61,665 bases of DNA. It comes from Lachnospiraceae bacterium. GTDB taxonomy: Bacteria; Bacillota; Clostridia; Lachnospirales; Lachnospiraceae. The stretch spans positions 1 to 61,665 of the forward strand of contig JAGAQG010000037.1 of the NCBI GenBank assembly GCA_017622875.1. Reading direction: 5' to 3'. Below the pieces are notes generated by a model, which saw only the letters and a list, made by a program, of their open reading frames with translations, searched no databases and was not told the DNA's origin. Below, in pieces: positions 1 to 61,665 of the stretch. The stretch's first letter is position 1; each line of letters starts with the position of its first letter. The translations under genes and the position numbers were made by a program.

Positions 1-45
1 AAAATAAAATATATTCAATCGGCTTCGCCGCAAATTTTTGGCGAT

Positions 46-67
46 TTGTCAAGCGTTTTTTTGACAA
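46..67. repeat. Short hairpin
   Basis: TTGTCAA and TTGACAA pair around an eight-base loop. The hairpin may belong to the terminator of a gene lying before the window. TTGACA at 61-66 could also be read as a -35 box, but no good -10 follows at the right distance. Confidence 0.35.
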
Positions 68-91
68 AAAGTGGGGGATTTCAATAAAAAA

Positions 92-130
92 GGAATCTGA
101 AAGCCTTGATTTTACTGGCTTAAAGATTCC
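92..130 (+). repeat. Imperfect inverted repeat in the leader of the zinc-ribbon gene
   Basis: GGAATCT at 92-98 pairs with AGATTCC at 124-130, and AAGCC pairs with GGCTT inside it, giving a two-part stem. No T-run follows, so it is not a standard terminator. It ends about 20 bases before the AAAGGAGG ribosome site. A role in mRNA stability or as an operator is inference. Confidence 0.45.
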
Positions 131-161
131 GAGAGATTATATTTTAATAAAGGAGGATTGT

Positions 162-560
162 ATGAAGAGTATCAAACCAGGCAGAGGCCCGTCGATGATG
201 GGCGGCGTAAGTTCTATCTTTGCAGCGCTATTTGGTGTGTTCTGGACAATTACAGCTGTCAGCATGGGAGCGTTTATCATGGTGCCATTTGGCCTGCTGT
301 TCATTGGAATTGCAGTATTTCAGGCTGTCTATAATTTTAAAAATGCCACTGGGGAAAACAGGTATTCTTCGTTTGATATTGTGGACGAAGATGAAGAAAT
401 AGATCCATTGAACGAAAAATATGGGGCAAAGAAAACTTCAGGAATGCAGTCTTCTGAAAATATGAGTTTCGATATTGATAGTGAATACTGTCCGTATTGC
501 GGCATAAAGGTATCAAAAGAGTTTGAATTTTGCCCTAAATGTGGAAAGAAACTTCCATAG
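162..560 (+). CDS. Small membrane protein with C-terminal zinc ribbon
   Basis: A 132-residue protein of unknown function. Two hydrophobic segments (about residues 16-37 and 38-58) are followed by an acidic linker and a C-terminal zinc ribbon with paired CPYC (110-113) and CPKC (124-127) cysteines. It is probably a bitopic or hairpin membrane protein with a cytosolic metal-binding tail. The start is set by AAAGGAGG five bases upstream of the ATG. It stands alone, ends at a strong hairpin terminator, and faces an AraC gene on the other strand. A second membrane protein with a C-terminal ribbon occurs at 14394. The zinc ribbon is clear, but a partner or substrate cannot be deduced. Confidence 0.8.
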   Translation: MKSIKPGRGPSMMGGVSSIFAALFGVFWTITAVSMGAFIMVPFGLLFIGIAVFQAVYNFKNATGENRYSSFDIVDEDEEIDPLNEKYGAKKTSGMQSSENMSFDIDSEYCPYCGIKVSKEFEFCPKCGKKLP

Positions 561-597
561 ATCAGAGCGAATGCAGAAAGAAAATACATATGTCATA

Positions 598-626
598 AAA
601 AAAGCACCCGTGTGGGTGCTTTTTCT
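598..626. terminator. Bidirectional intrinsic terminator
   Basis: AAAGCACCC and GGGTGCTTT form a nine-pair stem with a GTGT loop, with A-runs before and T-runs after. It can serve both the zinc-ribbon gene and the convergent AraC gene, whose stop lies at its edge. Confidence 0.9.
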
Positions 627-1503
627 ATGTTTCGCGGACTTCCCTGCGATATGCGAGAGGTGTCGTATGACATTCGCGTTTAAATATCTTACTGAAATAA
701 GCGCTGTTTGAAAATCCCGTCTGCACTGCGATATCTGTAACAGAAAGATTTGTAGATCTTAAAAGTTTTTTCGCCATCTCTATTCGATGGCTCATTAAAT
801 ATTCAAACGGTGTCTGCTGAATGCAGAACTGGAAACAACGCAAAGCTTCTCTTGTACTGATCGTCGCAGAGGAAGCAATCATTTCTAAAGAGAGCTTTTC
901 TGCATAATTCTCTTGAATATAGGACATCATGGTTAGAATTCGTTCCTGATTGACAGAGTGTGAAAAATGTTCCGGTTCTTTTAAATTGTTGATCTCCTCT
1001 AATAAAAGCAGCCATATTTCAGAAAAAATATTCCTGACCTGAAATTCGGTATTTTCCTGTGCCTGAAGTATGGAAGCTTTTTTGATTTTCTCTAAAATCT
1101 GTATCTGTTCCTTTGTATCACCACGAAATTCCACAACTTCTATTTTTCGATTTTGCAGCACCGGGTTTAAATATTTCTTTTCATAGATACTCATGAAATG
1201 TCCGCCAAGAAGTGTCGGGTGAACAAGGTGAGTGTCCATAATACATTCTGAATCACCTTCGATCATGGCAAGCACGTTGGTATTTAAAAAGTATCCCTGA
1301 CCTTTATGGATATTGTAATTTCTGTTTGCGGTATGGATTGTTACAGTTCCCTGAAGGACATAGGTAAATTCCACTTCTTCATGCCAATGCCACGGAACCT
1401 TTGAATTTATGAAAATATCATGATGTAGTGCATAAGGGTATTCAGGACTGACTCCTTCTACATCCTCTCTTTGGTTACTGTTCAGCTTTATTTTCAGTTC
1501 CAT
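625..1503 (-). CDS. AraC-family transcriptional regulator, cupin type
   Basis: A 292-residue regulator. The N-terminal cupin-like sensor half (about 20-110) carries the HWHEE-type motif common in sugar-responsive AraC proteins. The C-terminal 100 residues hold the two helix-turn-helix units, ending in the typical FSNSAYFSKIFKRE signature and a conserved proline before YRR. The effector is not known. It is transcribed away from two tiny ORFs (1696-1897), so the 190-base gap between them is where it could act on itself or on them. A second, differently built AraC gene lies at 3225. The family call is sure; the regulon is not. Confidence 0.93.
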   Translation of the reverse strand: MELKIKLNSNQREDVEGVSPEYPYALHHDIFINSKVPWHWHEEVEFTYVLQGTVTIHTANRNYNIHKGQGYFLNTNVLAMIEGDSECIMDTHLVHPTLLGGHFMSIYEKKYLNPVLQNRKIEVVEFRGDTKEQIQILEKIKKASILQAQENTEFQVRNIFSEIWLLLLEEINNLKEPEHFSHSVNQERILTMMSYIQENYAEKLSLEMIASSATISTREALRCFQFCIQQTPFEYLMSHRIEMAKKLLRSTNLSVTDIAVQTGFSNSAYFSKIFKRECHTTPLAYRREVRET

Positions 1504-1620
1504 AAAAGCCCTCCGCTATATAATTTAAGAAAGTTCAAAACTATAAAATACAGACTGTAAAATTATTATAAAAATGACATATTATGGCGATATAATTATA
1601 ATTTGTGTCGTATATTTTAT

Positions 1621-1648
1621 TTGTTTTGGATGTAATTGGCATTATGAT
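1621..1648 (+). promoter_or_regulatory. Possible sigma-A promoter for the tiny ORFs
   Basis: TTGTTT and TATGAT are separated by 16 bases in a very AT-rich gap and point at the small ORF at 1696. The -35 match is moderate. Confidence 0.4.
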
Positions 1649-1695
1649 AATTATAACAAAAACAGATACACGTGTAAAGGAAAGGATGAGAAAGC

Positions 1696-1878
1696 ATGAA
1701 TTATCCATTATTTGAACAGTTAAAAATGTTTTATGCAAAGCATCCGGACCTGCTGGACTCGTTAACGAGAGAGGAATTTGAAAATCTGGTTTCTTGTGAA
1801 AAGGAGGAAAATGAGTATGGCAGCAGCATTATTAGGGTTAATCATCATAGCGGCAATTTTGGGGCTGTGTGTATTTGA
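1696..1878 (+). CDS. Small hypothetical protein, 60 residues
   Basis: A 60-codon ORF starting with ATG nine bases after AAAGGA. The first 40 residues are amphipathic and look protein-like (FEQLKMFYAKHPDLLDSL); the last 20 look less natural and overlap a second ORF in another frame. No family is recognised. The coding potential of the tail is doubtful, so the functional product may be mainly the N-terminal part. It may also act as a leader whose translation is coupled to the overlapping membrane peptide, since the ribosome site of the latter (AAGGAGG) lies inside it. The pair sits alone between two oppositely oriented genes. Confidence 0.5.
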   Translation: MNYPLFEQLKMFYAKHPDLLDSLTREEFENLVSCEKEENEYGSSIIRVNHHSGNFGAVCI

Positions 1879-1897
1879 TACAGCTACTCAGGCTTAA
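1817..1897 (+). CDS. Tiny single-span membrane peptide, 26 residues
   Basis: ATG at 1817 lies nine bases after a perfect AAGGAGG (1801-1807). An ATG at 1811 in the same frame is too close to that site. The peptide is almost wholly hydrophobic (ALLGLIIIAAILGLCVF) with a short polar DTATQA tail, so it should form one membrane helix. It overlaps the 60-residue ORF in a different frame by 62 bases. Size and shape recall small stress or toxin-like membrane peptides and small subunit peptides of transporters, but no sequence family is recognised. The strong ribosome site is the main support. Confidence 0.6.
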   Translation: MAAALLGLIIIAAILGLCVFDTATQA

Positions 1898-1926
1898 AAC
1901 ATATTTATGCGCAATATATGAGAAGA

Positions 1927-1950
1927 GCTGCTCTTAGGAGCAGCCCTTTG
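1927..1950. terminator. Hairpin between convergent genes
   Basis: GCTGCTC and GAGCAGC pair around TTAG. The T-richness that follows is broken (CCTTTGCTTTG), so termination may be weak. The stem overlaps the last codons of the ceramidase-like gene. Confidence 0.5.
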
Positions 1951-3199
1951 CTTTGTCTAAAATTTCTCTTATCATATATTCCCCCACACCGCGTTCAAAT
2001 GGAGAACTCATCGCTTCATAATACATACTGTCATAGGCATTTTTATCTGCCAAATACATATAGTAGCCATTTCCATATCCAAAGACTTCAATACCTTCTC
2101 TTTTCAGAATAGTTCCCAGGGTGCTGAACAGTTCGCCAGGAATGACCGCAATTTTTAATTCTTGTAAAGTAATGATAGAAAAATGTGCATCAATATAATC
2201 TAAATCCTTTAAAGTTTTGGAAAGCCCAACCGCAACAGATGCCCCTTCTACATAGGAAGCAAGAATACGAAGTTCCTTTGCCTCCAGCCCCTGCTGCTTT
2301 CCTTTTTCAAGATCTGCTTCATATTTCTGCAGCTGTGCCTGCGCAGTTTCAACAGGGGGAACCTTTTTGATCGGAAGGACGATTGGATACTGCTGAATAT
2401 CGATCTGCCAAAAAGCTCCCTGATATACGGGTTGTTCTAAAGCCTTTCTGATTTCTTCGATGATCACGTGACTGTAACTTTCCACCTGCTCATAGCTGCT
2501 GGATTTACGGGTAAATCGAGTGCTGATGTCGCCGGCATTGCTGTTGACGAACATTACCATATCATAGGCGAACCCACGCTCCACTGCATAAGGTAAGTCA
2601 GCAGTGATCAGGAGATTAGAAGGGTTTAATACGGTAGGATGACATGCATAATTGTAGAGCAGTACCTGTTTTCCATCACATCTGTCAAAACGCAGTACAA
2701 GCAAAGAAGAGTCTCCCGGCAAAGAAGCATCATGTCGTTCCGTTCCCACATTTTCAATGCTTCCTCTGCCGACTGTCAGCTGACATTCCATTAAATCAGA
2801 AAATGCATTGTGCGCTGCCAGTGTGATTTTTTCGGACAGCTCCTTCTGATATGCCGGGTCAGACACACCAAATACATCGGTAAGTCCGGTGAAAGGTTTC
2901 TGACTGGTATCAATTGTCCCAGCAGGACCGGAATGTGTATGTGTAGCCATCAGCACGAAATGCGCATCAGAAAGATGCGGTTCATTCAGCCGGGTCAGAA
3001 CAGCATTTCTGAGAACATCATCTACCGCAAGACAGTCACATTGCGCCAGCAAATAGAGTTCACCGCTGCATTCCATTGCAATACAGCGGACATACAGCTC
3101 ATCATGTACACCAGCAGCGATACGTTTGCCGGCATAGCCGCTGAGTGCAACAGGGAGTTTAGGTGTGATACATTGTTTGTCAAATCCGATTTTTACCAT
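1934..3199 (-). CDS. Neutral/alkaline ceramidase-like amidohydrolase, cytosolic
   Basis: 421 residues matching the N-terminal catalytic domain of neutral/alkaline ceramidases. Zinc-site features are visible: HTHSGP (His87, His89), YACHPTVL (His187), a PGE motif, and GYYMY near the C-terminus. NAGDIS (221-226) corresponds to the nucleophile-serine region. Unlike secreted ceramidases of 650 or more residues, it has no signal peptide and lacks the C-terminal immunoglobulin-like domain, so it should act in the cytosol, perhaps on another amide or ester. GGAGG lies upstream of the ATG. It is the second gene after the AraC gene at 3225 (25-base gap). Fold is confident; ceramide as substrate is doubtful. 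Confidence 0.8.
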   Translation of the reverse strand: MVKIGFDKQCITPKLPVALSGYAGKRIAAGVHDELYVRCIAMECSGELYLLAQCDCLAVDDVLRNAVLTRLNEPHLSDAHFVLMATHTHSGPAGTIDTSQKPFTGLTDVFGVSDPAYQKELSEKITLAAHNAFSDLMECQLTVGRGSIENVGTERHDASLPGDSSLLVLRFDRCDGKQVLLYNYACHPTVLNPSNLLITADLPYAVERGFAYDMVMFVNSNAGDISTRFTRKSSSYEQVESYSHVIIEEIRKALEQPVYQGAFWQIDIQQYPIVLPIKKVPPVETAQAQLQKYEADLEKGKQQGLEAKELRILASYVEGASVAVGLSKTLKDLDYIDAHFSIITLQELKIAVIPGELFSTLGTILKREGIEVFGYGNGYYMYLADKNAYDSMYYEAMSSPFERGVGEYMIREILDKAKGCS

Positions 3200-3224
3200 A
3201 GGTTGCCTCCAAATAGATTTGTTT

Positions 3225-4088
3225 TTATTCTAATGATTCTTCCATGATCGTGTCTGAAAAGGTTCTGCCGCTTGGGGTGGTCCCAAAGAATTTTCCATAG
3301 GCTCGGGAAAAAGAAGAATAGCTTCCAAAACCACAACGAAAACAGGCGTCAGTTGCAGGAATCCCTCGTCCAATGAGATCTCTGGCAAACAGCAGACGAT
3401 GATCAGAAACATAGGCGTGAATTGTAGTTCCGGTTTCTTCTCTGAAGCGCCGCATCATATGGTAGCGGCTGATATAAAATTTTTCTGCAAGCTCATCAAT
3501 TGAAAAATCCTCTGTCAGATGAGTATCTATAAAATGCACAATATCCTGAATCCGTTTGCTCTTTGGCAGCATCGGGGAAGGCTTCTGCACTTCTTCGTGC
3601 CGGATACTGCGTGCAATTTCCACCAGAAGGTGAAGCAGCATACCAGTGCTGGAAATTTCGTTTCCGTAGCACTTTGACGAGAGTTCCCGTTCAATGTCTG
3701 TAGTAAGCGTAAATAATCTCTGCCGGATCTTTCCAGCCGGACGCAGAACATGGTCATATTCCTTGGAAAAACATTCTGTCAGATCACAGGCAGTGGAGGA
3801 TTCCCTTTCAAGAAATTCCGGTGCAAGATAGAGAATGATTCGCTCGCAGGTAGTTCCTGCCTCGAATTCCGGTCGATGGACACATTGTCTTCCGATCAGG
3901 ACCAGATCCCCCGGAACGAGAGAATAGCGCTTTCCCTCGACAAAATATCCGCCTTTACCGGAAATGAAAAACAGCAGTTTATAAAATTCGTGATAATGGT
4001 AATCTGTTTTTGTTTCTCCATTATCTTTTAGATGGAAAAGCCTGAAATCTTCTAACAGATATCCCTTTTTTTCGTAGTTTTCGCTCAT
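3225..4088 (-). CDS. AraC-family transcriptional regulator
   Basis: 287 residues with an N-terminal cupin sensor (about 25-110, with a YHYHEFYKLLFFISG segment) and a C-terminal double helix-turn-helix (about 185-280). The second unit (RCGFGSYSSFSRAYGKFFG) is followed by the usual TPS. It is the first gene of a two-gene unit with the ceramidase-like hydrolase and is divergent from a symporter at 4211. The 120-base gap between them contains a long palindrome. By position it probably controls the hydrolase and the symporter; this is inference from layout. Confidence 0.92.
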   Translation of the reverse strand: MSENYEKKGYLLEDFRLFHLKDNGETKTDYHYHEFYKLLFFISGKGGYFVEGKRYSLVPGDLVLIGRQCVHRPEFEAGTTCERIILYLAPEFLERESSTACDLTECFSKEYDHVLRPAGKIRQRLFTLTTDIERELSSKCYGNEISSTGMLLHLLVEIARSIRHEEVQKPSPMLPKSKRIQDIVHFIDTHLTEDFSIDELAEKFYISRYHMMRRFREETGTTIHAYVSDHRLLFARDLIGRGIPATDACFRCGFGSYSSFSRAYGKFFGTTPSGRTFSDTIMEESLE

Positions 4089-4110
4089 AAATCCCTCAAA
4101 ACAGCACTAT

Positions 4111-4148
4111 TTGCAAATATCATAGCATAAAATGAGTTTTATGTGCAA
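4111..4148. promoter_or_regulatory. Palindromic operator candidate
   Basis: CATAAAA (4126-4132) and TTTTATG (4137-4143) form a perfect inverted repeat with a TGAG spacer. TTGCA (4111-4115) and TGCAA (4144-4148) form an outer pair. It lies between the AraC gene and the divergent symporter gene, where an autoregulatory operator would be expected. Confidence 0.45.
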
Positions 4149-4210
4149 GAAATGCGTGATAGAATATTGATAACTATAAAAATAGGAAAAAATTTGTCTG
4201 GAGGAAGATT

Positions 4211-5437
4211 ATGAAAAAGATATTGAAAAATTATGGATTCATTATCTGTATGCTGGTCGGCATTATCGCAGGCTGTATCGTTGGTGCAGTGTGGCCGGGA
4301 GCAACATGTCTGGAACCATTGGGAACTGTATTTATTAACTTAATGTTCTGTATCGTAGTACCGATGGTATTTTGTTCAATCTCTTCTGCAATCGCAAACA
4401 TGCAGAGCGCAAGACGTGCAGGAAAGATTATGGGTGTCACAGTCATTACATTCTGTGTGACAGCAGGAATCGCAGCCCTGATCATGTACATTATTGTACG
4501 CGTGATTCCAATCGTTGGCGGAACTTATGAAGTTGTAGAAGGTGAGATCGGTGAAACACTGGGTCTGGCTGATATGATCATCAATTTCTTTACAAAACCT
4601 GATTTCTCAGAATTATGGAGCCGCAGAGCAATCCTGCCGCTGATCGTATTTGCGATTCTTTTGGGTTTTGGTGTGCAGTTATCCGGCGGTCCGGAAACAA
4701 AGACAGCAAAGCTTCTGGAAGATGTGACAGCATGTATCATGAACACAGTAAGAATCGTTACTTACTATGCGCCAATCGGTTTCTTCGGATTCTTCGCAAC
4801 ACTGGTTGCAACTTATGGTCCTGAACTGATCGGTGATTACAGCCGTACATTAATCGTTTACTATGTTGTATGTTTTGTATATATGTTTATTTCCTTCCCG
4901 ATTTACGCAACCTTCGGCGGCGGAAAAGGTGCAGCAAAGGTAATGTTCAAACACTTATTCAAACCTGCAGCAGTATCCTTTGGTACATGCTCAAGTGTAG
5001 CAACAATTCCTACAAACATGGAAGCAGCAGAAGATACAGGTATTTCCAAAGAAGTAGCTGATATCGTATTACCACTTGGCGCAACCATGCATATGGATGG
5101 ATCGGCAATGTCCGCAATCGTTAAGGTAGCATTCCTGTTCGGTATTTTCGGTCAGGATTTCTCAACAGGCCGTGCAGTTTTAGCAATCGTGATTGCAATC
5201 TTCTCATCTGTAGCAATGTCTGGTATTCCAGGCGGCGGCGGTACAGGAGAACTGGTACTTTGTACAATCTTCTTCCCGGATCAGCTTGCAGTTGCTTACC
5301 CAATCGCACTGGCACTCGGTAATCTGGTTGACCCACCAGCAACAATGGTCAATGCAGCTGGTGACTACGTAGTCAGCTACATCGTAGAACGTTTCGTAAA
5401 CGGAAAAGACTGGTTACAGAAGAAAATGAGTAAATAA
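4211..5437 (+). CDS. Dicarboxylate/amino acid:cation symporter (DAACS family)
   Basis: A 408-residue sodium- or proton-coupled symporter of the GltP/SstT/DctA family in the cytoplasmic membrane. It has about eight hydrophobic segments plus the re-entrant hairpins. The family signature GATMHMDGSAM is near residue 290, where GATxNMDG is usual, and a glycine-rich GIPGGGGTGE segment follows about 50 residues later. His replaces the common Asn in the signature, so the substrate may be unusual; glutamate, aspartate, serine or a dicarboxylate are all possible. A GGAGGAAG ribosome site precedes the ATG. It is divergent from the AraC-hydrolase pair and ends at a strong terminator. Confidence 0.9.
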   Translation: MKKILKNYGFIICMLVGIIAGCIVGAVWPGATCLEPLGTVFINLMFCIVVPMVFCSISSAIANMQSARRAGKIMGVTVITFCVTAGIAALIMYIIVRVIPIVGGTYEVVEGEIGETLGLADMIINFFTKPDFSELWSRRAILPLIVFAILLGFGVQLSGGPETKTAKLLEDVTACIMNTVRIVTYYAPIGFFGFFATLVATYGPELIGDYSRTLIVYYVVCFVYMFISFPIYATFGGGKGAAKVMFKHLFKPAAVSFGTCSSVATIPTNMEAAEDTGISKEVADIVLPLGATMHMDGSAMSAIVKVAFLFGIFGQDFSTGRAVLAIVIAIFSSVAMSGIPGGGGTGELVLCTIFFPDQLAVAYPIALALGNLVDPPATMVNAAGDYVVSYIVERFVNGKDWLQKKMSK

Positions 5438-5447
5438 CAGAGATTAT

Positions 5448-5486
5448 AAAAGCCCTCAAGTCGTAAAAACTTGAGGGCTTTGAAAT
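5448..5486. terminator. Bidirectional intrinsic terminator
   Basis: AAAGCCCTCAAG and CTTGAGGGCTTT form a 12-pair stem between the symporter gene and the convergent PepSY lipoprotein gene. Confidence 0.9.
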
Positions 5487-6077
5487 TTAATCATAAATGG
5501 ATTCTACTTCCCAGCTTCGGATCGCACCGCTGTATCCATCAATTTCAAATTCATATTCCATGTCTCCGTAATAAATACTTCCATCATACTCTAATCTGCC
5601 ATCATCATAATCCACTTCGAACTCACGAATGTCGCTTTCAGTAGCTCCCGGTACTTGTGCCAGTGCGATTTTTTTCGCTTCGGTCTCAGTTAGCTCCTTT
5701 GAGGATGGTTCTGAACTGGTTGTATCGGTAACGATTTCTGTATTTTTAGAAGAATCTGTTCCTGAAGAACTGTTATGCTTCTGAGATTTTTTATCAATTT
5801 CATAGCTGATTACTTTGCCTGTCAAAGCATCAATATCGTAATCGTATTCTACACCGTTGACTGTAAAATCGATTTCATAGTATTCGGTGTCATTTTTTCT
5901 ATCAAGTTCTGTGGATACAAAAGAAACTTCAGAGGTCTGAAATCCGGCGGCTTCGATTGCAGCAGCTTTTGCAGTTTCCAGATCGATGCGATCTATGGTC
6001 TGAGCCTGGGCTGCGCATCCTGTGAGGATAAGCCCTGTAAGTGTCAATGTTGTAAATAATCTGTTTTTTCTTTTCAT
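5487..6077 (-). CDS. Lipoprotein with two PepSY domains
   Basis: 196 residues. A signal peptide with lipobox LTGC (Cys21) predicts anchoring on the outer face of the membrane. Two PepSY repeats (about 30-93 and 128-192) flank a Ser/Thr-rich linker. Each repeat has the typical A-K-IAL-xxPGA start and the acidic YYxxDF strand. PepSY domains are linked to control of proteases or to extracytoplasmic sensing. It lies 85 bases after the histidine kinase gene, on the same strand, with its own AAAGGAGA site. A direct repeat in the gap overlaps its likely promoter, so it is a probable target of the adjacent response regulator. Confidence 0.85.
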   Translation of the reverse strand: MKRKNRLFTTLTLTGLILTGCAAQAQTIDRIDLETAKAAAIEAAGFQTSEVSFVSTELDRKNDTEYYEIDFTVNGVEYDYDIDALTGKVISYEIDKKSQKHNSSSGTDSSKNTEIVTDTTSSEPSSKELTETEAKKIALAQVPGATESDIREFEVDYDDGRLEYDGSIYYGDMEYEFEIDGYSGAIRSWEVESIYD

Positions 6078-6112
6078 AATAAATGTCTCCTTTCATGCTG
6101 TTTGTTTCTGTG

Positions 6113-6150
6113 ATTGTATCTTAAGCCTCCAACATGAAACGTACATGAAA
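6113..6150 (-). promoter_or_regulatory. PepSY lipoprotein promoter with response-regulator direct repeat
   Basis: On the minus strand TTTCATGT occurs twice, eleven bases apart (plus-strand ACATGAAA at 6132-6139 and 6143-6150). A TACAAT -10 box (6113-6118) lies so that the repeats cover the -35 position. Tandem half-sites one helical turn apart are typical of OmpR-family regulators acting as activators. Confidence 0.55.
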
Positions 6151-6162
6151 TTTGAAAAAAAT

Positions 6163-7515
6163 TTATGAGACTTTTAAAAGCGGTAAATGCAATGTAAAGG
6201 TGCTGCCTTTTTCAGGTTCGCTTTCCAGTGTCATATATCCGCCATGGATATCAGCAATCTGTCTGACCATGGAAAGTCCAAGCCCGCTGCCATTTTCATT
6301 GCTGCGGGAAACATCTGCCTGGTAAAAGCGCTGCCAGATCTTTTCCTGTTCCTCATGTGGGATACCGATTCCGAAATCCTGAACAGAAAGAGTCGCTTCC
6401 ATATTTTGGACAGCCACGGTCAGAGATATCGGGCTGGAATCATCACTGTATTTCATGGCATTTTCCACCAGATTTCGAATCAGTCTTCCAAGCAGCTCCG
6501 GATTTGCCTGTACAAAAACTCCTTGCGCAGTATTTAATTTTAATCGGGAGTGTTCCATAAAATGTTCCTGAGAGAAAGTATATGCAAATTCCCCAAGATC
6601 TACTCGCTCCATCAAAGTATTTTCAGTGCCCTGTTCCATGCGGGTCATGCTTAAAAGCTGAGAAATCAGGGAAGCCATCTTGTCTGCCTGTCTGTGAATC
6701 ATGGAAATGGTTTCTGCATGATCTTCCGGTGTTTCGTCATATTTTTCTGCATATTCGCAGGCACCTTTAATGATAGAAACCGGAGTACGAAGCTCATGAG
6801 AAGCATCTGCAGTAAACTGTTTTTCTATCTCAAAAGAATGTTCCAGCCTCTCAAACATCTGATCAAAATCCGCCGCCAGTCTGGAAAACTCGTCCCCGCC
6901 TTCCGGCAGACCAATGCGTCCTGATAAATCTTTTGCCTCATTGATTGCTTCGGCAGTGGCAGTAATGTGGTCTAAAGGCTGAAAAGCCCGTTTTGTAATA
7001 AAATAACTTCCTAAAGCGGCCAGAAGAATAAAAATCGGAAGTGCAATCAGTGAAATAAACAGGAGATTACGTGCCAACGATTCATTGTTTGGTGCTTCCA
7101 TAAGACCGCGCAGCCAGACACCGCTCTGCCAGTCGGAGGCAAGCCATAAATCCAGAACAATATATTGTCCGTCAGTGGAATCTACGGTGCGGATGAATCC
7201 GTTCTCAAAAGGAATCTCCGCCTGAAATGACACGGGAATCTGTCCTGCGATCAGAGCTTCATTCTGACTGTAAATTAATGTGGAAATTCCGTTTTGAAAG
7301 TAGGAAAAACCTTCCGAAATCACTGGCTTTCGGTCAGTCACCTCGACATAGGCAAGGTTTGAATGAACAGTTTCATTCAGCTGGTCCATTGCTGTCTGTG
7401 TGGCAACGCTGTTGCTGATAAAGAGCATAAAAATAAGTAAAAGAACAGCAAGCCCCGCCATTAAAAGTGTTAACAGGATGGTGATTTTTGATTTTACGGA
7501 CAACGTTTTTTTCAT
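6163..7515 (-). CDS. Sensor histidine kinase, OmpR-partner type
   Basis: 450 residues. TM1 is at about 11-33, an extracytoplasmic sensor of about 115 residues follows, TM2 is at about 151-173, then a HAMP linker. The DHp domain has FTADASHELRTP with phospho-acceptor His240. The ATPase shows the N box (LVENAMKYS), DFGIGIP and GSGLGLSMV. It autophosphorylates and passes phosphate to the regulator encoded just before it. The two genes overlap by one base (TGATG), which implies coupled translation. The signal is unknown. The downstream PepSY lipoprotein suggests that the system watches the cell envelope. Confidence 0.95.
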   Translation of the reverse strand: MKKTLSVKSKITILLTLLMAGLAVLLLIFMLFISNSVATQTAMDQLNETVHSNLAYVEVTDRKPVISEGFSYFQNGISTLIYSQNEALIAGQIPVSFQAEIPFENGFIRTVDSTDGQYIVLDLWLASDWQSGVWLRGLMEAPNNESLARNLLFISLIALPIFILLAALGSYFITKRAFQPLDHITATAEAINEAKDLSGRIGLPEGGDEFSRLAADFDQMFERLEHSFEIEKQFTADASHELRTPVSIIKGACEYAEKYDETPEDHAETISMIHRQADKMASLISQLLSMTRMEQGTENTLMERVDLGEFAYTFSQEHFMEHSRLKLNTAQGVFVQANPELLGRLIRNLVENAMKYSDDSSPISLTVAVQNMEATLSVQDFGIGIPHEEQEKIWQRFYQADVSRSNENGSGLGLSMVRQIADIHGGYMTLESEPEKGSTFTLHLPLLKVS

Positions 7516-8192
7516 CAGCGCTCTCCTTCCCGAAGTACCCAGCCAACACCTCGTATGGTATGGATCAATTTCACCTTGTGGTCTCCATCGATTTTTTTGC
7601 GAAGTCTGCTCATATAGACGTCAATATTATTGGAACTTCCGGAGTATTCATAATTCCAGATACGGTTTTCCAACTGTTCGCGGGAGAGGACCACACCCTG
7701 ATTACGGATCAGATGCTCTAAAATCGTAAATTCTTTTGGAATCAAAGAAATTTCCTCACCGCCTCGTGTAACGGTTCTTTTTTGAGTATCTACTGTAAGA
7801 TCGGAGAATGTAAAAATATTGCTTCGATTGCCGGAACGTTTTCTCGTCATCACACGGATTCTGGCAAGGAGTTCGTCAAAATCAAATGGTTTTACCAGAT
7901 AATCATCAGCGCCCAGATCGAGCCCTTTTACACGGTCAGCAATAGTATCTTTCGCAGTAAGAAAAAGAACAGGGGTGTCGCATCCTTTGTCCCGTAAATA
8001 TTCTAAAAGTTCATACCCATTTAATTTCGGCACCATAATATCCAACAGAATAGCATCGTATTCAGCGCCTAAAAGGTGAAACTTTGCTTCCTCTCCGTCA
8101 AAACAGCCATCCACGCTGTATCCAGCCTTTTTCAGAGTTTTTACGATCAGCAGATTCATATCTTTGGAATCTTCTACAACCAGAATTCTCAA
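7515..8192 (-). CDS. OmpR/PhoB-family response regulator
   Basis: 225 residues: a receiver domain (1-115) with acidic pocket VVEDS and phospho-acceptor Asp51, a conserved Lys in LVKPF, and a C-terminal winged helix ending GVGWVLRE. The start is a TTG ten bases after GGGGG. The in-phase sequence MRILVVED begins there, and the nearby ATG is out of frame. It is the first gene of the regulator-kinase-lipoprotein set and diverges from a PAP2 phosphatase gene. The direct repeat before the lipoprotein gene is its likely binding site. Confidence 0.94.
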   Translation of the reverse strand: MRILVVEDSKDMNLLIVKTLKKAGYSVDGCFDGEEAKFHLLGAEYDAILLDIMVPKLNGYELLEYLRDKGCDTPVLFLTAKDTIADRVKGLDLGADDYLVKPFDFDELLARIRVMTRKRSGNRSNIFTFSDLTVDTQKRTVTRGGEEISLIPKEFTILEHLIRNQGVVLSREQLENRIWNYEYSGSSNNIDVYMSRLRKKIDGDHKVKLIHTIRGVGWVLREGER

Positions 8193-8304
8193 AGTGTTTC
8201 ATCCCCCTTTCTTTATTTTCATTGCGTATGTTTTCATCTATCTTAGAATGTGTTATTATTTTATCATATATAACTACTTTTTGAAATCTTTGTGGGGAGG
8301 AATC

Positions 8305-8853
8305 ATGTTAGAAACATTATTAAACTTAGATGGCGGATTTCTGTTATTTTTACAGGATTCCGTGAGAAATCCAATTTTGAACAGTATTATGATTTTTATT
8401 ACATCGCTAGGAGATGGAGGAATCATCTGGATCGCGGCAACCATTGCTCTTCTGATTCCGAAAAAGACAAGAAAGGTTGGAATTATGAGTGCGGTGGCAC
8501 TGTTAGGTTCTCTGCTCATTAATAATAATCTCATTAAAAATATTGTACAGAGACCAAGACCGTATGTAACATTTACAGATCTGCAGATTATTATTCCGCA
8601 GCCTTCGGAATTTTCCTTCCCTTCAGGACATACATCCAGCTCCTTTGCTTCTGCGGCAGTCTTTTACAGACATTTGCCAAAGAAATTTGGGGTTCCTGCA
8701 GTGATTCTGGCAGCCTTGATTGGATTCTCCAGACTCTATGTAGGAGTCCATTATCCGACGGATGTGCTTGCTGGGGCAGTCATGGGAATCCTGTTAAGTT
8801 ATATGGCAGAATACCTGGTAGACTTTTTGGCGAAAAAGTTGAAAAAAGGTTAA
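8305..8853 (+). CDS. PAP2-family membrane phosphatase
   Basis: 182 residues from the ATG that follows GGGGAGG; an in-frame upstream extension lacks a ribosome site. All three PAP2 motifs are visible: K78-x6-R85-P86, PSGH (His109) and SRLYVGVHYPTD (Arg143, His149). Several membrane helices surround them. Members dephosphorylate undecaprenyl pyrophosphate, phosphatidylglycerol phosphate or phosphatidate on the outer membrane face; recycling of undecaprenyl phosphate (BcrC-like) is a reasonable guess but unproven. It is divergent from the two-component regulator and followed after 48 bases by the YesM-type kinase gene. Confidence 0.9.
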   Translation: MLETLLNLDGGFLLFLQDSVRNPILNSIMIFITSLGDGGIIWIAATIALLIPKKTRKVGIMSAVALLGSLLINNNLIKNIVQRPRPYVTFTDLQIIIPQPSEFSFPSGHTSSSFASAAVFYRHLPKKFGVPAVILAALIGFSRLYVGVHYPTDVLAGAVMGILLSYMAEYLVDFLAKKLKKG

Positions 8854-8901
8854 TTTTTGGTTAAAATATTAATAGTTCAATAAATTTAGGAAGACGAGTT
8901 C

Positions 8902-10419
8902 ATGAAAAGATCGAAACCCGTGCAAATATTAAAAATCGAACAGCGCTGGCAAAAATGCACAATCCGCCAGAAGATCAGTTTTTACATGGTTACGGTCTTT
9001 TTGTGTATTTTTCTTTCTGCTCTGTTCAATGTCTGGGTTGCTAATTTTTCACTGGGCGATTTTAATAACATTTTAAGTGAAAGTTCCAAAAGCAGCGCCT
9101 TTGTTCAGGCAATTGAATATGAGAGTAAACTGTTTGAGCAGTTTATGAAAAAACGTACTGCAGAAAATGAGCAGCTTTTGAAGCTTGCTATGCAGGAGAC
9201 AGAAAAAACAGTTGAGGAGCTTCCTTTTGACTATACACTGATCGGTGAGGAGCGATATTCCACGACCTGGTCCATAAGAAGCTGCTATGAAGTTTATGTA
9301 GAAAAAAGAAATGAAATATTTGAGATACCGCAGGGGACACTTCAGTATGTAGAACAGCTCTATATGGTCTATGACATTCAGGACTATCTCCGAAGTTATG
9401 CGGCAGAGCTTATGAATGATACATTGGCAGCAGGAAGTTCAGTTTACCGTGCGAAGATTCCGGCAATGATCTTAACACCTGCAGTCATGGCAGTCTTTGC
9501 AATTCTGATCATTTTGATCATGATGGAACTTAGCACGATCATGAGGCGAACGATCGTAGATCCGATTCTTGAGCTTGCCGGTTATGCAAAACGAATTGCC
9601 AACAACGATTTTTTCATCGAAGACATGCCGGTAGAAAATAGTGACGAGATTGGAGAACTGACCCACGCATTTAATAAAATGAAATTTGCTACCGGAGAAT
9701 ATATCCTGGCCATGGAAGAAAACCGAAAAGCACTGGACCTGCTCCATGAAGAAGAGTTAGAAAAGCTGGAGGTGGAAAAAAGGCTGGAGACCATGAAACT
9801 GGAGGTTCTGGTCAATCAGGTAAATCCACATTTTCTGTTCAATACTTTAAATGTAATCGGTGGTATGGCAATGCTGGAAAATGCAGAGACTACAGAAAAA
9901 ATGATCATGGCATTAAGCAACCTTTTTCGGTATAACCTGAAAAATTCCAGCAAGGAAGCAATCCTGTCTCAGGAACTGAATGTTGTCAGGGACTATATGT
10001 ATATTCAGCAGATGCGTTTCGGGGAAAGGCTGAAATTTCAAATAGAATGTGATGTGGAGGAGAGCTCAGCCATCATTCCTACCTTTACCTTCCAGCCACT
10101 GGTGGAAAATGCCATCATTCATGGTCTTGCGAAGAAGGAAGAAGGCGGAAAAATTCATATTAGAGTATGGGAACGTGAGGGGGAAACCTTCATAACTGTT
10201 TGCGATACCGGCGTTGGAATGCCGGCAGAAAAATTAGAAAGATTGAGAAAGAAATTGGAGGAAGGCAATGTCAGCAGAGACAGTATCGGTGTTGGCAATG
10301 TTTACCGAAGATTCAAAATAATGTATCCGGAAGGACAATTTACGATCTACAGCAGGGAGAACAAGGGTACTTTAATAAAATTACAGATTCCAAGATGTAT
10401 GCACGCGGAGTCAAATTAA
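8902..10419 (+). CDS. YesM/LytS-type sensor histidine kinase
   Basis: 505 residues. TM1 (about 26-48) and TM2 (about 186-208) enclose a largely helical external region of 140 residues. HAMP (about 209-262) and a coiled coil lead to the His_kinase core with VNPHFLFNTLN (His310), the N box LVENAIIHGL and glycine loop CDTGVGMP. This class pairs with YesN-type AraC regulators and mostly senses carbohydrates. It is the first gene of a set with its regulator (21-base gap) and a TRAP-type binding protein. The small helical sensor region suggests that a separate binding protein presents the ligand, which the third gene could supply. Confidence 0.94.
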   Translation: MKRSKPVQILKIEQRWQKCTIRQKISFYMVTVFLCIFLSALFNVWVANFSLGDFNNILSESSKSSAFVQAIEYESKLFEQFMKKRTAENEQLLKLAMQETEKTVEELPFDYTLIGEERYSTTWSIRSCYEVYVEKRNEIFEIPQGTLQYVEQLYMVYDIQDYLRSYAAELMNDTLAAGSSVYRAKIPAMILTPAVMAVFAILIILIMMELSTIMRRTIVDPILELAGYAKRIANNDFFIEDMPVENSDEIGELTHAFNKMKFATGEYILAMEENRKALDLLHEEELEKLEVEKRLETMKLEVLVNQVNPHFLFNTLNVIGGMAMLENAETTEKMIMALSNLFRYNLKNSSKEAILSQELNVVRDYMYIQQMRFGERLKFQIECDVEESSAIIPTFTFQPLVENAIIHGLAKKEEGGKIHIRVWEREGETFITVCDTGVGMPAEKLERLRKKLEEGNVSRDSIGVGNVYRRFKIMYPEGQFTIYSRENKGTLIKLQIPRCMHAESN

Positions 10420-10440
10420 TTTCAGAATAGGAGAGTACAC

Positions 10441-11223
10441 ATGACGAAAATACTGATTGCAGATGATGAACCTATCGAAAGAACCATCATAGAGAGGATG
10501 ATTAAAAAAAATTTTCCTGAGAATGTAGAAATTGTAAAAGCCATTAACGGGAGAGAAGCGGTTAAGTTATATGGCGAAAAGCAGTGTCAGATTGCCCTTT
10601 TAGACATCGAAATGCCAGGAATCGACGGTCTGGATGCAGCGGATGCCATTCGAAAGATTGACAGAGATGCAGTAATCATTTTTATCACAGCCTTTGATGA
10701 ATTTGATTATGCGAAACGTGCGATTTCCGTACATGCATTGGAATATTTGTTAAAACCGGTTTCAGAGGATGAACTGACAGCAAATTTAGAGGAAGCAATC
10801 TGGCTGACTCAGAAAACAGAGAAGCGTAAGCCTGTGTTAAAAGCAGATCTTGAAATCAATCATCATGAAAACATCAAGATGAATGCGGTTGCGGAAAATA
10901 TTCGGGAATTTATCACAAAGCATTATAGGGAGGATATTTCCCTGCAGGATGTAGCGGGCTCTATGAATTATTCCGATGCGTATTTTTGTAAGATCTTTAA
11001 GCAGTGCTTTGATAAAAGTTTTTTGGTATATCTGACAGAATTCCGTGTGGAAAAGGCGAAGGTCCTTTTAGCGGATATGTCTATCAATATAAAAGATGTA
11101 AGTGCGGAAGTGGGTTACAGAGATTCCAACTATTTTGCCCGTGTATTTAAGCGGAGCGAAGGAATCACTCCGACAGAATACAGACTTCAGGTGCTGCACA
11201 GTACAAAGAAAGGTGACAAATGA
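10441..11223 (+). CDS. YesN-type response regulator with AraC output domain
   Basis: 260 residues: a receiver (1-120) with IADDE and Asp55 in LLDIEMPG, and a C-terminal AraC double helix-turn-helix (about 155-255). It is shorter than typical YesN proteins (about 500), lacking the long middle segment. Its gene lies 21 bases after the kinase gene and overlaps the next gene by four bases (ATGA), so the three are almost certainly one transcript. Likely targets are sugar-use genes; uxaC immediately downstream is the obvious candidate by position. Confidence 0.94.
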   Translation: MTKILIADDEPIERTIIERMIKKNFPENVEIVKAINGREAVKLYGEKQCQIALLDIEMPGIDGLDAADAIRKIDRDAVIIFITAFDEFDYAKRAISVHALEYLLKPVSEDELTANLEEAIWLTQKTEKRKPVLKADLEINHHENIKMNAVAENIREFITKHYREDISLQDVAGSMNYSDAYFCKIFKQCFDKSFLVYLTEFRVEKAKVLLADMSINIKDVSAEVGYRDSNYFARVFKRSEGITPTEYRLQVLHSTKKGDK

Positions 11224-12230
11224 AAATAAAGAGCAGACGACTGCTGTTGATTCTTCTATTACTTCTTGCAGGAGCAGCGGCACTCTGGATACTTCGGCCA
11301 AAAGAAATTGTTCCTGAGTATGTATTTTCCTATGCAGAAAATCAGGAGGCGGATTATCCGACCACTCTTGGGGGACAATATTTTGCAGACCTTGTGGAAG
11401 AGAGAACCGAAGGACGAATCAGAATTTTGGTTCAGCACAGTGCAGAACGCGGAGCCGAATCAGAGGTGATTGAACAGCTAAAATATGGGGGTGTAGATTT
11501 TGCGAGACTCTCCCTCTCGGAGCTTACCAATGAAATCCGGGAATTAAATGTTTTGCAGATGCCTTACCTGTATCAGGATTCCGACCATATGTGGAGAGTA
11601 CTGGACGGGGAGATTGGTGATTATTTTTTAGAGGTAATCAGTGAAACGGAGCTGGTGGGACTTTCCTGGTATGATGCTGGTGCAAGAAATTTTTATACGT
11701 CGAACCATCCAATTCGAACTCTCGAGGACATTGCAGGATTAAAGATTCGTGTGCAGGAATCTGATCTGATGGCGGATGTTGTGGAATGTCTTGGTGGAGA
11801 GCCTGTGAGACAGGCATACTCGGAAGTTTATTCCCTGCTGGAACGCTCAGAGGTAGATGGTGCAGAAAATAACTGGCCATCCTATGAGACCATGCAGCAT
11901 TATGAGGTTGCTGGATATTATACCGTGGATGAGCATACCCGTGTTCCTGAAATTCAGGTCTGCAGCAGACATACCTGGGAAAAATTATCGGCAGAAGATC
12001 AGCAGGTTATTTTAGAATGTGCAAAGGAATCTGCGCTCTATCAAAGAGAACTCTGGACTGCAAGAGAAAAAGAATCAGAAGAGCGTGCTGTCGCAGAGGG
12101 TGTGGAGATCATCAGACTTTCGGCGGAAGAAAAGCTGAAGTTTAAGCAGGCGGTAGAGCCTCTGTACGAGCGATACTGCAGAAACTATATGGACCTGTTA
12201 AATAAGGTGATGAGCTTCGGAAATGACTAG
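11220..12230 (+). CDS. TRAP-type solute-binding protein (DctP family), membrane-anchored
   Basis: 336 residues of the DctP family. Key parts are visible: GLKIRVQES with the carboxylate-binding Arg, EVYSLLERSEVDGAEN, and YEVAGYY. The N-terminus has a long hydrophobic run (about 8-25) with no clear signal cleavage site and no lipobox, so it is probably an uncleaved membrane anchor. The membrane subunits DctQ/DctM are absent from the neighbourhood. Together with the kinase and regulator in the same operon this suggests a role as ligand receptor for the kinase rather than in transport. Uxuronates are DctP ligands in some bacteria and uxaC follows, so a uronate signal is plausible inference. Confidence 0.88.
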   Translation: MKIKSRRLLLILLLLLAGAAALWILRPKEIVPEYVFSYAENQEADYPTTLGGQYFADLVEERTEGRIRILVQHSAERGAESEVIEQLKYGGVDFARLSLSELTNEIRELNVLQMPYLYQDSDHMWRVLDGEIGDYFLEVISETELVGLSWYDAGARNFYTSNHPIRTLEDIAGLKIRVQESDLMADVVECLGGEPVRQAYSEVYSLLERSEVDGAENNWPSYETMQHYEVAGYYTVDEHTRVPEIQVCSRHTWEKLSAEDQQVILECAKESALYQRELWTAREKESEERAVAEGVEIIRLSAEEKLKFKQAVEPLYERYCRNYMDLLNKVMSFGND

Positions 12231-12267
12231 CAGAATCTTACGTTTTATATTAAGAAATCACCAAAAA

Positions 12268-12329
12268 ATTCTAAACACAAACAGAAAATTTATGTTAGAA
12301 TAAAAAAGGGTATATCTACAGTCGTAGAT
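12268..12329 (+). promoter_or_regulatory. Palindromes in the uxaC upstream region
   Basis: Two inverted repeats lie in the 125-base gap. ATTCTAA (12268-12274) pairs with TTAGAAT (12295-12301). ATCTAC (12314-12319) pairs with GTAGAT (12324-12329) around AGTC. The second is a perfect 16-base dyad just before the GGAGG site and is a good operator candidate. No T-run follows, so it is not a terminator. Confidence 0.45.
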
Positions 12330-12355
12330 TTAATATTTTGCGGAGGTACAAGAAA

Positions 12356-13765
12356 ATGAAAGCATTTATGGACAAGGATTTTCTCCTTGAGACTGAAACA
12401 GCGAAAAAACTTTATCATGATTTTGCAGCACAGGTACCAACTATTGATTACCACTGCCACATTAATCCAAAGGAAATCGCTGAAAACAGAAAATTTGAAA
12501 ATATTACTCAGGTATGGTTAGGCGGCGACCACTATAAATGGAGATTTATGCGTTCCTGCGGCGTTGATGAAAAATACATCACAGGTGATGCTTCTGATTA
12601 TGAAAAATTCTGTGCATGGGCTGAGTGCATTGGAAAAGCAATCGGAAATCCATTATTCCACTGGAGCCACTTAGAATTACAGAGATATTTCGGATATAAT
12701 GGATACTTAAATAAAAAGACAGCAGATGAAGTATGGAACCTCTGCAACGAAAAATTACAGGATGATTCCATGACAGTTAGAAGCCTCATCAAACAGAGTA
12801 ACGTTACTTTCATCGGAACAACAGATGATCCAATCGATTCTCTCGAATGGCATCAGAAAATCGCTGCTGACGAAACATTTGATGTGGTTGTAGCTCCATC
12901 ATGGAGACCGGAAAAAGCGATGAACATCGAAAAACCGGAATACTTAGAATATATTGCAAAATTAGAAGCAGCAGCCGGCATGGAGATTAAATCTTTCGCT
13001 GATTTAAAAGCAGCTTTAGTAAAACGTCTTGATTACTTTAATGAAAACGGATGCAAGATTTCAGACCACAGCTTAGCATATGTAATGTACAACCCAGCTA
13101 CAGAAGAAGAAATCGAAGCAATCTTTGCTAAGAGACTCTCTGGCGGCGCAGTTACATGGGAAGAAGAATTAAAATTCAAATTTGCATGTATGATGTTCCT
13201 TGGAAAAGAATACGTAAGAGTTGACTGGGGTATGCAGTTGCACTACGGTGTAAAACGTGATAACAACAAAGCAATGTACGCAAAATTAGGCGCAGACACA
13301 GGCTTTGACTGCATCAGCAGCTACACACCATCCAGCGAATTAGCAGACTTCTTAAATGCTTTAGCTGAAACAGATGCTCTTCCAAGAACAGTTCTTTACA
13401 GCTTAAATCCAGTTGATAACGCAGCAATCGGAACAATCCTTGGTTGCTTCCAGGATTCTACAGCAGTTGCTAAGATCCAGCAGGGTTCTGCATGGTGGTT
13501 CAATGATAACAAGACAGGTATGATCGAGCAGATGACTTCTCTTGCAAACCTTGGTAACCTTTCCGGATTTGTTGGAATGTTAACAGACTCCAGAAGCTTC
13601 TTATCTTACACAAGACATGAATACTTCCGTCGTATTATGTGTAACTTAATCGGTGGATGGGTAGAAAACGGCGAATTCCCAGCAGATATGGAAATGTTAG
13701 AAGAAATCGTTAAGAATATTTCTTACTACAACGCTAAGAACTACTTTAAATTACCAGTTGAATAA
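12356..13765 (+). CDS. uxaC: Glucuronate/galacturonate isomerase
   Basis: 469 residues of uronate isomerase (EC 5.3.1.12), a cytosolic amidohydrolase-fold enzyme that converts D-glucuronate to fructuronate or D-galacturonate to tagaturonate. The metal motif DYHCHINP is near residue 30, and conserved FxGTTDDPIDSL and DSRSFLSY segments follow. Length is normal. ATG at 12356 is nine bases after GGAGG; an in-frame TTG six codons earlier lies on the ribosome site and is rejected. It is monocistronic with a strong terminator. The other genes of the uronate route (uxuA, uxuB, kdgK) are not in the window. Confidence 0.95.
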   Translation: MKAFMDKDFLLETETAKKLYHDFAAQVPTIDYHCHINPKEIAENRKFENITQVWLGGDHYKWRFMRSCGVDEKYITGDASDYEKFCAWAECIGKAIGNPLFHWSHLELQRYFGYNGYLNKKTADEVWNLCNEKLQDDSMTVRSLIKQSNVTFIGTTDDPIDSLEWHQKIAADETFDVVVAPSWRPEKAMNIEKPEYLEYIAKLEAAAGMEIKSFADLKAALVKRLDYFNENGCKISDHSLAYVMYNPATEEEIEAIFAKRLSGGAVTWEEELKFKFACMMFLGKEYVRVDWGMQLHYGVKRDNNKAMYAKLGADTGFDCISSYTPSSELADFLNALAETDALPRTVLYSLNPVDNAAIGTILGCFQDSTAVAKIQQGSAWWFNDNKTGMIEQMTSLANLGNLSGFVGMLTDSRSFLSYTRHEYFRRIMCNLIGGWVENGEFPADMEMLEEIVKNISYYNAKNYFKLPVE

Positions 13766-13775
13766 GACATGATTT

Positions 13776-13811
13776 AAAAATGGGAACTGCAATTGCAGTT
13801 CCCATTTTTTT
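13776..13811. terminator. Strong bidirectional terminator
   Basis: AAAAATGGGAACTGCA pairs with TGCAGTTCCCATTTTT in a nearly loopless stem, with a T-run on each strand. It separates convergent uxaC and mscL. Confidence 0.93.
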
Positions 13812-14196
13812 ACTTCTGTTCCTTCAGTAGATCTCTGATCTCTTTTAAAAGTTTTACATCTTCAGGTTCTGCAGGTGCAGGAGCAGGTTTTGCTTCTTCT
13901 TTTTTCTTAAAGCTGTTAAAGAATTTCACAACCAGGAAAAGCACAAACGCTGTAATCAGGAAATCGATCACTGACTGAATGAATGCTCCGATTTTGAAAG
14001 TGGCTTCACCAAAAGAAAAAGAAATACCGGAAAAATTAATGCCGCCGAGAAAGATTCCAAGAAGCGGAGTAATCAGGAATTCGTTGAAAGAGGTGATGAT
14101 TGTTGAAAAAGCGGAACCAACCATAAGACCGACAGCCATGCTGACTACGTCGCCCTTAGAAATAAATGCTTTAAACTCTTCGAAAAATTTCTTCAT
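13810..14196 (-). CDS. mscL: Large-conductance mechanosensitive channel
   Basis: 128 residues, normal MscL size. The amphipathic N-terminal helix (MKKFFEEFKAFISKGD) leads to TM1 with the conserved VGLMVGSAFSTI pore segment, a short periplasmic loop, TM2 (about 65-90), and a charged C-terminal bundle helix after an Ala/Pro-rich linker. It forms a homopentameric channel that opens under membrane tension during osmotic downshock. It is a single gene, convergent with uxaC. Confidence 0.96.
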   Translation of the reverse strand: MKKFFEEFKAFISKGDVVSMAVGLMVGSAFSTIITSFNEFLITPLLGIFLGGINFSGISFSFGEATFKIGAFIQSVIDFLITAFVLFLVVKFFNSFKKKEEAKPAPAPAEPEDVKLLKEIRDLLKEQK

Positions 14197-14329
14197 TTCT
14201 AATCTCCTATGTATGATATTTGGTGCATTGCACCCGACTAAATTTTAGTATAATCATTTTTCGACAGCTTGTAAAGAAGCGCAAATCGACAATTTTATGC
14301 TTTGTTTATTTTTTTTTATTGATAATTCA

Positions 14330-14358
14330 TTGAATTTGTGCGAATAAACGCTTAAACT
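14330..14358 (+). promoter_or_regulatory. Probable sigma-A promoter
   Basis: TTGAAT and TAAACT are separated by 17 bases, 35 bases before the first gene of the zinc-ribbon/DUF5685/J-domain operon. Both boxes match consensus at four of six positions. Confidence 0.5.
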
Positions 14359-14393
14359 TAAGCTTAGCAAAGATTACAGGAGTTTATTTATAT

Positions 14394-14789
14394 ATGAAAG
14401 AAAAATTTTATCGCTTTATGCAGGGCCGCTATGGCGCAGACGAATTGTCGAAATTCTTATCAGGACTGGCAATGGTGCTGATCATTTTAAATCTCATTAC
14501 AAGAAATTCGATATTTAACTTGCTATTTTGGGTATGTTTGATTTATTCTTACTTCAGAATGTTTTCCAAGAACCATTCTGCCAGATATGCGGAAAATCAG
14601 AAATTCCTTGGTCTGAAGAATAAATGGATGTATAAATGGGAAAATCATAAAAGACTGCGTGAGCAGAAAAAGATCTATCGCATTTACAGCTGTCCATATT
14701 GCAAACAGAAGATCCGTATTCCAAAAGGAAAGGGAACGATCATTGTTACCTGTCCGAAATGTAAACAGGAATTCGGAAAAAGGAGCTAA
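14394..14789 (+). CDS. Membrane protein with C-terminal zinc ribbon
   Basis: 131 residues of unknown function. Two close hydrophobic segments (about 21-37 and 39-55) are followed by a basic stretch and a zinc ribbon with CPYC (100-103) and CPKC (120-123). The layout resembles the protein at 162-560 but the sequences differ. It is the first gene of an operon with a DUF5685 protein (three-base gap) and a J-domain protein, so it may take part in a shared folding or metal-handling task. The ribosome site ACAGGAG is rather far (12 bases) from the ATG. Confidence 0.8.
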   Translation: MKEKFYRFMQGRYGADELSKFLSGLAMVLIILNLITRNSIFNLLFWVCLIYSYFRMFSKNHSARYAENQKFLGLKNKWMYKWENHKRLREQKKIYRIYSCPYCKQKIRIPKGKGTIIVTCPKCKQEFGKRS

Positions 14790-14792
14790 GGG

Positions 14793-15629
14793 ATGTTTGG
14801 TTATATTGTCGTAAATAAACCGGAAATGAAATTCCGGGAATTTGATATGTATCAGTCCTACTACTGCGGACTTTGCAAGAGTCTGAAAGACCGCTATGGA
14901 AAAAGGGGACAGATGACATTAAGCTACGATATGACATTTTTGGCATTGCTCCTTAGCAGCCTGTATGAGCCGGAAACAGTGAGCGGCTATCGAAGATGTG
15001 TGGCTCATCCGGTAGAAAAACATCTCTATCGCCAAAATGAATTTACAGATTACGCAGCAGATATGAATCTTCTGCTTTCTTATGAAAAGTGTCTGGATGA
15101 CTGGAATGATGAACATAAGACGAAAAAACGTCTGATGGCAGCGCTTTTGAAAAGCAAAAATCAGCAGGTCTACGAAAAATATCCGGAAAAATTTGACAAG
15201 ATCTGTGCGTGTATGGAACGTATTCACGAACTGGAGAAAGCAGAAAGTCGGAATATCGATGAAGTGTCCGGTGCGTTTGGCGAGATTATGGCAGAAATAT
15301 TTGCATACCGTCAGGATGAATGGGAAGAGACCTTACGACGTATGGGCTTTTTCTTCGGAAAATTCATTTATCTGATGGATGCTTACGAAGATATTGAGGA
15401 AGATCTTGAAAAAGGGACCTATAATCCGATGAAAGATCTTTATGGGCAGGAAGATTTTGAAAAGAGGGCAGGCGAAGTACTTCTTATGATGATGGCAGAG
15501 TGTTCCAAAGCCTATGAAAGACTTCCGATTGTGGAAAACACACAAATTCTGCGAAACATTTTATATTCTGGTGTCTGGTCCAGATATGATCAGGTGAAGC
15601 AGAAAAGAAAGGAAAAATTAGAAAAGTAA
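14793..15629 (+). CDS. DUF5685 family protein
   Basis: 278 residues resembling the DUF5685 family, whose function is unknown. The N-terminus has YYCGLCKSL (Cys25, Cys28). The rest is helical and charged with no signal peptide or membrane span, and includes a [18 protein letters not shown] stretch. The many conserved acidic and Cys/His residues would suit a metal-binding helical protein; the DAYED/DIEED clusters recall prenyl-synthase-like helical bundles, but this is only a resemblance. It lies between the zinc-ribbon membrane protein and the J-domain gene, overlapping the latter by one base (TAATG). Confidence 0.82.
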
Positions 15630-16267
15630 TGGTGTATGATCCATATGAAGTTCTTGGGGTTTCCCGCGGAGCTTCTGATGAAGAAATAAAGAAGGCTTAT
15701 CGAAACCTTAGCAGAAAGTATCATCCGGATGCCAATATTAACAATCCGAATAAAGCGGCAGCGGAAGAAAAATTCAAACAGGTTCAGCAGGCCTACGATC
15801 AGATTATGAAAGAGAAAGAGCAGGGTGCATCTGGCGGCTACTATGGCGGTTATGGTGACTTTGGCTTTGGCGGATATCAGAACCGACAGACAAGCGGTGG
15901 CGGAGAGTATGAAAATTATATGCGTGCTGCTGCAAACTATATTCAGAGCAGACATTTTAAAGAGGCACTTAACGTGTTAAACACCATGCAGGAACGAAAT
16001 GCGATGTGGTATTACTACAGTGCTATCGCAAATAATGGCGTGGGCAACAATGTCATTGCATTAGAACATGCAAAACAGGCGGCAGCCATGGAACCGGGCA
16101 ATTATCAGTATCGTCAGCTGGTGCAGCAGTTGGAAGGCGGCGGTATGTGGTATCGTGATATGCAGGGACCGTTTTATGAGTATTCATCAAGTGGTTCGGA
16201 TTTCTGTATGAAGCTTTGCATCGCGAACATGATCTGCAATTGCTGCTGTGGCGGCTGCTTATGTTAA
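15629..16267 (+). CDS. J-domain protein with cysteine-rich tail
   Basis: 212 residues. A canonical J-domain (3-66) has the HPD motif at 32-34, so it should stimulate an Hsp70 ATPase. A Gly/Tyr-rich linker (about 67-95) leads to a helical TPR-like region (about 100-170). The last 20 residues hold eight cysteines, ending NCCCGGCLC, which recalls cysteine-string tails used for membrane attachment or metal binding. It lacks the DnaJ zinc-finger and substrate domains, so it is a specialised co-chaperone. It is translationally coupled to the DUF5685 gene. A second J-like protein with its own Hsp70 is encoded at 49777-54852. Confidence 0.9.
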
Positions 16268-16276
16268 GAACTTAAG

Positions 16277-16315
16277 AAAATCAGTGAAGAAAACTCACTG
16301 ATTTTTCATTTTTTT
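16277..16315 (+). terminator. Intrinsic terminator
   Basis: AAAATCAGTGA pairs with TCACTGATTTT, followed by T-runs. It ends the zinc-ribbon/DUF5685/J-domain operon. Confidence 0.9.
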
Positions 16316-16437
16316 AGATATACAAATTTAAACAAATCAGATATACTGATATAGTTAAATTATATTGGGTGAATTTTTTGAAAAATATATTTTATACAAT
16401 TTTGAAAGTTTAATCAATGTGAAAGAGGATGAGTGTT

Positions 16438-17919
16438 ATGTTGAAACAGGGATTTGATAATGCGAAATATCTGGAGACACAGTCCAGAGAAATCAAACAG
16501 AGAATTGCACAGTTTGGTGGAAAGCTGTATTTGGAATTTGGTGGAAAGCTTTTTGATGACTACCATGCATCCAGAGTGCTTCCAGGCTTTGAGCCGGATA
16601 GTAAGCTGAAAATGCTTTTGCAGATGAAAGACCAGGCAGAAATTATCATTGCGATCAATTCTAATGACATTGAAAACGCGAAAGTGCGTGGAGACCTTGG
16701 CATTACTTATGAACAGGATGTGCTTCGCCTCATCGATGTTTTCAGAAGTTACGGATTGTATGTAGGAAGTGTTGTTTTGAATCGCTACGAGGACAAGCCT
16801 GCAGTTGCATCTTTTGAAAAATATTTATCCACCCTTGGCGTAAAAACATATCGTCATTACTCTATTGAAGGTTATCCTTCGAATATTGACCTGATTTTAA
16901 GTGAGGATGGTTTTGGAAAGAATGATTATGTAGAAACAAGCCGTTCCCTGATCGTAGTTACAGCACCGGGTCCGGGAAGCGGTAAGATGGCTACCTGCCT
17001 TTCTCAGGTATACAATGAATACCAGAGAGGAAATGTGGCAGGCTATGCGAAATTCGAAACCTTCCCAATCTGGAATATTCCATTGAAACACCCGGTAAAC
17101 TTAGCTTATGAAGCAGCCACAGCAGACTTAAACGACGTCAACATGATTGACCCATTCCACTTATCTGCATACAACAAGGTTGCCGTAAACTATAACCGTG
17201 ATGTGGAAGTATTCCCGGTATTAAATGCAATCTTTACAAGAATTTACGGAGAATGCCGTTACCAGTCTCCGACAGATATGGGTGTCAATATGGCAGGAAA
17301 TTGTATTTACGATGACGAAGCGGTTTCTGCAGCGTCAAGAGAGGAAATCATTCGCCGCTACTATACGACCCTTGTGCAGAAAGCAAAGGGGAAAGAAGTG
17401 GAGGATGCTTTATACAAACTGAAGATGTTAATGAATCAGGCGGGAGTAAAAGAAACGGACCGTTCAGTTGTTGGTAAGGCTATGGAAGTCGAAGAGAAAA
17501 CGCAGGCTCCGGCAGCAGCCATGGAATTGCCGGATGGCAGAATCGTGACTGGAAAGACAACTCCGCTTTTAGGGGCATGTGCAGCAGTGATGATGAATGC
17601 CTTAAAAGCATTGGCAGAATTACCGGATATTCATCTGCTGGCACCAGAGGTAATCCTTCCGATTCAGGATTTGAAGGTAAAGCATTTAGGAAACAGAAAT
17701 CCACGTATTCATACAGATGAAATGCTTCTTGCATTATCCGTTTGTGCAGTTCATGACGAAAATGCCAAAAAAGCCATGGAACAGCTTGGAAAATTAAAGG
17801 GCTGTGAAATGCACACAAGTGTCATTCTTTCGGAGGCAGACGAAAGAGTGCTGAAAAAACTGCAGATCAATCTGACCTCAGAACCAAAGAGAGAGGGCTC
17901 CAGACTGTACAGCAAATAA
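16438..17919 (+). CDS. DUF1846 family protein
   Basis: 493 residues of the DUF1846 family, common in Firmicutes and of unknown function. The ATG at 16438 is nine bases after AAAGAGG; another in-frame ATG at 16429 abuts that site. A P-loop-like APGPGSGKMA is at about residues 176-185, so nucleotide binding is likely. There is no membrane span. It lies 19 bases before ftsH and probably shares its transcript. The family assignment rests on overall sequence character (start MLKQGFDNAKYLETQ). Reaction unknown. Confidence 0.85.
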   Translation: MLKQGFDNAKYLETQSREIKQRIAQFGGKLYLEFGGKLFDDYHASRVLPGFEPDSKLKMLLQMKDQAEIIIAINSNDIENAKVRGDLGITYEQDVLRLIDVFRSYGLYVGSVVLNRYEDKPAVASFEKYLSTLGVKTYRHYSIEGYPSNIDLILSEDGFGKNDYVETSRSLIVVTAPGPGSGKMATCLSQVYNEYQRGNVAGYAKFETFPIWNIPLKHPVNLAYEAATADLNDVNMIDPFHLSAYNKVAVNYNRDVEVFPVLNAIFTRIYGECRYQSPTDMGVNMAGNCIYDDEAVSAASREEIIRRYYTTLVQKAKGKEVEDALYKLKMLMNQAGVKETDRSVVGKAMEVEEKTQAPAAAMELPDGRIVTGKTTPLLGACAAVMMNALKALAELPDIHLLAPEVILPIQDLKVKHLGNRNPRIHTDEMLLALSVCAVHDENAKKAMEQLGKLKGCEMHTSVILSEADERVLKKLQINLTSEPKREGSRLYSK

Positions 17920-17938
17920 ATGCCAGAGGAGGAAATGA

Positions 17939-19876
17939 ATGGACGAAAAAAACAACGGAGGCGGTAATAACAATAAAAAACCAAAGAACAGACAGTCTCT
18001 GTTTATGTTCCTGATGATGTGCAGCATCGTCATGCTTGCATGGACTTACTTTGGGGATGCCAAAAAAGATTCTTCCAGCAAGGAAATTACTTATACAGAA
18101 TTTCTTGAAATGGTAGAAGACGATACCATCGCCAGTGTAGAAATCGAAGGAACACAGCTTAATATTACACCGAAAAAACAGCCATCTGACAGGTATGAGG
18201 TTTCCTATTATACGTATAAACTGGAAAGTAATGACCGTGTGGTAGAAAGACTTGAGAAAGCCGGAATCAAAAAGATCAATGGGGTGACTCCGGATACCAC
18301 AGTGTCGATTATTGTTGAGCTGATCAGTATTATCTTGCCGCTTGTAATCATCTGGATCGCCATGGGCTTTTTGATGAAGCGTATGGGCGGCGGCGTTATG
18401 GGCGTCGGAAAGAGCAAAGCCAAGGTTTATATCCAAAAAGAAACAGGAATCTTATTTAAGGATGTAGCAGGACAGGATGAGGCGAAGGAATCCTTACAGG
18501 AAATGGTAGATTTTCTTCACAATCCTGAAAAATATACAGCCATTGGTGCAAAGCTTCCAAAGGGTGCGCTTCTTGTGGGCCCTCCTGGAACCGGTAAAAC
18601 ATTACTTGCGAAAGCAGTGGCAGGGGAAGCAAAAGTGCCATTCTTCTCATTGTCCGGTTCGGACTTTGTGGAAATGTTCGTTGGTGTAGGTGCTTCCAGA
18701 GTAAGAGATCTTTTCGAAGAAGCAAAGAAGAACGCACCATGTATTATCTTTATTGATGAAATTGATGCCATTGGTAAACGCCGAGATACCCATTTTGGCG
18801 GTAATGATGAAAGAGAGCAGACACTCAACCAGCTGTTGGCTGAGATGGATGGTTTTGAAAGCAACAAAGCATGTCTGGTCATTGGTGCTACAAACAGACC
18901 GGAAGTTTTAGATCAGGCGCTGCTGCGTCCGGGTCGTTTTGACAGACGTGTCATTGTAGATAAACCAGATTTAAAAGGCCGTGTGGATGTTTTAAAAGTA
19001 CATGCGAAAAATGTACTTTTAGATGATACGGTTGATCTGGAAGCGATTGGTCTTGCAACAAGCGGTGCGGTAGGTTCCGATCTTGCAAATATGATCAATG
19101 AGGCTGCGATCCTTGCAGTAAAACATGGCAGAAAAGCAGTTTCCCAGAAAGATTTATTTGAAGCGGTAGAAGTTGTCCTTGTAGGTAAGGAAAAGAAAGA
19201 CCGTGTTATGAAGCCGGAAGAACGAAGAATTGTATCTTACCATGAAGTTGGTCATGCGCTGGTAAATGCACTTCAGAAAGATGCAGAACCGGTACAGAAA
19301 ATTACGATCGTTCCAAGAACCATGGGGGCACTTGGATATGTGCTTCAGGTTCCGGAAGAAGAAAAATATCTGAATACCAAGAAGGAAATCGAGGCGATGA
19401 TCGTCGGTTACCTTGGAGGACGTGCGGCAGAAGAAATCGTATTTGATACAGTAACCACTGGTGCGGCAAATGATATTCAGCAGGCTACCAGAATTACAAG
19501 AGCGATGATTACTCAGTACGGTATGTCAGACAAATTTGGCATGATGGGACTGGAGTCTCAGGAAAGCCTGTATCTTGACAATGGTACACGACTTAACTGC
19601 AGTGAGCAGATGGCGGCCGAAGTCGATAAAGAAATCATGAGAATCTTAAAGGAATCTTATGAGGAAGCAAAACGACTTCTGAATGAAAACAGGGATGCAT
19701 TGGATAAAATCGCGGAATACCTGATCGAAAAAGAAACGATCACTGGCAAAGAGTTTATGAGAATCTTCCGCGAAGTCAAGGGACTTCCAGATCCGAATGC
19801 GCCAGCCCCGGCTGTGGAAGAATCAGCAGCAGAACCAATTAGTGAAGAAGCTGCAGCAGAAACAACTACAGAATAA
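17939..19876 (+). CDS. ftsH: ATP-dependent zinc metalloprotease FtsH
   Basis: 645 residues. Two membrane spans (about 20-37 and 122-145) enclose the external domain. The AAA module has Walker A GPPGTGKT (214-221), Walker B IIFIDEID and the second region of homology with RPGRFDR. The M41 zinc protease domain has HEVGH (435-439). It forms a membrane hexamer that degrades misfolded membrane proteins and short-lived regulators. The start follows GAGGAGG. The tail is Ala/Glu-rich. It follows DUF1846 closely and ends at a terminator. Confidence 0.97.
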
Positions 19877-19883
19877 AACATTA

Positions 19884-19920
19884 CACAGGATATACCTTTT
19901 GGTATGTCCTGTTTTTGTTT
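19884..19920 (+). terminator. Intrinsic terminator after ftsH
   Basis: ACAGGATATACC pairs with GGTATGTCCTGT around TTTT, with one internal mismatch, and is followed by a T-rich run. Confidence 0.88.
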
Positions 19921-20051
19921 ATAATTGACAGAAAGTTCGGAAAATATAGTGCAAGATTGTGCAAAATTTCCGCAAATTTATGCTTCTTTCATTTACAAAA
20001 TTGCATTGTGGATGTATACTGAAAAATAGACAGGAAAGTGGGAGCGTGTGC

Positions 20052-21920
20052 ATGTTCGATATTCAGGAAGAATTAAAAAAGCTGCCTGGAAAACCAGGCG
20101 TTTATCTAATGCACGATGAAAAAGATGAAATTATCTATGTGGGAAAAGCCATTTCCCTAAAAAATCGTGTCCGCCAATATTTCCAGACCAGTCGAAATAA
20201 GGGTCCTAAAATTGAACAGATGGTAACGAAAATCGCCAGATTTGAATATATCATCACAGATTCAGAACTGGAAGCTCTGGTTTTAGAATGTAATCTGATT
20301 AAGGAGCATCGACCAAAATACAATACGATGCTCATGGATGACAAGACCTATCCGTTTATTAAAGTAACAGTGAAGGAAGCCTATCCGAGGGTCCTGTTTT
20401 CCAGAGAGATGAAAAAGGATAAGTCGAAATATTTTGGTCCATATACAAGTGCGGGTGCAGTAAAGGACACCATTGAACTGATTCGTAAGATTTACAAGCT
20501 TCGTACTTGTAACCGAAACCTGCCAAAAGATGCAGGTAAAGAAAGACCATGTTTAAATTACCATATTAAACAATGCGATGCTCCATGCCAGGGGTACATC
20601 AGCGAGGAAGCCTATGCTGAAAAAGTCAAAAAAGCGATGGACTTCTTAAATGGAAACTTTGAACCGGTCTTAAAAGATTTAGAAGAGAAAATGTTAGAGG
20701 CCTCGGAAAATCTGGAATTTGAACAGGCCATAGAATATAGAGAGCTGATTGGCAGTGTGAAACAGATTGCCCAGAAGCAGAAGATTACGAACAGCGATGG
20801 TGAGGATAAAGATATCATTGCCATGGCCAGTGATAAAGAAGATGCAGTAGTACAGGTATTCTTCGTCAGAGAAGGACGTCTGATCGGACGAGATCATTTT
20901 TATCTGCGCATTGCACCGGAGGAAAAGCCTTCCGAAATTTTAAGCAGTTTTGTAAAGCAGTTCTATGCAGGCACCCCGTTTGTTCCAAAGGAACTGATGC
21001 TGCAGACGGAGATTGAAGATGCAGATGTCATCAGTGAATGGTTAAGCAGCAGAAAAGGGCAAAAGGTTTATCTTCGCGTTCCAAAGATCGGAACAAAGGA
21101 AAAACTGGTAGAGCTGGCTGCGAAAAATGCTCATTTGGTACTCAGTCAGGATAAAGAAAAAATTAAACGTGAAGAAGGAAGAACCATCGGAGCAGCCAAG
21201 GAGATTGCAGGTTGGCTGAATCTGCCGCATATTTCCCGTATAGAAGCTTTTGATATTTCCAATATCAGCGGTTTTGAGAATGTAGGTTCCATGGTGGTCT
21301 ATGAGAAGGGAAAACCGAAGCGCAGTGATTACCGTAAGTTTAAGATCAAAGGCGTTCAGGGGCCCGATGATTACGCATGCATGGAGGAGGTCTTAAAAAG
21401 ACGTTTTACCCATGGTCTTCAGGAGCAGGAAAATGAAGAGACCGGAGGATTTTCTAAATTTCCGGATCTGGTCATGATGGACGGTGGAAAAGGTCAGGTC
21501 AATGTGGCCCTGAAAGTTTTAGACGAACTTCGGTTGAACATTCCTGTATGCGGAATGGTAAAAGACGATAAGCACCGTACAAGGGGCTTGTATTTTGAAA
21601 ATAAGGAGATTCCGATTGACAGGGGCAGTGAAGGGTTCAGGCTAATTACCAGAATTCAGGATGAAGCCCACCGCTTTGCAATCGAATATCACAGATCATT
21701 ACGTACCAAAGATCAGGTACATTCCATTTTGGATGACATTGATGGAATCGGACCTGCAAGGCGTAAGGCACTTATGAGAGCATTTCAGTCCTTAGATGAG
21801 ATCAGGGCTGCGGATGTAGAAACATTGGCTGACGTTCCATCCATGAATCGGGCAGCCGCAGAAAAAGTATATGAATTCTTTCATAAAATAAAAGACACCC
21901 AGGGGGAGGAAGACAGATGA
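20052..21920 (+). CDS. uvrC: UvrABC excinuclease subunit C
   Basis: 622 residues from the ATG seven bases after GGGAG. The N-terminal GIY-YIG nuclease (about 13-93, [10 protein letters not shown] then IIYVGKA) makes the 3' incision. A UVR motif near 205-240 binds UvrB, an RNase H-like endonuclease domain (about 390-540, with FDISNISG) makes the 5' incision, and tandem helix-hairpin-helix units close the protein. It acts in nucleotide excision repair. It overlaps malQ by four bases (ATGA). Confidence 0.96.
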
Positions 21921-23440
21921 ATCGATCAGCAGGTATTTTATTACCAATCTCGAGCTTACCGTCCAAATACGGAATCGGAAACTTCGGAAAAAGTGCTTAT
22001 GAATTTGTAGACTGGTTAAAGGAAGCGGGACAGAGCTACTGGCAGATCTTGCCATTGGTACCGACAAGTTATGGAGATTCGCCGTATCAGTCATTCTCTA
22101 CTTATGCAGGAAATCCATATTTTATTGATCTGGATGCATTGGTAGAAGAAGGAGTGCTTACCCAGGAAGAAGTAGATGCATCAGACTTTGGAGATAAAGC
22201 AGATACTATCGATTATGAAAAGCTTTATAAAGAACGTTATCCGTTACTTCGTAAGGCTTACGAGCGAAGCAATATCAGCCAGAATGAAGAGTACAGCCGT
22301 TATATGCAGAAAAATGGCTGGTGGCTGACAGATTATGCGTTGTTCATGGCAGTAAAAGCACGTTTTAACGGCGTAGCATGGACAGAGTGGGCAGAGGATA
22401 TCAAACTTCGCTATGGATATGCGATGGAATATTATCGTACAGAGTTATATTATGATATTGAATTCCATCAGTATTTACAGTTTACTTTCTACAAACAGTG
22501 GATGAAATTAAAGGAATATGCCAACGAAAATGGTGTGCTCATTATTGGAGATATCCCAATCTATGTGGCAATGGACAGTGCAGATACATGGGCACATCCG
22601 GAAATGTTCCAGTTAGATAAGGACAATGTACCATTGGCAGTTGCAGGATGCCCGCCTGATGGATTCTCAGCAACAGGTCAGCTTTGGGGAAATCCTCTTT
22701 ACCGTTGGGATTATCATGAACAGACCGGTTATGACTGGTGGATGAAGAGACTTTCTTACTGCTTTAAAATGTATGACGTGGTACGTATTGATCATTTCCG
22801 CGGTTTTGATGAATATTTCTCCATTCCTTATGGTGCAGAAACAGCCATCAATGGTCACTGGGAAAAAGGCCCGGGCATGAAGCTGTTCAATAAGATGAGA
22901 GAAGTTTTAGAACATCGTGATGTTGTAGCAGAAGATTTAGGATATATGACAGATACCGTACGCAAACTTGTTTATGACAGTGGATTCCCGAATATGAAAG
23001 TTCTGGAATTTGCTTTCGACTCCAGAGATACAGGAAGTGCCAGTGATTATCTGCCTCATAATTATACAGAAAACTGTGTGGCTTATACAGGAACCCATGA
23101 TAATGAAACAATCATTGGATGGCTAGACTGCATTACAAAAGAAGAAAAAACAATGGCAAGAGATTATCTTTGCGATTACAGAACCGCACAGAAAAATCTT
23201 CACTGGCCAATGATCGCTCTCATTATGAGAAGCCGTGCAAACTTAAGCATGGTTCCAATGCAGGATTATCTGGGACTTGATAACAAAGCACGTTTAAACC
23301 AGCCATCCACAGTCGGTAAAAACTGGAAATGGAGAGTTACAAAGGAACAGCTTTCCGAAGAATTGAAGCTCCAGATCCGTAAACTTACCAAAATGTATGG
23401 CAGAATTAACTGGCAGTGGGACGATAAACTGGATGCATAA
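21917..23440 (+). CDS. malQ: 4-alpha-glucanotransferase
   Basis: 507 residues, GH77 amylomaltase. It starts with the family hallmark [21 protein letters not shown]. Catalytic residues are visible: the Asp nucleophile in VVRIDHFRG (about 292), the acid Glu in VAEDLG (about 338), and the stabilising Asp in GTHDNET (about 395). It moves maltosyl and longer glucan segments between chains in maltodextrin and glycogen metabolism in the cytosol. It is translationally coupled to uvrC, an unusual functional pair, and is followed by the hprK-glucokinase genes, which fits a carbohydrate theme. Confidence 0.96.
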
Positions 23441-23496
23441 TCCCAGGGGATGTGTTATAATCTAAGGAATAGAATTTACTCGAAAAGGAGATAGCT

Positions 23497-24438
23497 ATGC
23501 AGACAGTTGGATTGACCACCCTCGTAGAAAAACTGAAACTGAAAAATCTCACACCGGAAATTGATATGGAAGGAATTTTGATTACAACTCCAAATATCAA
23601 CAGACCGGCTCTTCAGATGGCAGGATATTTTGATCACTTTGCTTCTGAACGTGTACAGATTATCGGTTATGTAGAATATACATACCTGAAGCACCTGACA
23701 AAGGAACAGAGAGTTCCGGTTTATGAAAAATTTTTATCAAGTGAAATTCCTTGTGTAATCTTTTCATCCAGAACAGAACCGGACGATGAATTTTTACAGC
23801 TTGCTGTAAAATACAACAAACCGCTGCTTGCTTCTGATCAGGAAACTTCTCCATTTATGGCGGAGATTATCAGAGCATTAAGCACAATGCTTGCTCCGTG
23901 CATTTCCATTCATGGCGTTTTGGTTGATGTTTATGGTGAAGGCGTTCTTCTCATGGGAGAGAGTGGAATCGGTAAAAGTGAAGCTGCTCTGGAACTTGTA
24001 AAACGTGGACATCGTCTTGTAACTGACGATGTTGTAGAAATTCGTAAGATTGACGAAGAAACATTGATCGGACGTTCACCGGCAATCACACGTCACTTTA
24101 TCGAGCTTCGCGGTATCGGTATCGTGGATGTAAAAGAATTGTTCGGTGTATCCAGTGTTAAGGAATCTCAGCAGATTGATATGGTCATTCGTTTGGAAGA
24201 CTGGGATAAAGATAAAGAATATGACAGACTTGGTCTGACAGAAGAATACACAGAATTCCTCGGAACAAAGGTTGTGTGTCATTCGCTTCCAATCAGACCT
24301 GGACGTAATCTTGCAGTCATCGTAGAAACAGCAGCGGCTAATAACCGTCAGAAGAAGCTGGGCTACAATGCAGCACAGGAATTATACAGAAGAGTACAGG
24401 AAAGCATTTCTGGAAAGGGAAAAGGAACATTATCATGA
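23497..24438 (+). CDS. hprK: HPr kinase/phosphorylase
   Basis: 313 residues. The N-terminal domain (1-130) is followed by the kinase domain with a catalytic-region SIHG, Walker A GESGIGKS (154-161) and the signature LRGIGIVDVKELFG. It phosphorylates HPr on Ser46 when glycolytic intermediates are high and reverses this with phosphate, setting CcpA-dependent catabolite repression. AAAGGAG precedes the ATG. A TATAAT at 23458 or so lies in the gap after malQ, but no good -35 accompanies it. The gene overlaps the glucokinase gene by four bases. Confidence 0.96.
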   Translation: MQTVGLTTLVEKLKLKNLTPEIDMEGILITTPNINRPALQMAGYFDHFASERVQIIGYVEYTYLKHLTKEQRVPVYEKFLSSEIPCVIFSSRTEPDDEFLQLAVKYNKPLLASDQETSPFMAEIIRALSTMLAPCISIHGVLVDVYGEGVLLMGESGIGKSEAALELVKRGHRLVTDDVVEIRKIDEETLIGRSPAITRHFIELRGIGIVDVKELFGVSSVKESQQIDMVIRLEDWDKDKEYDRLGLTEEYTEFLGTKVVCHSLPIRPGRNLAVIVETAAANNRQKKLGYNAAQELYRRVQESISGKGKGTLS

Positions 24439-25367
24439 AAAAATATGTATTTGGCGTAGACGTAGGCGGAACAACTGTAAAAATGGGACTGTTCAATGTG
24501 GATGGTGAAGTTTTAGATAAATGGGAAATCAAGACCCATACAGAAAATGGCGGCGAAGCAATTTTACCGGATATTGCAGCATCTGCCCTTGCAAAATTAG
24601 AAGAAAAAAATATCGTAAAAGATGAAGTTGCAGGTATCGGAATCGGTATTCCTGGACCAATCAATGATGAAGGTGTTGTTCCTCATACAGCAAACTTAGG
24701 CTGGGGATACAAGGAAGTTACAAGAGAATTAGAAGAATTAACAGGACTTCCATGCAAAGGCGGCAATGATGCCAATGTTGCAGCACTTGGAGAAGCTTGG
24801 AAAGGTGGCGCAGCAGGATATTCTAACGTTGTTATGGTTACACTGGGAACAGGAGTCGGCGGTGGAATCATTATCGGCGGTAAAATTATCACAGGTTCTA
24901 ATGGTGCCGGCGGTGAAATTGGACATCTTCACGTAGATGATAATATTCCGGGACACTGCGGATGCGGTAATCAGGGATGCTTAGAACAGGTTGCTTCTGC
25001 AACAGGTATTACAAACCTTGCAAACCAGGCACTGGCTGCAAGTGACAAGCCATCCATGCTCCGTGAAGGTGAGGTTTCTGCCAAAACTGTATTTGATGCA
25101 GTGAAGGCGGATGACGAGCTTGCAAAAGAAATCGCAGAACGATTTGGTAAATATTTAGGAACAGCCCTTGCAAACATTACAGCAATTGTTGATCCACAGG
25201 CAATCGTAATCGGCGGCGGTGTTTCTAAAGCAGGTCCTATCCTTTTAGAATATGTGGAGAAATACTATCAGAAATATTGCTTTAAATCATGCAGGAACGT
25301 GAAATTTACACTTGCAACTCTTGGCAATGATGCCGGAATCTTTGGAAGTGCGAAACTGGTTCTTTAA
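24435..25367 (+). CDS. glcK: ROK-family glucokinase
   Basis: 310 residues. N-terminal phosphate-binding loop GVDVGGTTVKMGLF, a conserved GxGxGVGGG segment, and the ROK zinc motif GHCGCGNQGCLE near residues 173-185 are all visible. It phosphorylates glucose released by amylomaltase or imported without the PTS. ATGA overlap with hprK implies coupled translation, joining glucose phosphorylation with the carbon-flux sensor HprK. The close ROK alternatives (fructokinase, N-acetylmannosamine kinase) are less likely given the context. Confidence 0.92.
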   Translation: MKKYVFGVDVGGTTVKMGLFNVDGEVLDKWEIKTHTENGGEAILPDIAASALAKLEEKNIVKDEVAGIGIGIPGPINDEGVVPHTANLGWGYKEVTRELEELTGLPCKGGNDANVAALGEAWKGGAAGYSNVVMVTLGTGVGGGIIIGGKIITGSNGAGGEIGHLHVDDNIPGHCGCGNQGCLEQVASATGITNLANQALAASDKPSMLREGEVSAKTVFDAVKADDELAKEIAERFGKYLGTALANITAIVDPQAIVIGGGVSKAGPILLEYVEKYYQKYCFKSCRNVKFTLATLGNDAGIFGSAKLVL

Positions 25368-25403
25368 TAGAAGCATAATTTATAAAATGAAAAGGAGAAG
25401 TTT

Positions 25404-25979
25404 ATGAAAAAACTCGTTGCTTTAATGCTTGCAGCAGCTCTTGCAGTCAGCGTAACAGCTTGTGGGGGTGGCACAAACACTGAAACAACAAAAGATGACA
25501 CAGAAGGCAAAAAAGCAGTGGACATTTTAACAGATGTTTATGCAGCCTATGAAGAAGATGAAAAATTTTCCATTGCAGGCGGAGATTACGAAAACATGGT
25601 AATGGACGCACCGGGGACAGTTAATGTGGCTAATGGTGAAACTCTGGATACCCTTTTAGGATTTCCTGCCGACAGCGCAGAACTGCTTGACGATGCAGCA
25701 TCCATGATGCATATGATGAACCAGAATACTTTTACAGCAGGTGTTTATCATGTGGTCAATGCGGATGATGTGCAGACCGTAGCAGACGCGATCAAAGAAA
25801 ACATCCTGAACAGACAGTGGATGTGTGGGTTCCCAGATGATCTGGTAATCTATTCTGTTGGTACAAGCTATGTAGCGGCTGTATTTGGCGCAGGGGATTT
25901 GGTAGATAACTTTGAAGAAGAGTTACAGGAAACTTATTCAAGCGCAAAGCTTCTTCATGAAGAAGACTTAAACTTCTAA
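25404..25979 (+). CDS. Lipoprotein of unknown function, possibly DUF4358-like
   Basis: 191 residues with a signal peptide and lipobox VTAC (Cys20), then a short Thr/Asp-rich linker. A compact domain (about 40-185) contains FTAGVYHVVNADDVQTVADA, a pattern that resembles DUF4358 lipoproteins. Such proteins often accompany MBOAT and DHHW genes in Lachnospiraceae, and both follow here (23 bases to the MBOAT gene). It should sit on the outer face of the membrane and may help in the same surface O-acylation. The family label is tentative. Confidence 0.75.
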   Translation: MKKLVALMLAAALAVSVTACGGGTNTETTKDDTEGKKAVDILTDVYAAYEEDEKFSIAGGDYENMVMDAPGTVNVANGETLDTLLGFPADSAELLDDAASMMHMMNQNTFTAGVYHVVNADDVQTVADAIKENILNRQWMCGFPDDLVIYSVGTSYVAAVFGAGDLVDNFEEELQETYSSAKLLHEEDLNF

Positions 25980-26002
25980 TTACATTTGGTATTGAGGACA
26001 TT

Positions 26003-27349
26003 ATGTTATTTTCAAGCATTTCATTTTTGTATTATTTTTTACCATGTGTGCTGATTTTATATTATATTGTTCCTAAGACATGTAGAAATAAGGCTCTCCT
26101 TTTGGTGAGCCTTGTTTTTTATGCTTGGGGAGAACCGAAATTTGTGTTTCTGATGATGGGAATGGTGCTGTTTCATTATCTTGCAGGAATTTTGATAGGC
26201 AGATATGGGCAGAGCAAAAAAGGTCAGGCGGTGCTTGCAGGCACGCTGGTGGTGAGCATAGGAACTCTCTGTTTTTATAAGTTTTCAAATGTAGCGTGGC
26301 CAATTGGAATTAGTTTCTATACCTTTCAGCTGATCAGTTATGTTGTGGATGTGTACAGGCAGACTGCAGAACCGCAAAAGAATCTGGTGAATTTAGGAGC
26401 ATATATTACAATGTTTCCTCAGTTGATTGCTGGTCCAATCGTGCGCTATATAGATATTGAAAAACAATTGCAGGAAAGAACGCATAACTATGAGAAAACA
26501 TTGGATGGAATCGAAAGGTTTTTGATTGGTCTGGCAAAAAAAATCCTGATTTCCAATGCACTGGGCGAGCTTTGCGAGATTTTTAAGACCTCGGATGAAA
26601 AATCTGTAGTCTTTTTCTGGGTATATGCCATCAGCTATACATTGCAGATTTATTTTGATTTCTCAGGTTATAGCGATATGGCAATCGGTCTGGGCAAGAT
26701 TTTTGGATTTGAGTTTCTGGAGAACTTCCATTATCCATATATTTCAAAGAGCATTACAGAATTTTGGCGCAGATGGCATATGTCGCTGGGAAGCTGGTTT
26801 CGGGATTACGTTTATATTCCACTGGGCGGAAATCGGGTATCGAAAGGGCGATGGTATTTCAATATTTTCGTTGTATGGACTTTGACAGGATTATGGCATG
26901 GTGCAGCGCCGCAGTTCGTAGTCTGGGGACTTCTCTTTGCAGTCCTTTTGGTGATAGAGAAACATTGGCTGTTAAAGAAACTTGAAAAAGCCAAAGGATG
27001 GAACCATGTTTATGTGCTGTTTTTTGTGATTATCAGCTTTGTCATTTTTAATGCGGCGGATATGGCAGAGGCAGCCGCTTATATGAAGGGAATGTTCGGG
27101 TTTGGAAATGTGCCTTTGATGAGCGCGGAATGTGGATATTATCTAAAAAGCTATGGCATTTTGTTGATAAGTGCCGTCATCGGTTCCACACCAATCATTA
27201 AAAATGTGGTGATGAAAGCTACAGCCGCATCTTATGGAAAGAAAGTGTTTGTGGTTGTACGTCCAATCGTACTTTTATTAATTCTGGCAGTCTGCACAGC
27301 CTATTTGATCGACAGTTCCTTTAACCCATTTTTATATTTTAGATTTTAG
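26003..27349 (+). CDS. MBOAT-family O-acyltransferase (AlgI/DltB-like)
   Basis: 448 residues with about ten membrane spans. The MBOAT core is clear: TEFWRRWHMSLGSWFRDYVY, then LTGLWHGAA with the active-site His near residue 300, and PLGGN. Members pass acyl groups, usually acetyl, across the membrane to extracellular sugars. The next gene encodes a DHHW/AlgJ-like protein, the usual extracellular partner. The acceptor polymer is unknown; cell-wall glycopolymer or exopolysaccharide are possibilities. Confidence 0.94.
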   Translation: MLFSSISFLYYFLPCVLILYYIVPKTCRNKALLLVSLVFYAWGEPKFVFLMMGMVLFHYLAGILIGRYGQSKKGQAVLAGTLVVSIGTLCFYKFSNVAWPIGISFYTFQLISYVVDVYRQTAEPQKNLVNLGAYITMFPQLIAGPIVRYIDIEKQLQERTHNYEKTLDGIERFLIGLAKKILISNALGELCEIFKTSDEKSVVFFWVYAISYTLQIYFDFSGYSDMAIGLGKIFGFEFLENFHYPYISKSITEFWRRWHMSLGSWFRDYVYIPLGGNRVSKGRWYFNIFVVWTLTGLWHGAAPQFVVWGLLFAVLLVIEKHWLLKKLEKAKGWNHVYVLFFVIISFVIFNAADMAEAAAYMKGMFGFGNVPLMSAECGYYLKSYGILLISAVIGSTPIIKNVVMKATAASYGKKVFVVVRPIVLLLILAVCTAYLIDSSFNPFLYFRF

Positions 27350-27360
27350 GAGGATTGACA

Positions 27361-28455
27361 ATGAAAAAAGAAACGAAGTTGACGGTCCTCTTACTGGCAA
27401 TTATGTTCTTTGGATTTTCTGTTCTTTGCTGGGTGAAGCCTTCCTCAGAATATTCTTTGACAGAGAGAAGGAAGCTTACACAGTTTCCGAAGCTGACCCT
27501 GGAAACTGCAGCGGACGGAAAATTTATGACAGATTTTGAAGAATATTCGTTAGACCAGTTTCCGTTTCGTGATGGGTTTCGAAGCCTGAAAGCATGGATC
27601 TCTCAGAATGTTTTTAGAAAATCAGATAACAATGAAATTTATGTGGCGGACGGATACGCTGTAAAAATGGAATATCCGTTAAACGAAGCATCACTTACGT
27701 ATGCTGGAAAAAGATTTGAGAATATATATGATAAATTTTTAAAAGACAGTGGCTGTGAAATCTATCTTTCCATCGTTCCGGACAAAAACTTTTTTTTAGG
27801 TGAAAAAAGCGGTCATTTGTCCATGGATTATGAGCGGTTGTTCCAAACCATGCAGGAAGAGATGCCTTATGCGCAGTATATAGACATTACGGATACGCTG
27901 ACCATTGAGGATTATTATAAAACAGATGTCCACTGGAGACAGGAAGGGCTTGTGGACACAGCAGAAAAAATCGGCAGTGCTATGGGGATAAGTCTTGATG
28001 GGGAATATGAAAAGAAGACTTTGGAAAACGATTTTTATGGAGTCTATTTTGGACAGTCTGCTTTAAACCTGCCGGGAGAAAAAATGCATTATCTGACAAA
28101 TGATGTGTTGGAACAGTGTACAGTCTACAACTATGAAAATGATAAGATATTGGGAATTTATGATATGGAGAAAGCAGAGGGAGACGATCCATATGAAATA
28201 TTCCTGTCCGGTCCTGTTTCGCTGCTAAAGATTGAAAATCCGAATGTGAAAACAGACAAAGAACTGATCGTTTTCAGGGATTCTTTCGGAAGCAGTCTGA
28301 TACCGCTGATGGCAGAGGGGTACAAAACCATTTATCTGGCAGATATCCGCTATATACAAAGTGAATTTTTGGCGAACTATATAGACTTTCACGAGCAGGA
28401 TGTGTTATTTTTGTATAGTACAGTAGTTTTGACTAACAGTCGAACATTGAAATAG
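27361..28455 (+). CDS. DHHW-family (AlgJ/AlgX-like) surface O-acylation protein
   Basis: 364 residues from the ATG seven bases after AGGAGGA; an in-frame TTG two codons earlier is too close. One N-terminal membrane span (about 8-27) anchors an extracellular SGNH-like domain. The diagnostic TDVHWRQEG lies near residues 189-197, preceded by ITDTL, and FRDSFGSSL near 301 would be the serine block. It is expected to complete acyl transfer from the MBOAT protein to a surface sugar. It follows the MBOAT gene by eleven bases. Confidence 0.9.
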   Translation: MKKETKLTVLLLAIMFFGFSVLCWVKPSSEYSLTERRKLTQFPKLTLETAADGKFMTDFEEYSLDQFPFRDGFRSLKAWISQNVFRKSDNNEIYVADGYAVKMEYPLNEASLTYAGKRFENIYDKFLKDSGCEIYLSIVPDKNFFLGEKSGHLSMDYERLFQTMQEEMPYAQYIDITDTLTIEDYYKTDVHWRQEGLVDTAEKIGSAMGISLDGEYEKKTLENDFYGVYFGQSALNLPGEKMHYLTNDVLEQCTVYNYENDKILGIYDMEKAEGDDPYEIFLSGPVSLLKIENPNVKTDKELIVFRDSFGSSLIPLMAEGYKTIYLADIRYIQSEFLANYIDFHEQDVLFLYSTVVLTNSRTLK

Positions 28456-28489
28456 TAAAAACGCATTTTTACAAAAGAGGGAACAAGTA

Positions 28490-29656
28490 ATGGATGAACT
28501 ACAGAGACATCAGATGGTATTCAAATTATTGATGCCATTTGTTGGTGTGTTTGCAAAATGGAAATTTAATTACGAGTACGACAGTTTAAAAGACATCGAA
28601 GGTCCTTATCTGCTTTTGCCAAATCATAATCTGGAGCTTGATCCGGCATTGGTCGGACTGGCTGCAGGAAAGCAGATTTATTTTGTAGCAAGCGAGCATA
28701 TTATGCGCAAGGGGATTGCTACCGGACTTTTGATGTATTTTTTTAAGCCAATCATTCATATGAAGGGGCGTCAGGGAGCTAAAACAGTCAAGCAGATGCT
28801 GCGAAGTCTTCGGGAAGGACATAGAGTATGCATATTTCCGGAAGGAAACCGTTCCTTTAATGGGGTAACTATGAAAATGCAGGCATCTATTGCCAGAGTT
28901 GCGAAAAAAGCAAAGGTAAAATTGGTAACTTACCGTATTGAGGGAGGCTATCTGACTCAGCCGCGCTGGAGCACCAATCTTCGAAAAGGAAAGTTAAAGG
29001 GGCGTCTTATCAATGTCTACACACCGGAGCAGTTATCAGCCATGTCAGACGAACAGATCAATGACGCGATCGTGGCAGACCTTCATGAAGATGCATATGT
29101 GACCCAGAAAAGAGAGCATGTGAAGTTTAAAGGAAAACAGCTGGCCCTGGGACTGGAGTCTACGATTTTTACATGCCCGAAGTGCGGAAAGATTGGAACA
29201 CTTCACAGCGAGGATAACAGATTTTACTGTGACTGTGGATTTGAAGCGGTGTATGATGTTTATGGTGAGCTGACTGATAAAGAAGGTAATAAATACACGG
29301 TCACAGAGCTTGATCTGAAACAGCAGGAAGCTTTGAGGGAAAAGATCAAAAATTGGAAAGCTGGGGAACCGGTATTTGAAGATTCTGTGACTGTTCATCG
29401 AATCGGTGCAGATCATGAGCTCATTGGAACGGAGGAAGGCAGCTTAAAAGCCTATTTGGATCATCTGGAATTCGGAGGAGAACGATTGGACTATGCGGGA
29501 ATGGATGGTATGGCAATCTATTCCAGAAGTGTGCTGATCATTCATCATGAGAAAGTCGGTGGACATCTGGAAGTGAAATCGGATTTAAGATTTAGTGCTT
29601 TAAAATATTTATATTTATACAACTTCGTAAAAGAAGCAGACAGAAGAATTAAATAA
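28490..29656 (+). CDS. PlsC-like acyltransferase with C-terminal zinc ribbon
   Basis: 388 residues. The N-terminal half is a 1-acyl-glycerol-3-phosphate acyltransferase domain with NHNLELD (His46-x4-Asp51) and FPEGNRSF (Glu118). The C-terminal half is unusual: a zinc ribbon (Cys229, Cys232, Cys247, Cys249) and about 130 residues with no family I recognise. Normal PlsC proteins are about 200-250 residues. No membrane span is evident, so it probably binds the membrane peripherally. It could make phosphatidate or acylate another lipid. It follows the surface-acylation pair after 34 bases. Confidence 0.87.
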   Translation: MDELQRHQMVFKLLMPFVGVFAKWKFNYEYDSLKDIEGPYLLLPNHNLELDPALVGLAAGKQIYFVASEHIMRKGIATGLLMYFFKPIIHMKGRQGAKTVKQMLRSLREGHRVCIFPEGNRSFNGVTMKMQASIARVAKKAKVKLVTYRIEGGYLTQPRWSTNLRKGKLKGRLINVYTPEQLSAMSDEQINDAIVADLHEDAYVTQKREHVKFKGKQLALGLESTIFTCPKCGKIGTLHSEDNRFYCDCGFEAVYDVYGELTDKEGNKYTVTELDLKQQEALREKIKNWKAGEPVFEDSVTVHRIGADHELIGTEEGSLKAYLDHLEFGGERLDYAGMDGMAIYSRSVLIIHHEKVGGHLEVKSDLRFSALKYLYLYNFVKEADRRIK

Positions 29657-29685
29657 AATATTACATAAAATGGGAGAAATGTGTT

Positions 29686-31125
29686 ATGAATCATCAATCA
29701 ACATGGGATTTTACGCTGGCAAACTATGATGCAGTTTGGGCATTTATGGTACAGTTTGGCAGTTTACTGTTATTTTTATTGCTAGGAAATACGTTACGTC
29801 GCAAGGTACCGTTATTTAGAAAATGTCTGGTGCCATCGGCTCTTTTGGGCGGAACACTGTTGCTGATCGTAAATTTAATCGGCAAACAAATTGGTCTGGT
29901 GTTATTCGATAATCAGCTGATGCAGGTAATTACCTATCACTGTCTTGCCATTGGTTTTGCCGCGATGTCTTTGAAAACAGAGAAAAGCACACATAAGACT
30001 AACCCTGCGCAGGTGCTGGAATTTGGAGCACTTCAGGGCGGCACCTATATGCTGCAGGCGTTTGCAGGACTGGGAATTACATTAATTCTATTCTTTTTAA
30101 CACGTAATAGTGAAAATGTGATCTCTTATGTTTGCGGTTTGATCCTGCCATTAGGATTTGGTCAGGGACCGGGAAATGCTCTTAGCTGGGACATTAACTA
30201 TACCAACACGCCTACTGCGATGTTTGCCGGAAATGGAAGCTTTGGTCTGGCTGTTGCATCTGTCGGGTTTGTAGTTGCTTCAATATTTGGTATTCTTTAT
30301 ATCAATATTCATAAAAAAGCTGGAACGCTTTTTGTGCGTAAAGATGAAAGTTATGATGAAGCAATCAGAATTTATGAAGAAACACGCAATGAAATTCCGG
30401 ATAATGAATCTGTAGATAAATTTTCAATTCAGGCAGGATTTGTTGCAGTGGCGTATGCTCTTGCATTTTTATTTATGTGTTTTTTAGGTAAACTTTCTGA
30501 TTTCACAAACAGTATTGCATGGGGCTTTAACTTTTTATGGGCTTCTATCGCAGCGATGCTGATTAAAGTAATTGTGAAGAAACTTCAGAAAGTTCGTTTG
30601 ATGAACCGAGGTTACATTAATAATTACCAGATGGACCGTATCTCAGGATTTGCCTTCGACTTAATGATCGTCGCTGGTGTATCAGCAATCGAAATCAACG
30701 ATATTAAGAACTATATTCTTCCAATCATTATCGTCTGTGTTGTCGGTGCGATCATTACTTACGCTTATATCCGTCTGGTTGCAAAAGAGTGCTTCAAAGG
30801 TTTTGAACATGAATTCTTTTTGATGTGCTTTGGCACGCTGACAGGTACTGCTTCCAATGGTGTCATTTTGATGAAAGAAATCGATCCGGGACTGCGTACA
30901 CCTACTTCAAGTTTATACATACTTTCTAACTTCCCGGCGATGGTCATGATCGCGCCATTGCTGTTCCTATTGGGATTTGCAGGAAAATCAATGAGTAATG
31001 CAATCATTGCATGGTGTATTTTCTTTGTGCTTTGGGTTGGTTATACGGTATTTTTGTTCCGCAGAAAAATATTTAAAAAGAAATATAAAGACTCCCCAGT
31101 GGAAGTCTGGGTAGATGAGGAATAA
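29686..31125 (+). CDS. GltS-like sodium:glutamate symporter
   Basis: 479 residues with about twelve hydrophobic segments arranged as two inverted halves. It shows GltS-like loops: GFGQGPGNALSW in the first half and FGTLTGTASNGVILM in the second. A hydrophilic stretch near 215-245 separates the halves. It is longer than classical GltS (about 400), so the substrate may be glutamate or another carboxylate. GGGAGAA precedes the ATG. It is a single gene before a strong terminator. Confidence 0.85.
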   Translation: MNHQSTWDFTLANYDAVWAFMVQFGSLLLFLLLGNTLRRKVPLFRKCLVPSALLGGTLLLIVNLIGKQIGLVLFDNQLMQVITYHCLAIGFAAMSLKTEKSTHKTNPAQVLEFGALQGGTYMLQAFAGLGITLILFFLTRNSENVISYVCGLILPLGFGQGPGNALSWDINYTNTPTAMFAGNGSFGLAVASVGFVVASIFGILYINIHKKAGTLFVRKDESYDEAIRIYEETRNEIPDNESVDKFSIQAGFVAVAYALAFLFMCFLGKLSDFTNSIAWGFNFLWASIAAMLIKVIVKKLQKVRLMNRGYINNYQMDRISGFAFDLMIVAGVSAIEINDIKNYILPIIIVCVVGAIITYAYIRLVAKECFKGFEHEFFLMCFGTLTGTASNGVILMKEIDPGLRTPTSSLYILSNFPAMVMIAPLLFLLGFAGKSMSNAIIAWCIFFVLWVGYTVFLFRRKIFKKKYKDSPVEVWVDEE

Positions 31126-31137
31126 TGTAAAATAGAT

Positions 31138-31190
31138 GAAGGAGCATCTCACACGAATTTATTTCGTGCGAGATGCTCCTTCATTTTGTT
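31138..31190. terminator. Large bidirectional terminator hairpin
   Basis: GAAGGAGCATCTC pairs with GAGATGCTCCTTC, and CACGAA with TTCGTG inside it. The stem separates convergent gltS-like and typA genes. The T-run is better on the plus strand. Confidence 0.88.
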
Positions 31191-31199
31191 TCGTACATT

Positions 31200-33029
31200 T
31201 TACTGTTTATTGTTCAAATAAGCACGTTTTCTAAGTGTAGGATCAAGAATCTTCTTACGGATTCGTAAGTTCAATGGAGTAATCTCCAGAAGCTCATCTG
31301 TATCGATAAATTCCAGAGCCTGTTCCAAACTCAAAATACGTGGCGGTGTTAATTTTAATGCTTCATCAGCGCTTGAAGAACGGGTGTTAGTCAGTTTCTT
31401 TGTCTTACAAACATTCAGTTCAATGTCCTCAGCTTTACCGTTCTGACCAACGACCATACCGGAGTAAACGCGTTCGCCAGGTCCGATAAATAAAGTACCA
31501 CGTTCCTGTGCATTGAACAGACCGTAGGTAATGGATTCGCCATCTTCGTATGCAATGAGAGAGCCTGTCTTACGATACTGAATATCTCCCTTATATGGAG
31601 CATATCCTTCATATTCGGTGTTCATAACACCAGTACCTTTGGTATCAGTTAAGAATTCTCCTCTGTAACCGATGAGTCCGCGGGAAGGGATCAAAAATTC
31701 AAGTCTTGTAGAACCAGTTGCATTTGCATTCATCCCCTGAAGCTCGCCCTTACGTTCACTCAGTTTCTGAATAACAGTACCGGAAAATTCATCGTCTACG
31801 TCTACATAAACTCTTTCCATTGGTTCCAACTTATGTCCCTTTTCATCCTGACGGTAAAGAACTTCAGCCTTGCTTACTGCGAATTCATATCCTTCACGTC
31901 TCATGTTTTCGATGAGAACTGATAAGTGAAGCTCTCCACGGCCGGAAACCTTGAAACGGTCCATATCATCAGTTTCTTCAACACGAAGGCTGACATCAGT
32001 ATTTAATTCTCGGAATAATCTCTCACGGATATGACGGGATGTAATATATTTTCCTTCTTTACCAGCCAATGGACTGTCATTTACCATGAACTGCATAGCA
32101 ATTGTCGGTTCAGAAATCTTCTGGAACGGAATTGGCTGTGGATTTTCAGGAGAACACAAGGTATCTCCAATGTGAAGATCTGCAATACCGGAAATTGCAA
32201 CGATGGAACCGATGTTGGCCTCACGCACCTCCACCTTATTCAATCCATCGAATTCATACAGCTTGCTGACTTTTACTTTTTTGCATTTATCCGGGTCGTG
32301 ATGGTTTACAAGTACAACTTCCTGATTTACGGAAATCTTACCATTGTCAACCTTACCAACACCGATACGTCCTACATATTCATTGTAATCGATGGTACTG
32401 ATAAGTACCTGTGTACCTGCTTCAGGGTCCCCCTCCGGTGCCGGAATGTAATCAATGATGGTATCGAACAGTGCTGTCATATCAGAAGTAGGCATACCTA
32501 AATTTTTTGTAGCATATCCTGCTTTTGCAGAAGCAAAAATAAATGGACAGTCTAACTGTTCATCATTTGCATCCAGTTCAAGGAGCAGTTCCAATACTTC
32601 ATCGATAACTTCATTTGGTCTTGCTTCCGGACGGTCGATCTTGTTAATACAAACAATAACATGCAGATCCAGTTCCAATGCTTTCTTCAAAACGAATTTT
32701 GTCTGAGGCATTGCACCTTCAAATGCGTCAACCACCAGAATAACACCATTTACCATTTTCAGAACACGTTCTACTTCGCCGCCGAAGTCTGCATGTCCTG
32801 GTGTATCAATAATATTAATCTTTGTACCTTTGTAAGTAACAGCAGTGTTCTTTGAAAGAATTGTGATTCCACGTTCTCTTTCAATGTCGCCGGAGTCCAT
32901 AACACGTTCCGCAACTTCCTGATTTTCACGGAAAACACCGCTCTGCTTTAAAAGCTCATCTACTAACGTTGTTTTACCATGATCGACATGAGCGATGATG
33001 GCAACGTTTCTAATATCTTCTCTTTTCAT
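31200..33029 (-). CDS. typA: Ribosome-associated GTPase TypA/BipA
   Basis: 609 residues. The GTPase domain shows G1 AHVDHGKTT (14-22), G3 [11 protein letters not shown] and G4 NKID. Domain 2, the EF-G-like domains III and V, and the BipA C-terminal domain follow, with [15 protein letters not shown] diagnostic of the family. It binds 70S ribosomes and assists large-subunit assembly under stress or cold. A good promoter is present upstream on the minus strand. It is a single gene. Confidence 0.97.
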
Positions 33030-33074
33030 AAGTCTTCCTCTAATTTTAGGTCAATCAACATTTACAACTAAAAT

Positions 33075-33102
33075 AGTTTATCACTTTCTGCCCACATTTC
33101 AA
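33075..33102 (-). promoter_or_regulatory. typA: Probable sigma-A promoter of typA
   Basis: On the minus strand TTGAAA (33097-33102) and TAAACT (33075-33080) are 16 bases apart, about 45 bases before the typA ATG. Confidence 0.55.
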
Positions 33103-33304
33103 GGGCTTTTTCAGCATTCGGGCCAGAAAACCAGCCATATTTTGTACTTTTTTGCGTGCAATCCATGTAGAAATCTGTCGAACGAAATATTTGGAAACAT
33201 TGGAATAAAATGGTTCTTCCCGGAATATACATAATATCGATGACAGCAGAACAAGGTAACCATTCACATGATGAATCGTTGCGATAAAAGAGAGGAGAAC
33301 AAAT

Positions 33305-33928
33305 ATGTCAGATAAGATGATCGAAAACAACCAGGTATCAATTGTAGGAGAAGTAGTTTCCCCATTTACATTCAGTCATGAGGTATTCGGAGAAGGGTTC
33401 TATATGGCAGATATTGCTGTAAGACGTTTAAGTGATTCAGAGGATTTAATTCCTGTCATGGTATCAGAGAGACTGGTAGATGTGACAGAAGATATGACGG
33501 GAACAATGGTCCGTGTCGGAGGACAGTTCCGTTCCTACAACCGCCATGAAGAGAAGAAGAACAAACTGGTATTATCCGTGTTTGCAAGAGAATGGGAATT
33601 CATTGAAGAAGAGGTGGAAAATGCAAAGACCAACCAGATCTTTTTAGATGGATTTATCTGCAAACCGCCAGTGTATCGCAAAACACCGCTTGGCAGAGAA
33701 ATCGCAGACCTTTTAATTGCGGTAAACCGTCCATATGGAAAATCCGATTACATTCCATGTATCTGTTGGGGAAGAAACGCAAGATTTGCATCAGGCTTTG
33801 AGGTCGGAGGCAGAACTCAGGTCTGGGGACGCATCCAGAGCAGGGAATATATGAAAAAATTAGACGAAATCGAAAGCGAAAAACGTGTCGCTTATGAAGT
33901 ATCGGTCAGCAAGTTAGAATATGTATAA
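33305..33928 (+). CDS. SSB-like protein with two OB folds
   Basis: 207 residues. The first OB-like unit (about 5-100) is followed by a second typical SSB unit (about 110-205: FLDGFICKPPVYRKTPLGRE, then IPCICWGRNARFA). The acidic DDxIPF-type tail that recruits partners is missing, so it is not the replicative SSB. It may bind single-stranded DNA during recombination, repair or competence. AGAGGAG precedes the ATG. It is followed by the CobO-like gene. Confidence 0.85.
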   Translation: MSDKMIENNQVSIVGEVVSPFTFSHEVFGEGFYMADIAVRRLSDSEDLIPVMVSERLVDVTEDMTGTMVRVGGQFRSYNRHEEKKNKLVLSVFAREWEFIEEEVENAKTNQIFLDGFICKPPVYRKTPLGREIADLLIAVNRPYGKSDYIPCICWGRNARFASGFEVGGRTQVWGRIQSREYMKKLDEIESEKRVAYEVSVSKLEYV

Positions 33929-34043
33929 GAAAATGAAACTGATTGCATTTTCATAAATGTTGTTGTAATATAGAGGAAATTCGGTAGAAATGTTTACTTT
34001 TACATCAAAAGCGCGGTCATTTTGCTGCGTAGAAGAGGAAATC

Positions 34044-34535
34044 ATGAATCACGGATCAGTTATTGTTTATTATGGTAATGGAAAAGGAAAGTCATCTTCT
34101 GCCATAGGGCATGCCATCTGTGCAGCCGGAACAGGGGAGTCTGTTGCAATTATCCAGTTCCTGAAAGGAAACAATCAGAAAGAAATTGAATTTTTAAAAC
34201 GTCTGGAACCGGAGGTACGTCTCTTCTCCTTCGAGAAAAATGCAGAATTTTTCGCAGAGCTTGATGAAGAGCAGAAAAAAGAAGAAATTCAGAATATCAG
34301 AAATGGTCTGAATTTTTCAAAAAAGGTTCTGGTAACAGGAGAAAGCACCATTGTCGTGCTGGATGAGATTCTGGGCCTGATCGAAAGAAACATCATTACT
34401 GTAGAAGACATCAAAGCACTCATCGATGCCAAAGATGATGGAACAGAATTGATTTTGACAGGAACCTATATGAAAAAAGAATTGATGCAGTATGTAGATG
34501 CTGTATATGAAATCAAGTCGATTAAAGAAGACTAA
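34044..34535 (+). CDS. CobO/BtuR-like adenosyltransferase homologue
   Basis: 163 residues from the ATG after AAGAGGA; an upstream in-frame extension reads unlike protein. The P-loop YYGNGKGKSSSAIG (9-22) and IVVLDEI and ELILTG segments match the CobO/BtuR corrinoid adenosyltransferase family. Typical members read GDGKGKTT and have a KHPY-type C-terminus; here these differ (GNGKGKSS, IKSIKED). No cobalamin genes are near; it lies between an SSB-like gene and dapA. It may be a working adenosyltransferase or a derived ATP-binding protein. Confidence 0.78.
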   Translation: MNHGSVIVYYGNGKGKSSSAIGHAICAAGTGESVAIIQFLKGNNQKEIEFLKRLEPEVRLFSFEKNAEFFAELDEEQKKEEIQNIRNGLNFSKKVLVTGESTIVVLDEILGLIERNIITVEDIKALIDAKDDGTELILTGTYMKKELMQYVDAVYEIKSIKED

Positions 34536-34556
34536 AGAGGAATGAGGAGGAAAAAC

Positions 34557-35447
34557 ATGTCAGTATTTAAAGGTGCAGCCGTTGCCATCGTTACACCGAT
34601 GTTTGAGAACGGTGAAGTTAACTACCCAAAACTCGGTGAAATCATCGAGTACCAGATTGCACACAAAACTGATGCAATCGTAATTTGTGGAACAACAGGT
34701 GAAGCTTCCACATTAAGTCATGAAGAACACTTAGAGGTCATTGATTACTGTGTGAAAAAAGTTGCAAAGAGAGTTCCGGTAATCGCAGGAACAGGCTCCA
34801 ACTGCACAGAAACAGCAATCTACCTTTCACAGGAAGCTGAAAAATCAGGTGCAGATGCTCTTTTAGTAGTAACACCATACTACAACAAAGCAACTCAGAA
34901 AGGTCTGATCGCCCACTACACAGCAGTTGCTGAATCTGTAGAACTTCCAATCATTATGTACAATGTACCAGGAAGAACAGGCTGTAACATTTTACCAGAA
35001 ACAGCAGCAACTCTTGTAAGAAATGTAAAGAATATCGTAGGTATCAAAGAAGCGTGCGGAAATATTTCCCAGATTGCAAAATTAATGAGTATCTGTGGTG
35101 ACGAAATCGAACTTTACTCCGGTAATGATGACCAGATTGTACCGATCATGTCCTTAGGCGGATTAGGAGTTATCTCCGTATTATCAAATGTAGCACCTGA
35201 AGAAACACATGACATCGTGGAAATGTATTTAGACGGTGATGTCAGAGGAAGTATGGAACTTCAGTTAAAAGCGATTCCACTCATTGACCAGCTTTTCTGC
35301 GAAGTAAATCCAATCCCTGTAAAAGCAGGTATGAACCTGATGGGATTTGAAGTTGGACCACTTCGTATGCCGCTGACAGAAATGGAAGACGCACACAAAG
35401 AAAACTTAAAAGCAGCCATGAAAGATTTTGGCATCGAAGTAAAATAA
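34557..35447 (+). CDS. dapA: 4-hydroxy-tetrahydrodipicolinate synthase
   Basis: 296 residues, normal DapA length. The ATG is six bases after GAGGAGG. Active-site features: GTTGEAST (46-52), Tyr135 in MYNVPGRTG, and the Schiff-base Lys164 in IVGIKEACG. It condenses pyruvate with aspartate semialdehyde at the entry to lysine and diaminopimelate synthesis in the cytosol. dapB follows after 87 bases with a small hairpin between, so they are probably co-transcribed. lysC and hom are 8 kb further on. Confidence 0.97.
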   Translation: MSVFKGAAVAIVTPMFENGEVNYPKLGEIIEYQIAHKTDAIVICGTTGEASTLSHEEHLEVIDYCVKKVAKRVPVIAGTGSNCTETAIYLSQEAEKSGADALLVVTPYYNKATQKGLIAHYTAVAESVELPIIMYNVPGRTGCNILPETAATLVRNVKNIVGIKEACGNISQIAKLMSICGDEIELYSGNDDQIVPIMSLGGLGVISVLSNVAPEETHDIVEMYLDGDVRGSMELQLKAIPLIDQLFCEVNPIPVKAGMNLMGFEVGPLRMPLTEMEDAHKENLKAAMKDFGIEVK

Positions 35448-35458
35448 GAATTGACTTG

Positions 35459-35485
35459 AAGGGCATGGCGCAGGCTGTGCCCTTT
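35459..35485 (+). repeat. Small hairpin between dapA and dapB
   Basis: AAGGGCA pairs with TGCCCTT around a GC-rich loop. Only a short T-run follows, so it is more likely a processing or attenuation element than a full terminator. Confidence 0.4.
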
Positions 35486-35534
35486 GCAGATTCGTTCGTC
35501 CCACAGGGACACTCGAAAGATAAGGAGAGAGAAT

Positions 35535-36296
35535 ATGATTAAAGTGATTATGCATGGATGCAACGGAAGAATGGGCCAGACGATCACAGGCCTTTTGGCA
35601 AATGATACAGAAGCAAGAATCGTAGCAGGTGTGGATATGGTAGACTGCCGCGATAATGGATATCCTGTATTTACAAGTCTTGCAGAATGTAATGTAGAAG
35701 CAGACGTCATCATTGACTTTGCATCTGCAAAAGCAGTGGATGCACTTTTAGATTACAGCGTGGAAAGACAGATTCCAGTGGTACTCTGTACAACAGGGCT
35801 TTCCAATGAACAGCTCCTTCATGTAGAAGAAGCAAGCAAAAAGGTGGCAGTTTTAAAATCAGGCAATATGTCTCTTGGTATCAACACCATCCAGAAACTG
35901 GTGGCACAGGCAGCAAAGGTACTTGCGCCAGCAGGCTTTGACGTAGAAATCGTTGAAAAACATCACAATCAGAAGCTGGATGCCCCAAGCGGTACAGCGA
36001 TCATGCTGGCAGACAGCGTTAATGAAGCAATGGACAACCAGTACCATTATGTATATGACAGAAGTCAGGTAAGACAGATTCGTGATTCAAAAGAAATCGG
36101 TATTTCTGCTGTTCGCGGCGGAAGCATCGTAGGCGATCATGATGTTATTTTTGCCGGAAAAGATGAAGTGATCACGATTTCCCATATGGCATATTCCAGA
36201 GCGATTTTTGGAAATGGTGCCATTGCCGCTGCAAAATTCCTGGCAGGAAAAGAAGCCGGCTACTATAATATGGGTCATGTGATCGACGCTAAATAG
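35535..36296 (+). CDS. dapB: 4-hydroxy-tetrahydrodipicolinate reductase
   Basis: 253 residues from the ATG after AAGGAGAG. N-terminal dinucleotide-binding GCNGRMGQ (8-15) and the substrate motif EKHHNQKLDAPSGTA are visible. It reduces the DapA product with NAD(P)H on the way to diaminopimelate. It is shorter than E. coli DapB (273) but normal for Firmicutes. It follows dapA and precedes the hisA-like gene by 37 bases. Confidence 0.97.
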   Translation: MIKVIMHGCNGRMGQTITGLLANDTEARIVAGVDMVDCRDNGYPVFTSLAECNVEADVIIDFASAKAVDALLDYSVERQIPVVLCTTGLSNEQLLHVEEASKKVAVLKSGNMSLGINTIQKLVAQAAKVLAPAGFDVEIVEKHHNQKLDAPSGTAIMLADSVNEAMDNQYHYVYDRSQVRQIRDSKEIGISAVRGGSIVGDHDVIFAGKDEVITISHMAYSRAIFGNGAIAAAKFLAGKEAGYYNMGHVIDAK

Positions 36297-36333
36297 CGAG
36301 ACATGACGCAAAACAATTGAGGAGTGAAGTTAA

Positions 36334-37113
36334 GTGGAGTTTAGACCTTGTATAGACATTCACAATGGGAAGATAAAGCAGATTGTAGGAAGCAGTCTGC
36401 GTGATGAAGGAAATCAGGCAAAGGAGAATTTTGTATCCGAACAGGATGGCGCGTTTTATGCAGACTTTTACAAAAAAGACAACCTTAAAGGCGGACACAT
36501 TATTTTACTGAATTCCAAAGATTCCGAATATTATGAAAAAACAAAAGAACAGGCAATGTTAGCCTTAAAGACCTGGCCGGGCGGCTTCCAGGTAGGCGGT
36601 GGTATCACTGCTGAAAATGCTGCTGAATTTTTAGATGCAGGCGCAAGCCATGTCATCGTAACTTCTTATGTGTTTAAAGATGGACAGGTGGATTACCAGA
36701 ACCTTGAAAAGCTTCAGAAAGAAGTAGGGACTGATAAAATTGTCATTGACCTTAGCTGTCGCAAAAAGGAAGACGGCCGCTATTATGTAGTGACAGACCG
36801 CTGGCAGAAGTTCACAAAAGAACGACTGGGAGAGCCGCTTTTAGAAGAATTTTCTGCGTTTTGTGCTGAGTTTCTGATTCATGCCGTAGATATGGAAGGA
36901 AAAGCTTCCGGAGTTGACAGAGACTTGATCCGTATGCTGGAAAGATTTAAAGCAACTCCGATTACTTACGCCGGAGGCGTGACGACTATGGAAGATTTGG
37001 ATTCTGTTAAGGAATGTGGTCGTGACCGTATCAATGTGACCATCGGAAGTGCATTGGATCTCTTTGGAGGAACGCTTTCTTATGAAGAGGTTTTAAGAAA
37101 AATCCGTACCTGA
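36334..37113 (+). CDS. hisA: Phosphoribosylformimino-AICAR ribotide isomerase, eukaryotic type
   Basis: 259 residues with a TIM-barrel HisA fold. It starts FRPCIDIHNGKIKQIVG and contains DFYKKDNLKGGHIILL, GGFQVGGGIT and ITYAGGVTTMEDL. These match the eukaryotic HIS6-type subfamily rather than ordinary bacterial HisA. The reaction is the Amadori rearrangement in histidine synthesis. GTG start nine bases after GAGGAG. No other his genes are nearby; it trails dapB by 37 bases, so it may be read with the lysine genes. The family call is good, the physiological role somewhat less so. Confidence 0.88.
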   Translation: MEFRPCIDIHNGKIKQIVGSSLRDEGNQAKENFVSEQDGAFYADFYKKDNLKGGHIILLNSKDSEYYEKTKEQAMLALKTWPGGFQVGGGITAENAAEFLDAGASHVIVTSYVFKDGQVDYQNLEKLQKEVGTDKIVIDLSCRKKEDGRYYVVTDRWQKFTKERLGEPLLEEFSAFCAEFLIHAVDMEGKASGVDRDLIRMLERFKATPITYAGGVTTMEDLDSVKECGRDRINVTIGSALDLFGGTLSYEEVLRKIRT

Positions 37114-37212
37114 AAATAAATGATGAATTTTTCATAAAATGATGAAAAACGCTTTTGGGAAATGCTTTTCTATGGTAAAATAGATTTATCAAACAGTGAA
37201 GGAGATGAGCCT

Positions 37213-37740
37213 ATGCGTTTTATTATCAGAGGTAAAAACATTGAAGTTACTGACGGACTTAGAAGTGCTGTGGAAAGCAAGATCGGAAGACTGGAGAAAT
37301 ATTTCACAGATGACACAGAAGTATACGTTACCTTGAGCGTAGAAAAAGGACATCAAAAGATTGAAGTGACGATTCCGGTGAGAGGAACCATTATCCGTTC
37401 CGAACAGTCAAGTACAGACATGTATGTGTCTATTGACCTGGTAGAAGAGATCATCGAACGCCAGCTTCGTAAGTACAAAACCAAACTGATTGCGAAACAT
37501 CAGGACGGCGGAAACTTCAAACAGGATTTCTTAAATCATGAAGCAGATGCGGAAGAAGAAATCCAGATCATCCGTACAAAATATTTTGAAAGAAAGCCGA
37601 TGTATCCGGAAGATGCATGCTTACAGATGGAGCTTCTTGGACATGACTTCTTCGTATTCTTAAATGCAGAAAACGATGAAGTAAACGTTGTATATAAACG
37701 TAAAAATGGAAGCTATGGTCTGATCGGTCCTGAAATTTAA
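37213..37740 (+). CDS. hpf: Ribosome hibernation promoting factor, long form
   Basis: 175 residues from the ATG after GAAGGAGATG. The N-terminal beta-alpha fold (1-100, MRFIIRGKNIEVTDGLR) binds the 30S decoding region, and the C-terminal domain (about 120-175, RTKYFERKPMYPEDACLQM) mediates 100S dimer formation, as in Firmicutes long HPF. It stores idle ribosomes in stationary phase. It stands just before secA, a usual arrangement, with a terminator between. Confidence 0.96.
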   Translation: MRFIIRGKNIEVTDGLRSAVESKIGRLEKYFTDDTEVYVTLSVEKGHQKIEVTIPVRGTIIRSEQSSTDMYVSIDLVEEIIERQLRKYKTKLIAKHQDGGNFKQDFLNHEADAEEEIQIIRTKYFERKPMYPEDACLQMELLGHDFFVFLNAENDEVNVVYKRKNGSYGLIGPEI

Positions 37741-37772
37741 TTTAATATTTACAGAAAGTTCATAAAAAATCA

Positions 37773-37803
37773 AAGGGTTGCGGTTTACCGCAACCCTTTT
37801 TTG
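37773..37803 (+). terminator. Intrinsic terminator after hpf
   Basis: AAGGGTTGCGG pairs with CCGCAACCCTT around TTTA, followed by seven T. Confidence 0.93.
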
Positions 37804-37869
37804 TGCTATGATGAAGGTTAGTTTCAAAGAAAAAGTATTATAATCAAATAAAAGAAAAAGGAGAAATCT

Positions 37870-40437
37870 ATGAGTTTTATGGAGAAGCTTTTCGGCACTC
37901 ACAGTGAAAGAGAGCTGAAACTGATTAATAAAACAATCGATAAAATTGAAAGCTATCGTCCGGAAATGCAGAAACTTTCTGATGAAGAGCTTCGCGGGAA
38001 AACAGCAGAATTCAAGAAACGTCTTGCAGAAGGCGAAACACTGGATGATCTTTTACCGGAAGCTTACGCAGTTGTTCGTGAGGCTGGTAAACGTGTACTT
38101 GGTATGGAACATTACAGAGTACAGCTCATCGGTGGTGTGATTCTTCATCAGGGTCGTATCGCTGAAATGAAGACAGGTGAAGGTAAAACATTGGTATCTA
38201 CACTTCCGGCTTACCTTAACGCATTGGAAGGCAAAGGGGTTCATGTCGTAACGGTCAATGACTACCTGGCAAACCGAGATGCTGAATGGATGGGACAGAT
38301 TCACCGCTTCTTAGGCTTATCTGTTGGCTGTGTATTAAACAGCATGAAGAGCGAAGAAAGAAGAGAAGCATATAACTGCGACATTACTTATATTACAAAT
38401 AATGAACTTGGTTTCGACTATCTGCGTGATAACATGGTCATCTACAAAGAACAGCTTGTTCAGCGTGGACTTCATTATGCGATCATCGACGAAGTTGACT
38501 CCGTTTTGATCGACGAAGCAAGAACTCCACTGATCATTTCCGGTCAGAGTGGAAAATCTACAAAGCTTTATGAAGTTTGTGATTACCTTGCAAGAGTATT
38601 AAAACGCGGGGAGGCAAGCAAAGAATTTTCCAAGATGGATGCCCTCTTAGGGGAAGAAATCGAAGAAACCGGAGACTTCATTGTTAACGAAAAAGATAAG
38701 ATCGTTACACTGACTGCAGACGGTATCAAGAGAGTTGAACAGTATTTCAATATTGAAAACCTTGCAGACCCTGAAAACCTTGAAATCCAGCACAACATGG
38801 AACTGGCACTTCGTGCACACAACTTAATGCATCGTGACCAGGACTACGTTGTAAAAGACGATAAAGTTCTTATTGTAGATGAATTTACAGGACGTATCAT
38901 GCCGGGACGCCGCTACTCAGACGGTCTTCATCAGGCAATCGAAGCAAAGGAACATGTAAAGGTTAAGAGAGAAAGCAAAACACTTGCGACCATTACATTC
39001 CAGAACTTCTTTAATAAATATGACAAAAAAGCTGGTATGACAGGTACTGCTCTTACAGAAGAACGAGAATTCCGTGATATTTACGGTATGGACGTTATCG
39101 AGATTCCAACAAACCGTCCGGTTATCCGTAAAGACCATCAGGATGCAGTATATGCCACAAAGAATGAAAAATATCGTGCGGTCATCCGTGAAATCGAAGC
39201 AGCACATGCAAAAGGACAGCCGGTCCTTGTTGGTACAATTACCATCGAAACTTCCGAGTTGATTAGTGGCCTGCTTAAGAAAAAAGGAATCCAGCATGAA
39301 GTATTAAATGCGAAGTTCCATGAAAGAGAAGCGGAAATCGTAGCACTGGCAGGTATCCATGGTGCGGTAACAATCGCTACGAACATGGCTGGTCGTGGTA
39401 CGGATATTAAACTTGACGAAGAAGCGAGAGCAGCAGGCGGTCTTAAGATCATCGGTACAGAACGTCATGAATCCAGACGTATCGATAACCAGCTGCGTGG
39501 TCGTTCCGGTCGTCAGGGAGATCCGGGGGAATCCAAATTCTATATCTCTCTGGAAGACGATCTGATGAGACTCTTCGGTTCTGAAAGACTGATGGGAGTA
39601 TTCCAGTCCTTAGGTGTTCCGGAAGATGAAGAAATTCAGCATAAGATGTTAAGCTCTGCTATTGAAAAAGCACAGACTAAGATTGAAAATAACAACTATG
39701 GTATCAGAAAGAATCTTCTTGAATACGACCGAGTAAACAACGAACAGCGTGAGATCATTTATGAAGAACGCCGTCGTGTACTTGATGGCGAAAGTATGAG
39801 AGACGTTGTCTACAAGATGATCACAGATACTGTAGAAAATACAGTAGATTCTCTGATTGGCGATGACCAGAGCAAAGACGAGTGGGATTTCAAGGGTCTT
39901 AACGATGCCCTTCGTCCAATCGTTCCTGTGGAACTGATTACACCAAACAGAGTGACTGGAAATAAGAAAGGTGAATTAAAACACCAGTTAAAACAGGAAG
40001 CAGTGAAGCTTTATGAAGCAAAAGAAGCTGAATTCCCGAATCCGGAAATGCTTCGTGAACTGGAACGAGTATTCTTACTGAAAGTCATCGACAGAAAATG
40101 GATGGATCATATCGACGATATGGATCAGCTTCGTCAGGGTATCGGTCTTCAGGCATATGCCCAGAGAGATCCGGTCGTAGAATACAAGATGACTGGTTAC
40201 GACATGTTCGAAGCTATGACAGAAAGCATTCAGGAAGAAACAGTTAGACTCCTTCTCCATGTGAGAATCGAAGAAAAGGCAGAACGTGAAGAAGTAGCAA
40301 AAGTTACTGGTACAAATAAAGATGATACTTTAGTGAAGAAACCGACAAAGCGTGCGGATGCAAAAGTATATCCAAACGATCCATGCCCATGCGGCAGCGG
40401 AAAGAAGTACAAACAGTGCTGTATGCGTAAAAAATAA
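37870..40437 (+). CDS. secA: Preprotein translocase ATPase SecA
   Basis: 855 residues. Walker A MKTGEGKT at about 97-104, DEVDS as Walker B, helicase-like motifs ([20 protein letters not shown]), and the C-terminal zinc domain [13 protein letters not shown] that binds SecB or phospholipid. It drives secreted proteins through SecYEG using ATP. AAAGGAG precedes the ATG, and a TATAAT at 37839 is a possible -10 box. It is followed by a terminator and prfB, the common order in Firmicutes. Confidence 0.98.
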
Positions 40438-40467
40438 GTATTTATAAGAAAAAATATACAAAAACAG

Positions 40468-40500
40468 GCCCTATCCATAGCGGATAGGGCTTGCTTAGTT
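40468..40500 (+). terminator. Hairpin terminator after secA
   Basis: GCCCTATCC pairs with GGATAGGGC around ATAGC. The following TTGCTTAGTTT is only partly T-rich. Confidence 0.7.
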
Positions 40501-40600
40501 TGGAAAAATCATATATTATGGGAAATAGTTTAGCAGACTAAAGTAATTGAGCAAAAGATATCGATTGCTGAAATCCAAGAAAAAGAAAGAAGGTGCTGCA

Positions 40601-41720
40601 GTGGTTGAATTAGATCAGATTAAATTTACACTATCAACTTATGAAAAACCTCTTGTGGAATTGAGGGATTCACTTTGACCTGGCCAGTAAGTGTCAGAGG
40701 ATAGAAGAACTGGAAAGAGAAATGGAAGCTCCCGGCTACTGGGACAATCCGGAAAAAGCACAGCAGGGAATGATCGTCTTAAAAGGATTAAAAGACGAAG
40801 TAGAGACCTATGAAAGCTTAAAGACAGGCTATGAAGATATTGAGACCCTTCTGGAAATGGGGTATGAAGAGCAGGACGAAAGCCTCATCCCGGAAGTTCA
40901 GGCGGAAATGGATGGATTCATTGAACGATTTGAAAATCTTCGTATCAAGACCTTGTTATCAGGAGAGTACGACAGAGACAATGCAATTCTGAAGCTGAAC
41001 GCAGGTGCAGGCGGAACAGAAAGCTGTGACTGGGCATCCATGTTATACCGTATGTATACCAGATGGGCAGAGAAAAAAGGCTTTTCTGTTGAGGTACTGG
41101 ACTATCTGGATGGCGATGAAGCCGGAATCAAATCCGTTACCTTCCAGATCAATGGAGAAAATGCTTACGGATATCTGAAATCTGAAAAGGGAGTTCATCG
41201 TCTGGTAAGAATTTCACCATTCAATGCACAGGGCAAGCGCCAGACATCCTTCGTATCACTGGATGTTATGCCGGATATCGAAGATGACATTGATATCGAG
41301 ATCAATCCGGAAGATTTAAGAATCGATACCTACCGTTCCAGCGGTGCCGGCGGTCAGCATATCAATAAGACCTCATCAGCAATCCGTATTACCCATCTTC
41401 CGACGGGAATCGTTGTACAGTGTCAGAATGAACGTTCTCAGTTCCAGAACAAAGACAAGGCAATGCATATGTTAAAAGCAAAGCTCTATTTACTGGAACA
41501 GCAGAAGAATGCAGAGAAGCTCTCAGGCATCCGCGGGGAAGTTACAGAAATTGGCTGGGGAAATCAGATTCGTTCCTATGTCATGCAGCCATACACACTG
41601 GTAAAGGATCACCGCACCAGCGAAGAAGTGAGCAATGTAGGAGCAGTGATGGACGGAAATATCGATCCATTCATCAATGCCTATTTAAAATGGATCAACA
41701 CAAAACCTGAAGAAGAATAG
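40601..41720 (+). CDS. prfB: Peptide chain release factor 2, with programmed +1 frameshift
   Basis: 372 residues after a +1 shift. The first frame runs from GTG 40601 for 25 codons to an in-frame TGA at 40676-40678; reading resumes at GAC 40677. The joined N-terminus reads VELDQIKFTLSTYEKPLVEL and then DLASKCQ, as in other RF2. The anticodon-like SPF is in VRISPFNAQ and the catalytic GGQ in SSGAGGQHINK. It releases peptides at UGA and UAA. The shift lets RF2 limit its own synthesis. The gene is intact, not broken. Confidence 0.95.
40661..40679 (+). promoter_or_regulatory. Programmed +1 frameshift site of prfB
   Basis: The slippery CTT followed by TGA and C (40673-40679) is preceded by an SD-like TGAGGGAT at the same spacing as in the classic site (AGG, two codons, then CTTTGAC). 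Low RF2 slows termination at the TGA and the ribosome slips forward. Confidence 0.93.
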
Positions 41721-41802
41721 CCGGAATGCAGAAAAAGCTTGCTAGAATCAGGTATTTGGGTGTACATTAGATAATAATTTTAACAAGGGAGTACATTAGG
41801 AT

Positions 41803-43002
41803 ATGAAACACGTTGCAATCATGGGCTATGGCACAGTTGGATCAGGTGTGTACGAAGTCTTAACAAAAAATAAAGAAGTCGTTTCAAAAAATGTGGGCGA
41901 AGAAGTAAATGTAAAATACGTACTCGATTTAAGAGAATTTCCAGGAGACCCTGTTTCCGAAGTTCTGACTCACAATTTTGATGATATTTTAAATGATGAA
42001 GAAGTTTCTGTAGTAGCAGAAGTTATGGGAGGTATCGAGCCTGCATATACATTTACAAAAAAATGTCTCCTTGCAGGAAAGAGCGTTTGTACTTCCAATA
42101 AGGCACTTGTAGAAAAACATGGTGCAGAGCTTCTTGCAATCGCAAAAGAAAAGAATGTAAATTATCTTTTCGAAGCAAGTGTTGGCGGTGGTATTCCAAT
42201 CATCCGCCCGTTACATACATGCTTAACAGCAGATGTGATCGAAGAAATTTCCGGTATCTTAAACGGTACTACAAACTATATGTTAACAAAGATGTCAGTA
42301 GAAGGTGCTGATTACGATGAAGTATTAAAAGATGCACAGGCGAAAGGATATGCAGAACGCAATCCGGAAGCAGACGTGGAAGGTCATGACCCTGCAAGAA
42401 AGATTGCAATCCTTACATCTTTAATTACTGGCAAAAAAGTTGATTTTGAAGACCTTTACTGTGAAGGTATTACAAAGGTAACTCCTGCAGATATTGCGTA
42501 CGCAAAGAAAATGGGCCTTGCAATCAAACTTTTAGCTACAAGCAAGAGAATTGGAGATCAGTATAGCATTATGGTCTCACCAAAGATGATTGGTTCCGCT
42601 CATCCACTGTTTGCAGTCAATGATGTATTCAATGCGATTTTCGTAAAAGGAAATATGCTTGGCGACTCCATGTTCTATGGCAGCGGTGCAGGAAAACTTC
42701 CTACAGCAAGTGCAGTAGCAGGTGACATCGTAGAAGCTGCAAAGGTAACAGGAAACACAGGTCATTTCTGGACAGAAGAAAAATTAGAACTTGCTGATAT
42801 CAGCAATGTAGAAAATAAATTCTTCGTAAGAACGACTGCATCTGCAGAAGAAGCAAAAGCAGCATTCGGCGATGTTTTCGTAATGGATGATGTAGAAGCT
42901 GGCGAAATCGGTTTTGTAACAGAAAAAATGACAGAAGCAGCTTATAAAGAATGTGCTGCAAAATTAAACGGTATCATTTCTATGATCCGCGTTGAAGGAT
43001 AG
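41803..43002 (+). CDS. hom: Homoserine dehydrogenase
   Basis: 399 residues. N-terminal nucleotide-binding GYGTVGSGVYE, the catalytic domain signature GILNGTTNYMLTKM and DVEGHDPARKIAIL. It reduces aspartate semialdehyde to homoserine for threonine and methionine. It is about 30-40 residues shorter than homologues with a full C-terminal ACT domain; the last 85 residues form only a degenerate ACT-like tail, so feedback control may be weaker. The following gene begins ten bases after its stop. Confidence 0.96.
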   Translation: MKHVAIMGYGTVGSGVYEVLTKNKEVVSKNVGEEVNVKYVLDLREFPGDPVSEVLTHNFDDILNDEEVSVVAEVMGGIEPAYTFTKKCLLAGKSVCTSNKALVEKHGAELLAIAKEKNVNYLFEASVGGGIPIIRPLHTCLTADVIEEISGILNGTTNYMLTKMSVEGADYDEVLKDAQAKGYAERNPEADVEGHDPARKIAILTSLITGKKVDFEDLYCEGITKVTPADIAYAKKMGLAIKLLATSKRIGDQYSIMVSPKMIGSAHPLFAVNDVFNAIFVKGNMLGDSMFYGSGAGKLPTASAVAGDIVEAAKVTGNTGHFWTEEKLELADISNVENKFFVRTTASAEEAKAAFGDVFVMDDVEAGEIGFVTEKMTEAAYKECAAKLNGIISMIRVEG

Positions 43003-43012
43003 TGAAAAAACG

Positions 43013-44215
43013 ATGAAATACGTACTTATCTTAGGCGACGGTATGGCAGACAGACCGATTCCTGAACTTGATGGAAAAACGCCTTTGGAATATGCAAAGA
43101 CTCCGACAATGGATGCCCTTGCAAAAAAGTCTGAGATCGGACTTGTACATACCATTCCGGAAGGAATGGCACCGGGCAGTGACACAGCCAATATGGCAGT
43201 ATGCGGTTATGACCCGAAAATCTATTACACAGGACGTTCCCCATTGGAAGCGCTGTCCATCGGTGTAGCTATGAAAGACACTGATGTGGCAATCCGTACC
43301 AATGTGGTCACAGTCTCCGATGATGATCTTCCATATGAAGAAAAGACCATCATCGACCATAGCTCCAGCGAAATCTCTACAGAGGACGCAGCAGTTTTGA
43401 TTGAAGCAGTACAAAAAGAGCTTGGTAATGAAATGTTTCACTATTATGTAGGAACAAGTTACCGTCATCTGCTCATCTGGGATAAAGGAAGCGTTGTAGA
43501 ATTAACACCGCCTCATGATATCTTAGGTAAAACAATTGGAGAATATCTTCCAAAAGAATCTCTGCTTCTGGAAATGCAGAAAAAGAGCTATGAAATTTTA
43601 AACAACCATCCAATCAATGTTGCCAGAGCGGCAGCGGGATTAAATAAAGCAAATTCAATCTGGTTCTGGGGAGCAGGTACCAAACCAATCCTCACTTCTT
43701 TTGAAGAAAAGACCGGAAAGAAGGGGGCCATGATCTCTGCGGTAGACTTACTGAAAGGAATCGCAGTAGGCGCAGGCATGGATAACAAAATTGTAGAAGG
43801 TGCCAATGGACAGCTTCATACCAACTATGAAGGAAAGGCACAGGCTGCAGTAGACGCACTCTTAAAAGAGGGCTATGATTTTGCTTACATTCATGTGGAA
43901 GCACCGGACGAAATGGGACATCAGGGCAGTGTGGAAAGAAAGGTTCAGGCCATTGAATATTTAGATGACCGAATCATCCGCAACGTAAAAGAAGCTCTGG
44001 ATGCATCAGGTGAGGCTTATCGTATGCTCATCTTACCGGATCATCCAACACCGATCGAGGTGAGAACCCATACAAATGAACCGGTTCCGTACTTATTGTA
44101 TGACAATCAGAAAGAGCAGGAACATGATTGGCAGTACAGTGAAAAATGTGCGGAAGAGAGTGGAAATGACCACCCACTCGGACATGAATTGATAGATTAT
44201 CTGTTCAGAGATTAA
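43013..44215 (+). CDS. ApgM-like phosphoglycerate mutase homologue, probable homoserine kinase analogue
   Basis: 400 residues of the archaeal-type cofactor-independent phosphoglycerate mutase family (COG3635). It starts MKYVLILGDGMADRPIPELDGKTPLEYAKTP and has the metal-binding DTANMAVCGYDP and HVEAPDEMGHQG segments of the alkaline-phosphatase superfamily. It sits ten bases after hom and 31 before lysC, with no thrB nearby. Proteins of this family beside threonine genes have been proposed, from genome context, to replace homoserine kinase. Either that or glycolytic mutase activity is possible; context favours the former. Confidence 0.85.
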   Translation: MKYVLILGDGMADRPIPELDGKTPLEYAKTPTMDALAKKSEIGLVHTIPEGMAPGSDTANMAVCGYDPKIYYTGRSPLEALSIGVAMKDTDVAIRTNVVTVSDDDLPYEEKTIIDHSSSEISTEDAAVLIEAVQKELGNEMFHYYVGTSYRHLLIWDKGSVVELTPPHDILGKTIGEYLPKESLLLEMQKKSYEILNNHPINVARAAAGLNKANSIWFWGAGTKPILTSFEEKTGKKGAMISAVDLLKGIAVGAGMDNKIVEGANGQLHTNYEGKAQAAVDALLKEGYDFAYIHVEAPDEMGHQGSVERKVQAIEYLDDRIIRNVKEALDASGEAYRMLILPDHPTPIEVRTHTNEPVPYLLYDNQKEQEHDWQYSEKCAEESGNDHPLGHELIDYLFRD

Positions 44216-44246
44216 GACTGAATATACGAGGAATGAGGAGAACATT

Positions 44247-45455
44247 ATGTTAATTGTGAAAAAATTCGGTGGTACTTCTGTCGGCAACAGTGAAAGAATT
44301 CAGAACGTTGCCAAAAGAATTGCGGCAGAGTACAAAAAAGGAAACGACGTAGTAGTTGTTCTTTCCGCTATGGGTAAAATGACAGACGTACTCATTGATC
44401 AGGCGAAAGAATTAAACCCAAACCCGCCAAAACGTGAAATGGATATGCTTTTTACTATCGGTGAACAGCAGTCAGTTGCTTTAATGGCAATGGCACTGGA
44501 TGCAATCGGTATTCCTGCAATCTCTTTAAATGCATTCCAGGTTCCAATGGAAACAACAAAGGTTTATGGTAACGCAAGATTAAAAAAGATTGGAACAGAA
44601 AGAATCCGTCACGAATTAGAATCTAAAAAAGTTGTTATCGTAACAGGTTTCCAGGGTGTCAACAAATATGAAGACTATACAACTTTAGGACGCGGTGGTT
44701 CTGATACAACTGCAGTAGCTCTTGCAGCTGCATTACATGCAGATGCATGCGAAATCTACACAGACGTTGATGGTGTTTACACAGCTGACCCACGTATCGT
44801 AAAAAATGCGCGTAAGCTGGAAGAGATCACTTACGATGAAATGCTTGACCTTGCAACTTTAGGTGCAGGCGTACTTCATAACCGTTCCGTAGAAATGGCA
44901 AAAAAATATGGCGTACCACTTGTTGTACGTTCCAGCTTAAATGAATCAGAAGGTACTGTATTAAAGGAGGAAACAACCGTGGAAAGAATGTTAATCAGCG
45001 GAGTTGCATTAGATAAAAACGTAGCAAGAATCTCAGTTATGGGATTAAAGGATGAACCAGGTATCGCATTCAAATTATTTGACTGCCTTGCCAAAGCAAA
45101 TATCAACGTAGACGTTATTTTACAGTCTATCGGACGTGACGGCACAAAGGATATCACATTTACAGTAGCAAAAGACGAAGCAGACAATGCAGTAAAAACA
45201 ATTCATGCAAACAAAGCAAGAATCACATTACAGGATATTACAGTTAACAAACACGTTAACAAGATTTCCATCGTTGGTGCTGGTATGATGTCTAACCCGG
45301 GTGTTGCAGCAAAAATGTTCGAAGCACTTTACAATGTAGGTGTTAACATCAACATGATCTCTACATCTGAAATCCGTGTAACAGTTATCGTTGATGAAGG
45401 AAAAGCTGAAAAAGCAATGAATGCAGTACATGATGCATTTGCACTTGGAGAATAA
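44247..45455 (+). CDS. lysC: Aspartate kinase
   Basis: 402 residues. The kinase domain begins VKKFGGTSVGN and contains GRGGSDTTAVALA and the DVDGVYTADPR segment. Two ACT domains (about 255-402) give feedback control. It phosphorylates aspartate, the first step towards lysine, diaminopimelate, threonine and methionine. GAGGAG precedes the ATG. It closes the hom-apgM-lysC set. A strong in-frame internal ribosome site and GTG at 44979 should also yield the regulatory half alone, as in B. subtilis aspartokinase II. Confidence 0.96.
   Translation: MLIVKKFGGTSVGNSERIQNVAKRIAAEYKKGNDVVVVLSAMGKMTDVLIDQAKELNPNPPKREMDMLFTIGEQQSVALMAMALDAIGIPAISLNAFQVPMETTKVYGNARLKKIGTERIRHELESKKVVIVTGFQGVNKYEDYTTLGRGGSDTTAVALAAALHADACEIYTDVDGVYTADPRIVKNARKLEEITYDEMLDLATLGAGVLHNRSVEMAKKYGVPLVVRSSLNESEGTVLKEETTVERMLISGVALDKNVARISVMGLKDEPGIAFKLFDCLAKANINVDVILQSIGRDGTKDITFTVAKDEADNAVKTIHANKARITLQDITVNKHVNKISIVGAGMMSNPGVAAKMFEALYNVGVNINMISTSEIRVTVIVDEGKAEKAMNAVHDAFALGE
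44964..45455 (+). CDS. Aspartate kinase beta subunit from internal start
   Basis: AAAGGAGG (44963-44970) lies eight bases before an in-frame GTG at 44979, inside lysC. The product would be 158 residues: a short lead (ERMLISGVALDKN) and the two ACT domains. In B. subtilis the aspartokinase II beta subunit is made this way from an overlapping in-phase start. The feature range includes the ribosome site; coding begins at 44979. The sequence supports it, but expression is not shown. Confidence 0.65.
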   Translation, partial: KEETTVERMLISGVALDKNVARISVMGLKDEPGIAFKLFDCLAKANINVDVILQSIGRDGTKDITFTVAKDEADNAVKTIHANKARITLQDITVNKHVNKISIVGAGMMSNPGVAAKMFEALYNVGVNINMISTSEIRVTVIVDEGKAEKAMNAVHDAFALGE

Positions 45456-45474
45456 TTAAAGAAGAAATATTTGG

Positions 45475-45505
45475 AAGGCGTCCGAATTTCGGACGCTTTC
45501 TGTTT
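45475..45505 (+). terminator. Intrinsic terminator after lysC
   Basis: AAGGCGTCCGA pairs with TCGGACGCTTT (one G-U), followed by a T-rich stretch. Confidence 0.88.
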
Positions 45506-45538
45506 CAAGTATATAACCTGTGAAATTAGGAGGTCTGA

Positions 45539-47683
45539 ATGGACATTAATAAAAAAATTGCCGAAGAGCTTGGAGTAAAACTTTGGCAGGTAGAAGCAGC
45601 AGTGGGACTGATCGATGAAGGAAATACAATTCCATTTATTTCCCGTTACCGTAAAGAAGCAACTGGTGCGTTGAATGATGAACAGCTTCGTACTTTGGAC
45701 GAGCGTCTGAAATATCTTCGAAATCTGGAAGAGAAAAAAGAACAGGTACTCTCTACCATCGAAGAACAGGGGAAACTGACAGAAGAATTAAAAGCACAGA
45801 TTCTGGCTGCGGAAACTCTGGTAGTAGTAGAGGACTTATACCGCCCGTATCGTCCAAAACGAAGAACCCGTGCCATGATTGCAAAGGAAAAAGGATTGGA
45901 AGGCCTTGCCAATGTGATTCTCTTACAGATGACCAATGTACCGATTGAAAAAGAAGCAGAGAGCTATCTTTCAGAAGAAAAAGGTGTGGAAACTGTGAAG
46001 GATGCCATTGCGGGAGCTATGGATATCATTGCAGAAAATATTTCTGATGAAGCAGAATATCGTATCTACATCCGTAAGATGACTTTTGATAATGGACGCA
46101 TTACTTCCGCAGCGAAAGACCCGGAAGCGAAAACGGTTTACGAAATGTATTATAATTTCGAAGAACCTGTGAAAAAGATTGCAGGCCATCGTGTGCTTGC
46201 CTTGAATCGTGCGGAAGATGAAAAAGTATTGACCGTTAAGGTAGAAGCTCCGGTAGAAGATATTTTAAGATATCTGGAAAAGAAAACAATCATTAGAGAA
46301 AATCCATATACAACTCAGGTATTAAAGGATGCGATTGCAGACAGTTACAGCCGACTGATCGGCCCAGCCATCGAACGTGAAATCAGAAATGATCTGACAG
46401 AAAAAGCGGAAGATGGTGCAATTAATGTATTTGGAAAGAACCTGGAACAGCTTCTTCTTCAGCCGCCAATCGCAGGACAGGTCGTTCTTGGATGGGACCC
46501 GGCTTTCAGAACAGGCTGTAAGCTGGCAGTTGTAGATGCTACAGGAAAAGTTCTGGATACGGTTGTTATCTATCCGACAGCACCACAGAACAAAGTAGAA
46601 GAAGCGAAAAAAGTGCTGAAAAACTTAATCGCAAAATATAAGATTACATTGATTTCTGTAGGAAATGGAACTGCATCCAGGGAATCAGAGCTTGTCATTG
46701 TGGATTTATTAAAAGAACTGAAAACGCCGGTTCAGTATGTCATTGTAAATGAAGCAGGGGCATCTGTTTACTCTGCAAGCAAGCTTGCCACAGAAGAGTT
46801 CCCGAATTTTGATGTAGGACAGCGAAGTGCAGCTTCTATCGCAAGACGTTTACAGGACCCGCTGGCAGAACTTGTAAAGATTGATCCGAAATCTATCGGT
46901 GTCGGCCAGTACCAGCACGACATGAACCAGAAAAAACTGAACGAATCCTTAACTGCTGTTGTAGAAGACTGTGTAAATAAAGTTGGAGTAGATTTAAATA
47001 CAGCATCCGCATCGCTCTTGGAATACATTTCCGGTATCAGTAAAACACTTGCGAAAAATATCGTAGCTTACCGAGAAGAAAATGGACGTTTCCATGACAG
47101 AAGAGAGCTTTTAAAGGTTTCTAAACTGGGACCAAAAGCCTTTGAACAGTGTGCCGGATTCATGAGAATCACAGGCGGTAAAAATCCACTGGATGCCACA
47201 AGTGTTCATCCGGAAAGCTATACCGCTGCTGAAAAGCTGATTTCAAAACTGGGTTATACAGAAGAGGACATTGTAAAAGGTGGTTTAAAAGGCATCGCCA
47301 AGAAAGTTCGCGATAAAAAGAAACTTGCAGAAGAACTTGGTATCGGTGAAATTACTTTGGAGGATATCTTAAAAGAGCTGGAAAAACCGGCCCGTGACCC
47401 GCGTGATGAAATGCCAAAACCAATCCTTCGAAGCGATGTCCTTGAAATGAAGGATTTAAAACCTGGTATGATCTTAAAAGGAACTGTCCGCAATGTCATT
47501 GACTTTGGTGTGTTCGTAGACATCGGTGTTCATCAGGACGGACTTGTACACATTTCACAGTTAACAGATAAAAAGTTTGTGAAACATCCACTGGAAGTAG
47601 TCAGTGTGGGAGATGTGGTAGAAGTCAAAGTTATGAGCGTTGATCTGGACAAAAAACGTATTCAGCTGACCATGAAGATTTAA
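45539..47683 (+). CDS. tex: RNA-binding transcription accessory protein Tex
   Basis: 714 residues with the full Tex layout: N-terminal helical domain (MDINKKIAEELGVKLWQVEAAVGLID), YqgF/RNase H-like domain (about 320-445, with LGWDPAFRTGCKLAVVD), two helix-hairpin-helix units (about 480-620) and a C-terminal S1 domain (about 640-712, LKPGMILKGTVRNVIDFGVF). It binds nucleic acid and is linked to transcription and stress tolerance. AGGAGG precedes the ATG. A single gene with its own terminator. Confidence 0.97.
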   Translation: MDINKKIAEELGVKLWQVEAAVGLIDEGNTIPFISRYRKEATGALNDEQLRTLDERLKYLRNLEEKKEQVLSTIEEQGKLTEELKAQILAAETLVVVEDLYRPYRPKRRTRAMIAKEKGLEGLANVILLQMTNVPIEKEAESYLSEEKGVETVKDAIAGAMDIIAENISDEAEYRIYIRKMTFDNGRITSAAKDPEAKTVYEMYYNFEEPVKKIAGHRVLALNRAEDEKVLTVKVEAPVEDILRYLEKKTIIRENPYTTQVLKDAIADSYSRLIGPAIEREIRNDLTEKAEDGAINVFGKNLEQLLLQPPIAGQVVLGWDPAFRTGCKLAVVDATGKVLDTVVIYPTAPQNKVEEAKKVLKNLIAKYKITLISVGNGTASRESELVIVDLLKELKTPVQYVIVNEAGASVYSASKLATEEFPNFDVGQRSAASIARRLQDPLAELVKIDPKSIGVGQYQHDMNQKKLNESLTAVVEDCVNKVGVDLNTASASLLEYISGISKTLAKNIVAYREENGRFHDRRELLKVSKLGPKAFEQCAGFMRITGGKNPLDATSVHPESYTAAEKLISKLGYTEEDIVKGGLKGIAKKVRDKKKLAEELGIGEITLEDILKELEKPARDPRDEMPKPILRSDVLEMKDLKPGMILKGTVRNVIDFGVFVDIGVHQDGLVHISQLTDKKFVKHPLEVVSVGDVVEVKVMSVDLDKKRIQLTMKI

Positions 47684-47704
47684 AATAGAAAATGGACGAA
47701 GTAG

Positions 47705-47737
47705 AAAACACTCAGCTTTTATAGTTGAGTGTTTTTT
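47705..47737 (+). terminator. Intrinsic terminator after tex
   Basis: AAAACACTCA pairs with TGAGTGTTTT around a twelve-base loop and is followed by six T. Confidence 0.85.
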
Positions 47738-47831
47738 GAATAGAAAACAAAAGATGACGAACATTTAAAAATAGAAAACGAATAAAATAAAGAACAAAAA
47801 CGAATGATGTAAGCACATTAAGAATAAAACA

Positions 47832-47860
47832 TTGTATTAATTGCAAAAAAAGATTATAAT
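47832..47860 (+). promoter_or_regulatory. Sigma-A promoter of the ATPase-TPR-Hsp70 operon
   Basis: TTGTAT (47832-47837) and a perfect TATAAT (47855-47860) are 17 bases apart. They lie 30 bases before the GTG start of the HTH-ATPase gene, after an AT-rich region with four copies of TAGAAAA. Confidence 0.75.
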
Positions 47861-47889
47861 AAGAGTATCAAAAAATGGGAGGTGTTTCA

Positions 47890-49758
47890 GTGGAATTTTA
47901 TATGACAACGCAAGATGCCGCGGATTTGTGGAAAATATCCACCCGAAGAATCAGCATTCTTTGCAAAGAAGGCAGAATTTCCGGTGCATATAAAGATGGA
48001 AAACAATGGATGATTCCTGTATATGCAGAAAAGCCTGCGGATAATCGTCTAAGGGAAACTCAAAGGTACGGAAGAAAGCCTATGAAAAAACTTCCGCTTC
48101 CAATCGGAATATCAGATTATCGAAAAGCCTCCAGTGAATATTATTACGTAGATAAGACCTTGATGATTCGAGACTTTATTGATGAACGTCCACAGGTTTC
48201 TTTGTTTACACGTCCAAGGCGTTTCGGGAAAACGTTGAATATGGATATGCTTCGCACTTTTTTTGAAATATCAGACGAGGATACCTCTATTTATTTTAGA
48301 AATAAAAAAATCTGGGCGTGCGGAGCAGAATATCAGGCCTACCAGGGAAAATATCCAGTAATTTACGTTACATTTAAAGATGTAAAGTGTGAGACGTGGG
48401 AATCGACCTATGACTTTATTTCGAAGATTTTGAGAAATGAATTTGAAAGACACTCAGAACTTTTGGAAAGTTCTCGCTTAAGTTCTTTTGAAAAGAAATA
48501 TTATATCGATGTTTTAAATGGAAGAGCTAATGAAAATGATATTGCGATGGCTTTTTTAAATCTTTCAAGAATGCTTCATGAACATCATGGGACAGCACCG
48601 ATTATTATTATTGATGAGTATGATACCCCGATTCAGCAGGGACATATGAGAGGATATTATGACCAGATCATTGATTTTATGCGTGCGCTGTTTTCAGGAG
48701 GTTTAAAGGATAATCCGCATCTTTCTTACGGATTTCTGACAGGGATTCTCCGTGTAGCCAAAGAAAGTATTTTCAGCGGGCTGAATAATCTGAAGATTAA
48801 TTCGATTTTAGACAATCGTTATAGTGAATATTTTGGATTTACACCTGCAGAAGTACAGGAAATGTCCATATATTATGGAGTTCCTGAAAAATATGATGAA
48901 ATGTGCGAATGGTATGATGGATATCGATTTGGCAATACTGAAATTTTTAATCCATGGTCAGTGATTGGTTATTTTGGTAACGAGTGTACGCCAAGGGCCT
49001 TTTGGCAGTCTACGGGTAGTAACGATATCATCAGCGAAGTATTGAAACTGGCAACGCCAGAGACGATGGAACGATTAAAAGCTTTAATGCAGGGAGAAGC
49101 GTTCGTTACACATATTGATACAGGAGTAATCTATCCGCAGATACAGAAGAATCCATCTTCTATTTACAGCTTTTTGCTGGTGACAGGCTATCTAAAATTG
49201 GTAAAAGCAGCACAGCCATTTGGAAGTGATTATATGTGTGAAGTCGCACTTCCGAATAAGGAGATTTCCTATGTGTACAGTAAAGAAATACTTTCACAGC
49301 TGGAAAACTTAATCCCGCCATCCGCTGCGATTGCCATTCAGGAAGCAATCTATACGATGGACATTTCTGCATTGCAGAAACGTCTTGAAGAATTTCTGAT
49401 TCAAACAATCAGCTATCATGATGCGGCAAATGAAACATTTTACCACGGGCTGATTTTAGGGCTTTGTGCAATGCTGGATAATTGTTATCGAATTACATCC
49501 AATCGAGAGGCAGGAGATGGCAGATTTGATATTCAGATGAAGCCTCTTGATGGAAAATTGCCGGGAATTATTATAGAATTAAAAGCAGCGAAGGATTATA
49601 GTCAGGAGCAGTTGAATGTACTTGCGCAGAAAGCATTGGAACAGATTGACGAACGCGGGTACGCTAAGGATATGGATTTAGAAGCTGTTTCTGTAATTTT
49701 AAAATATGGAATTGCTTTTTCAGGGAAGAAAGTCTGTATAAAAGCGTCAAAACAATGA
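47890..49758 (+). CDS. HTH-AAA ATPase-PD-(D/E)XK fusion (AAA-ATPase_like/PDDEXK_9)
   Basis: 622 residues from GTG 47890, five bases after GGGAGGTG; the ATG at 47875 overlaps that site. Residues 1-45 form an excisionase/MerR-like helix-turn-helix (MTTQDAADLWKISTRRISIL). Then comes the AAA-ATPase_like domain with RPRRFGKT (108-115) as P-loop and IIIIDEYDTP as Walker B. The C-terminus has a PD-(D/E)XK nuclease-like fold (RFDIQMKP, then IIIELKAAKDY). Function unknown; the family is abundant in gut anaerobes. It has a promoter, no terminator follows, and the TPR gene starts 18 bases later. It could regulate, cut DNA, or be a domesticated mobile-element protein. Confidence 0.88.
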   Translation: MEFYMTTQDAADLWKISTRRISILCKEGRISGAYKDGKQWMIPVYAEKPADNRLRETQRYGRKPMKKLPLPIGISDYRKASSEYYYVDKTLMIRDFIDERPQVSLFTRPRRFGKTLNMDMLRTFFEISDEDTSIYFRNKKIWACGAEYQAYQGKYPVIYVTFKDVKCETWESTYDFISKILRNEFERHSELLESSRLSSFEKKYYIDVLNGRANENDIAMAFLNLSRMLHEHHGTAPIIIIDEYDTPIQQGHMRGYYDQIIDFMRALFSGGLKDNPHLSYGFLTGILRVAKESIFSGLNNLKINSILDNRYSEYFGFTPAEVQEMSIYYGVPEKYDEMCEWYDGYRFGNTEIFNPWSVIGYFGNECTPRAFWQSTGSNDIISEVLKLATPETMERLKALMQGEAFVTHIDTGVIYPQIQKNPSSIYSFLLVTGYLKLVKAAQPFGSDYMCEVALPNKEISYVYSKEILSQLENLIPPSAAIAIQEAIYTMDISALQKRLEEFLIQTISYHDAANETFYHGLILGLCAMLDNCYRITSNREAGDGRFDIQMKPLDGKLPGIIIELKAAKDYSQEQLNVLAQKALEQIDERGYAKDMDLEAVSVILKYGIAFSGKKVCIKASKQ

Positions 49759-49776
49759 TAGAAAGGATGGTCAGTT

Positions 49777-52700
49777 ATGGAAAAAGAACTTATTTTTCAG
49801 ATTTTGGAAATCAATGAATTAAAAGATGAGCGTGCCTTAAAAGCCGCATACATGAACAAATTAAAAGTGACCAACCCGGAAGATGACCCGGAGGGATTCC
49901 GAAGACTCCGTGAAGCTTATGAAAAAGCAGTCGAGCTGCTTCGTAATGCGGAAGAAGAAACAGAAGAGACTGAAAAAACAGACATTGATCTGTGGATTGA
50001 CAAAATGGACGCAGTGTATCAGAATTTCAGAACTCGTGGAGATGTGGAAGCATGGAAAGAACTGCTTTCCGATGAACTCTGCGATAATCTGGATACCTCG
50101 CTTGATGCGAGAAATGCAGCGATTAATTATTTGCTGTCTCATTTTTATCTGCCGAGGGAAATCTGGCAGTGTCTCGATAAAGAATTTGAATTTGTGGCCG
50201 ATTATGACCAGTTAAAGGAAAAGTTTCCGGCAGACTTTTTAGATTATGTGAAATATTATCTCGAAAATCAGTATTGGGTAAAATTTGAGTGTTTTGAAAA
50301 GCGTGATGGAGCAGCTTCTGTCAATGTGGATGCGTACATCCGAACCTATCTGGAGATGAAAAACTTATTGGATCGTGGGGAGTTTGATAATGCTGCACAA
50401 AAATTTGAAGAATTAGAAGCGTATGGTGTCTGGTATCCACTGGAAGACGTAGAGAAAATGCGACTTCTGGAAGCAAAAGGCAATGTGGAAGAAGCCCTAA
50501 AATATGCAGAACGACTGGCAGAGGAAACGGATAAAGAAGAGAGCGTTTATGCTGCTGATAAAAACTATATCGTGCCTGTCTGTGGAAATGTTAAATGGAA
50601 TGCAGGCGATAAAAAAGGTGCCTTTGTCCTGTGGAGCAAATTCCCCGAAAATATTGATTCCAAATTCGGTATGATGAAATATTATCTGGAAAGTGAAGAT
50701 ACCGCAGAAAAAGCGAAGGATATCGCTATGGATATCTGGGAAATGGATGGTACCAACCAGAGGGTAGAAAGTTATGTAACAAAAGCCAACGAACTGATTC
50801 TCGGAAAATTTGAGCGACAGATTCGTGAAGCTGCTACACAAGCAGAAAAAGATAAGATCAGTGTGGAAATGGCATGGTGCTATTTCCAGAATCAGAATGC
50901 GGAAAAAGCAGTAGAAATCCTGGAAGCAATCCATCCAAACGAAGAAATCTATTACAGTTACCACAATTTAAAGGGACGCGCTCTGGCATCTTTAAACAGA
51001 ATGGAAGAAGCGGTTCCGGAACTTCGTCTCTGGTTATCCCTGATTTTGGAAACCGTAGATGATGGCAGTGAAGAGTCAAAGAAACGTCTGCGCAGAAAAG
51101 GCACCGCCTATCTGATGCTGGGCCATTGCCTGATGAAAACAAAACAGTATGATGATGCAGTGGAAATGCTTGCCCGTGCAGAAGAAGAAAATTCTGATCT
51201 GGGAGAAAAATTAAGTGCCATGAACACCATGGCAGAAACTTTCCTTGCCATGAATGCTTTGGAACGTGCGGCGGATAAATGTGATCAGATTATTGCGATT
51301 GAACAGAGATATTATCCTGCATATGTGATTCGTCAGGAAGCCTGTTTCAAAATGCAGAGAGCACAGCAGGTAGTTGACGACTATTATCGTGCCATTGAGA
51401 TTTATCCTGCATTTTATAAGCCATATCTGCTGGCGGCAAAGGTATTTTTCTTATACCGCCAGTATAAAGATGCAAAAGGTGTCATCGACAGAGCGAGAAA
51501 TTCACAGGTGGAATTCTCAGATGATCTGAAACTTCTGGAAGTGAAAATCCTCCGTAATCTCGCGGAAAATAATGAAGATCGAAAAGTACCATTAGAAATC
51601 GTAGAAAAGCTGGCAGAAGAAGTGGACCCGAAAAATACAGATATTGAAGACGTTTCGGAGATTGACTATGAAACGGGTCTGCTCTACTGGGATAATAATT
51701 CCATCGATCTTGCGGTGCAGTATGTGAAAAAGGCCATTGCAAAAAATCCATCCAGAAATCAGTATCTGATGATTCAGGGAGATATGCTCCGTGATCTTAG
51801 AAAGTATGAGGAAGCATTGAATTCCTATAAGGCCGCAAAGGAAGATTATGGCAATACAGCGGGATATTTACATAGTGTTGGATGCTGTTACTCAGGTATG
51901 GGCAATCAGAAAAAAATGGTAGAATGCTTTGAACAGGCTTTGGAACTTGATCCGAATTATCGCGGCTTAAACGAGAGAATTGCGGATTATCACATGGATT
52001 TGTACCGCGAAGACAGTGACGAAGCGCATTTTTACAAAGCAATTGAATATATCAACAAAGAAGTTGCGATTAATGAACGATGCTACAGTCTTGTATGCCG
52101 AGGACTTATGTACATGGATGCAATGCGTCTTTCAGAAGCCATTGCAGATTTTGAAAAGGCATTGACCTATCAGCCGGAAGACTGGGCGGCATATAACAAT
52201 ATGGGATGCTGCTATAAATATCTGGGCAATTATGAGAAGGCCATCGAATGTCTGGAAAAATCGGCAGAAATCGTAGAACGTACAGGCATTGTAAAATCCT
52301 TACCATACAGCAATCTGGCAGACGTTTATGAAATTCTGCGTGATTATCAGAAAGCCATTGACTGCTATGTAAAGGCACTTCGCATTGACCGTGAACGAAT
52401 TCATTTCTATCAGGAAATCGCCGGATTATATCGGAATATGAAAGATTACGACAATGCGGTAAAATATTATAATATTCTTGGAGAAAAACGCGGCGGCAAA
52501 CGTCATCTGATCAAAATCGGAGACTGCTATGCGGTGCAGCGCAATCTGAAAAAAGCAAAAGAATACTACGAACAGGCAATTGCCAAATTTGATAACCTGT
52601 CTTCTGCTTATGATATTTACAATGAATATGCGGAGCATATGGTTGATATTTTTGAATATAAAGATGCCATCAAACGTCTGGACCAGATTGAAAAATCAGT

Positions 52701-53154
52701 GGCAAAGATGGGAACTGAGATTTCTCCAAGAGTTCAGGCAAGACACTGGCTGATCAAAGCACGTGCGTACTACATGCTTCACAAATCCGCGAAAGCGGCA
52801 GAATGTGCAAAGAAAGCAAAAGAATTCTATCTAACAGGCGCAGTATCCGAAGAAGCATTTGTAAATTATGCAATGGAACGCCCATGGCGTATGGCACGTA
52901 TCGGAGAATGCTATATGTACATGGGACAGTCTGAAAAGGCAATGGAAATGTTCCGAAAAATGTCAGGCTGTGAACGTTGTACTCACTGCAGAGAGCCGAA
53001 ATGCTATGAAGGAATCCGTGATATGGGAATTTACTATTATGGTCTGAAGGAGTATGACAAAGCATTGTCCTACTATGAGCAGGCGCTTGAAATCTGCCCG
53101 ACAGATATAGAATTGCAGCTTGCAATCGCGAAATTACGTAAGGAGATTAAATAA
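49777..53154 (+). CDS. Large TPR protein with degenerate J-like N-terminus
   Basis: 1125 residues. Residues 1-55 look like a J-domain (helix LKAAYMNKLKV, then FRRLREAYEKA), but where HPD is expected it reads TNPEDDPEG. The rest is made of tetratricopeptide repeats throughout, strongest at about 660-970 (for example DWAAYNNMGCCYKYLGNYEKAIE). Near 1065 is a Cys cluster, CERCTHCREPKC, a possible metal site. No signal peptide or membrane span. AAAGGATGG precedes the ATG. The Hsp70 gene starts three bases after its stop, so the two proteins almost surely work together as co-chaperone and chaperone. Client unknown. Confidence 0.88.
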   Translation: MEKELIFQILEINELKDERALKAAYMNKLKVTNPEDDPEGFRRLREAYEKAVELLRNAEEETEETEKTDIDLWIDKMDAVYQNFRTRGDVEAWKELLSDELCDNLDTSLDARNAAINYLLSHFYLPREIWQCLDKEFEFVADYDQLKEKFPADFLDYVKYYLENQYWVKFECFEKRDGAASVNVDAYIRTYLEMKNLLDRGEFDNAAQKFEELEAYGVWYPLEDVEKMRLLEAKGNVEEALKYAERLAEETDKEESVYAADKNYIVPVCGNVKWNAGDKKGAFVLWSKFPENIDSKFGMMKYYLESEDTAEKAKDIAMDIWEMDGTNQRVESYVTKANELILGKFERQIREAATQAEKDKISVEMAWCYFQNQNAEKAVEILEAIHPNEEIYYSYHNLKGRALASLNRMEEAVPELRLWLSLILETVDDGSEESKKRLRRKGTAYLMLGHCLMKTKQYDDAVEMLARAEEENSDLGEKLSAMNTMAETFLAMNALERAADKCDQIIAIEQRYYPAYVIRQEACFKMQRAQQVVDDYYRAIEIYPAFYKPYLLAAKVFFLYRQYKDAKGVIDRARNSQVEFSDDLKLLEVKILRNLAENNEDRKVPLEIVEKLAEEVDPKNTDIEDVSEIDYETGLLYWDNNSIDLAVQYVKKAIAKNPSRNQYLMIQGDMLRDLRKYEEALNSYKAAKEDYGNTAGYLHSVGCCYSGMGNQKKMVECFEQALELDPNYRGLNERIADYHMDLYREDSDEAHFYKAIEYINKEVAINERCYSLVCRGLMYMDAMRLSEAIADFEKALTYQPEDWAAYNNMGCCYKYLGNYEKAIECLEKSAEIVERTGIVKSLPYSNLADVYEILRDYQKAIDCYVKALRIDRERIHFYQEIAGLYRNMKDYDNAVKYYNILGEKRGGKRHLIKIGDCYAVQRNLKKAKEYYEQAIAKFDNLSSAYDIYNEYAEHMVDIFEYKDAIKRLDQIEKSVAKMGTEISPRVQARHWLIKARAYYMLHKSAKAAECAKKAKEFYLTGAVSEEAFVNYAMERPWRMARIGECYMYMGQSEKAMEMFRKMSGCERCTHCREPKCYEGIRDMGIYYYGLKEYDKALSYYEQALEICPTDIELQLAIAKLRKEIK

Positions 53155-53157
53155 TCT

Positions 53158-54852
53158 ATGATCATAGGAATTGACCTTGGCACGACCAACAGTCTGGCAG
53201 CTTACTATACAGAAGATGGCCCGAAGATCATCCCGAACCGTCTGGGAAAACGAATGACGCCATCTGTAGTAAGTTTAGACGAAGAAGGTCAGATTTTAGT
53301 GGGAGAATCAGCGGCAGAGCAGATGCTGCTGACTCCGGACAGAGGTGCTTCGGTTTTTAAACGAAGCATGGGAAGCGGTAAAAAATTCAATCTGGGAGAT
53401 AAGAGCTTTACAGCAGAGGAACTCTCCTCCTTTGTTCTGCGTGCCTTAAAAGAAGATGCGGAACAATATCTTGGGGAACCGGTGACGGAAGCGGTCATCA
53501 GCGTGCCGGCCTACTTTAACGATGCCAGAAGACGTGCGACCAAACGTGCCGGAGAGCTGGCAGGATTAAAGGTGGAGCGAATCATCAGTGAACCGACAGC
53601 GGCAGCCATTGCGTATGGGCTTTGGCAGCACAAAGGGCAGGCAAGATTTCTTGTATTCGACCTTGGCGGAGGTACTTTTGATGTCTCAATTTTGGAACTG
53701 TACGATACAATTCTGGAAGTTCATGCGGTAGCAGGGGACAACTTCCTCGGTGGCGAAGATTTTACTGCTGTATTGGAAAAAATGTTTTACGCGAAACATT
53801 CTTCCATAAGTCCGTTTACCTTAAATGAAAAAGTAAGAAAACATGTGCGCAAGCAGGCGGAAATCTGTAAGCTTGGTTTTGCAAACTCCAAAGTCTCCGA
53901 AATGAAATGTAACATTGATGGAGAAGAATACAGCTACAAAGTAAGTCTGGAGGACTATGAAGAGGCCTGCGAAGAGCTTCTTGAGAAAATTCGCCAGCCA
54001 ATCAAACGAAGCTTAAAGGATGCACATATCCGATTATCAGATATTGATAAAGTCGTTCTGGTGGGTGGGGCTACAAAATCACCAGTCATCCGAAAATTTG
54101 CAGCCAAATTATTCCATATGATTCCGGATACTTCCATGAACCCGGATGAGACAGTGGCGCTTGGCGCAGCCATTCAGGGGGCCATGAAGGAACGTCGGGA
54201 CGGAATCAAAGAAGTAATCCTGACCGACGTATGTCCATTCACCCTTGGAACTGAGGTGGTGCGGGAATATGCACAGCACCGTTTTGAAGATGGGATATTT
54301 TTGCCGATCATTGAAAGAAACACCGTGATTCCGGCCAGCCGCACAGAAACACTCTATACGGTGCGGGATGACCAGACAAAAATTCGTGTTCATGTATTAC
54401 AGGGAGAAAGCCGCTTTGCGGTAAACAATCTTTCTCTGGGAGAATTAATGATTGATATTCCTGCAAACAAAGCCGGTGCCGAATCGGTAGATGTTACTTA
54501 TACCTATGACATCAACTCCATTCTGGAAGTAGAAGTAAAGGTAAACTCTACCGGTAAAAAGCTTCGTCAGGTATTCAAAGATCGAAATCTGGAAATGACA
54601 GAGGAAGAGATCGAAGAACGTCTGGAAACATTGTCTTACTTAAAAATCCACCCACGTGACAAGGAAGAAAACAAATTCCTTTTACTTCGCGGTGAGCGAA
54701 TTTATGAAGAAAGTCTCGGTATGAAACGTGTGCAGGTGGAAAGAGTTCTTAGAAACTTCGAACAGGCACTTAATTCCTACGATGGAGAAAAAATAGCAGA
54801 AGCAAAGAAAGAACTGATCGACTTTTTAGAAGAAGCAGATGAGTGGGAATAG
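53158..54852 (+). CDS. hscC: HscC-type Hsp70 chaperone
   Basis: 564 residues. ATPase domain: phosphate loop GIDLGTTNSLAAYY, SVPAYFND, SEPTAAAIAYG, FDLGGGTFDVS and VGGATKSPVI. The substrate-binding domain follows from about 370 (VCPFTLGTEV). The helical lid is short and the DnaK-type EEVD-like tail is absent. The size and sequence fit HscC-like Hsp70s, not DnaK. ATG comes three bases after the TPR gene; AAGGAG lies inside the end of that gene, so translation is probably coupled. No grpE is nearby. It ends at a terminator. Confidence 0.92.
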   Translation: MIIGIDLGTTNSLAAYYTEDGPKIIPNRLGKRMTPSVVSLDEEGQILVGESAAEQMLLTPDRGASVFKRSMGSGKKFNLGDKSFTAEELSSFVLRALKEDAEQYLGEPVTEAVISVPAYFNDARRRATKRAGELAGLKVERIISEPTAAAIAYGLWQHKGQARFLVFDLGGGTFDVSILELYDTILEVHAVAGDNFLGGEDFTAVLEKMFYAKHSSISPFTLNEKVRKHVRKQAEICKLGFANSKVSEMKCNIDGEEYSYKVSLEDYEEACEELLEKIRQPIKRSLKDAHIRLSDIDKVVLVGGATKSPVIRKFAAKLFHMIPDTSMNPDETVALGAAIQGAMKERRDGIKEVILTDVCPFTLGTEVVREYAQHRFEDGIFLPIIERNTVIPASRTETLYTVRDDQTKIRVHVLQGESRFAVNNLSLGELMIDIPANKAGAESVDVTYTYDINSILEVEVKVNSTGKKLRQVFKDRNLEMTEEEIEERLETLSYLKIHPRDKEENKFLLLRGERIYEESLGMKRVQVERVLRNFEQALNSYDGEKIAEAKKELIDFLEEADEWE

Positions 54853-54865
54853 ATACAGATATAAC

Positions 54866-54904
54866 AAAAGCATGGGAAACAAAAATAGTTCCCATGCTTT
54901 TTAA
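54866..54904. terminator. Bidirectional intrinsic terminator
   Basis: AAAAGCATGGGAAC pairs with GTTCCCATGCTTTT. It ends the chaperone operon and the convergent ribU gene. Confidence 0.93.
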
Positions 54905-54916
54905 AGTTGTGCGTAT

Positions 54917-55558
54917 TTAACGATTTCCCTTAAGAATTGGACTAATGTGTTTGTAAATCAACATTGTAACTAATGAAACTACAATACCTTTGATAATATT
55001 AAATGGGGCCACTGCGATGATTACGAAAGTCATAATATTATCAATGTTTGCATTGATAGCAGTACCCATTCCGATAATCGTATCAATCGGCATTCCAAAT
55101 GCAGCAGCGTAGGTCGGTAGCAAAACATAAGCATTGATAAAACAGCCCAAAGCAGTCATTGTAATCGTACCGACAATCATACCAATCAAAGCATTCTTTT
55201 TGGATTTGCGTTTGCTGTAAATCAAAGCCGCCGGAATGATAAAGGAGCATCCAATAATATAATTTGCAATTTCACCCACACAGGCAGTAGCAGTTCCATT
55301 GATCAGGAGATTTAACAGAACCTTAACGAGTTCAATCATTGCCCCGGGTGCAGGTCCTAATGCAAATGCCCCCACGAGAACCGGAACTTCACTTAAATCC
55401 AGCTCATAAAATGGAGGTGCAATAAATGGAAGAGGAAATTCGAAAAGCATAAGCACTGTAGCGATAGCTCCCAGCATACCAATCTCTACCAGGGTTCTGG
55501 TCTTGTTTGACATTTGAACTTTTGAAATGGTTTTTGTTTCATTTGTTGTGTTTACCAT
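54917..55558 (-). CDS. ribU: Riboflavin ECF transporter S component RibU
   Basis: 213 residues from the ATG at 55558, preceded by AGAAGGA. An upstream in-frame ATG at 55582 follows directly on the terminator T-run and lacks a ribosome site. Six membrane helices with the RibU-like start LVEIGMLGAIATVLMLFEFP and a LDLSEVPVLVGAFALGP loop are visible. It binds riboflavin and works with the shared ECF energising module, which is not in the window. An FMN riboswitch with a terminator precedes it, which confirms the substrate. Confidence 0.94.
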   Translation of the reverse strand: MVNTTNETKTISKVQMSNKTRTLVEIGMLGAIATVLMLFEFPLPFIAPPFYELDLSEVPVLVGAFALGPAPGAMIELVKVLLNLLINGTATACVGEIANYIIGCSFIIPAALIYSKRKSKKNALIGMIVGTITMTALGCFINAYVLLPTYAAAFGMPIDTIIGMGTAINANIDNIMTFVIIAVAPFNIIKGIVVSLVTMLIYKHISPILKGNR

Positions 55559-55583
55559 AGATCCTTCTTTCCGAAAGTTCATC

Positions 55584-55618
55584 GAAAAAAATAAAGCCCT
55601 GAAATAAATTCCAGGGCT
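55584..55618 (-). terminator. Riboswitch expression-platform terminator
   Basis: On the minus strand AGCCCTG and CAGGGCT pair and are followed by TTATTTTTTT, just after the FMN aptamer and before ribU. FMN binding should favour this hairpin and stop transcription. Confidence 0.88.
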
Positions 55619-55651
55619 GTCACTCTTAAATAATGCGATTGCATCTTAAAA

Positions 55652-55775
55652 TATCTTCTCTCATCCAGACTTTACTGTCGGTTTTGGAGTTTCACCAAAT
55701 CAGCCGCCTTACGCGGGTCGCGGACTATACCGCCGGTAGGGAATTCCTTTTCGGTCACCCTGCCCCGAAGAACTT
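55652..55775 (-). ncRNA. FMN riboswitch (RFN element)
   Basis: The minus strand carries the conserved blocks in order: CTTCGGGGCAGGGTG, ATTCCCTACCGGCGGT, AGTCCGCGACCC, GATTTGGTGAAACTCC, AAAACCGACAGTAAAGTC and TGGATGAGAGAAGAT. The first and last segments pair as stem P1. It senses FMN and controls ribU through the terminator that follows. Confidence 0.96.
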
Positions 55776-55838
55776 TCTGTATTTTGTTAAAAATATCGTA
55801 CAATAGACGGGAGCATCTGTCAACTAAAATCATTTTTG

Positions 55839-55866
55839 TTGATAAAGCCTTAAAATGTGTTATAAT
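55839..55866 (+). promoter_or_regulatory. Sigma-A promoter of the YcxB-like/tsa cluster
   Basis: TTGATA (55839-55844) and perfect TATAAT (55861-55866) with 16 bases between, 32 bases before the YcxB-like ATG. It may drive the following t6A genes too, as no terminator intervenes. Confidence 0.75.
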
Positions 55867-55897
55867 CTAAATTTAAGAAGAAAACAGGAGGTATTCC

Positions 55898-56383
55898 ATG
55901 AAATACGAATTTGATTTCCAGATGGATGAAAAAACTTTAGGAGATTTTTACACAAGTCACAACATGGGAGGTGTCTCAGGCTTATTATGGCCGCTTCTTG
56001 GGGTCTTTGCAATTGTACTTGCAATCATTTCGGGAGATACTACACCAATTAGTTATCGTATTATTTATGTATTATTTGGTTTTCTCTTTGTGTTCTATAT
56101 TCCATTTGACTTAAAAAGAAAAGCAAAAAAACAGGTAAAAACAAATCCATACTATGCACAGCCAATCCATTATATTTTAGATGAAGAAGGCGTGACTACG
56201 ATTCAGGGCGAAAACCAGGCAAAGGTAACATGGGACAAATTTAGTAAAATCAAACTGACAAAGAAAAGCATGTTCCTCTATATGAGAAATAAAAATGCTT
56301 GTGTGTTATCTTTAGACGTATTTGGCAAAGATTTGGACGAGGCATATGACTGGATCAAATCAAAAGTAGAACAGAAAAAATAG
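55898..56383 (+). CDS. YcxB-like membrane protein
   Basis: 161 residues. Two hydrophobic segments (about 29-45 and 51-68) are followed by a basic stop-transfer stretch and a soluble domain with ILDEEGVTTIQGENQAKVTWDKF, typical of the YcxB-like C-terminal domain. The cellular role of this family is unknown. AGGAGG precedes the ATG. It leads a cluster, with tsaE starting nine bases after its stop, though nothing ties it to tRNA modification beyond position. Confidence 0.85.
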   Translation: MKYEFDFQMDEKTLGDFYTSHNMGGVSGLLWPLLGVFAIVLAIISGDTTPISYRIIYVLFGFLFVFYIPFDLKRKAKKQVKTNPYYAQPIHYILDEEGVTTIQGENQAKVTWDKFSKIKLTKKSMFLYMRNKNACVLSLDVFGKDLDEAYDWIKSKVEQKK

Positions 56384-56392
56384 GAAATTACG

Positions 56393-56824
56393 ATGATTAT
56401 TGAAACAAATACACCAAAGGAAACCTTTGATTTCGGAAAAAGCCTGGGAGAAAGGGCAAAAGCTGGTACTGTGTATACATTGATTGGGGATCTGGGCGTT
56501 GGAAAGACTGTATTTACTCAAGGTCTTGCAAAAGGACTGGAGATTCAGGAACCGATAAGCAGCCCGACCTTTACCATTGTACAGGTCTATGAAGAAGGCA
56601 GACTCCCATTATACCATTTTGACGTTTACCGTATCGGGGACGTAGAAGAAATGGAAGAAATCGGTTATGAGGACTATTTCTACGGAGCAGGGGTATCCCT
56701 CATTGAATGGGCGAACTTAATCGAAGAAATCCTGCCGGAAAAATATACTGAAATTAAAATAGAAAAAGATTTGGAGAAAGGCTTTGATTACAGAAAGATC
56801 ACAGTCACATCCATAGGAGAATAA
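56393..56824 (+). CDS. tsaE: tRNA t6A biosynthesis ATPase TsaE
   Basis: 143 residues. P-loop GDLGVGKT (32-39), SSPTFTIVQVY switch segment and YHFDVYRIGD are diagnostic. It supplies ATP hydrolysis to the TsaB-TsaD complex that makes N6-threonylcarbamoyladenosine at position 37 of ANN-decoding tRNAs. tsaB follows after two bases. Confidence 0.96.
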   Translation: MIIETNTPKETFDFGKSLGERAKAGTVYTLIGDLGVGKTVFTQGLAKGLEIQEPISSPTFTIVQVYEEGRLPLYHFDVYRIGDVEEMEEIGYEDYFYGAGVSLIEWANLIEEILPEKYTEIKIEKDLEKGFDYRKITVTSIGE

Positions 56825-56826
56825 AA

Positions 56827-57543
56827 ATGAAAATTTTAGCATTGGACAGTTCAGGGCTGGTAGCTTCTGTGGCAGTCATGGAAGATGATACCATGCTGGC
56901 TGAATATACGATGAATTACAAAAAGACTCATTCCCAGACATTGCTTCCGATGCTGGATGAACTGGCAAAAATGATAGAGTTGGACTTAAATACGGTAGAT
57001 GCAATTGCAGTAGCAGGGGGACCAGGCTCTTTTACAGGACTTCGTATCGGATCCGCTACAGCAAAGGGACTTGGACTTGCTCTGAAAAAGCCGCTGATTT
57101 CCATTCCGACAGTGGATGGGTTAGCCTATAATCTTTGCGGTACAGATAAAATCGTATGTCCACTGATGGATGCTAGAAGAAATCAGGTCTACACGGGAAT
57201 CTATGAATTTGAGGGAAATGAACTGAAAGTTTTAGAGGCTCAGATGGCGGCAGACATTGCAGAAATTGCAGAAAAATTGAATGCCCTTGGCAGAGAAGTC
57301 ATTTTTTTAGGAGATGGCTGGCCTGTTTATGCTGAAAAGCTTGGGGAACTTATGAAGGTCTCATATATGGCTGCCCCGGCACATATGAGCCGTCAGCGTG
57401 CAGGTGCTTTGGCGTCTTTGGCAATGTGTTATGCAAAGATGGGACGCATGGAAACTGCGGTAGAGCATCAGCCGGATTATCTTCGTCTTTCTCAGGCGGA
57501 AAGGGAACGCGCTGAAAGATGCAGGCAGCAAAGCAATGAGTGA
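56827..57543 (+). CDS. tsaB: tRNA t6A biosynthesis protein TsaB
   Basis: 238 residues of the ASKHA fold. It starts MKILALDSSGLVASVAV and has AVAGGPGSFTGLRIG, the family signature. It is the inactive scaffold partner of TsaD in the t6A complex. It is shorter in motifs than TsaD, lacking the metal-binding histidines. It overlaps rimI by eight bases, so translation of the two is linked. Confidence 0.96.
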   Translation: MKILALDSSGLVASVAVMEDDTMLAEYTMNYKKTHSQTLLPMLDELAKMIELDLNTVDAIAVAGGPGSFTGLRIGSATAKGLGLALKKPLISIPTVDGLAYNLCGTDKIVCPLMDARRNQVYTGIYEFEGNELKVLEAQMAADIAEIAEKLNALGREVIFLGDGWPVYAEKLGELMKVSYMAAPAHMSRQRAGALASLAMCYAKMGRMETAVEHQPDYLRLSQAERERAERCRQQSNE

Positions 57544-57976
57544 GATTGTCATTAGAAAAATGCAGGCAGAGGATTTGCCGGAAGTTTGTGAAATAGAAAA
57601 AGACAATTTTTCCCTGCCGTGGTCTGAAAAATCGTTTAAGGACAGCATGGGAAGAAATGATACGGTATTTTTGGTCGCTCTCGCTGATGGCGAAGTGGCA
57701 GGTTATATTGGCTGCTATTGTATCGCAGGAACCGGAGAGATTACCAATGTGGCAGTGAAAGCCTCTCATCGCCGCAATGGAATCGGCGGAAAGCTTCTGG
57801 AAAGACTCTATCAAGAAGGGGCTGCCTTTGATACACAGGAATTTTTCCTCGAAGTACGGGAAAGCAATGAAACTGCCATTGGCCTGTATTCCCGTCAAGG
57901 ATTCGTAAAAGAAGGAATCCGTAAAAACTTTTATGAAATGCCTGTGGAAAATGCATTAATTATGTGGAAACATTGA
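57536..57976 (+). CDS. rimI: Ribosomal protein S18 alanine N-acetyltransferase
   Basis: 146 residues, GNAT fold. Acetyl-CoA-binding segment VAVKASHRRNGIGGKLL and the C-terminal EVRESNETAIGLYSRQGF are characteristic of RimI. It acetylates the N-terminus of S18. Its place between tsaB and tsaD is common in Firmicutes. It overlaps tsaB by eight bases. Confidence 0.93.
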   Translation: MSEIVIRKMQAEDLPEVCEIEKDNFSLPWSEKSFKDSMGRNDTVFLVALADGEVAGYIGCYCIAGTGEITNVAVKASHRRNGIGGKLLERLYQEGAAFDTQEFFLEVRESNETAIGLYSRQGFVKEGIRKNFYEMPVENALIMWKH

Positions 57977-58067
57977 TGCTCTGTATGGTATCAATTCCCA
58001 CTAGGAATGCCTAAGCAAAACAATTATGATTGAAATTGTCACAAAGGTGAACGATGGGAGGAATCAT

Positions 58068-58313
58068 ATGCGTTTTTATAAGGACAAAGAAAAAAAGAAA
58101 CTGGAGAAAGTCTTGTGTAACTGCTGTGGCAGAGAGTTGTCCATGACAGGAAATTTTGTGTCAGAAGGGGTACTGCATGTCTGCAAAGACTGGGGCTTTT
58201 TCTCGGAAAAAGATCTGGTTCGCCATGAATTTGACATGTGTGAACAATGTTATGACAAAATGGTTGCAGAATTTCAGATTCCGGTAACGGAACGAGAGGT
58301 TCTGGAAGTATAA
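58068..58313 (+). CDS. Small cysteine-rich protein, probably zinc-binding
   Basis: 81 residues from the ATG after GGGAGG; an upstream in-frame ATG lacks a ribosome site. Cys pattern: CNCCGREL near 17-24, a single HVCKDWG near 40, and CEQCYDKM near 60-67. This suggests a small zinc fold of the type seen in short zinc-ribbon regulators and adaptors. No known function. It lies in the t6A cluster, 91 bases after rimI and 17 before rnz. Confidence 0.75.
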   Translation: MRFYKDKEKKKLEKVLCNCCGRELSMTGNFVSEGVLHVCKDWGFFSEKDLVRHEFDMCEQCYDKMVAEFQIPVTEREVLEV

Positions 58314-58330
58314 AAGAAGGAATCAAAAAT

Positions 58331-59242
58331 ATGTTAGATGTCTGTTTGTTAGGCTGCGGAGGAATGATGCCGCTGCCTTACCGATGGCTTACTTCTCTGA
58401 TGGTCCGTTTTAATGGAAGCAGTCTTCTGATCGACTGCGGCGAAGGAACACAGGTGGCAATCAGAGAAAAAGGCTGGAGCTTTAAACCGATTGATACAAT
58501 CTGCTTTACCCATTATCACGGTGACCACATTGGAGGACTTCCGGGGCTTTTGCTTACCATGGGAAACTCAGACCGAACCGAAACGTTGACCTTGATTGGG
58601 CCGCCGGGACTGGAAAAAGTAGTTAACGCACTTCGTATCATTGCACCGGGACTGCCATTTCCGATTATTTTTAAGGAGATTACAGAGCCGGAACAGACTT
58701 TTGAATTAAACGGATATCGTTTAAAAGCATTTAAAGTAAATCATAATGTAACCTGTTACGGATATACTATGGAAATTGACCGTGCAGGAAAATTTGATGC
58801 GGATAGAGCCCGCGCGGCAGAAATCCCATTAAAATGTTGGAACAGACTCCAAAAAGGAGAGACGATTACAGAGGATGGACGTACCTTTACGCCGGATATG
58901 GTCATGGGACCGGCCCGTAAGGGAATCAAACTGACCTACTGTACGGACACAAGACCTACAAATTCCATTGTGGAAAATGCAAAGAATTCTGATCTTTTCA
59001 TCTGCGAGGGGATGTATGGGGATCCGGAAAAGATTCCGGATGCGAAGAGTAAAAAGCATATGATGTTCCAGGAGGCTGCAAAGCTGGCGGCTCAGGCAGG
59101 GGTAAAAGAACTGTGGCTAACTCATTACAGCCCATCGCTGCCAAGACCGGAATTTTATATGGAGGAAGTACAAAAGATATTTAGCAACACATTCCCAGGC
59201 AAGGATGGAAAATCCGTAGAGCTGGGATTTGAAGAGGAATAG
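58331..59242 (+). CDS. rnz: Ribonuclease Z
   Basis: 303 residues, metallo-beta-lactamase fold. The zinc motif HYHGDHIGG (His61, His63, Asp65, His66) and the later [10 protein letters not shown] and LTHYSP (His) segments complete the two-metal site. It trims the 3' ends of tRNA precursors that lack an encoded CCA. The two tRNA-Ser genes downstream do lack CCA, which fits. tsaD follows after two bases. Confidence 0.94.
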
Positions 59243-59244
59243 TC

Positions 59245-60270
59245 GTGGAAAAAGATGTTTATATTTTAGCAATCGAAAGCTCCTGTGACGAAACCGCAGC
59301 CGCAGTCGTAAAAAACGGAAGATATGTATTATCAAATGTGATCTCTTCTCAGATTGAACTGCATAAGCTGTATGGTGGGGTTGTGCCGGAGATTGCATCC
59401 AGAAAACACATTGAAAAAATTAATCAGGTAATCGAAGAAGCACTGGAACAGGCGGGAATGACATTGGAAGAAATGGATGCCATTGGTGTTACTTATGGTC
59501 CGGGGCTTGTTGGTGCGTTGCTTGTCGGAGTGGCAGAGGCAAAGGCAATCGCCTATGCTGCGAATAAACCACTGGTCGGAGTGCATCACATTGAAGGGCA
59601 TATCAGTGCTAACTACATTGAAAATTTAGAGTTGGAACCGCCATTTGTCTGTCTTGTTGTATCAGGCGGGCATACTCATCTGGTAGTTGTTGATGATTAT
59701 GGAAAATATCAGATCATCGGACGTACAAGAGATGATGCGGCTGGGGAAGCGTTTGACAAGGTTGCTCGTGCCATTGGCCTTGGATATCCGGGAGGGCCGA
59801 AAATTGACAAGCTTTCCAAAGAAGGAAATCCGAATGCGATCAAATTCCCGAAGGCCCACATTGAAGATGGCAAGTATGACTTTAGCTTCAGCGGCGTAAA
59901 ATCAGCGGTATTAAACTATATCAATGGTGCGCAGATGAAGGGAGAGACGATCGTAGAGGCAGACATTGCTGCATCCTTCCAGAAAGCAGTTACGGATGTT
60001 CTTGTAGAACATGCCATGATGGCAGTGAAAGACTTTGGAATGAAGAAATTTGCCATTGCAGGCGGTGTGGCATCAAACTCTACACTTAGAGGCGCGATGA
60101 AAGAAGCCTGCGAGAAAAATGGTATTGAATTTTATTATCCATCACCGATTTTATGCACAGACAATGCGGCAATGATTGGTGCAGCAGCTTATTATGAATA
60201 TATGGCAGGAGTGCGCCATGGATGGGATTTAAATGCAGTTCCGAACTTAAAGCTGGGAGAAAGAATCTAA
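59245..60270 (+). CDS. tsaD: tRNA t6A threonylcarbamoyltransferase TsaD
   Basis: 341 residues, GTG start. It begins with the family start [16 protein letters not shown]. Iron-site histidines lie in VHHIEGH (His115, His119), and SGGHTHLV and [11 protein letters not shown]-type segments follow. It transfers the threonylcarbamoyl group to A37. With TsaB and TsaE from the same cluster it forms the working complex; TsaC/YwlC, which makes the intermediate, is not in the window. Its TAA shares a base with the ispD ATG. Confidence 0.97.
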
Positions 60271-60956
60271 TGAAAAATGTAGCCATCGTATTAGCAGCAG
60301 GTCAGGGAAAACGAATGAACAGCAAAGTACAGAAGCAGTATCTTTTGATTAAAGATCGACCGGTTCTGTACTATACTTTAAATTCGTTTGAAACAAGTCC
60401 GCTGATTTCAGAAATCATTCTCGTAACGGGGAAAGATGAAATTGAGTATTGTCGAAAGGAAATTGTAGAAAATTACGGTTTTACGAAAGTGGTTAAAATT
60501 GTTGCCGGCGGAAAAGAGAGATACCACTCTGTTTACGAAGGCATTCAGGCGATTGACAGTGCAGATTATGTATTGATTCATGATGGCGCACGTCCATTTG
60601 TAAATTATGAAATTATTGAACGAGCATGCGCGGCGGTGGAAGAGTATAAAGCCTGTGTAGTAGGCATGCCTGTGAAAGATACGATTAAAATTGCGGATGA
60701 AGAAGGATTTGCAGCCCAGACACCTGATAGAAGAAAAGTATGGCAGGTTCAGACGCCGCAGGTCTTTGAATACGAGCTGATTAAAAATGCATATGAAAAA
60801 TTAATGATAGAAGAACCGGAAGGTATTACGGATGATGCGATGGTCGTAGAAACTATGACTGATCATAAGGTAAAATTAGTAGAAGGTTCTTATCGCAATA
60901 TTAAAATCACAACACCAGAAGATTTGGACATAGCCACAATATTCTGTGGTCTATAG
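60270..60956 (+). CDS. ispD: 2-C-methyl-D-erythritol 4-phosphate cytidylyltransferase
   Basis: 228 residues. CTP-binding start VAIVLAAGQGKRMNSKVQKQY, then LIHDGARPF and the C-terminal ITTPEDLDIA, as in IspD. It forms CDP-methylerythritol in the non-mevalonate isoprenoid route. The ATG overlaps the tsaD stop by one base (TAATG); the longer in-frame version inside tsaD is not needed. The TarI alternative (ribitol-5-phosphate) is close in sequence, but no tar genes are near. Confidence 0.92.
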   Translation: MKNVAIVLAAGQGKRMNSKVQKQYLLIKDRPVLYYTLNSFETSPLISEIILVTGKDEIEYCRKEIVENYGFTKVVKIVAGGKERYHSVYEGIQAIDSADYVLIHDGARPFVNYEIIERACAAVEEYKACVVGMPVKDTIKIADEEGFAAQTPDRRKVWQVQTPQVFEYELIKNAYEKLMIEEPEGITDDAMVVETMTDHKVKLVEGSYRNIKITTPEDLDIATIFCGL

Positions 60957-61018
60957 TATAGAAGAAACACAAGAGAAAAAAAGAGAAAAAAAGTTTTAAT
61001 TTTTTTTCAAAAAGGGTG

Positions 61019-61047
61019 TTGACAGATTGGAAACTTAATGATATTAT
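61019..61047 (+). promoter_or_regulatory. Sigma-A promoter of tRNA-Ser(UGA)
   Basis: Perfect TTGACA (61019-61024) and TATTAT (61042-61047) with 17 bases between, 39 bases before the tRNA. Confidence 0.85.
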
Positions 61048-61085
61048 TTCACTTGCGCTGAGGTAAGCGACACACAAGTGAATAT

Positions 61086-61171
61086 GCAGAGGTATCGAAG
61101 TGGTCATAACGAGGCGGTCTTGAAAACCGTTTGTCCGCAAGGGCGCGTGGGTTCGAATCCCACCCTCTGCG
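61086..61171 (+). tRNA. tRNA-Ser (anticodon UGA)
   Basis: Acceptor GCAGAGG pairs with CCTCTGC. The anticodon loop CTTGAAA gives TGA. A long variable arm (TTTGTCCGCAAGGGCGC) marks a class II serine tRNA, and GGTTCGAATCC is the T arm. The discriminator base is G and no CCA is encoded. Confidence 0.96.
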
Positions 61172-61182
61172 TTACAACTTTT

Positions 61183-61208
61183 AAAACAACCGATGAGGTT
61201 GTTTTTCT
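61183..61208 (+). terminator. Intrinsic terminator between tRNA genes
   Basis: AAACAACC pairs with GGTTGTTT around GATGA, followed by a T-run. Confidence 0.85.
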
Positions 61209-61248
61209 ATGAGAAAAAGTTGTGATAAGAGTCATGGACTCAGGCTTT

Positions 61249-61337
61249 GGAGAAATACCCAAGAGGCTGAAGGGGCTCCCCTGGAAAGGGAGTAGGTCGT
61301 TAATAGCGGCGCGAGGGTTCAAATCCCTCTTTCTCCG
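61249..61337 (+). tRNA. tRNA-Ser (anticodon GGA)
   Basis: Acceptor GGAGAAA pairs with TTTCTCC. The anticodon loop CTGGAAA gives GGA. It has a long variable arm (TAGGTCGTTAATAGCGGCGC) and T arm GGGTTCAAATCCC; no CCA is encoded. No own promoter is clear after the preceding terminator, so read-through or a weak promoter may serve it. Confidence 0.95.
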
Positions 61338-61364
61338 TTCAAATTTCTTTGAAAAAGAAATTTG
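61338..61364. repeat. AT-rich hairpin after tRNA-Ser(GGA)
   Basis: TCAAATTTCTTT and AAGAAATTTGA pair in a long stem. An A-run, not a T-run, follows on the plus strand, so it is more likely a processing element for the tRNA 3' trailer than a terminator. Confidence 0.45.
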
Positions 61365-61383
61365 AAAAAAATAAAAAAAGTTG

Positions 61384-61412
61384 TTGACAAAGTTCGCGAG
61401 ACGTGTTAATCT
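61384..61412 (+). promoter_or_regulatory. rRNA operon promoter
   Basis: Perfect TTGACA (61384-61389), 17-base GC-rich spacer and TAATCT (61407-61412). An A-rich stretch just upstream (61365-61380) could act as an UP element. It lies 240 bases before the 16S gene. Confidence 0.85.
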
Positions 61413-61649
61413 AACAGAGCTGACGCGATACAAAGTCGATAAGCAAAATTAATGAACATTGATAACTAAACAGTATAACATGCAAAGTTCTTTAAGAACA
61501 TATGCAGACCTTGAAATTCTTTAATGAGTAATGTCTGGAAAGACAGTCCGAGAGGACGGAAATTCAAGAGAACAGCTTAGAAATAAGCAACCTAGAAACA
61601 GTGAAACGGAAGAACAGCCAAGTGTTGTTCTGAAAAGGTTTCAAACTTT
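61413..61649 (+). other. rRNA leader
   Basis: Non-coding region between the rRNA promoter and 16S. It contains TGAACATTGATAACTAAACA, typical of clostridial pre-16S leaders, a GTTCTTTAAGAAC dyad that may be part of an antitermination element, and stems GTCTGGAAAGAC and GTCCGAGAGGAC that would help form the 16S processing structure. Confidence 0.7.
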
Positions 61650-61665
61650 TAAACATGAGAGTTTG
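61650..61665 (+). rRNA. rrs: 16S ribosomal RNA, first bases only
   Basis: The window ends with GAGAGTTTG, the 5' end of 16S rRNA (position of the universal 27F site). Only about 15 bases are present and the exact mature start is uncertain. Confidence 0.8.

Follow-up and report, generated by a model that had tools for sequence, protein, structure and literature searches.

HscC is an Hsp70 whose cellular job is unsettled; for the E. coli protein a Cd2+ phenotype is known. Of the J proteins tested on E. coli HscC, DjlC alone stimulates it (PMC8215388), and DjlC carries HPE in the place of the HPD triplet (PMC13254874; also seen in its sequence). In the latter, a 2026 review, HPE seems to be the sole tolerated replacement of HPD, QPD and HPN abolish stimulation, and whether other deviations are accidental or selected is called enigmatic (PMC13254874). 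The review also covers eukaryotic Hsp70 co-chaperones, DnaJC7 and DnaJC3/ERdj6, in which TPRs are combined with a J domain (PMC13254874).

We analysed a 61,665-nucleotide stretch of DNA from a Lachnospiraceae bacterium (hereafter, the window), whose ORF list holds three consecutive + strand ORFs (47875-49758, 49777-53154 and 53158-54852) separated by 18 and 3 bases. They encode an HTH-ATPase-nuclease protein, a giant J-TPR protein and an Hsp70 (Table 1). By identity, tree position and features given in print, the Hsp70 is HscC-type, as the original prediction had it. Its identity to E. coli HscC is 44%, with scores of 446 bits to HscC, 315 bits to DnaK and 248 bits to HscA; it groups with HscC apart from DnaK/HscA with 100/100 support in a tree with few references and a warning of long branches, and its length falls within the 550-580 aa stated for HscC in PMC8215388. 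The GrpE signature (DnaK 290-295) falls in an alignment gap and is deleted. Two further deletions are not diagnostic: that of DnaK 76-101, because the genome's own DnaK lacks these residues too, and that of the D211 loop (gap at 208/211), because it is also found in the genome's own DnaK and in HscA. An insertion of ~9 residues relative to DnaK in SBD beta L1,2, at EVVREYAQHRFEDG, is slightly above the stated 4-8, and the lid alignment is ambiguous at the nine-residue deletion of HscC in lid helix B. The Hsp70 of one locus (L189) is absent from the tree and from the alignment of 59 Hsp70s used below.

Table 1. Features of the three-gene stretch in window coordinates
Feature	Position	Strand	Basis or remark
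Promoter-like site TTGTAT-17-TATAAT	47832..47860	+	upstream of ATPase gene
HTH_17 + AAA-ATPase_like (PF09820) + PDDEXK_9 (PF08011) gene	47890..49758	+	apparent passenger, outside conserved pair
J-TPR giant of 1125 aa: DjlC-like J domain followed by a TPR solenoid	49777..53154	+	TPR_1 E 3.6e-51
J domain of giant (residues 1-60), with NPE replacing HPD at residues 33-35	49777..49956	+	homologue profile, PF00226, model
Cys motif CTHCREPKCYE, residues 1068-1078 of giant	52978..53010	+	homologue count
HscC-type Hsp70, 564 aa	53158..54852	+	identity + tree
Intrinsic terminator after pair	54868..54901	+	sequence + RNA fold

In a sample of 299 genomes of the family, one per genus, 49 have the giant and 49 have the HscC-type Hsp70; both are present in 48, and one genome has each alone (Fisher p about 2e-53). 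Multiple match rows per giant were merged by hand, which gave 56 places besides the window; a contig scan of the genomes yielded 2 loci. The Hsp70 directly follows the giant in 44 of 59 places, with gaps of -17 to 156 bases. Judged by this co-occurrence and this mostly adjacent placement, the giant and the Hsp70 are a dedicated chaperone pair kept together in many relatives, and the pairing predicted from the single locus stands. A recurring third gene was sought and rejected, as the largest neighbour family appears at only 5 of the 44 pair loci. A literature search, part of which was too broad and for which subscription papers were mostly outside reach, returned no published account of an HscC paired with a TPR J protein.

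By homology, the two proteins represent a variant of the HscC-DjlC system of E. coli. In both systems the J and Hsp70 genes are neighbours, and the J domain of the giant is 42.6% identical to that of DjlC over 61 aa (E 5e-11), with the D of HPD replaced by E in both. The DnaJ domain match of the window giant itself is sub-threshold (E 0.05); a profile from 61 homologues matches DnaJ J-domain structures (E 1e-7) with NPE aligned over HPD, and PF00226 is matched by all 61 homologues at E<=1, which agrees with the earlier description of the TPR protein as J-like. A structure model of middling confidence (3 sequences, pLDDT 69.5, pTM 0.38) places J-domain helices at residues 2-10, 18-31 and 38-60, with NPE in a loop. 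The differences from DjlC/DjlB are several. The E. coli proteins have HPE and the window giant NPE; they are tail-anchored and 475-483 aa long, whereas the long giants (58 copies) span 860-1340 aa and their TPR body is, from hydropathy, probably soluble; djlC and hscC are convergent, whereas here the J gene precedes the Hsp70 gene on one strand; and the Cys motif belongs to the giant. The highest 19-residue hydropathy is 0.93 in the window giant, which lacks a membrane tail anchor of the DjlB/DjlC type, against 2.39 in DjlB and 1.99 in DjlC, and 1.6 is reached by one of the 58 long giants. The TPR hits obtained from Pfam, NCBIfam and the PDB are generic.

HscC-type Hsp70s also stand beside J proteins elsewhere in the phylum, in five of six fetched places (G380, G506, G336, G621 and G626; the sixth, G645, shows no J protein beside the Hsp70). 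These pairs differ in their order, Hsp70 then J, in their triplet, which is HPE in four of the five and unclear in G621, and in their C-terminal bodies of 304-958 aa, and a C-x2-C-x(3..6)-C motif is absent from all five. Compared with DnaJC7 and DnaJC3/ERdj6, the giant has an N-terminal J domain, many more repeats and NPE, and its partner is HscC, an Hsp70 without an EEVD-like tail. We saw by eye no conserved tail motif of this kind on the Hsp70s, and TPR docking to such a tail was therefore discarded.

The Cys motif of the giant follows the family pattern C-x2-C-x4-C-x-[E/D], with an additional Cys at residue 1065 in the window protein. C-x2-C-x4-C occurs within the last 150 residues of 50 of the 58 long homologues, against a mean of 0.5 in shuffled sequences, and is missing from the other 8. 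The model places it between helices 1052-1063 and 1077-1089, where its confidence is low. The predicted loop may bind metal or respond to redox state and thereby set client choice.

The NPE triplet is the common state of this J protein. After one false J-pattern match (L091 2514-3203) was dropped, NPE was counted in 53 of 61 giant copies and HPE in 6, and by hand count 45 of the 49 genera with a giant have at least one NPE copy; an order-wide search found NPE in 23 of 29 readable loci, 6 of these in genomes counted already. Mapping HPE onto the Hsp70 tree takes four changes, which can be read as a single early loss of H with three returns, and the apparent returns suggest that NPE and HPE are interchangeable in the same architecture. 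On the Hsp70 side, the positions of DnaK R167 and D393 are kept in 59 of 59 aligned proteins, and most partners have S at that of N170. A strict link between NPE and N170S was rejected, since three NPE partners keep N (L086, L090 and L113) and three HPE-paired copies have S (L068, L103 and L109). A literature search on R167, N170 and HPD found nothing.

We consider it probable that the two proteins form a private Hsp70 machine: the giant would drive its own HscC through the NPE J domain and select clients through the solenoid. The J domain (helix II, NPE loop and helix III) would recruit HscC and trigger its ATP hydrolysis, as DjlC does with HscC, despite the replacement of both H and D; the TPR solenoid of ~1000 residues would select or hold clients in the cytosol in the place of the DjlB/DjlC membrane anchor; the C-terminal loop might feed a metal or redox input into client choice; and GrpE would probably not be needed, as has been inferred in print for HscC. 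ATPase stimulation by the giant, its clients and metal binding are what we infer. The full combination, a naturally His-less NPE J domain that drives its own HscC and is coupled by way of a TPR solenoid to a C-x2-C-x4-C metal or redox sensor, is a tentative proposal that we hold to be possible and somewhat doubtful; it would make the pair a switchable, client-specific machine and a counter-example to the rule of HPD, or at most HPE.

The loss of stimulation with QPD and HPN (PMC13254874) implies that a J domain without H may be inactive, and in NPE both H and D are gone. The giant could then be a regulator or tether, its pseudo-J domain docking with either HscC or a second J protein but leaving ATP hydrolysis unstimulated, while another J protein drives HscC. 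Pam16 relates to Pam18 as a non-stimulating pseudo-J partner of this sort. We regard this reading as unlikely: the E. coli partners DjlB/C have HPE, so that D to E is tolerated, the three apparent returns from NPE to HPE point to interchangeability, and no further gene recurs among the locus neighbours of the pair. Since NPE prevails in a J protein that has a single dedicated Hsp70, and apparently reverts to HPE at times, the question of HPD deviations becomes directly testable with one protein pair. HscC, in turn, gains a partner that is probably soluble and whose Cys motif is conserved, which invites comparison with the Cd2+ phenotype in E. coli.

That shared regulation alone keeps the giant and HscC together, with no mutual function, is very improbable. 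It would fit the 10 of 59 giants that have no Hsp70 in the fetched stretch; however, these sit in 8 genomes, 7 of which (G102, G291, G086, G176, G009, G127 and G147) have a linked pair elsewhere. In G251 giants and Hsp70 are unlinked. A J domain adjoining an Hsp70 also marks a functional pairing in other systems.

The original prediction also offered the ATPase as a client, regulator or third component, perhaps in defence, a suggestion that its distribution contradicts. The gene lies upstream of the pair in the window only, 1 of 59 regions (57 with upstream DNA visible), so that the pair is kept and the three-gene order is not, the very pattern that the original prediction named as counting against it. 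Its family is dispersed over 116 of the 299 genomes and has no significant association with the pair: 24 of the 49 genomes with a giant have it, as do 92 of the 250 that lack one (Fisher p = 0.11). Among the matches listed, its nearest relative (74% identity, G129) is in a genome without giant or Hsp70, and 4 of at least 33 genomes with the HTH-type ATPase have a giant, namely the window's own and three with the giant on other contigs. The surroundings of all 10 fetched ATPase relatives differ by eye. No PADLOC model matched the ATPase at E<=0.1, and a defence system was dropped on this ground; two weak matches of the giant (best 1.2e-6, TPR) and one of the Hsp70 (4e-4) are read as generic. 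The shared strand, the 18-base gap, the single upstream promoter-like site, the non-significant excess in genomes with the giant and the listing of PF09820 for RADAR, PARIS1 and Old-tin proteins (PMC10952713) leave a client or effector held by the chaperone pair barely credible, and a three-gene system was rejected on the distribution.

The ATPase gene instead looks like an unrelated passenger, in front of the pair in this genome only among those compared, and we infer that its arrival was recent; the earlier aside, that the gene may have inserted by chance ahead of an older two-gene unit, fits this distribution. The passenger shares with DUF1703 / AAA-ATPase_like-PDDEXK_9 proteins the domains, an RPRRFGKT Walker A, DEYD and a D...ExK stretch (PMC1913061), and differs by an additional N-terminal HTH_17 (26.3 bits, just below the cut-off of 27) that is common to its relatives in the same family. 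By eye, its likely start is GTG 47890 behind GGGAGG, not ATG 47875.

The predicted layout, three closely spaced genes with a promoter-like site in front and a terminator behind, is all present in the sequence. The site has a perfect -10, and calling the promoter strong was generous, as its -35 matches 3/6; a scan asking for 4/6 in each hexamer does not list it, and the two strands of the window together have three TTGNNN-(16..18)-TATAAT sites, this one included. The passenger may now share or supply the promoter of the pair. Weak promoter-like sites predicted by the scan within the ATPase gene, such as 49677-49705, make it possible that the pair has a separate start of its own. RNA folding of 54850-54910 gives a strong terminator hairpin (-18.4 kcal/mol, z -5.96).

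The original prediction joined three genes into one system, with an HTH-ATPase-nuclease-like protein as a possible client, regulator or defence component of a chaperone pair. The three ORFs lie on the same strand with gaps of 18 bases (ATPase-TPR protein) and 3 bases (TPR protein-Hsp70). We conclude that the TPR protein (hereafter the giant) and the Hsp70 form a real two-gene machine of the HscC-DjlC type whose J triplet is unusual, and that the ATPase is a passenger.

Features of the three-gene region
Feature	Position	Strand	Basis
Promoter-like site TTGTAT-17-TATAAT	47832-47860	+	pattern scan
ATPase ORF	47875-49758, likely start 47890	+	ORF call; reading of start region
Giant ORF	49777-53154	+	ORF call; Pfam TPR repeats, weak DnaJ match
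Hsp70 ORF	53158-54852	+	ORF call; Pfam HSP70
Strong terminator hairpin	about 54868-54901	+	RNA fold, z -5.96

Across 299 Lachnospiraceae genomes, one per genus, the giant was found in 49 (E<=1e-15) and the Hsp70 in 49 (E<=1e-150), with both in 48 (Fisher P value about 2e-53). The two exceptions have simple causes: in genome G221 the Hsp70 is fragmented and adjoins the giant, while in G167 the giant is truncated by a contig end and a TPR-like end with CDHCGNCHYAQC directly precedes the Hsp70. The predicted pairing is also borne out by gene order. We compared 59 giant regions (56 other places, rows of a single gene merged by hand, plus loci L029, L030 and the window), and the Hsp70 lies directly 3' of the giant in 44, at gaps of -17 to 156 bases. 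Elsewhere the genes are in pieces with the giant-then-Hsp70 order kept (L099, L101), or the Hsp70 lies about 3 kb downstream (L091, L097) or upstream (L109). It is absent from the fetched stretch for the remaining 10 giants, which fall in 8 genomes; 7 of these carry a linked pair elsewhere, and G251 is unlinked. No third gene recurs beside the pair, the largest neighbour family reaching 5 of 44. The giant is fragmented in both L099 (7550-12527) and L101 (7447-11994), as is the Hsp70 in L099, through assembly error or decay.

The ATPase, in contrast, fails as a third component on its distribution. Of the 59 giant stretches searched with it, only the window has it upstream. DNA 5' of the giant can be seen in 57 of them, since in L068 and L073 the contig starts no more than about 200 bases away. 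The pair is widely conserved with this gene in front of it in a single region, an outcome that the original prediction itself named as refuting. L060 has a distant relative (23% identity) about 5 kb past its pair, on the downstream side. The family is dispersed, occurring in 116 of the 299 genomes (E<=1e-40), and its association with the pair is not significant (24/49 versus 92/250 genomes, P value = 0.11). The HTH-fused form is a subfamily, counted by eye in at least 33 genomes among the matches listed where the match begins at query residue 9 or earlier (excluding G176, residue 15). Among those matches four of the 33 genomes carry the giant, namely the window's own and G046, G108 and G306, the latter three on contigs other than the ATPase's, as is also the case for the giants of G176. 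The closest relative among the matches listed (74% identical) is in G129, where neither giant nor Hsp70 is present. Ten fetched HTH-type surroundings, some ending at contig ends, share no common neighbour by eye and contain the pair in none.

The HTH_17 plus AAA-ATPase_like/PDDEXK_9 protein recurs across the family as a seemingly solitary gene. The window copy (47890-49758), in which Pfam places HTH_17 just below cut-off, contains RPRRFGKT, DEYD and D...ExK and has zero matches to PADLOC models at E<=0.1. The pair of L029 and L030 comes after three genes named by eye, one HydF-like, one for a regulator and one transporter-like.

Judged by sequence, the Hsp70 is HscC-type, as predicted. It shares 44% identity over 559 aa with E. 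coli HscC (446 bits, versus 315 for DnaK and 248 for HscA), and a tree of 63 Hsp70s, with few references and a program warning on long branches, groups it with HscC apart from DnaK and HscA (100/100). One study lists length, a missing GrpE signature, a missing D211 loop and an L1,2 insertion as marks of HscC (PMC8215388); the window Hsp70 shows them all. Two of its deletions, of the D211 loop and of DnaK residues 76-101, are not diagnostic since the genome's own DnaK, at a separate DnaK-DnaJ locus, has both too. Pieces of a further DnaK-like Hsp70 lie at the ends of contigs C6 and C9 (L023-L025) of this genome.

The giant's J-like character likewise holds, and its similarities identify it as a J protein. 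Its N-terminus resembles E. coli DjlC (42.6% over residues 7-67, E 5e-11) and DjlB (32.8% over residues 7-70, E 6e-9), and a profile of 61 homologous N-termini finds DnaJ J-domain structures (E 1e-7) with NPE, residues 33-35, aligned over HPD. PF00226 matches 61/61 members at E<=1, the window member at 0.0017, below the curated cut-off. A structure model from three sequences (pLDDT 69.5, pTM 0.38) predicts helices at 2-10, 18-31 and 38-60 with NPE in a loop, followed by a nearly all-helical solenoid.

Triplets were compared in 61 giants, made up of the 59 regions together with L145 and L146: 53 have NPE (L081 by eye), 6 HPE, 1 NPV and 1 RPD. The sample leans towards the window because 59 were found via its giant and 2 beside Hsp70s. 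A search with the J profile, which is itself NPE-rich, matched 34 of 295 genomes of the order (E<=1e-12). Among 30 loci listed, 29 were readable (23 NPE, 5 HPE, 1 SPE), 6 being in genomes counted before and 17 in other families (11 NPE, 5 HPE, 1 SPE). Outside the order, a J protein adjoins an HscC-type Hsp70 in 5 of 6 fetched places, with HPE in 4 and no clear triplet in 1. An Hsp70 tree of 55 rows was labelled by partner triplet, L147 taking its label from giants that are unlinked to it in its genome. The HPE label requires 4 changes on this tree; if it is rooted by the outside sequences, they can be read as an early replacement of H by N followed by three returns. Since a single base separates Asn and His codons, His could readily be regained, and the persistence of NPE suggests a functional triplet. 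Among the DnaK residues that presumably face the J domain, R167 and D393 are conserved in 59/59 aligned partners, and most copies have S in place of N170 and V in place of T417; N170S does not co-vary with the triplet in the aligned Hsp70s. Against function of NPE stands a review in which QPD and HPN are inactive triplets, HPE is seemingly the sole replacement tolerated and other deviations are left open as accident or selection (PMC13254874); the unusual triplet here makes an open question testable.

A 19-residue stretch with mean hydropathy >=1.6 is absent from 57 of 58 long giants, which are therefore probably soluble, unlike DjlB and DjlC with their tail anchors. Near the C-terminus, mostly 53-63 residues from the end, 50 of the 58 carry C-x2-C-x4-C (shuffles expect 0.5), followed by x-[E/D] in 46; 1 has it at a different position. 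In the window it spans residues 1068-1076, with an extra Cys at 1065, and is modelled between two TPR helices. Pfam and NCBIfam matches include no model specific to the motif, which may bind metal.

Beyond the observed homology, linkage and motifs, we infer steps of stimulation, client choice and metal binding: the NPE J domain would most likely recruit its HscC and drive hydrolysis, in the cytosol the TPR solenoid would pick the clients, and the whole would be tuned by the Cys loop. E. coli HscC-DjlC is the nearest system with biochemistry, and Cd2+ sensitivity, reported for the E. coli HscC deletion in PMC8215388, is a first phenotype to look for in the pair.

Some loci depart from the usual arrangement. 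G251 (L110, L112, L147) and G292 (L109) have sister Hsp70s and HPE giants, and lack the giant-then-Hsp70 order. In L146 (3887-10892, contig G147:C55) the RPD giant is flanked by two Hsp70 genes, the extra one very divergent (593 aa), and G147 holds at least three HscC-type Hsp70 genes and four giants.
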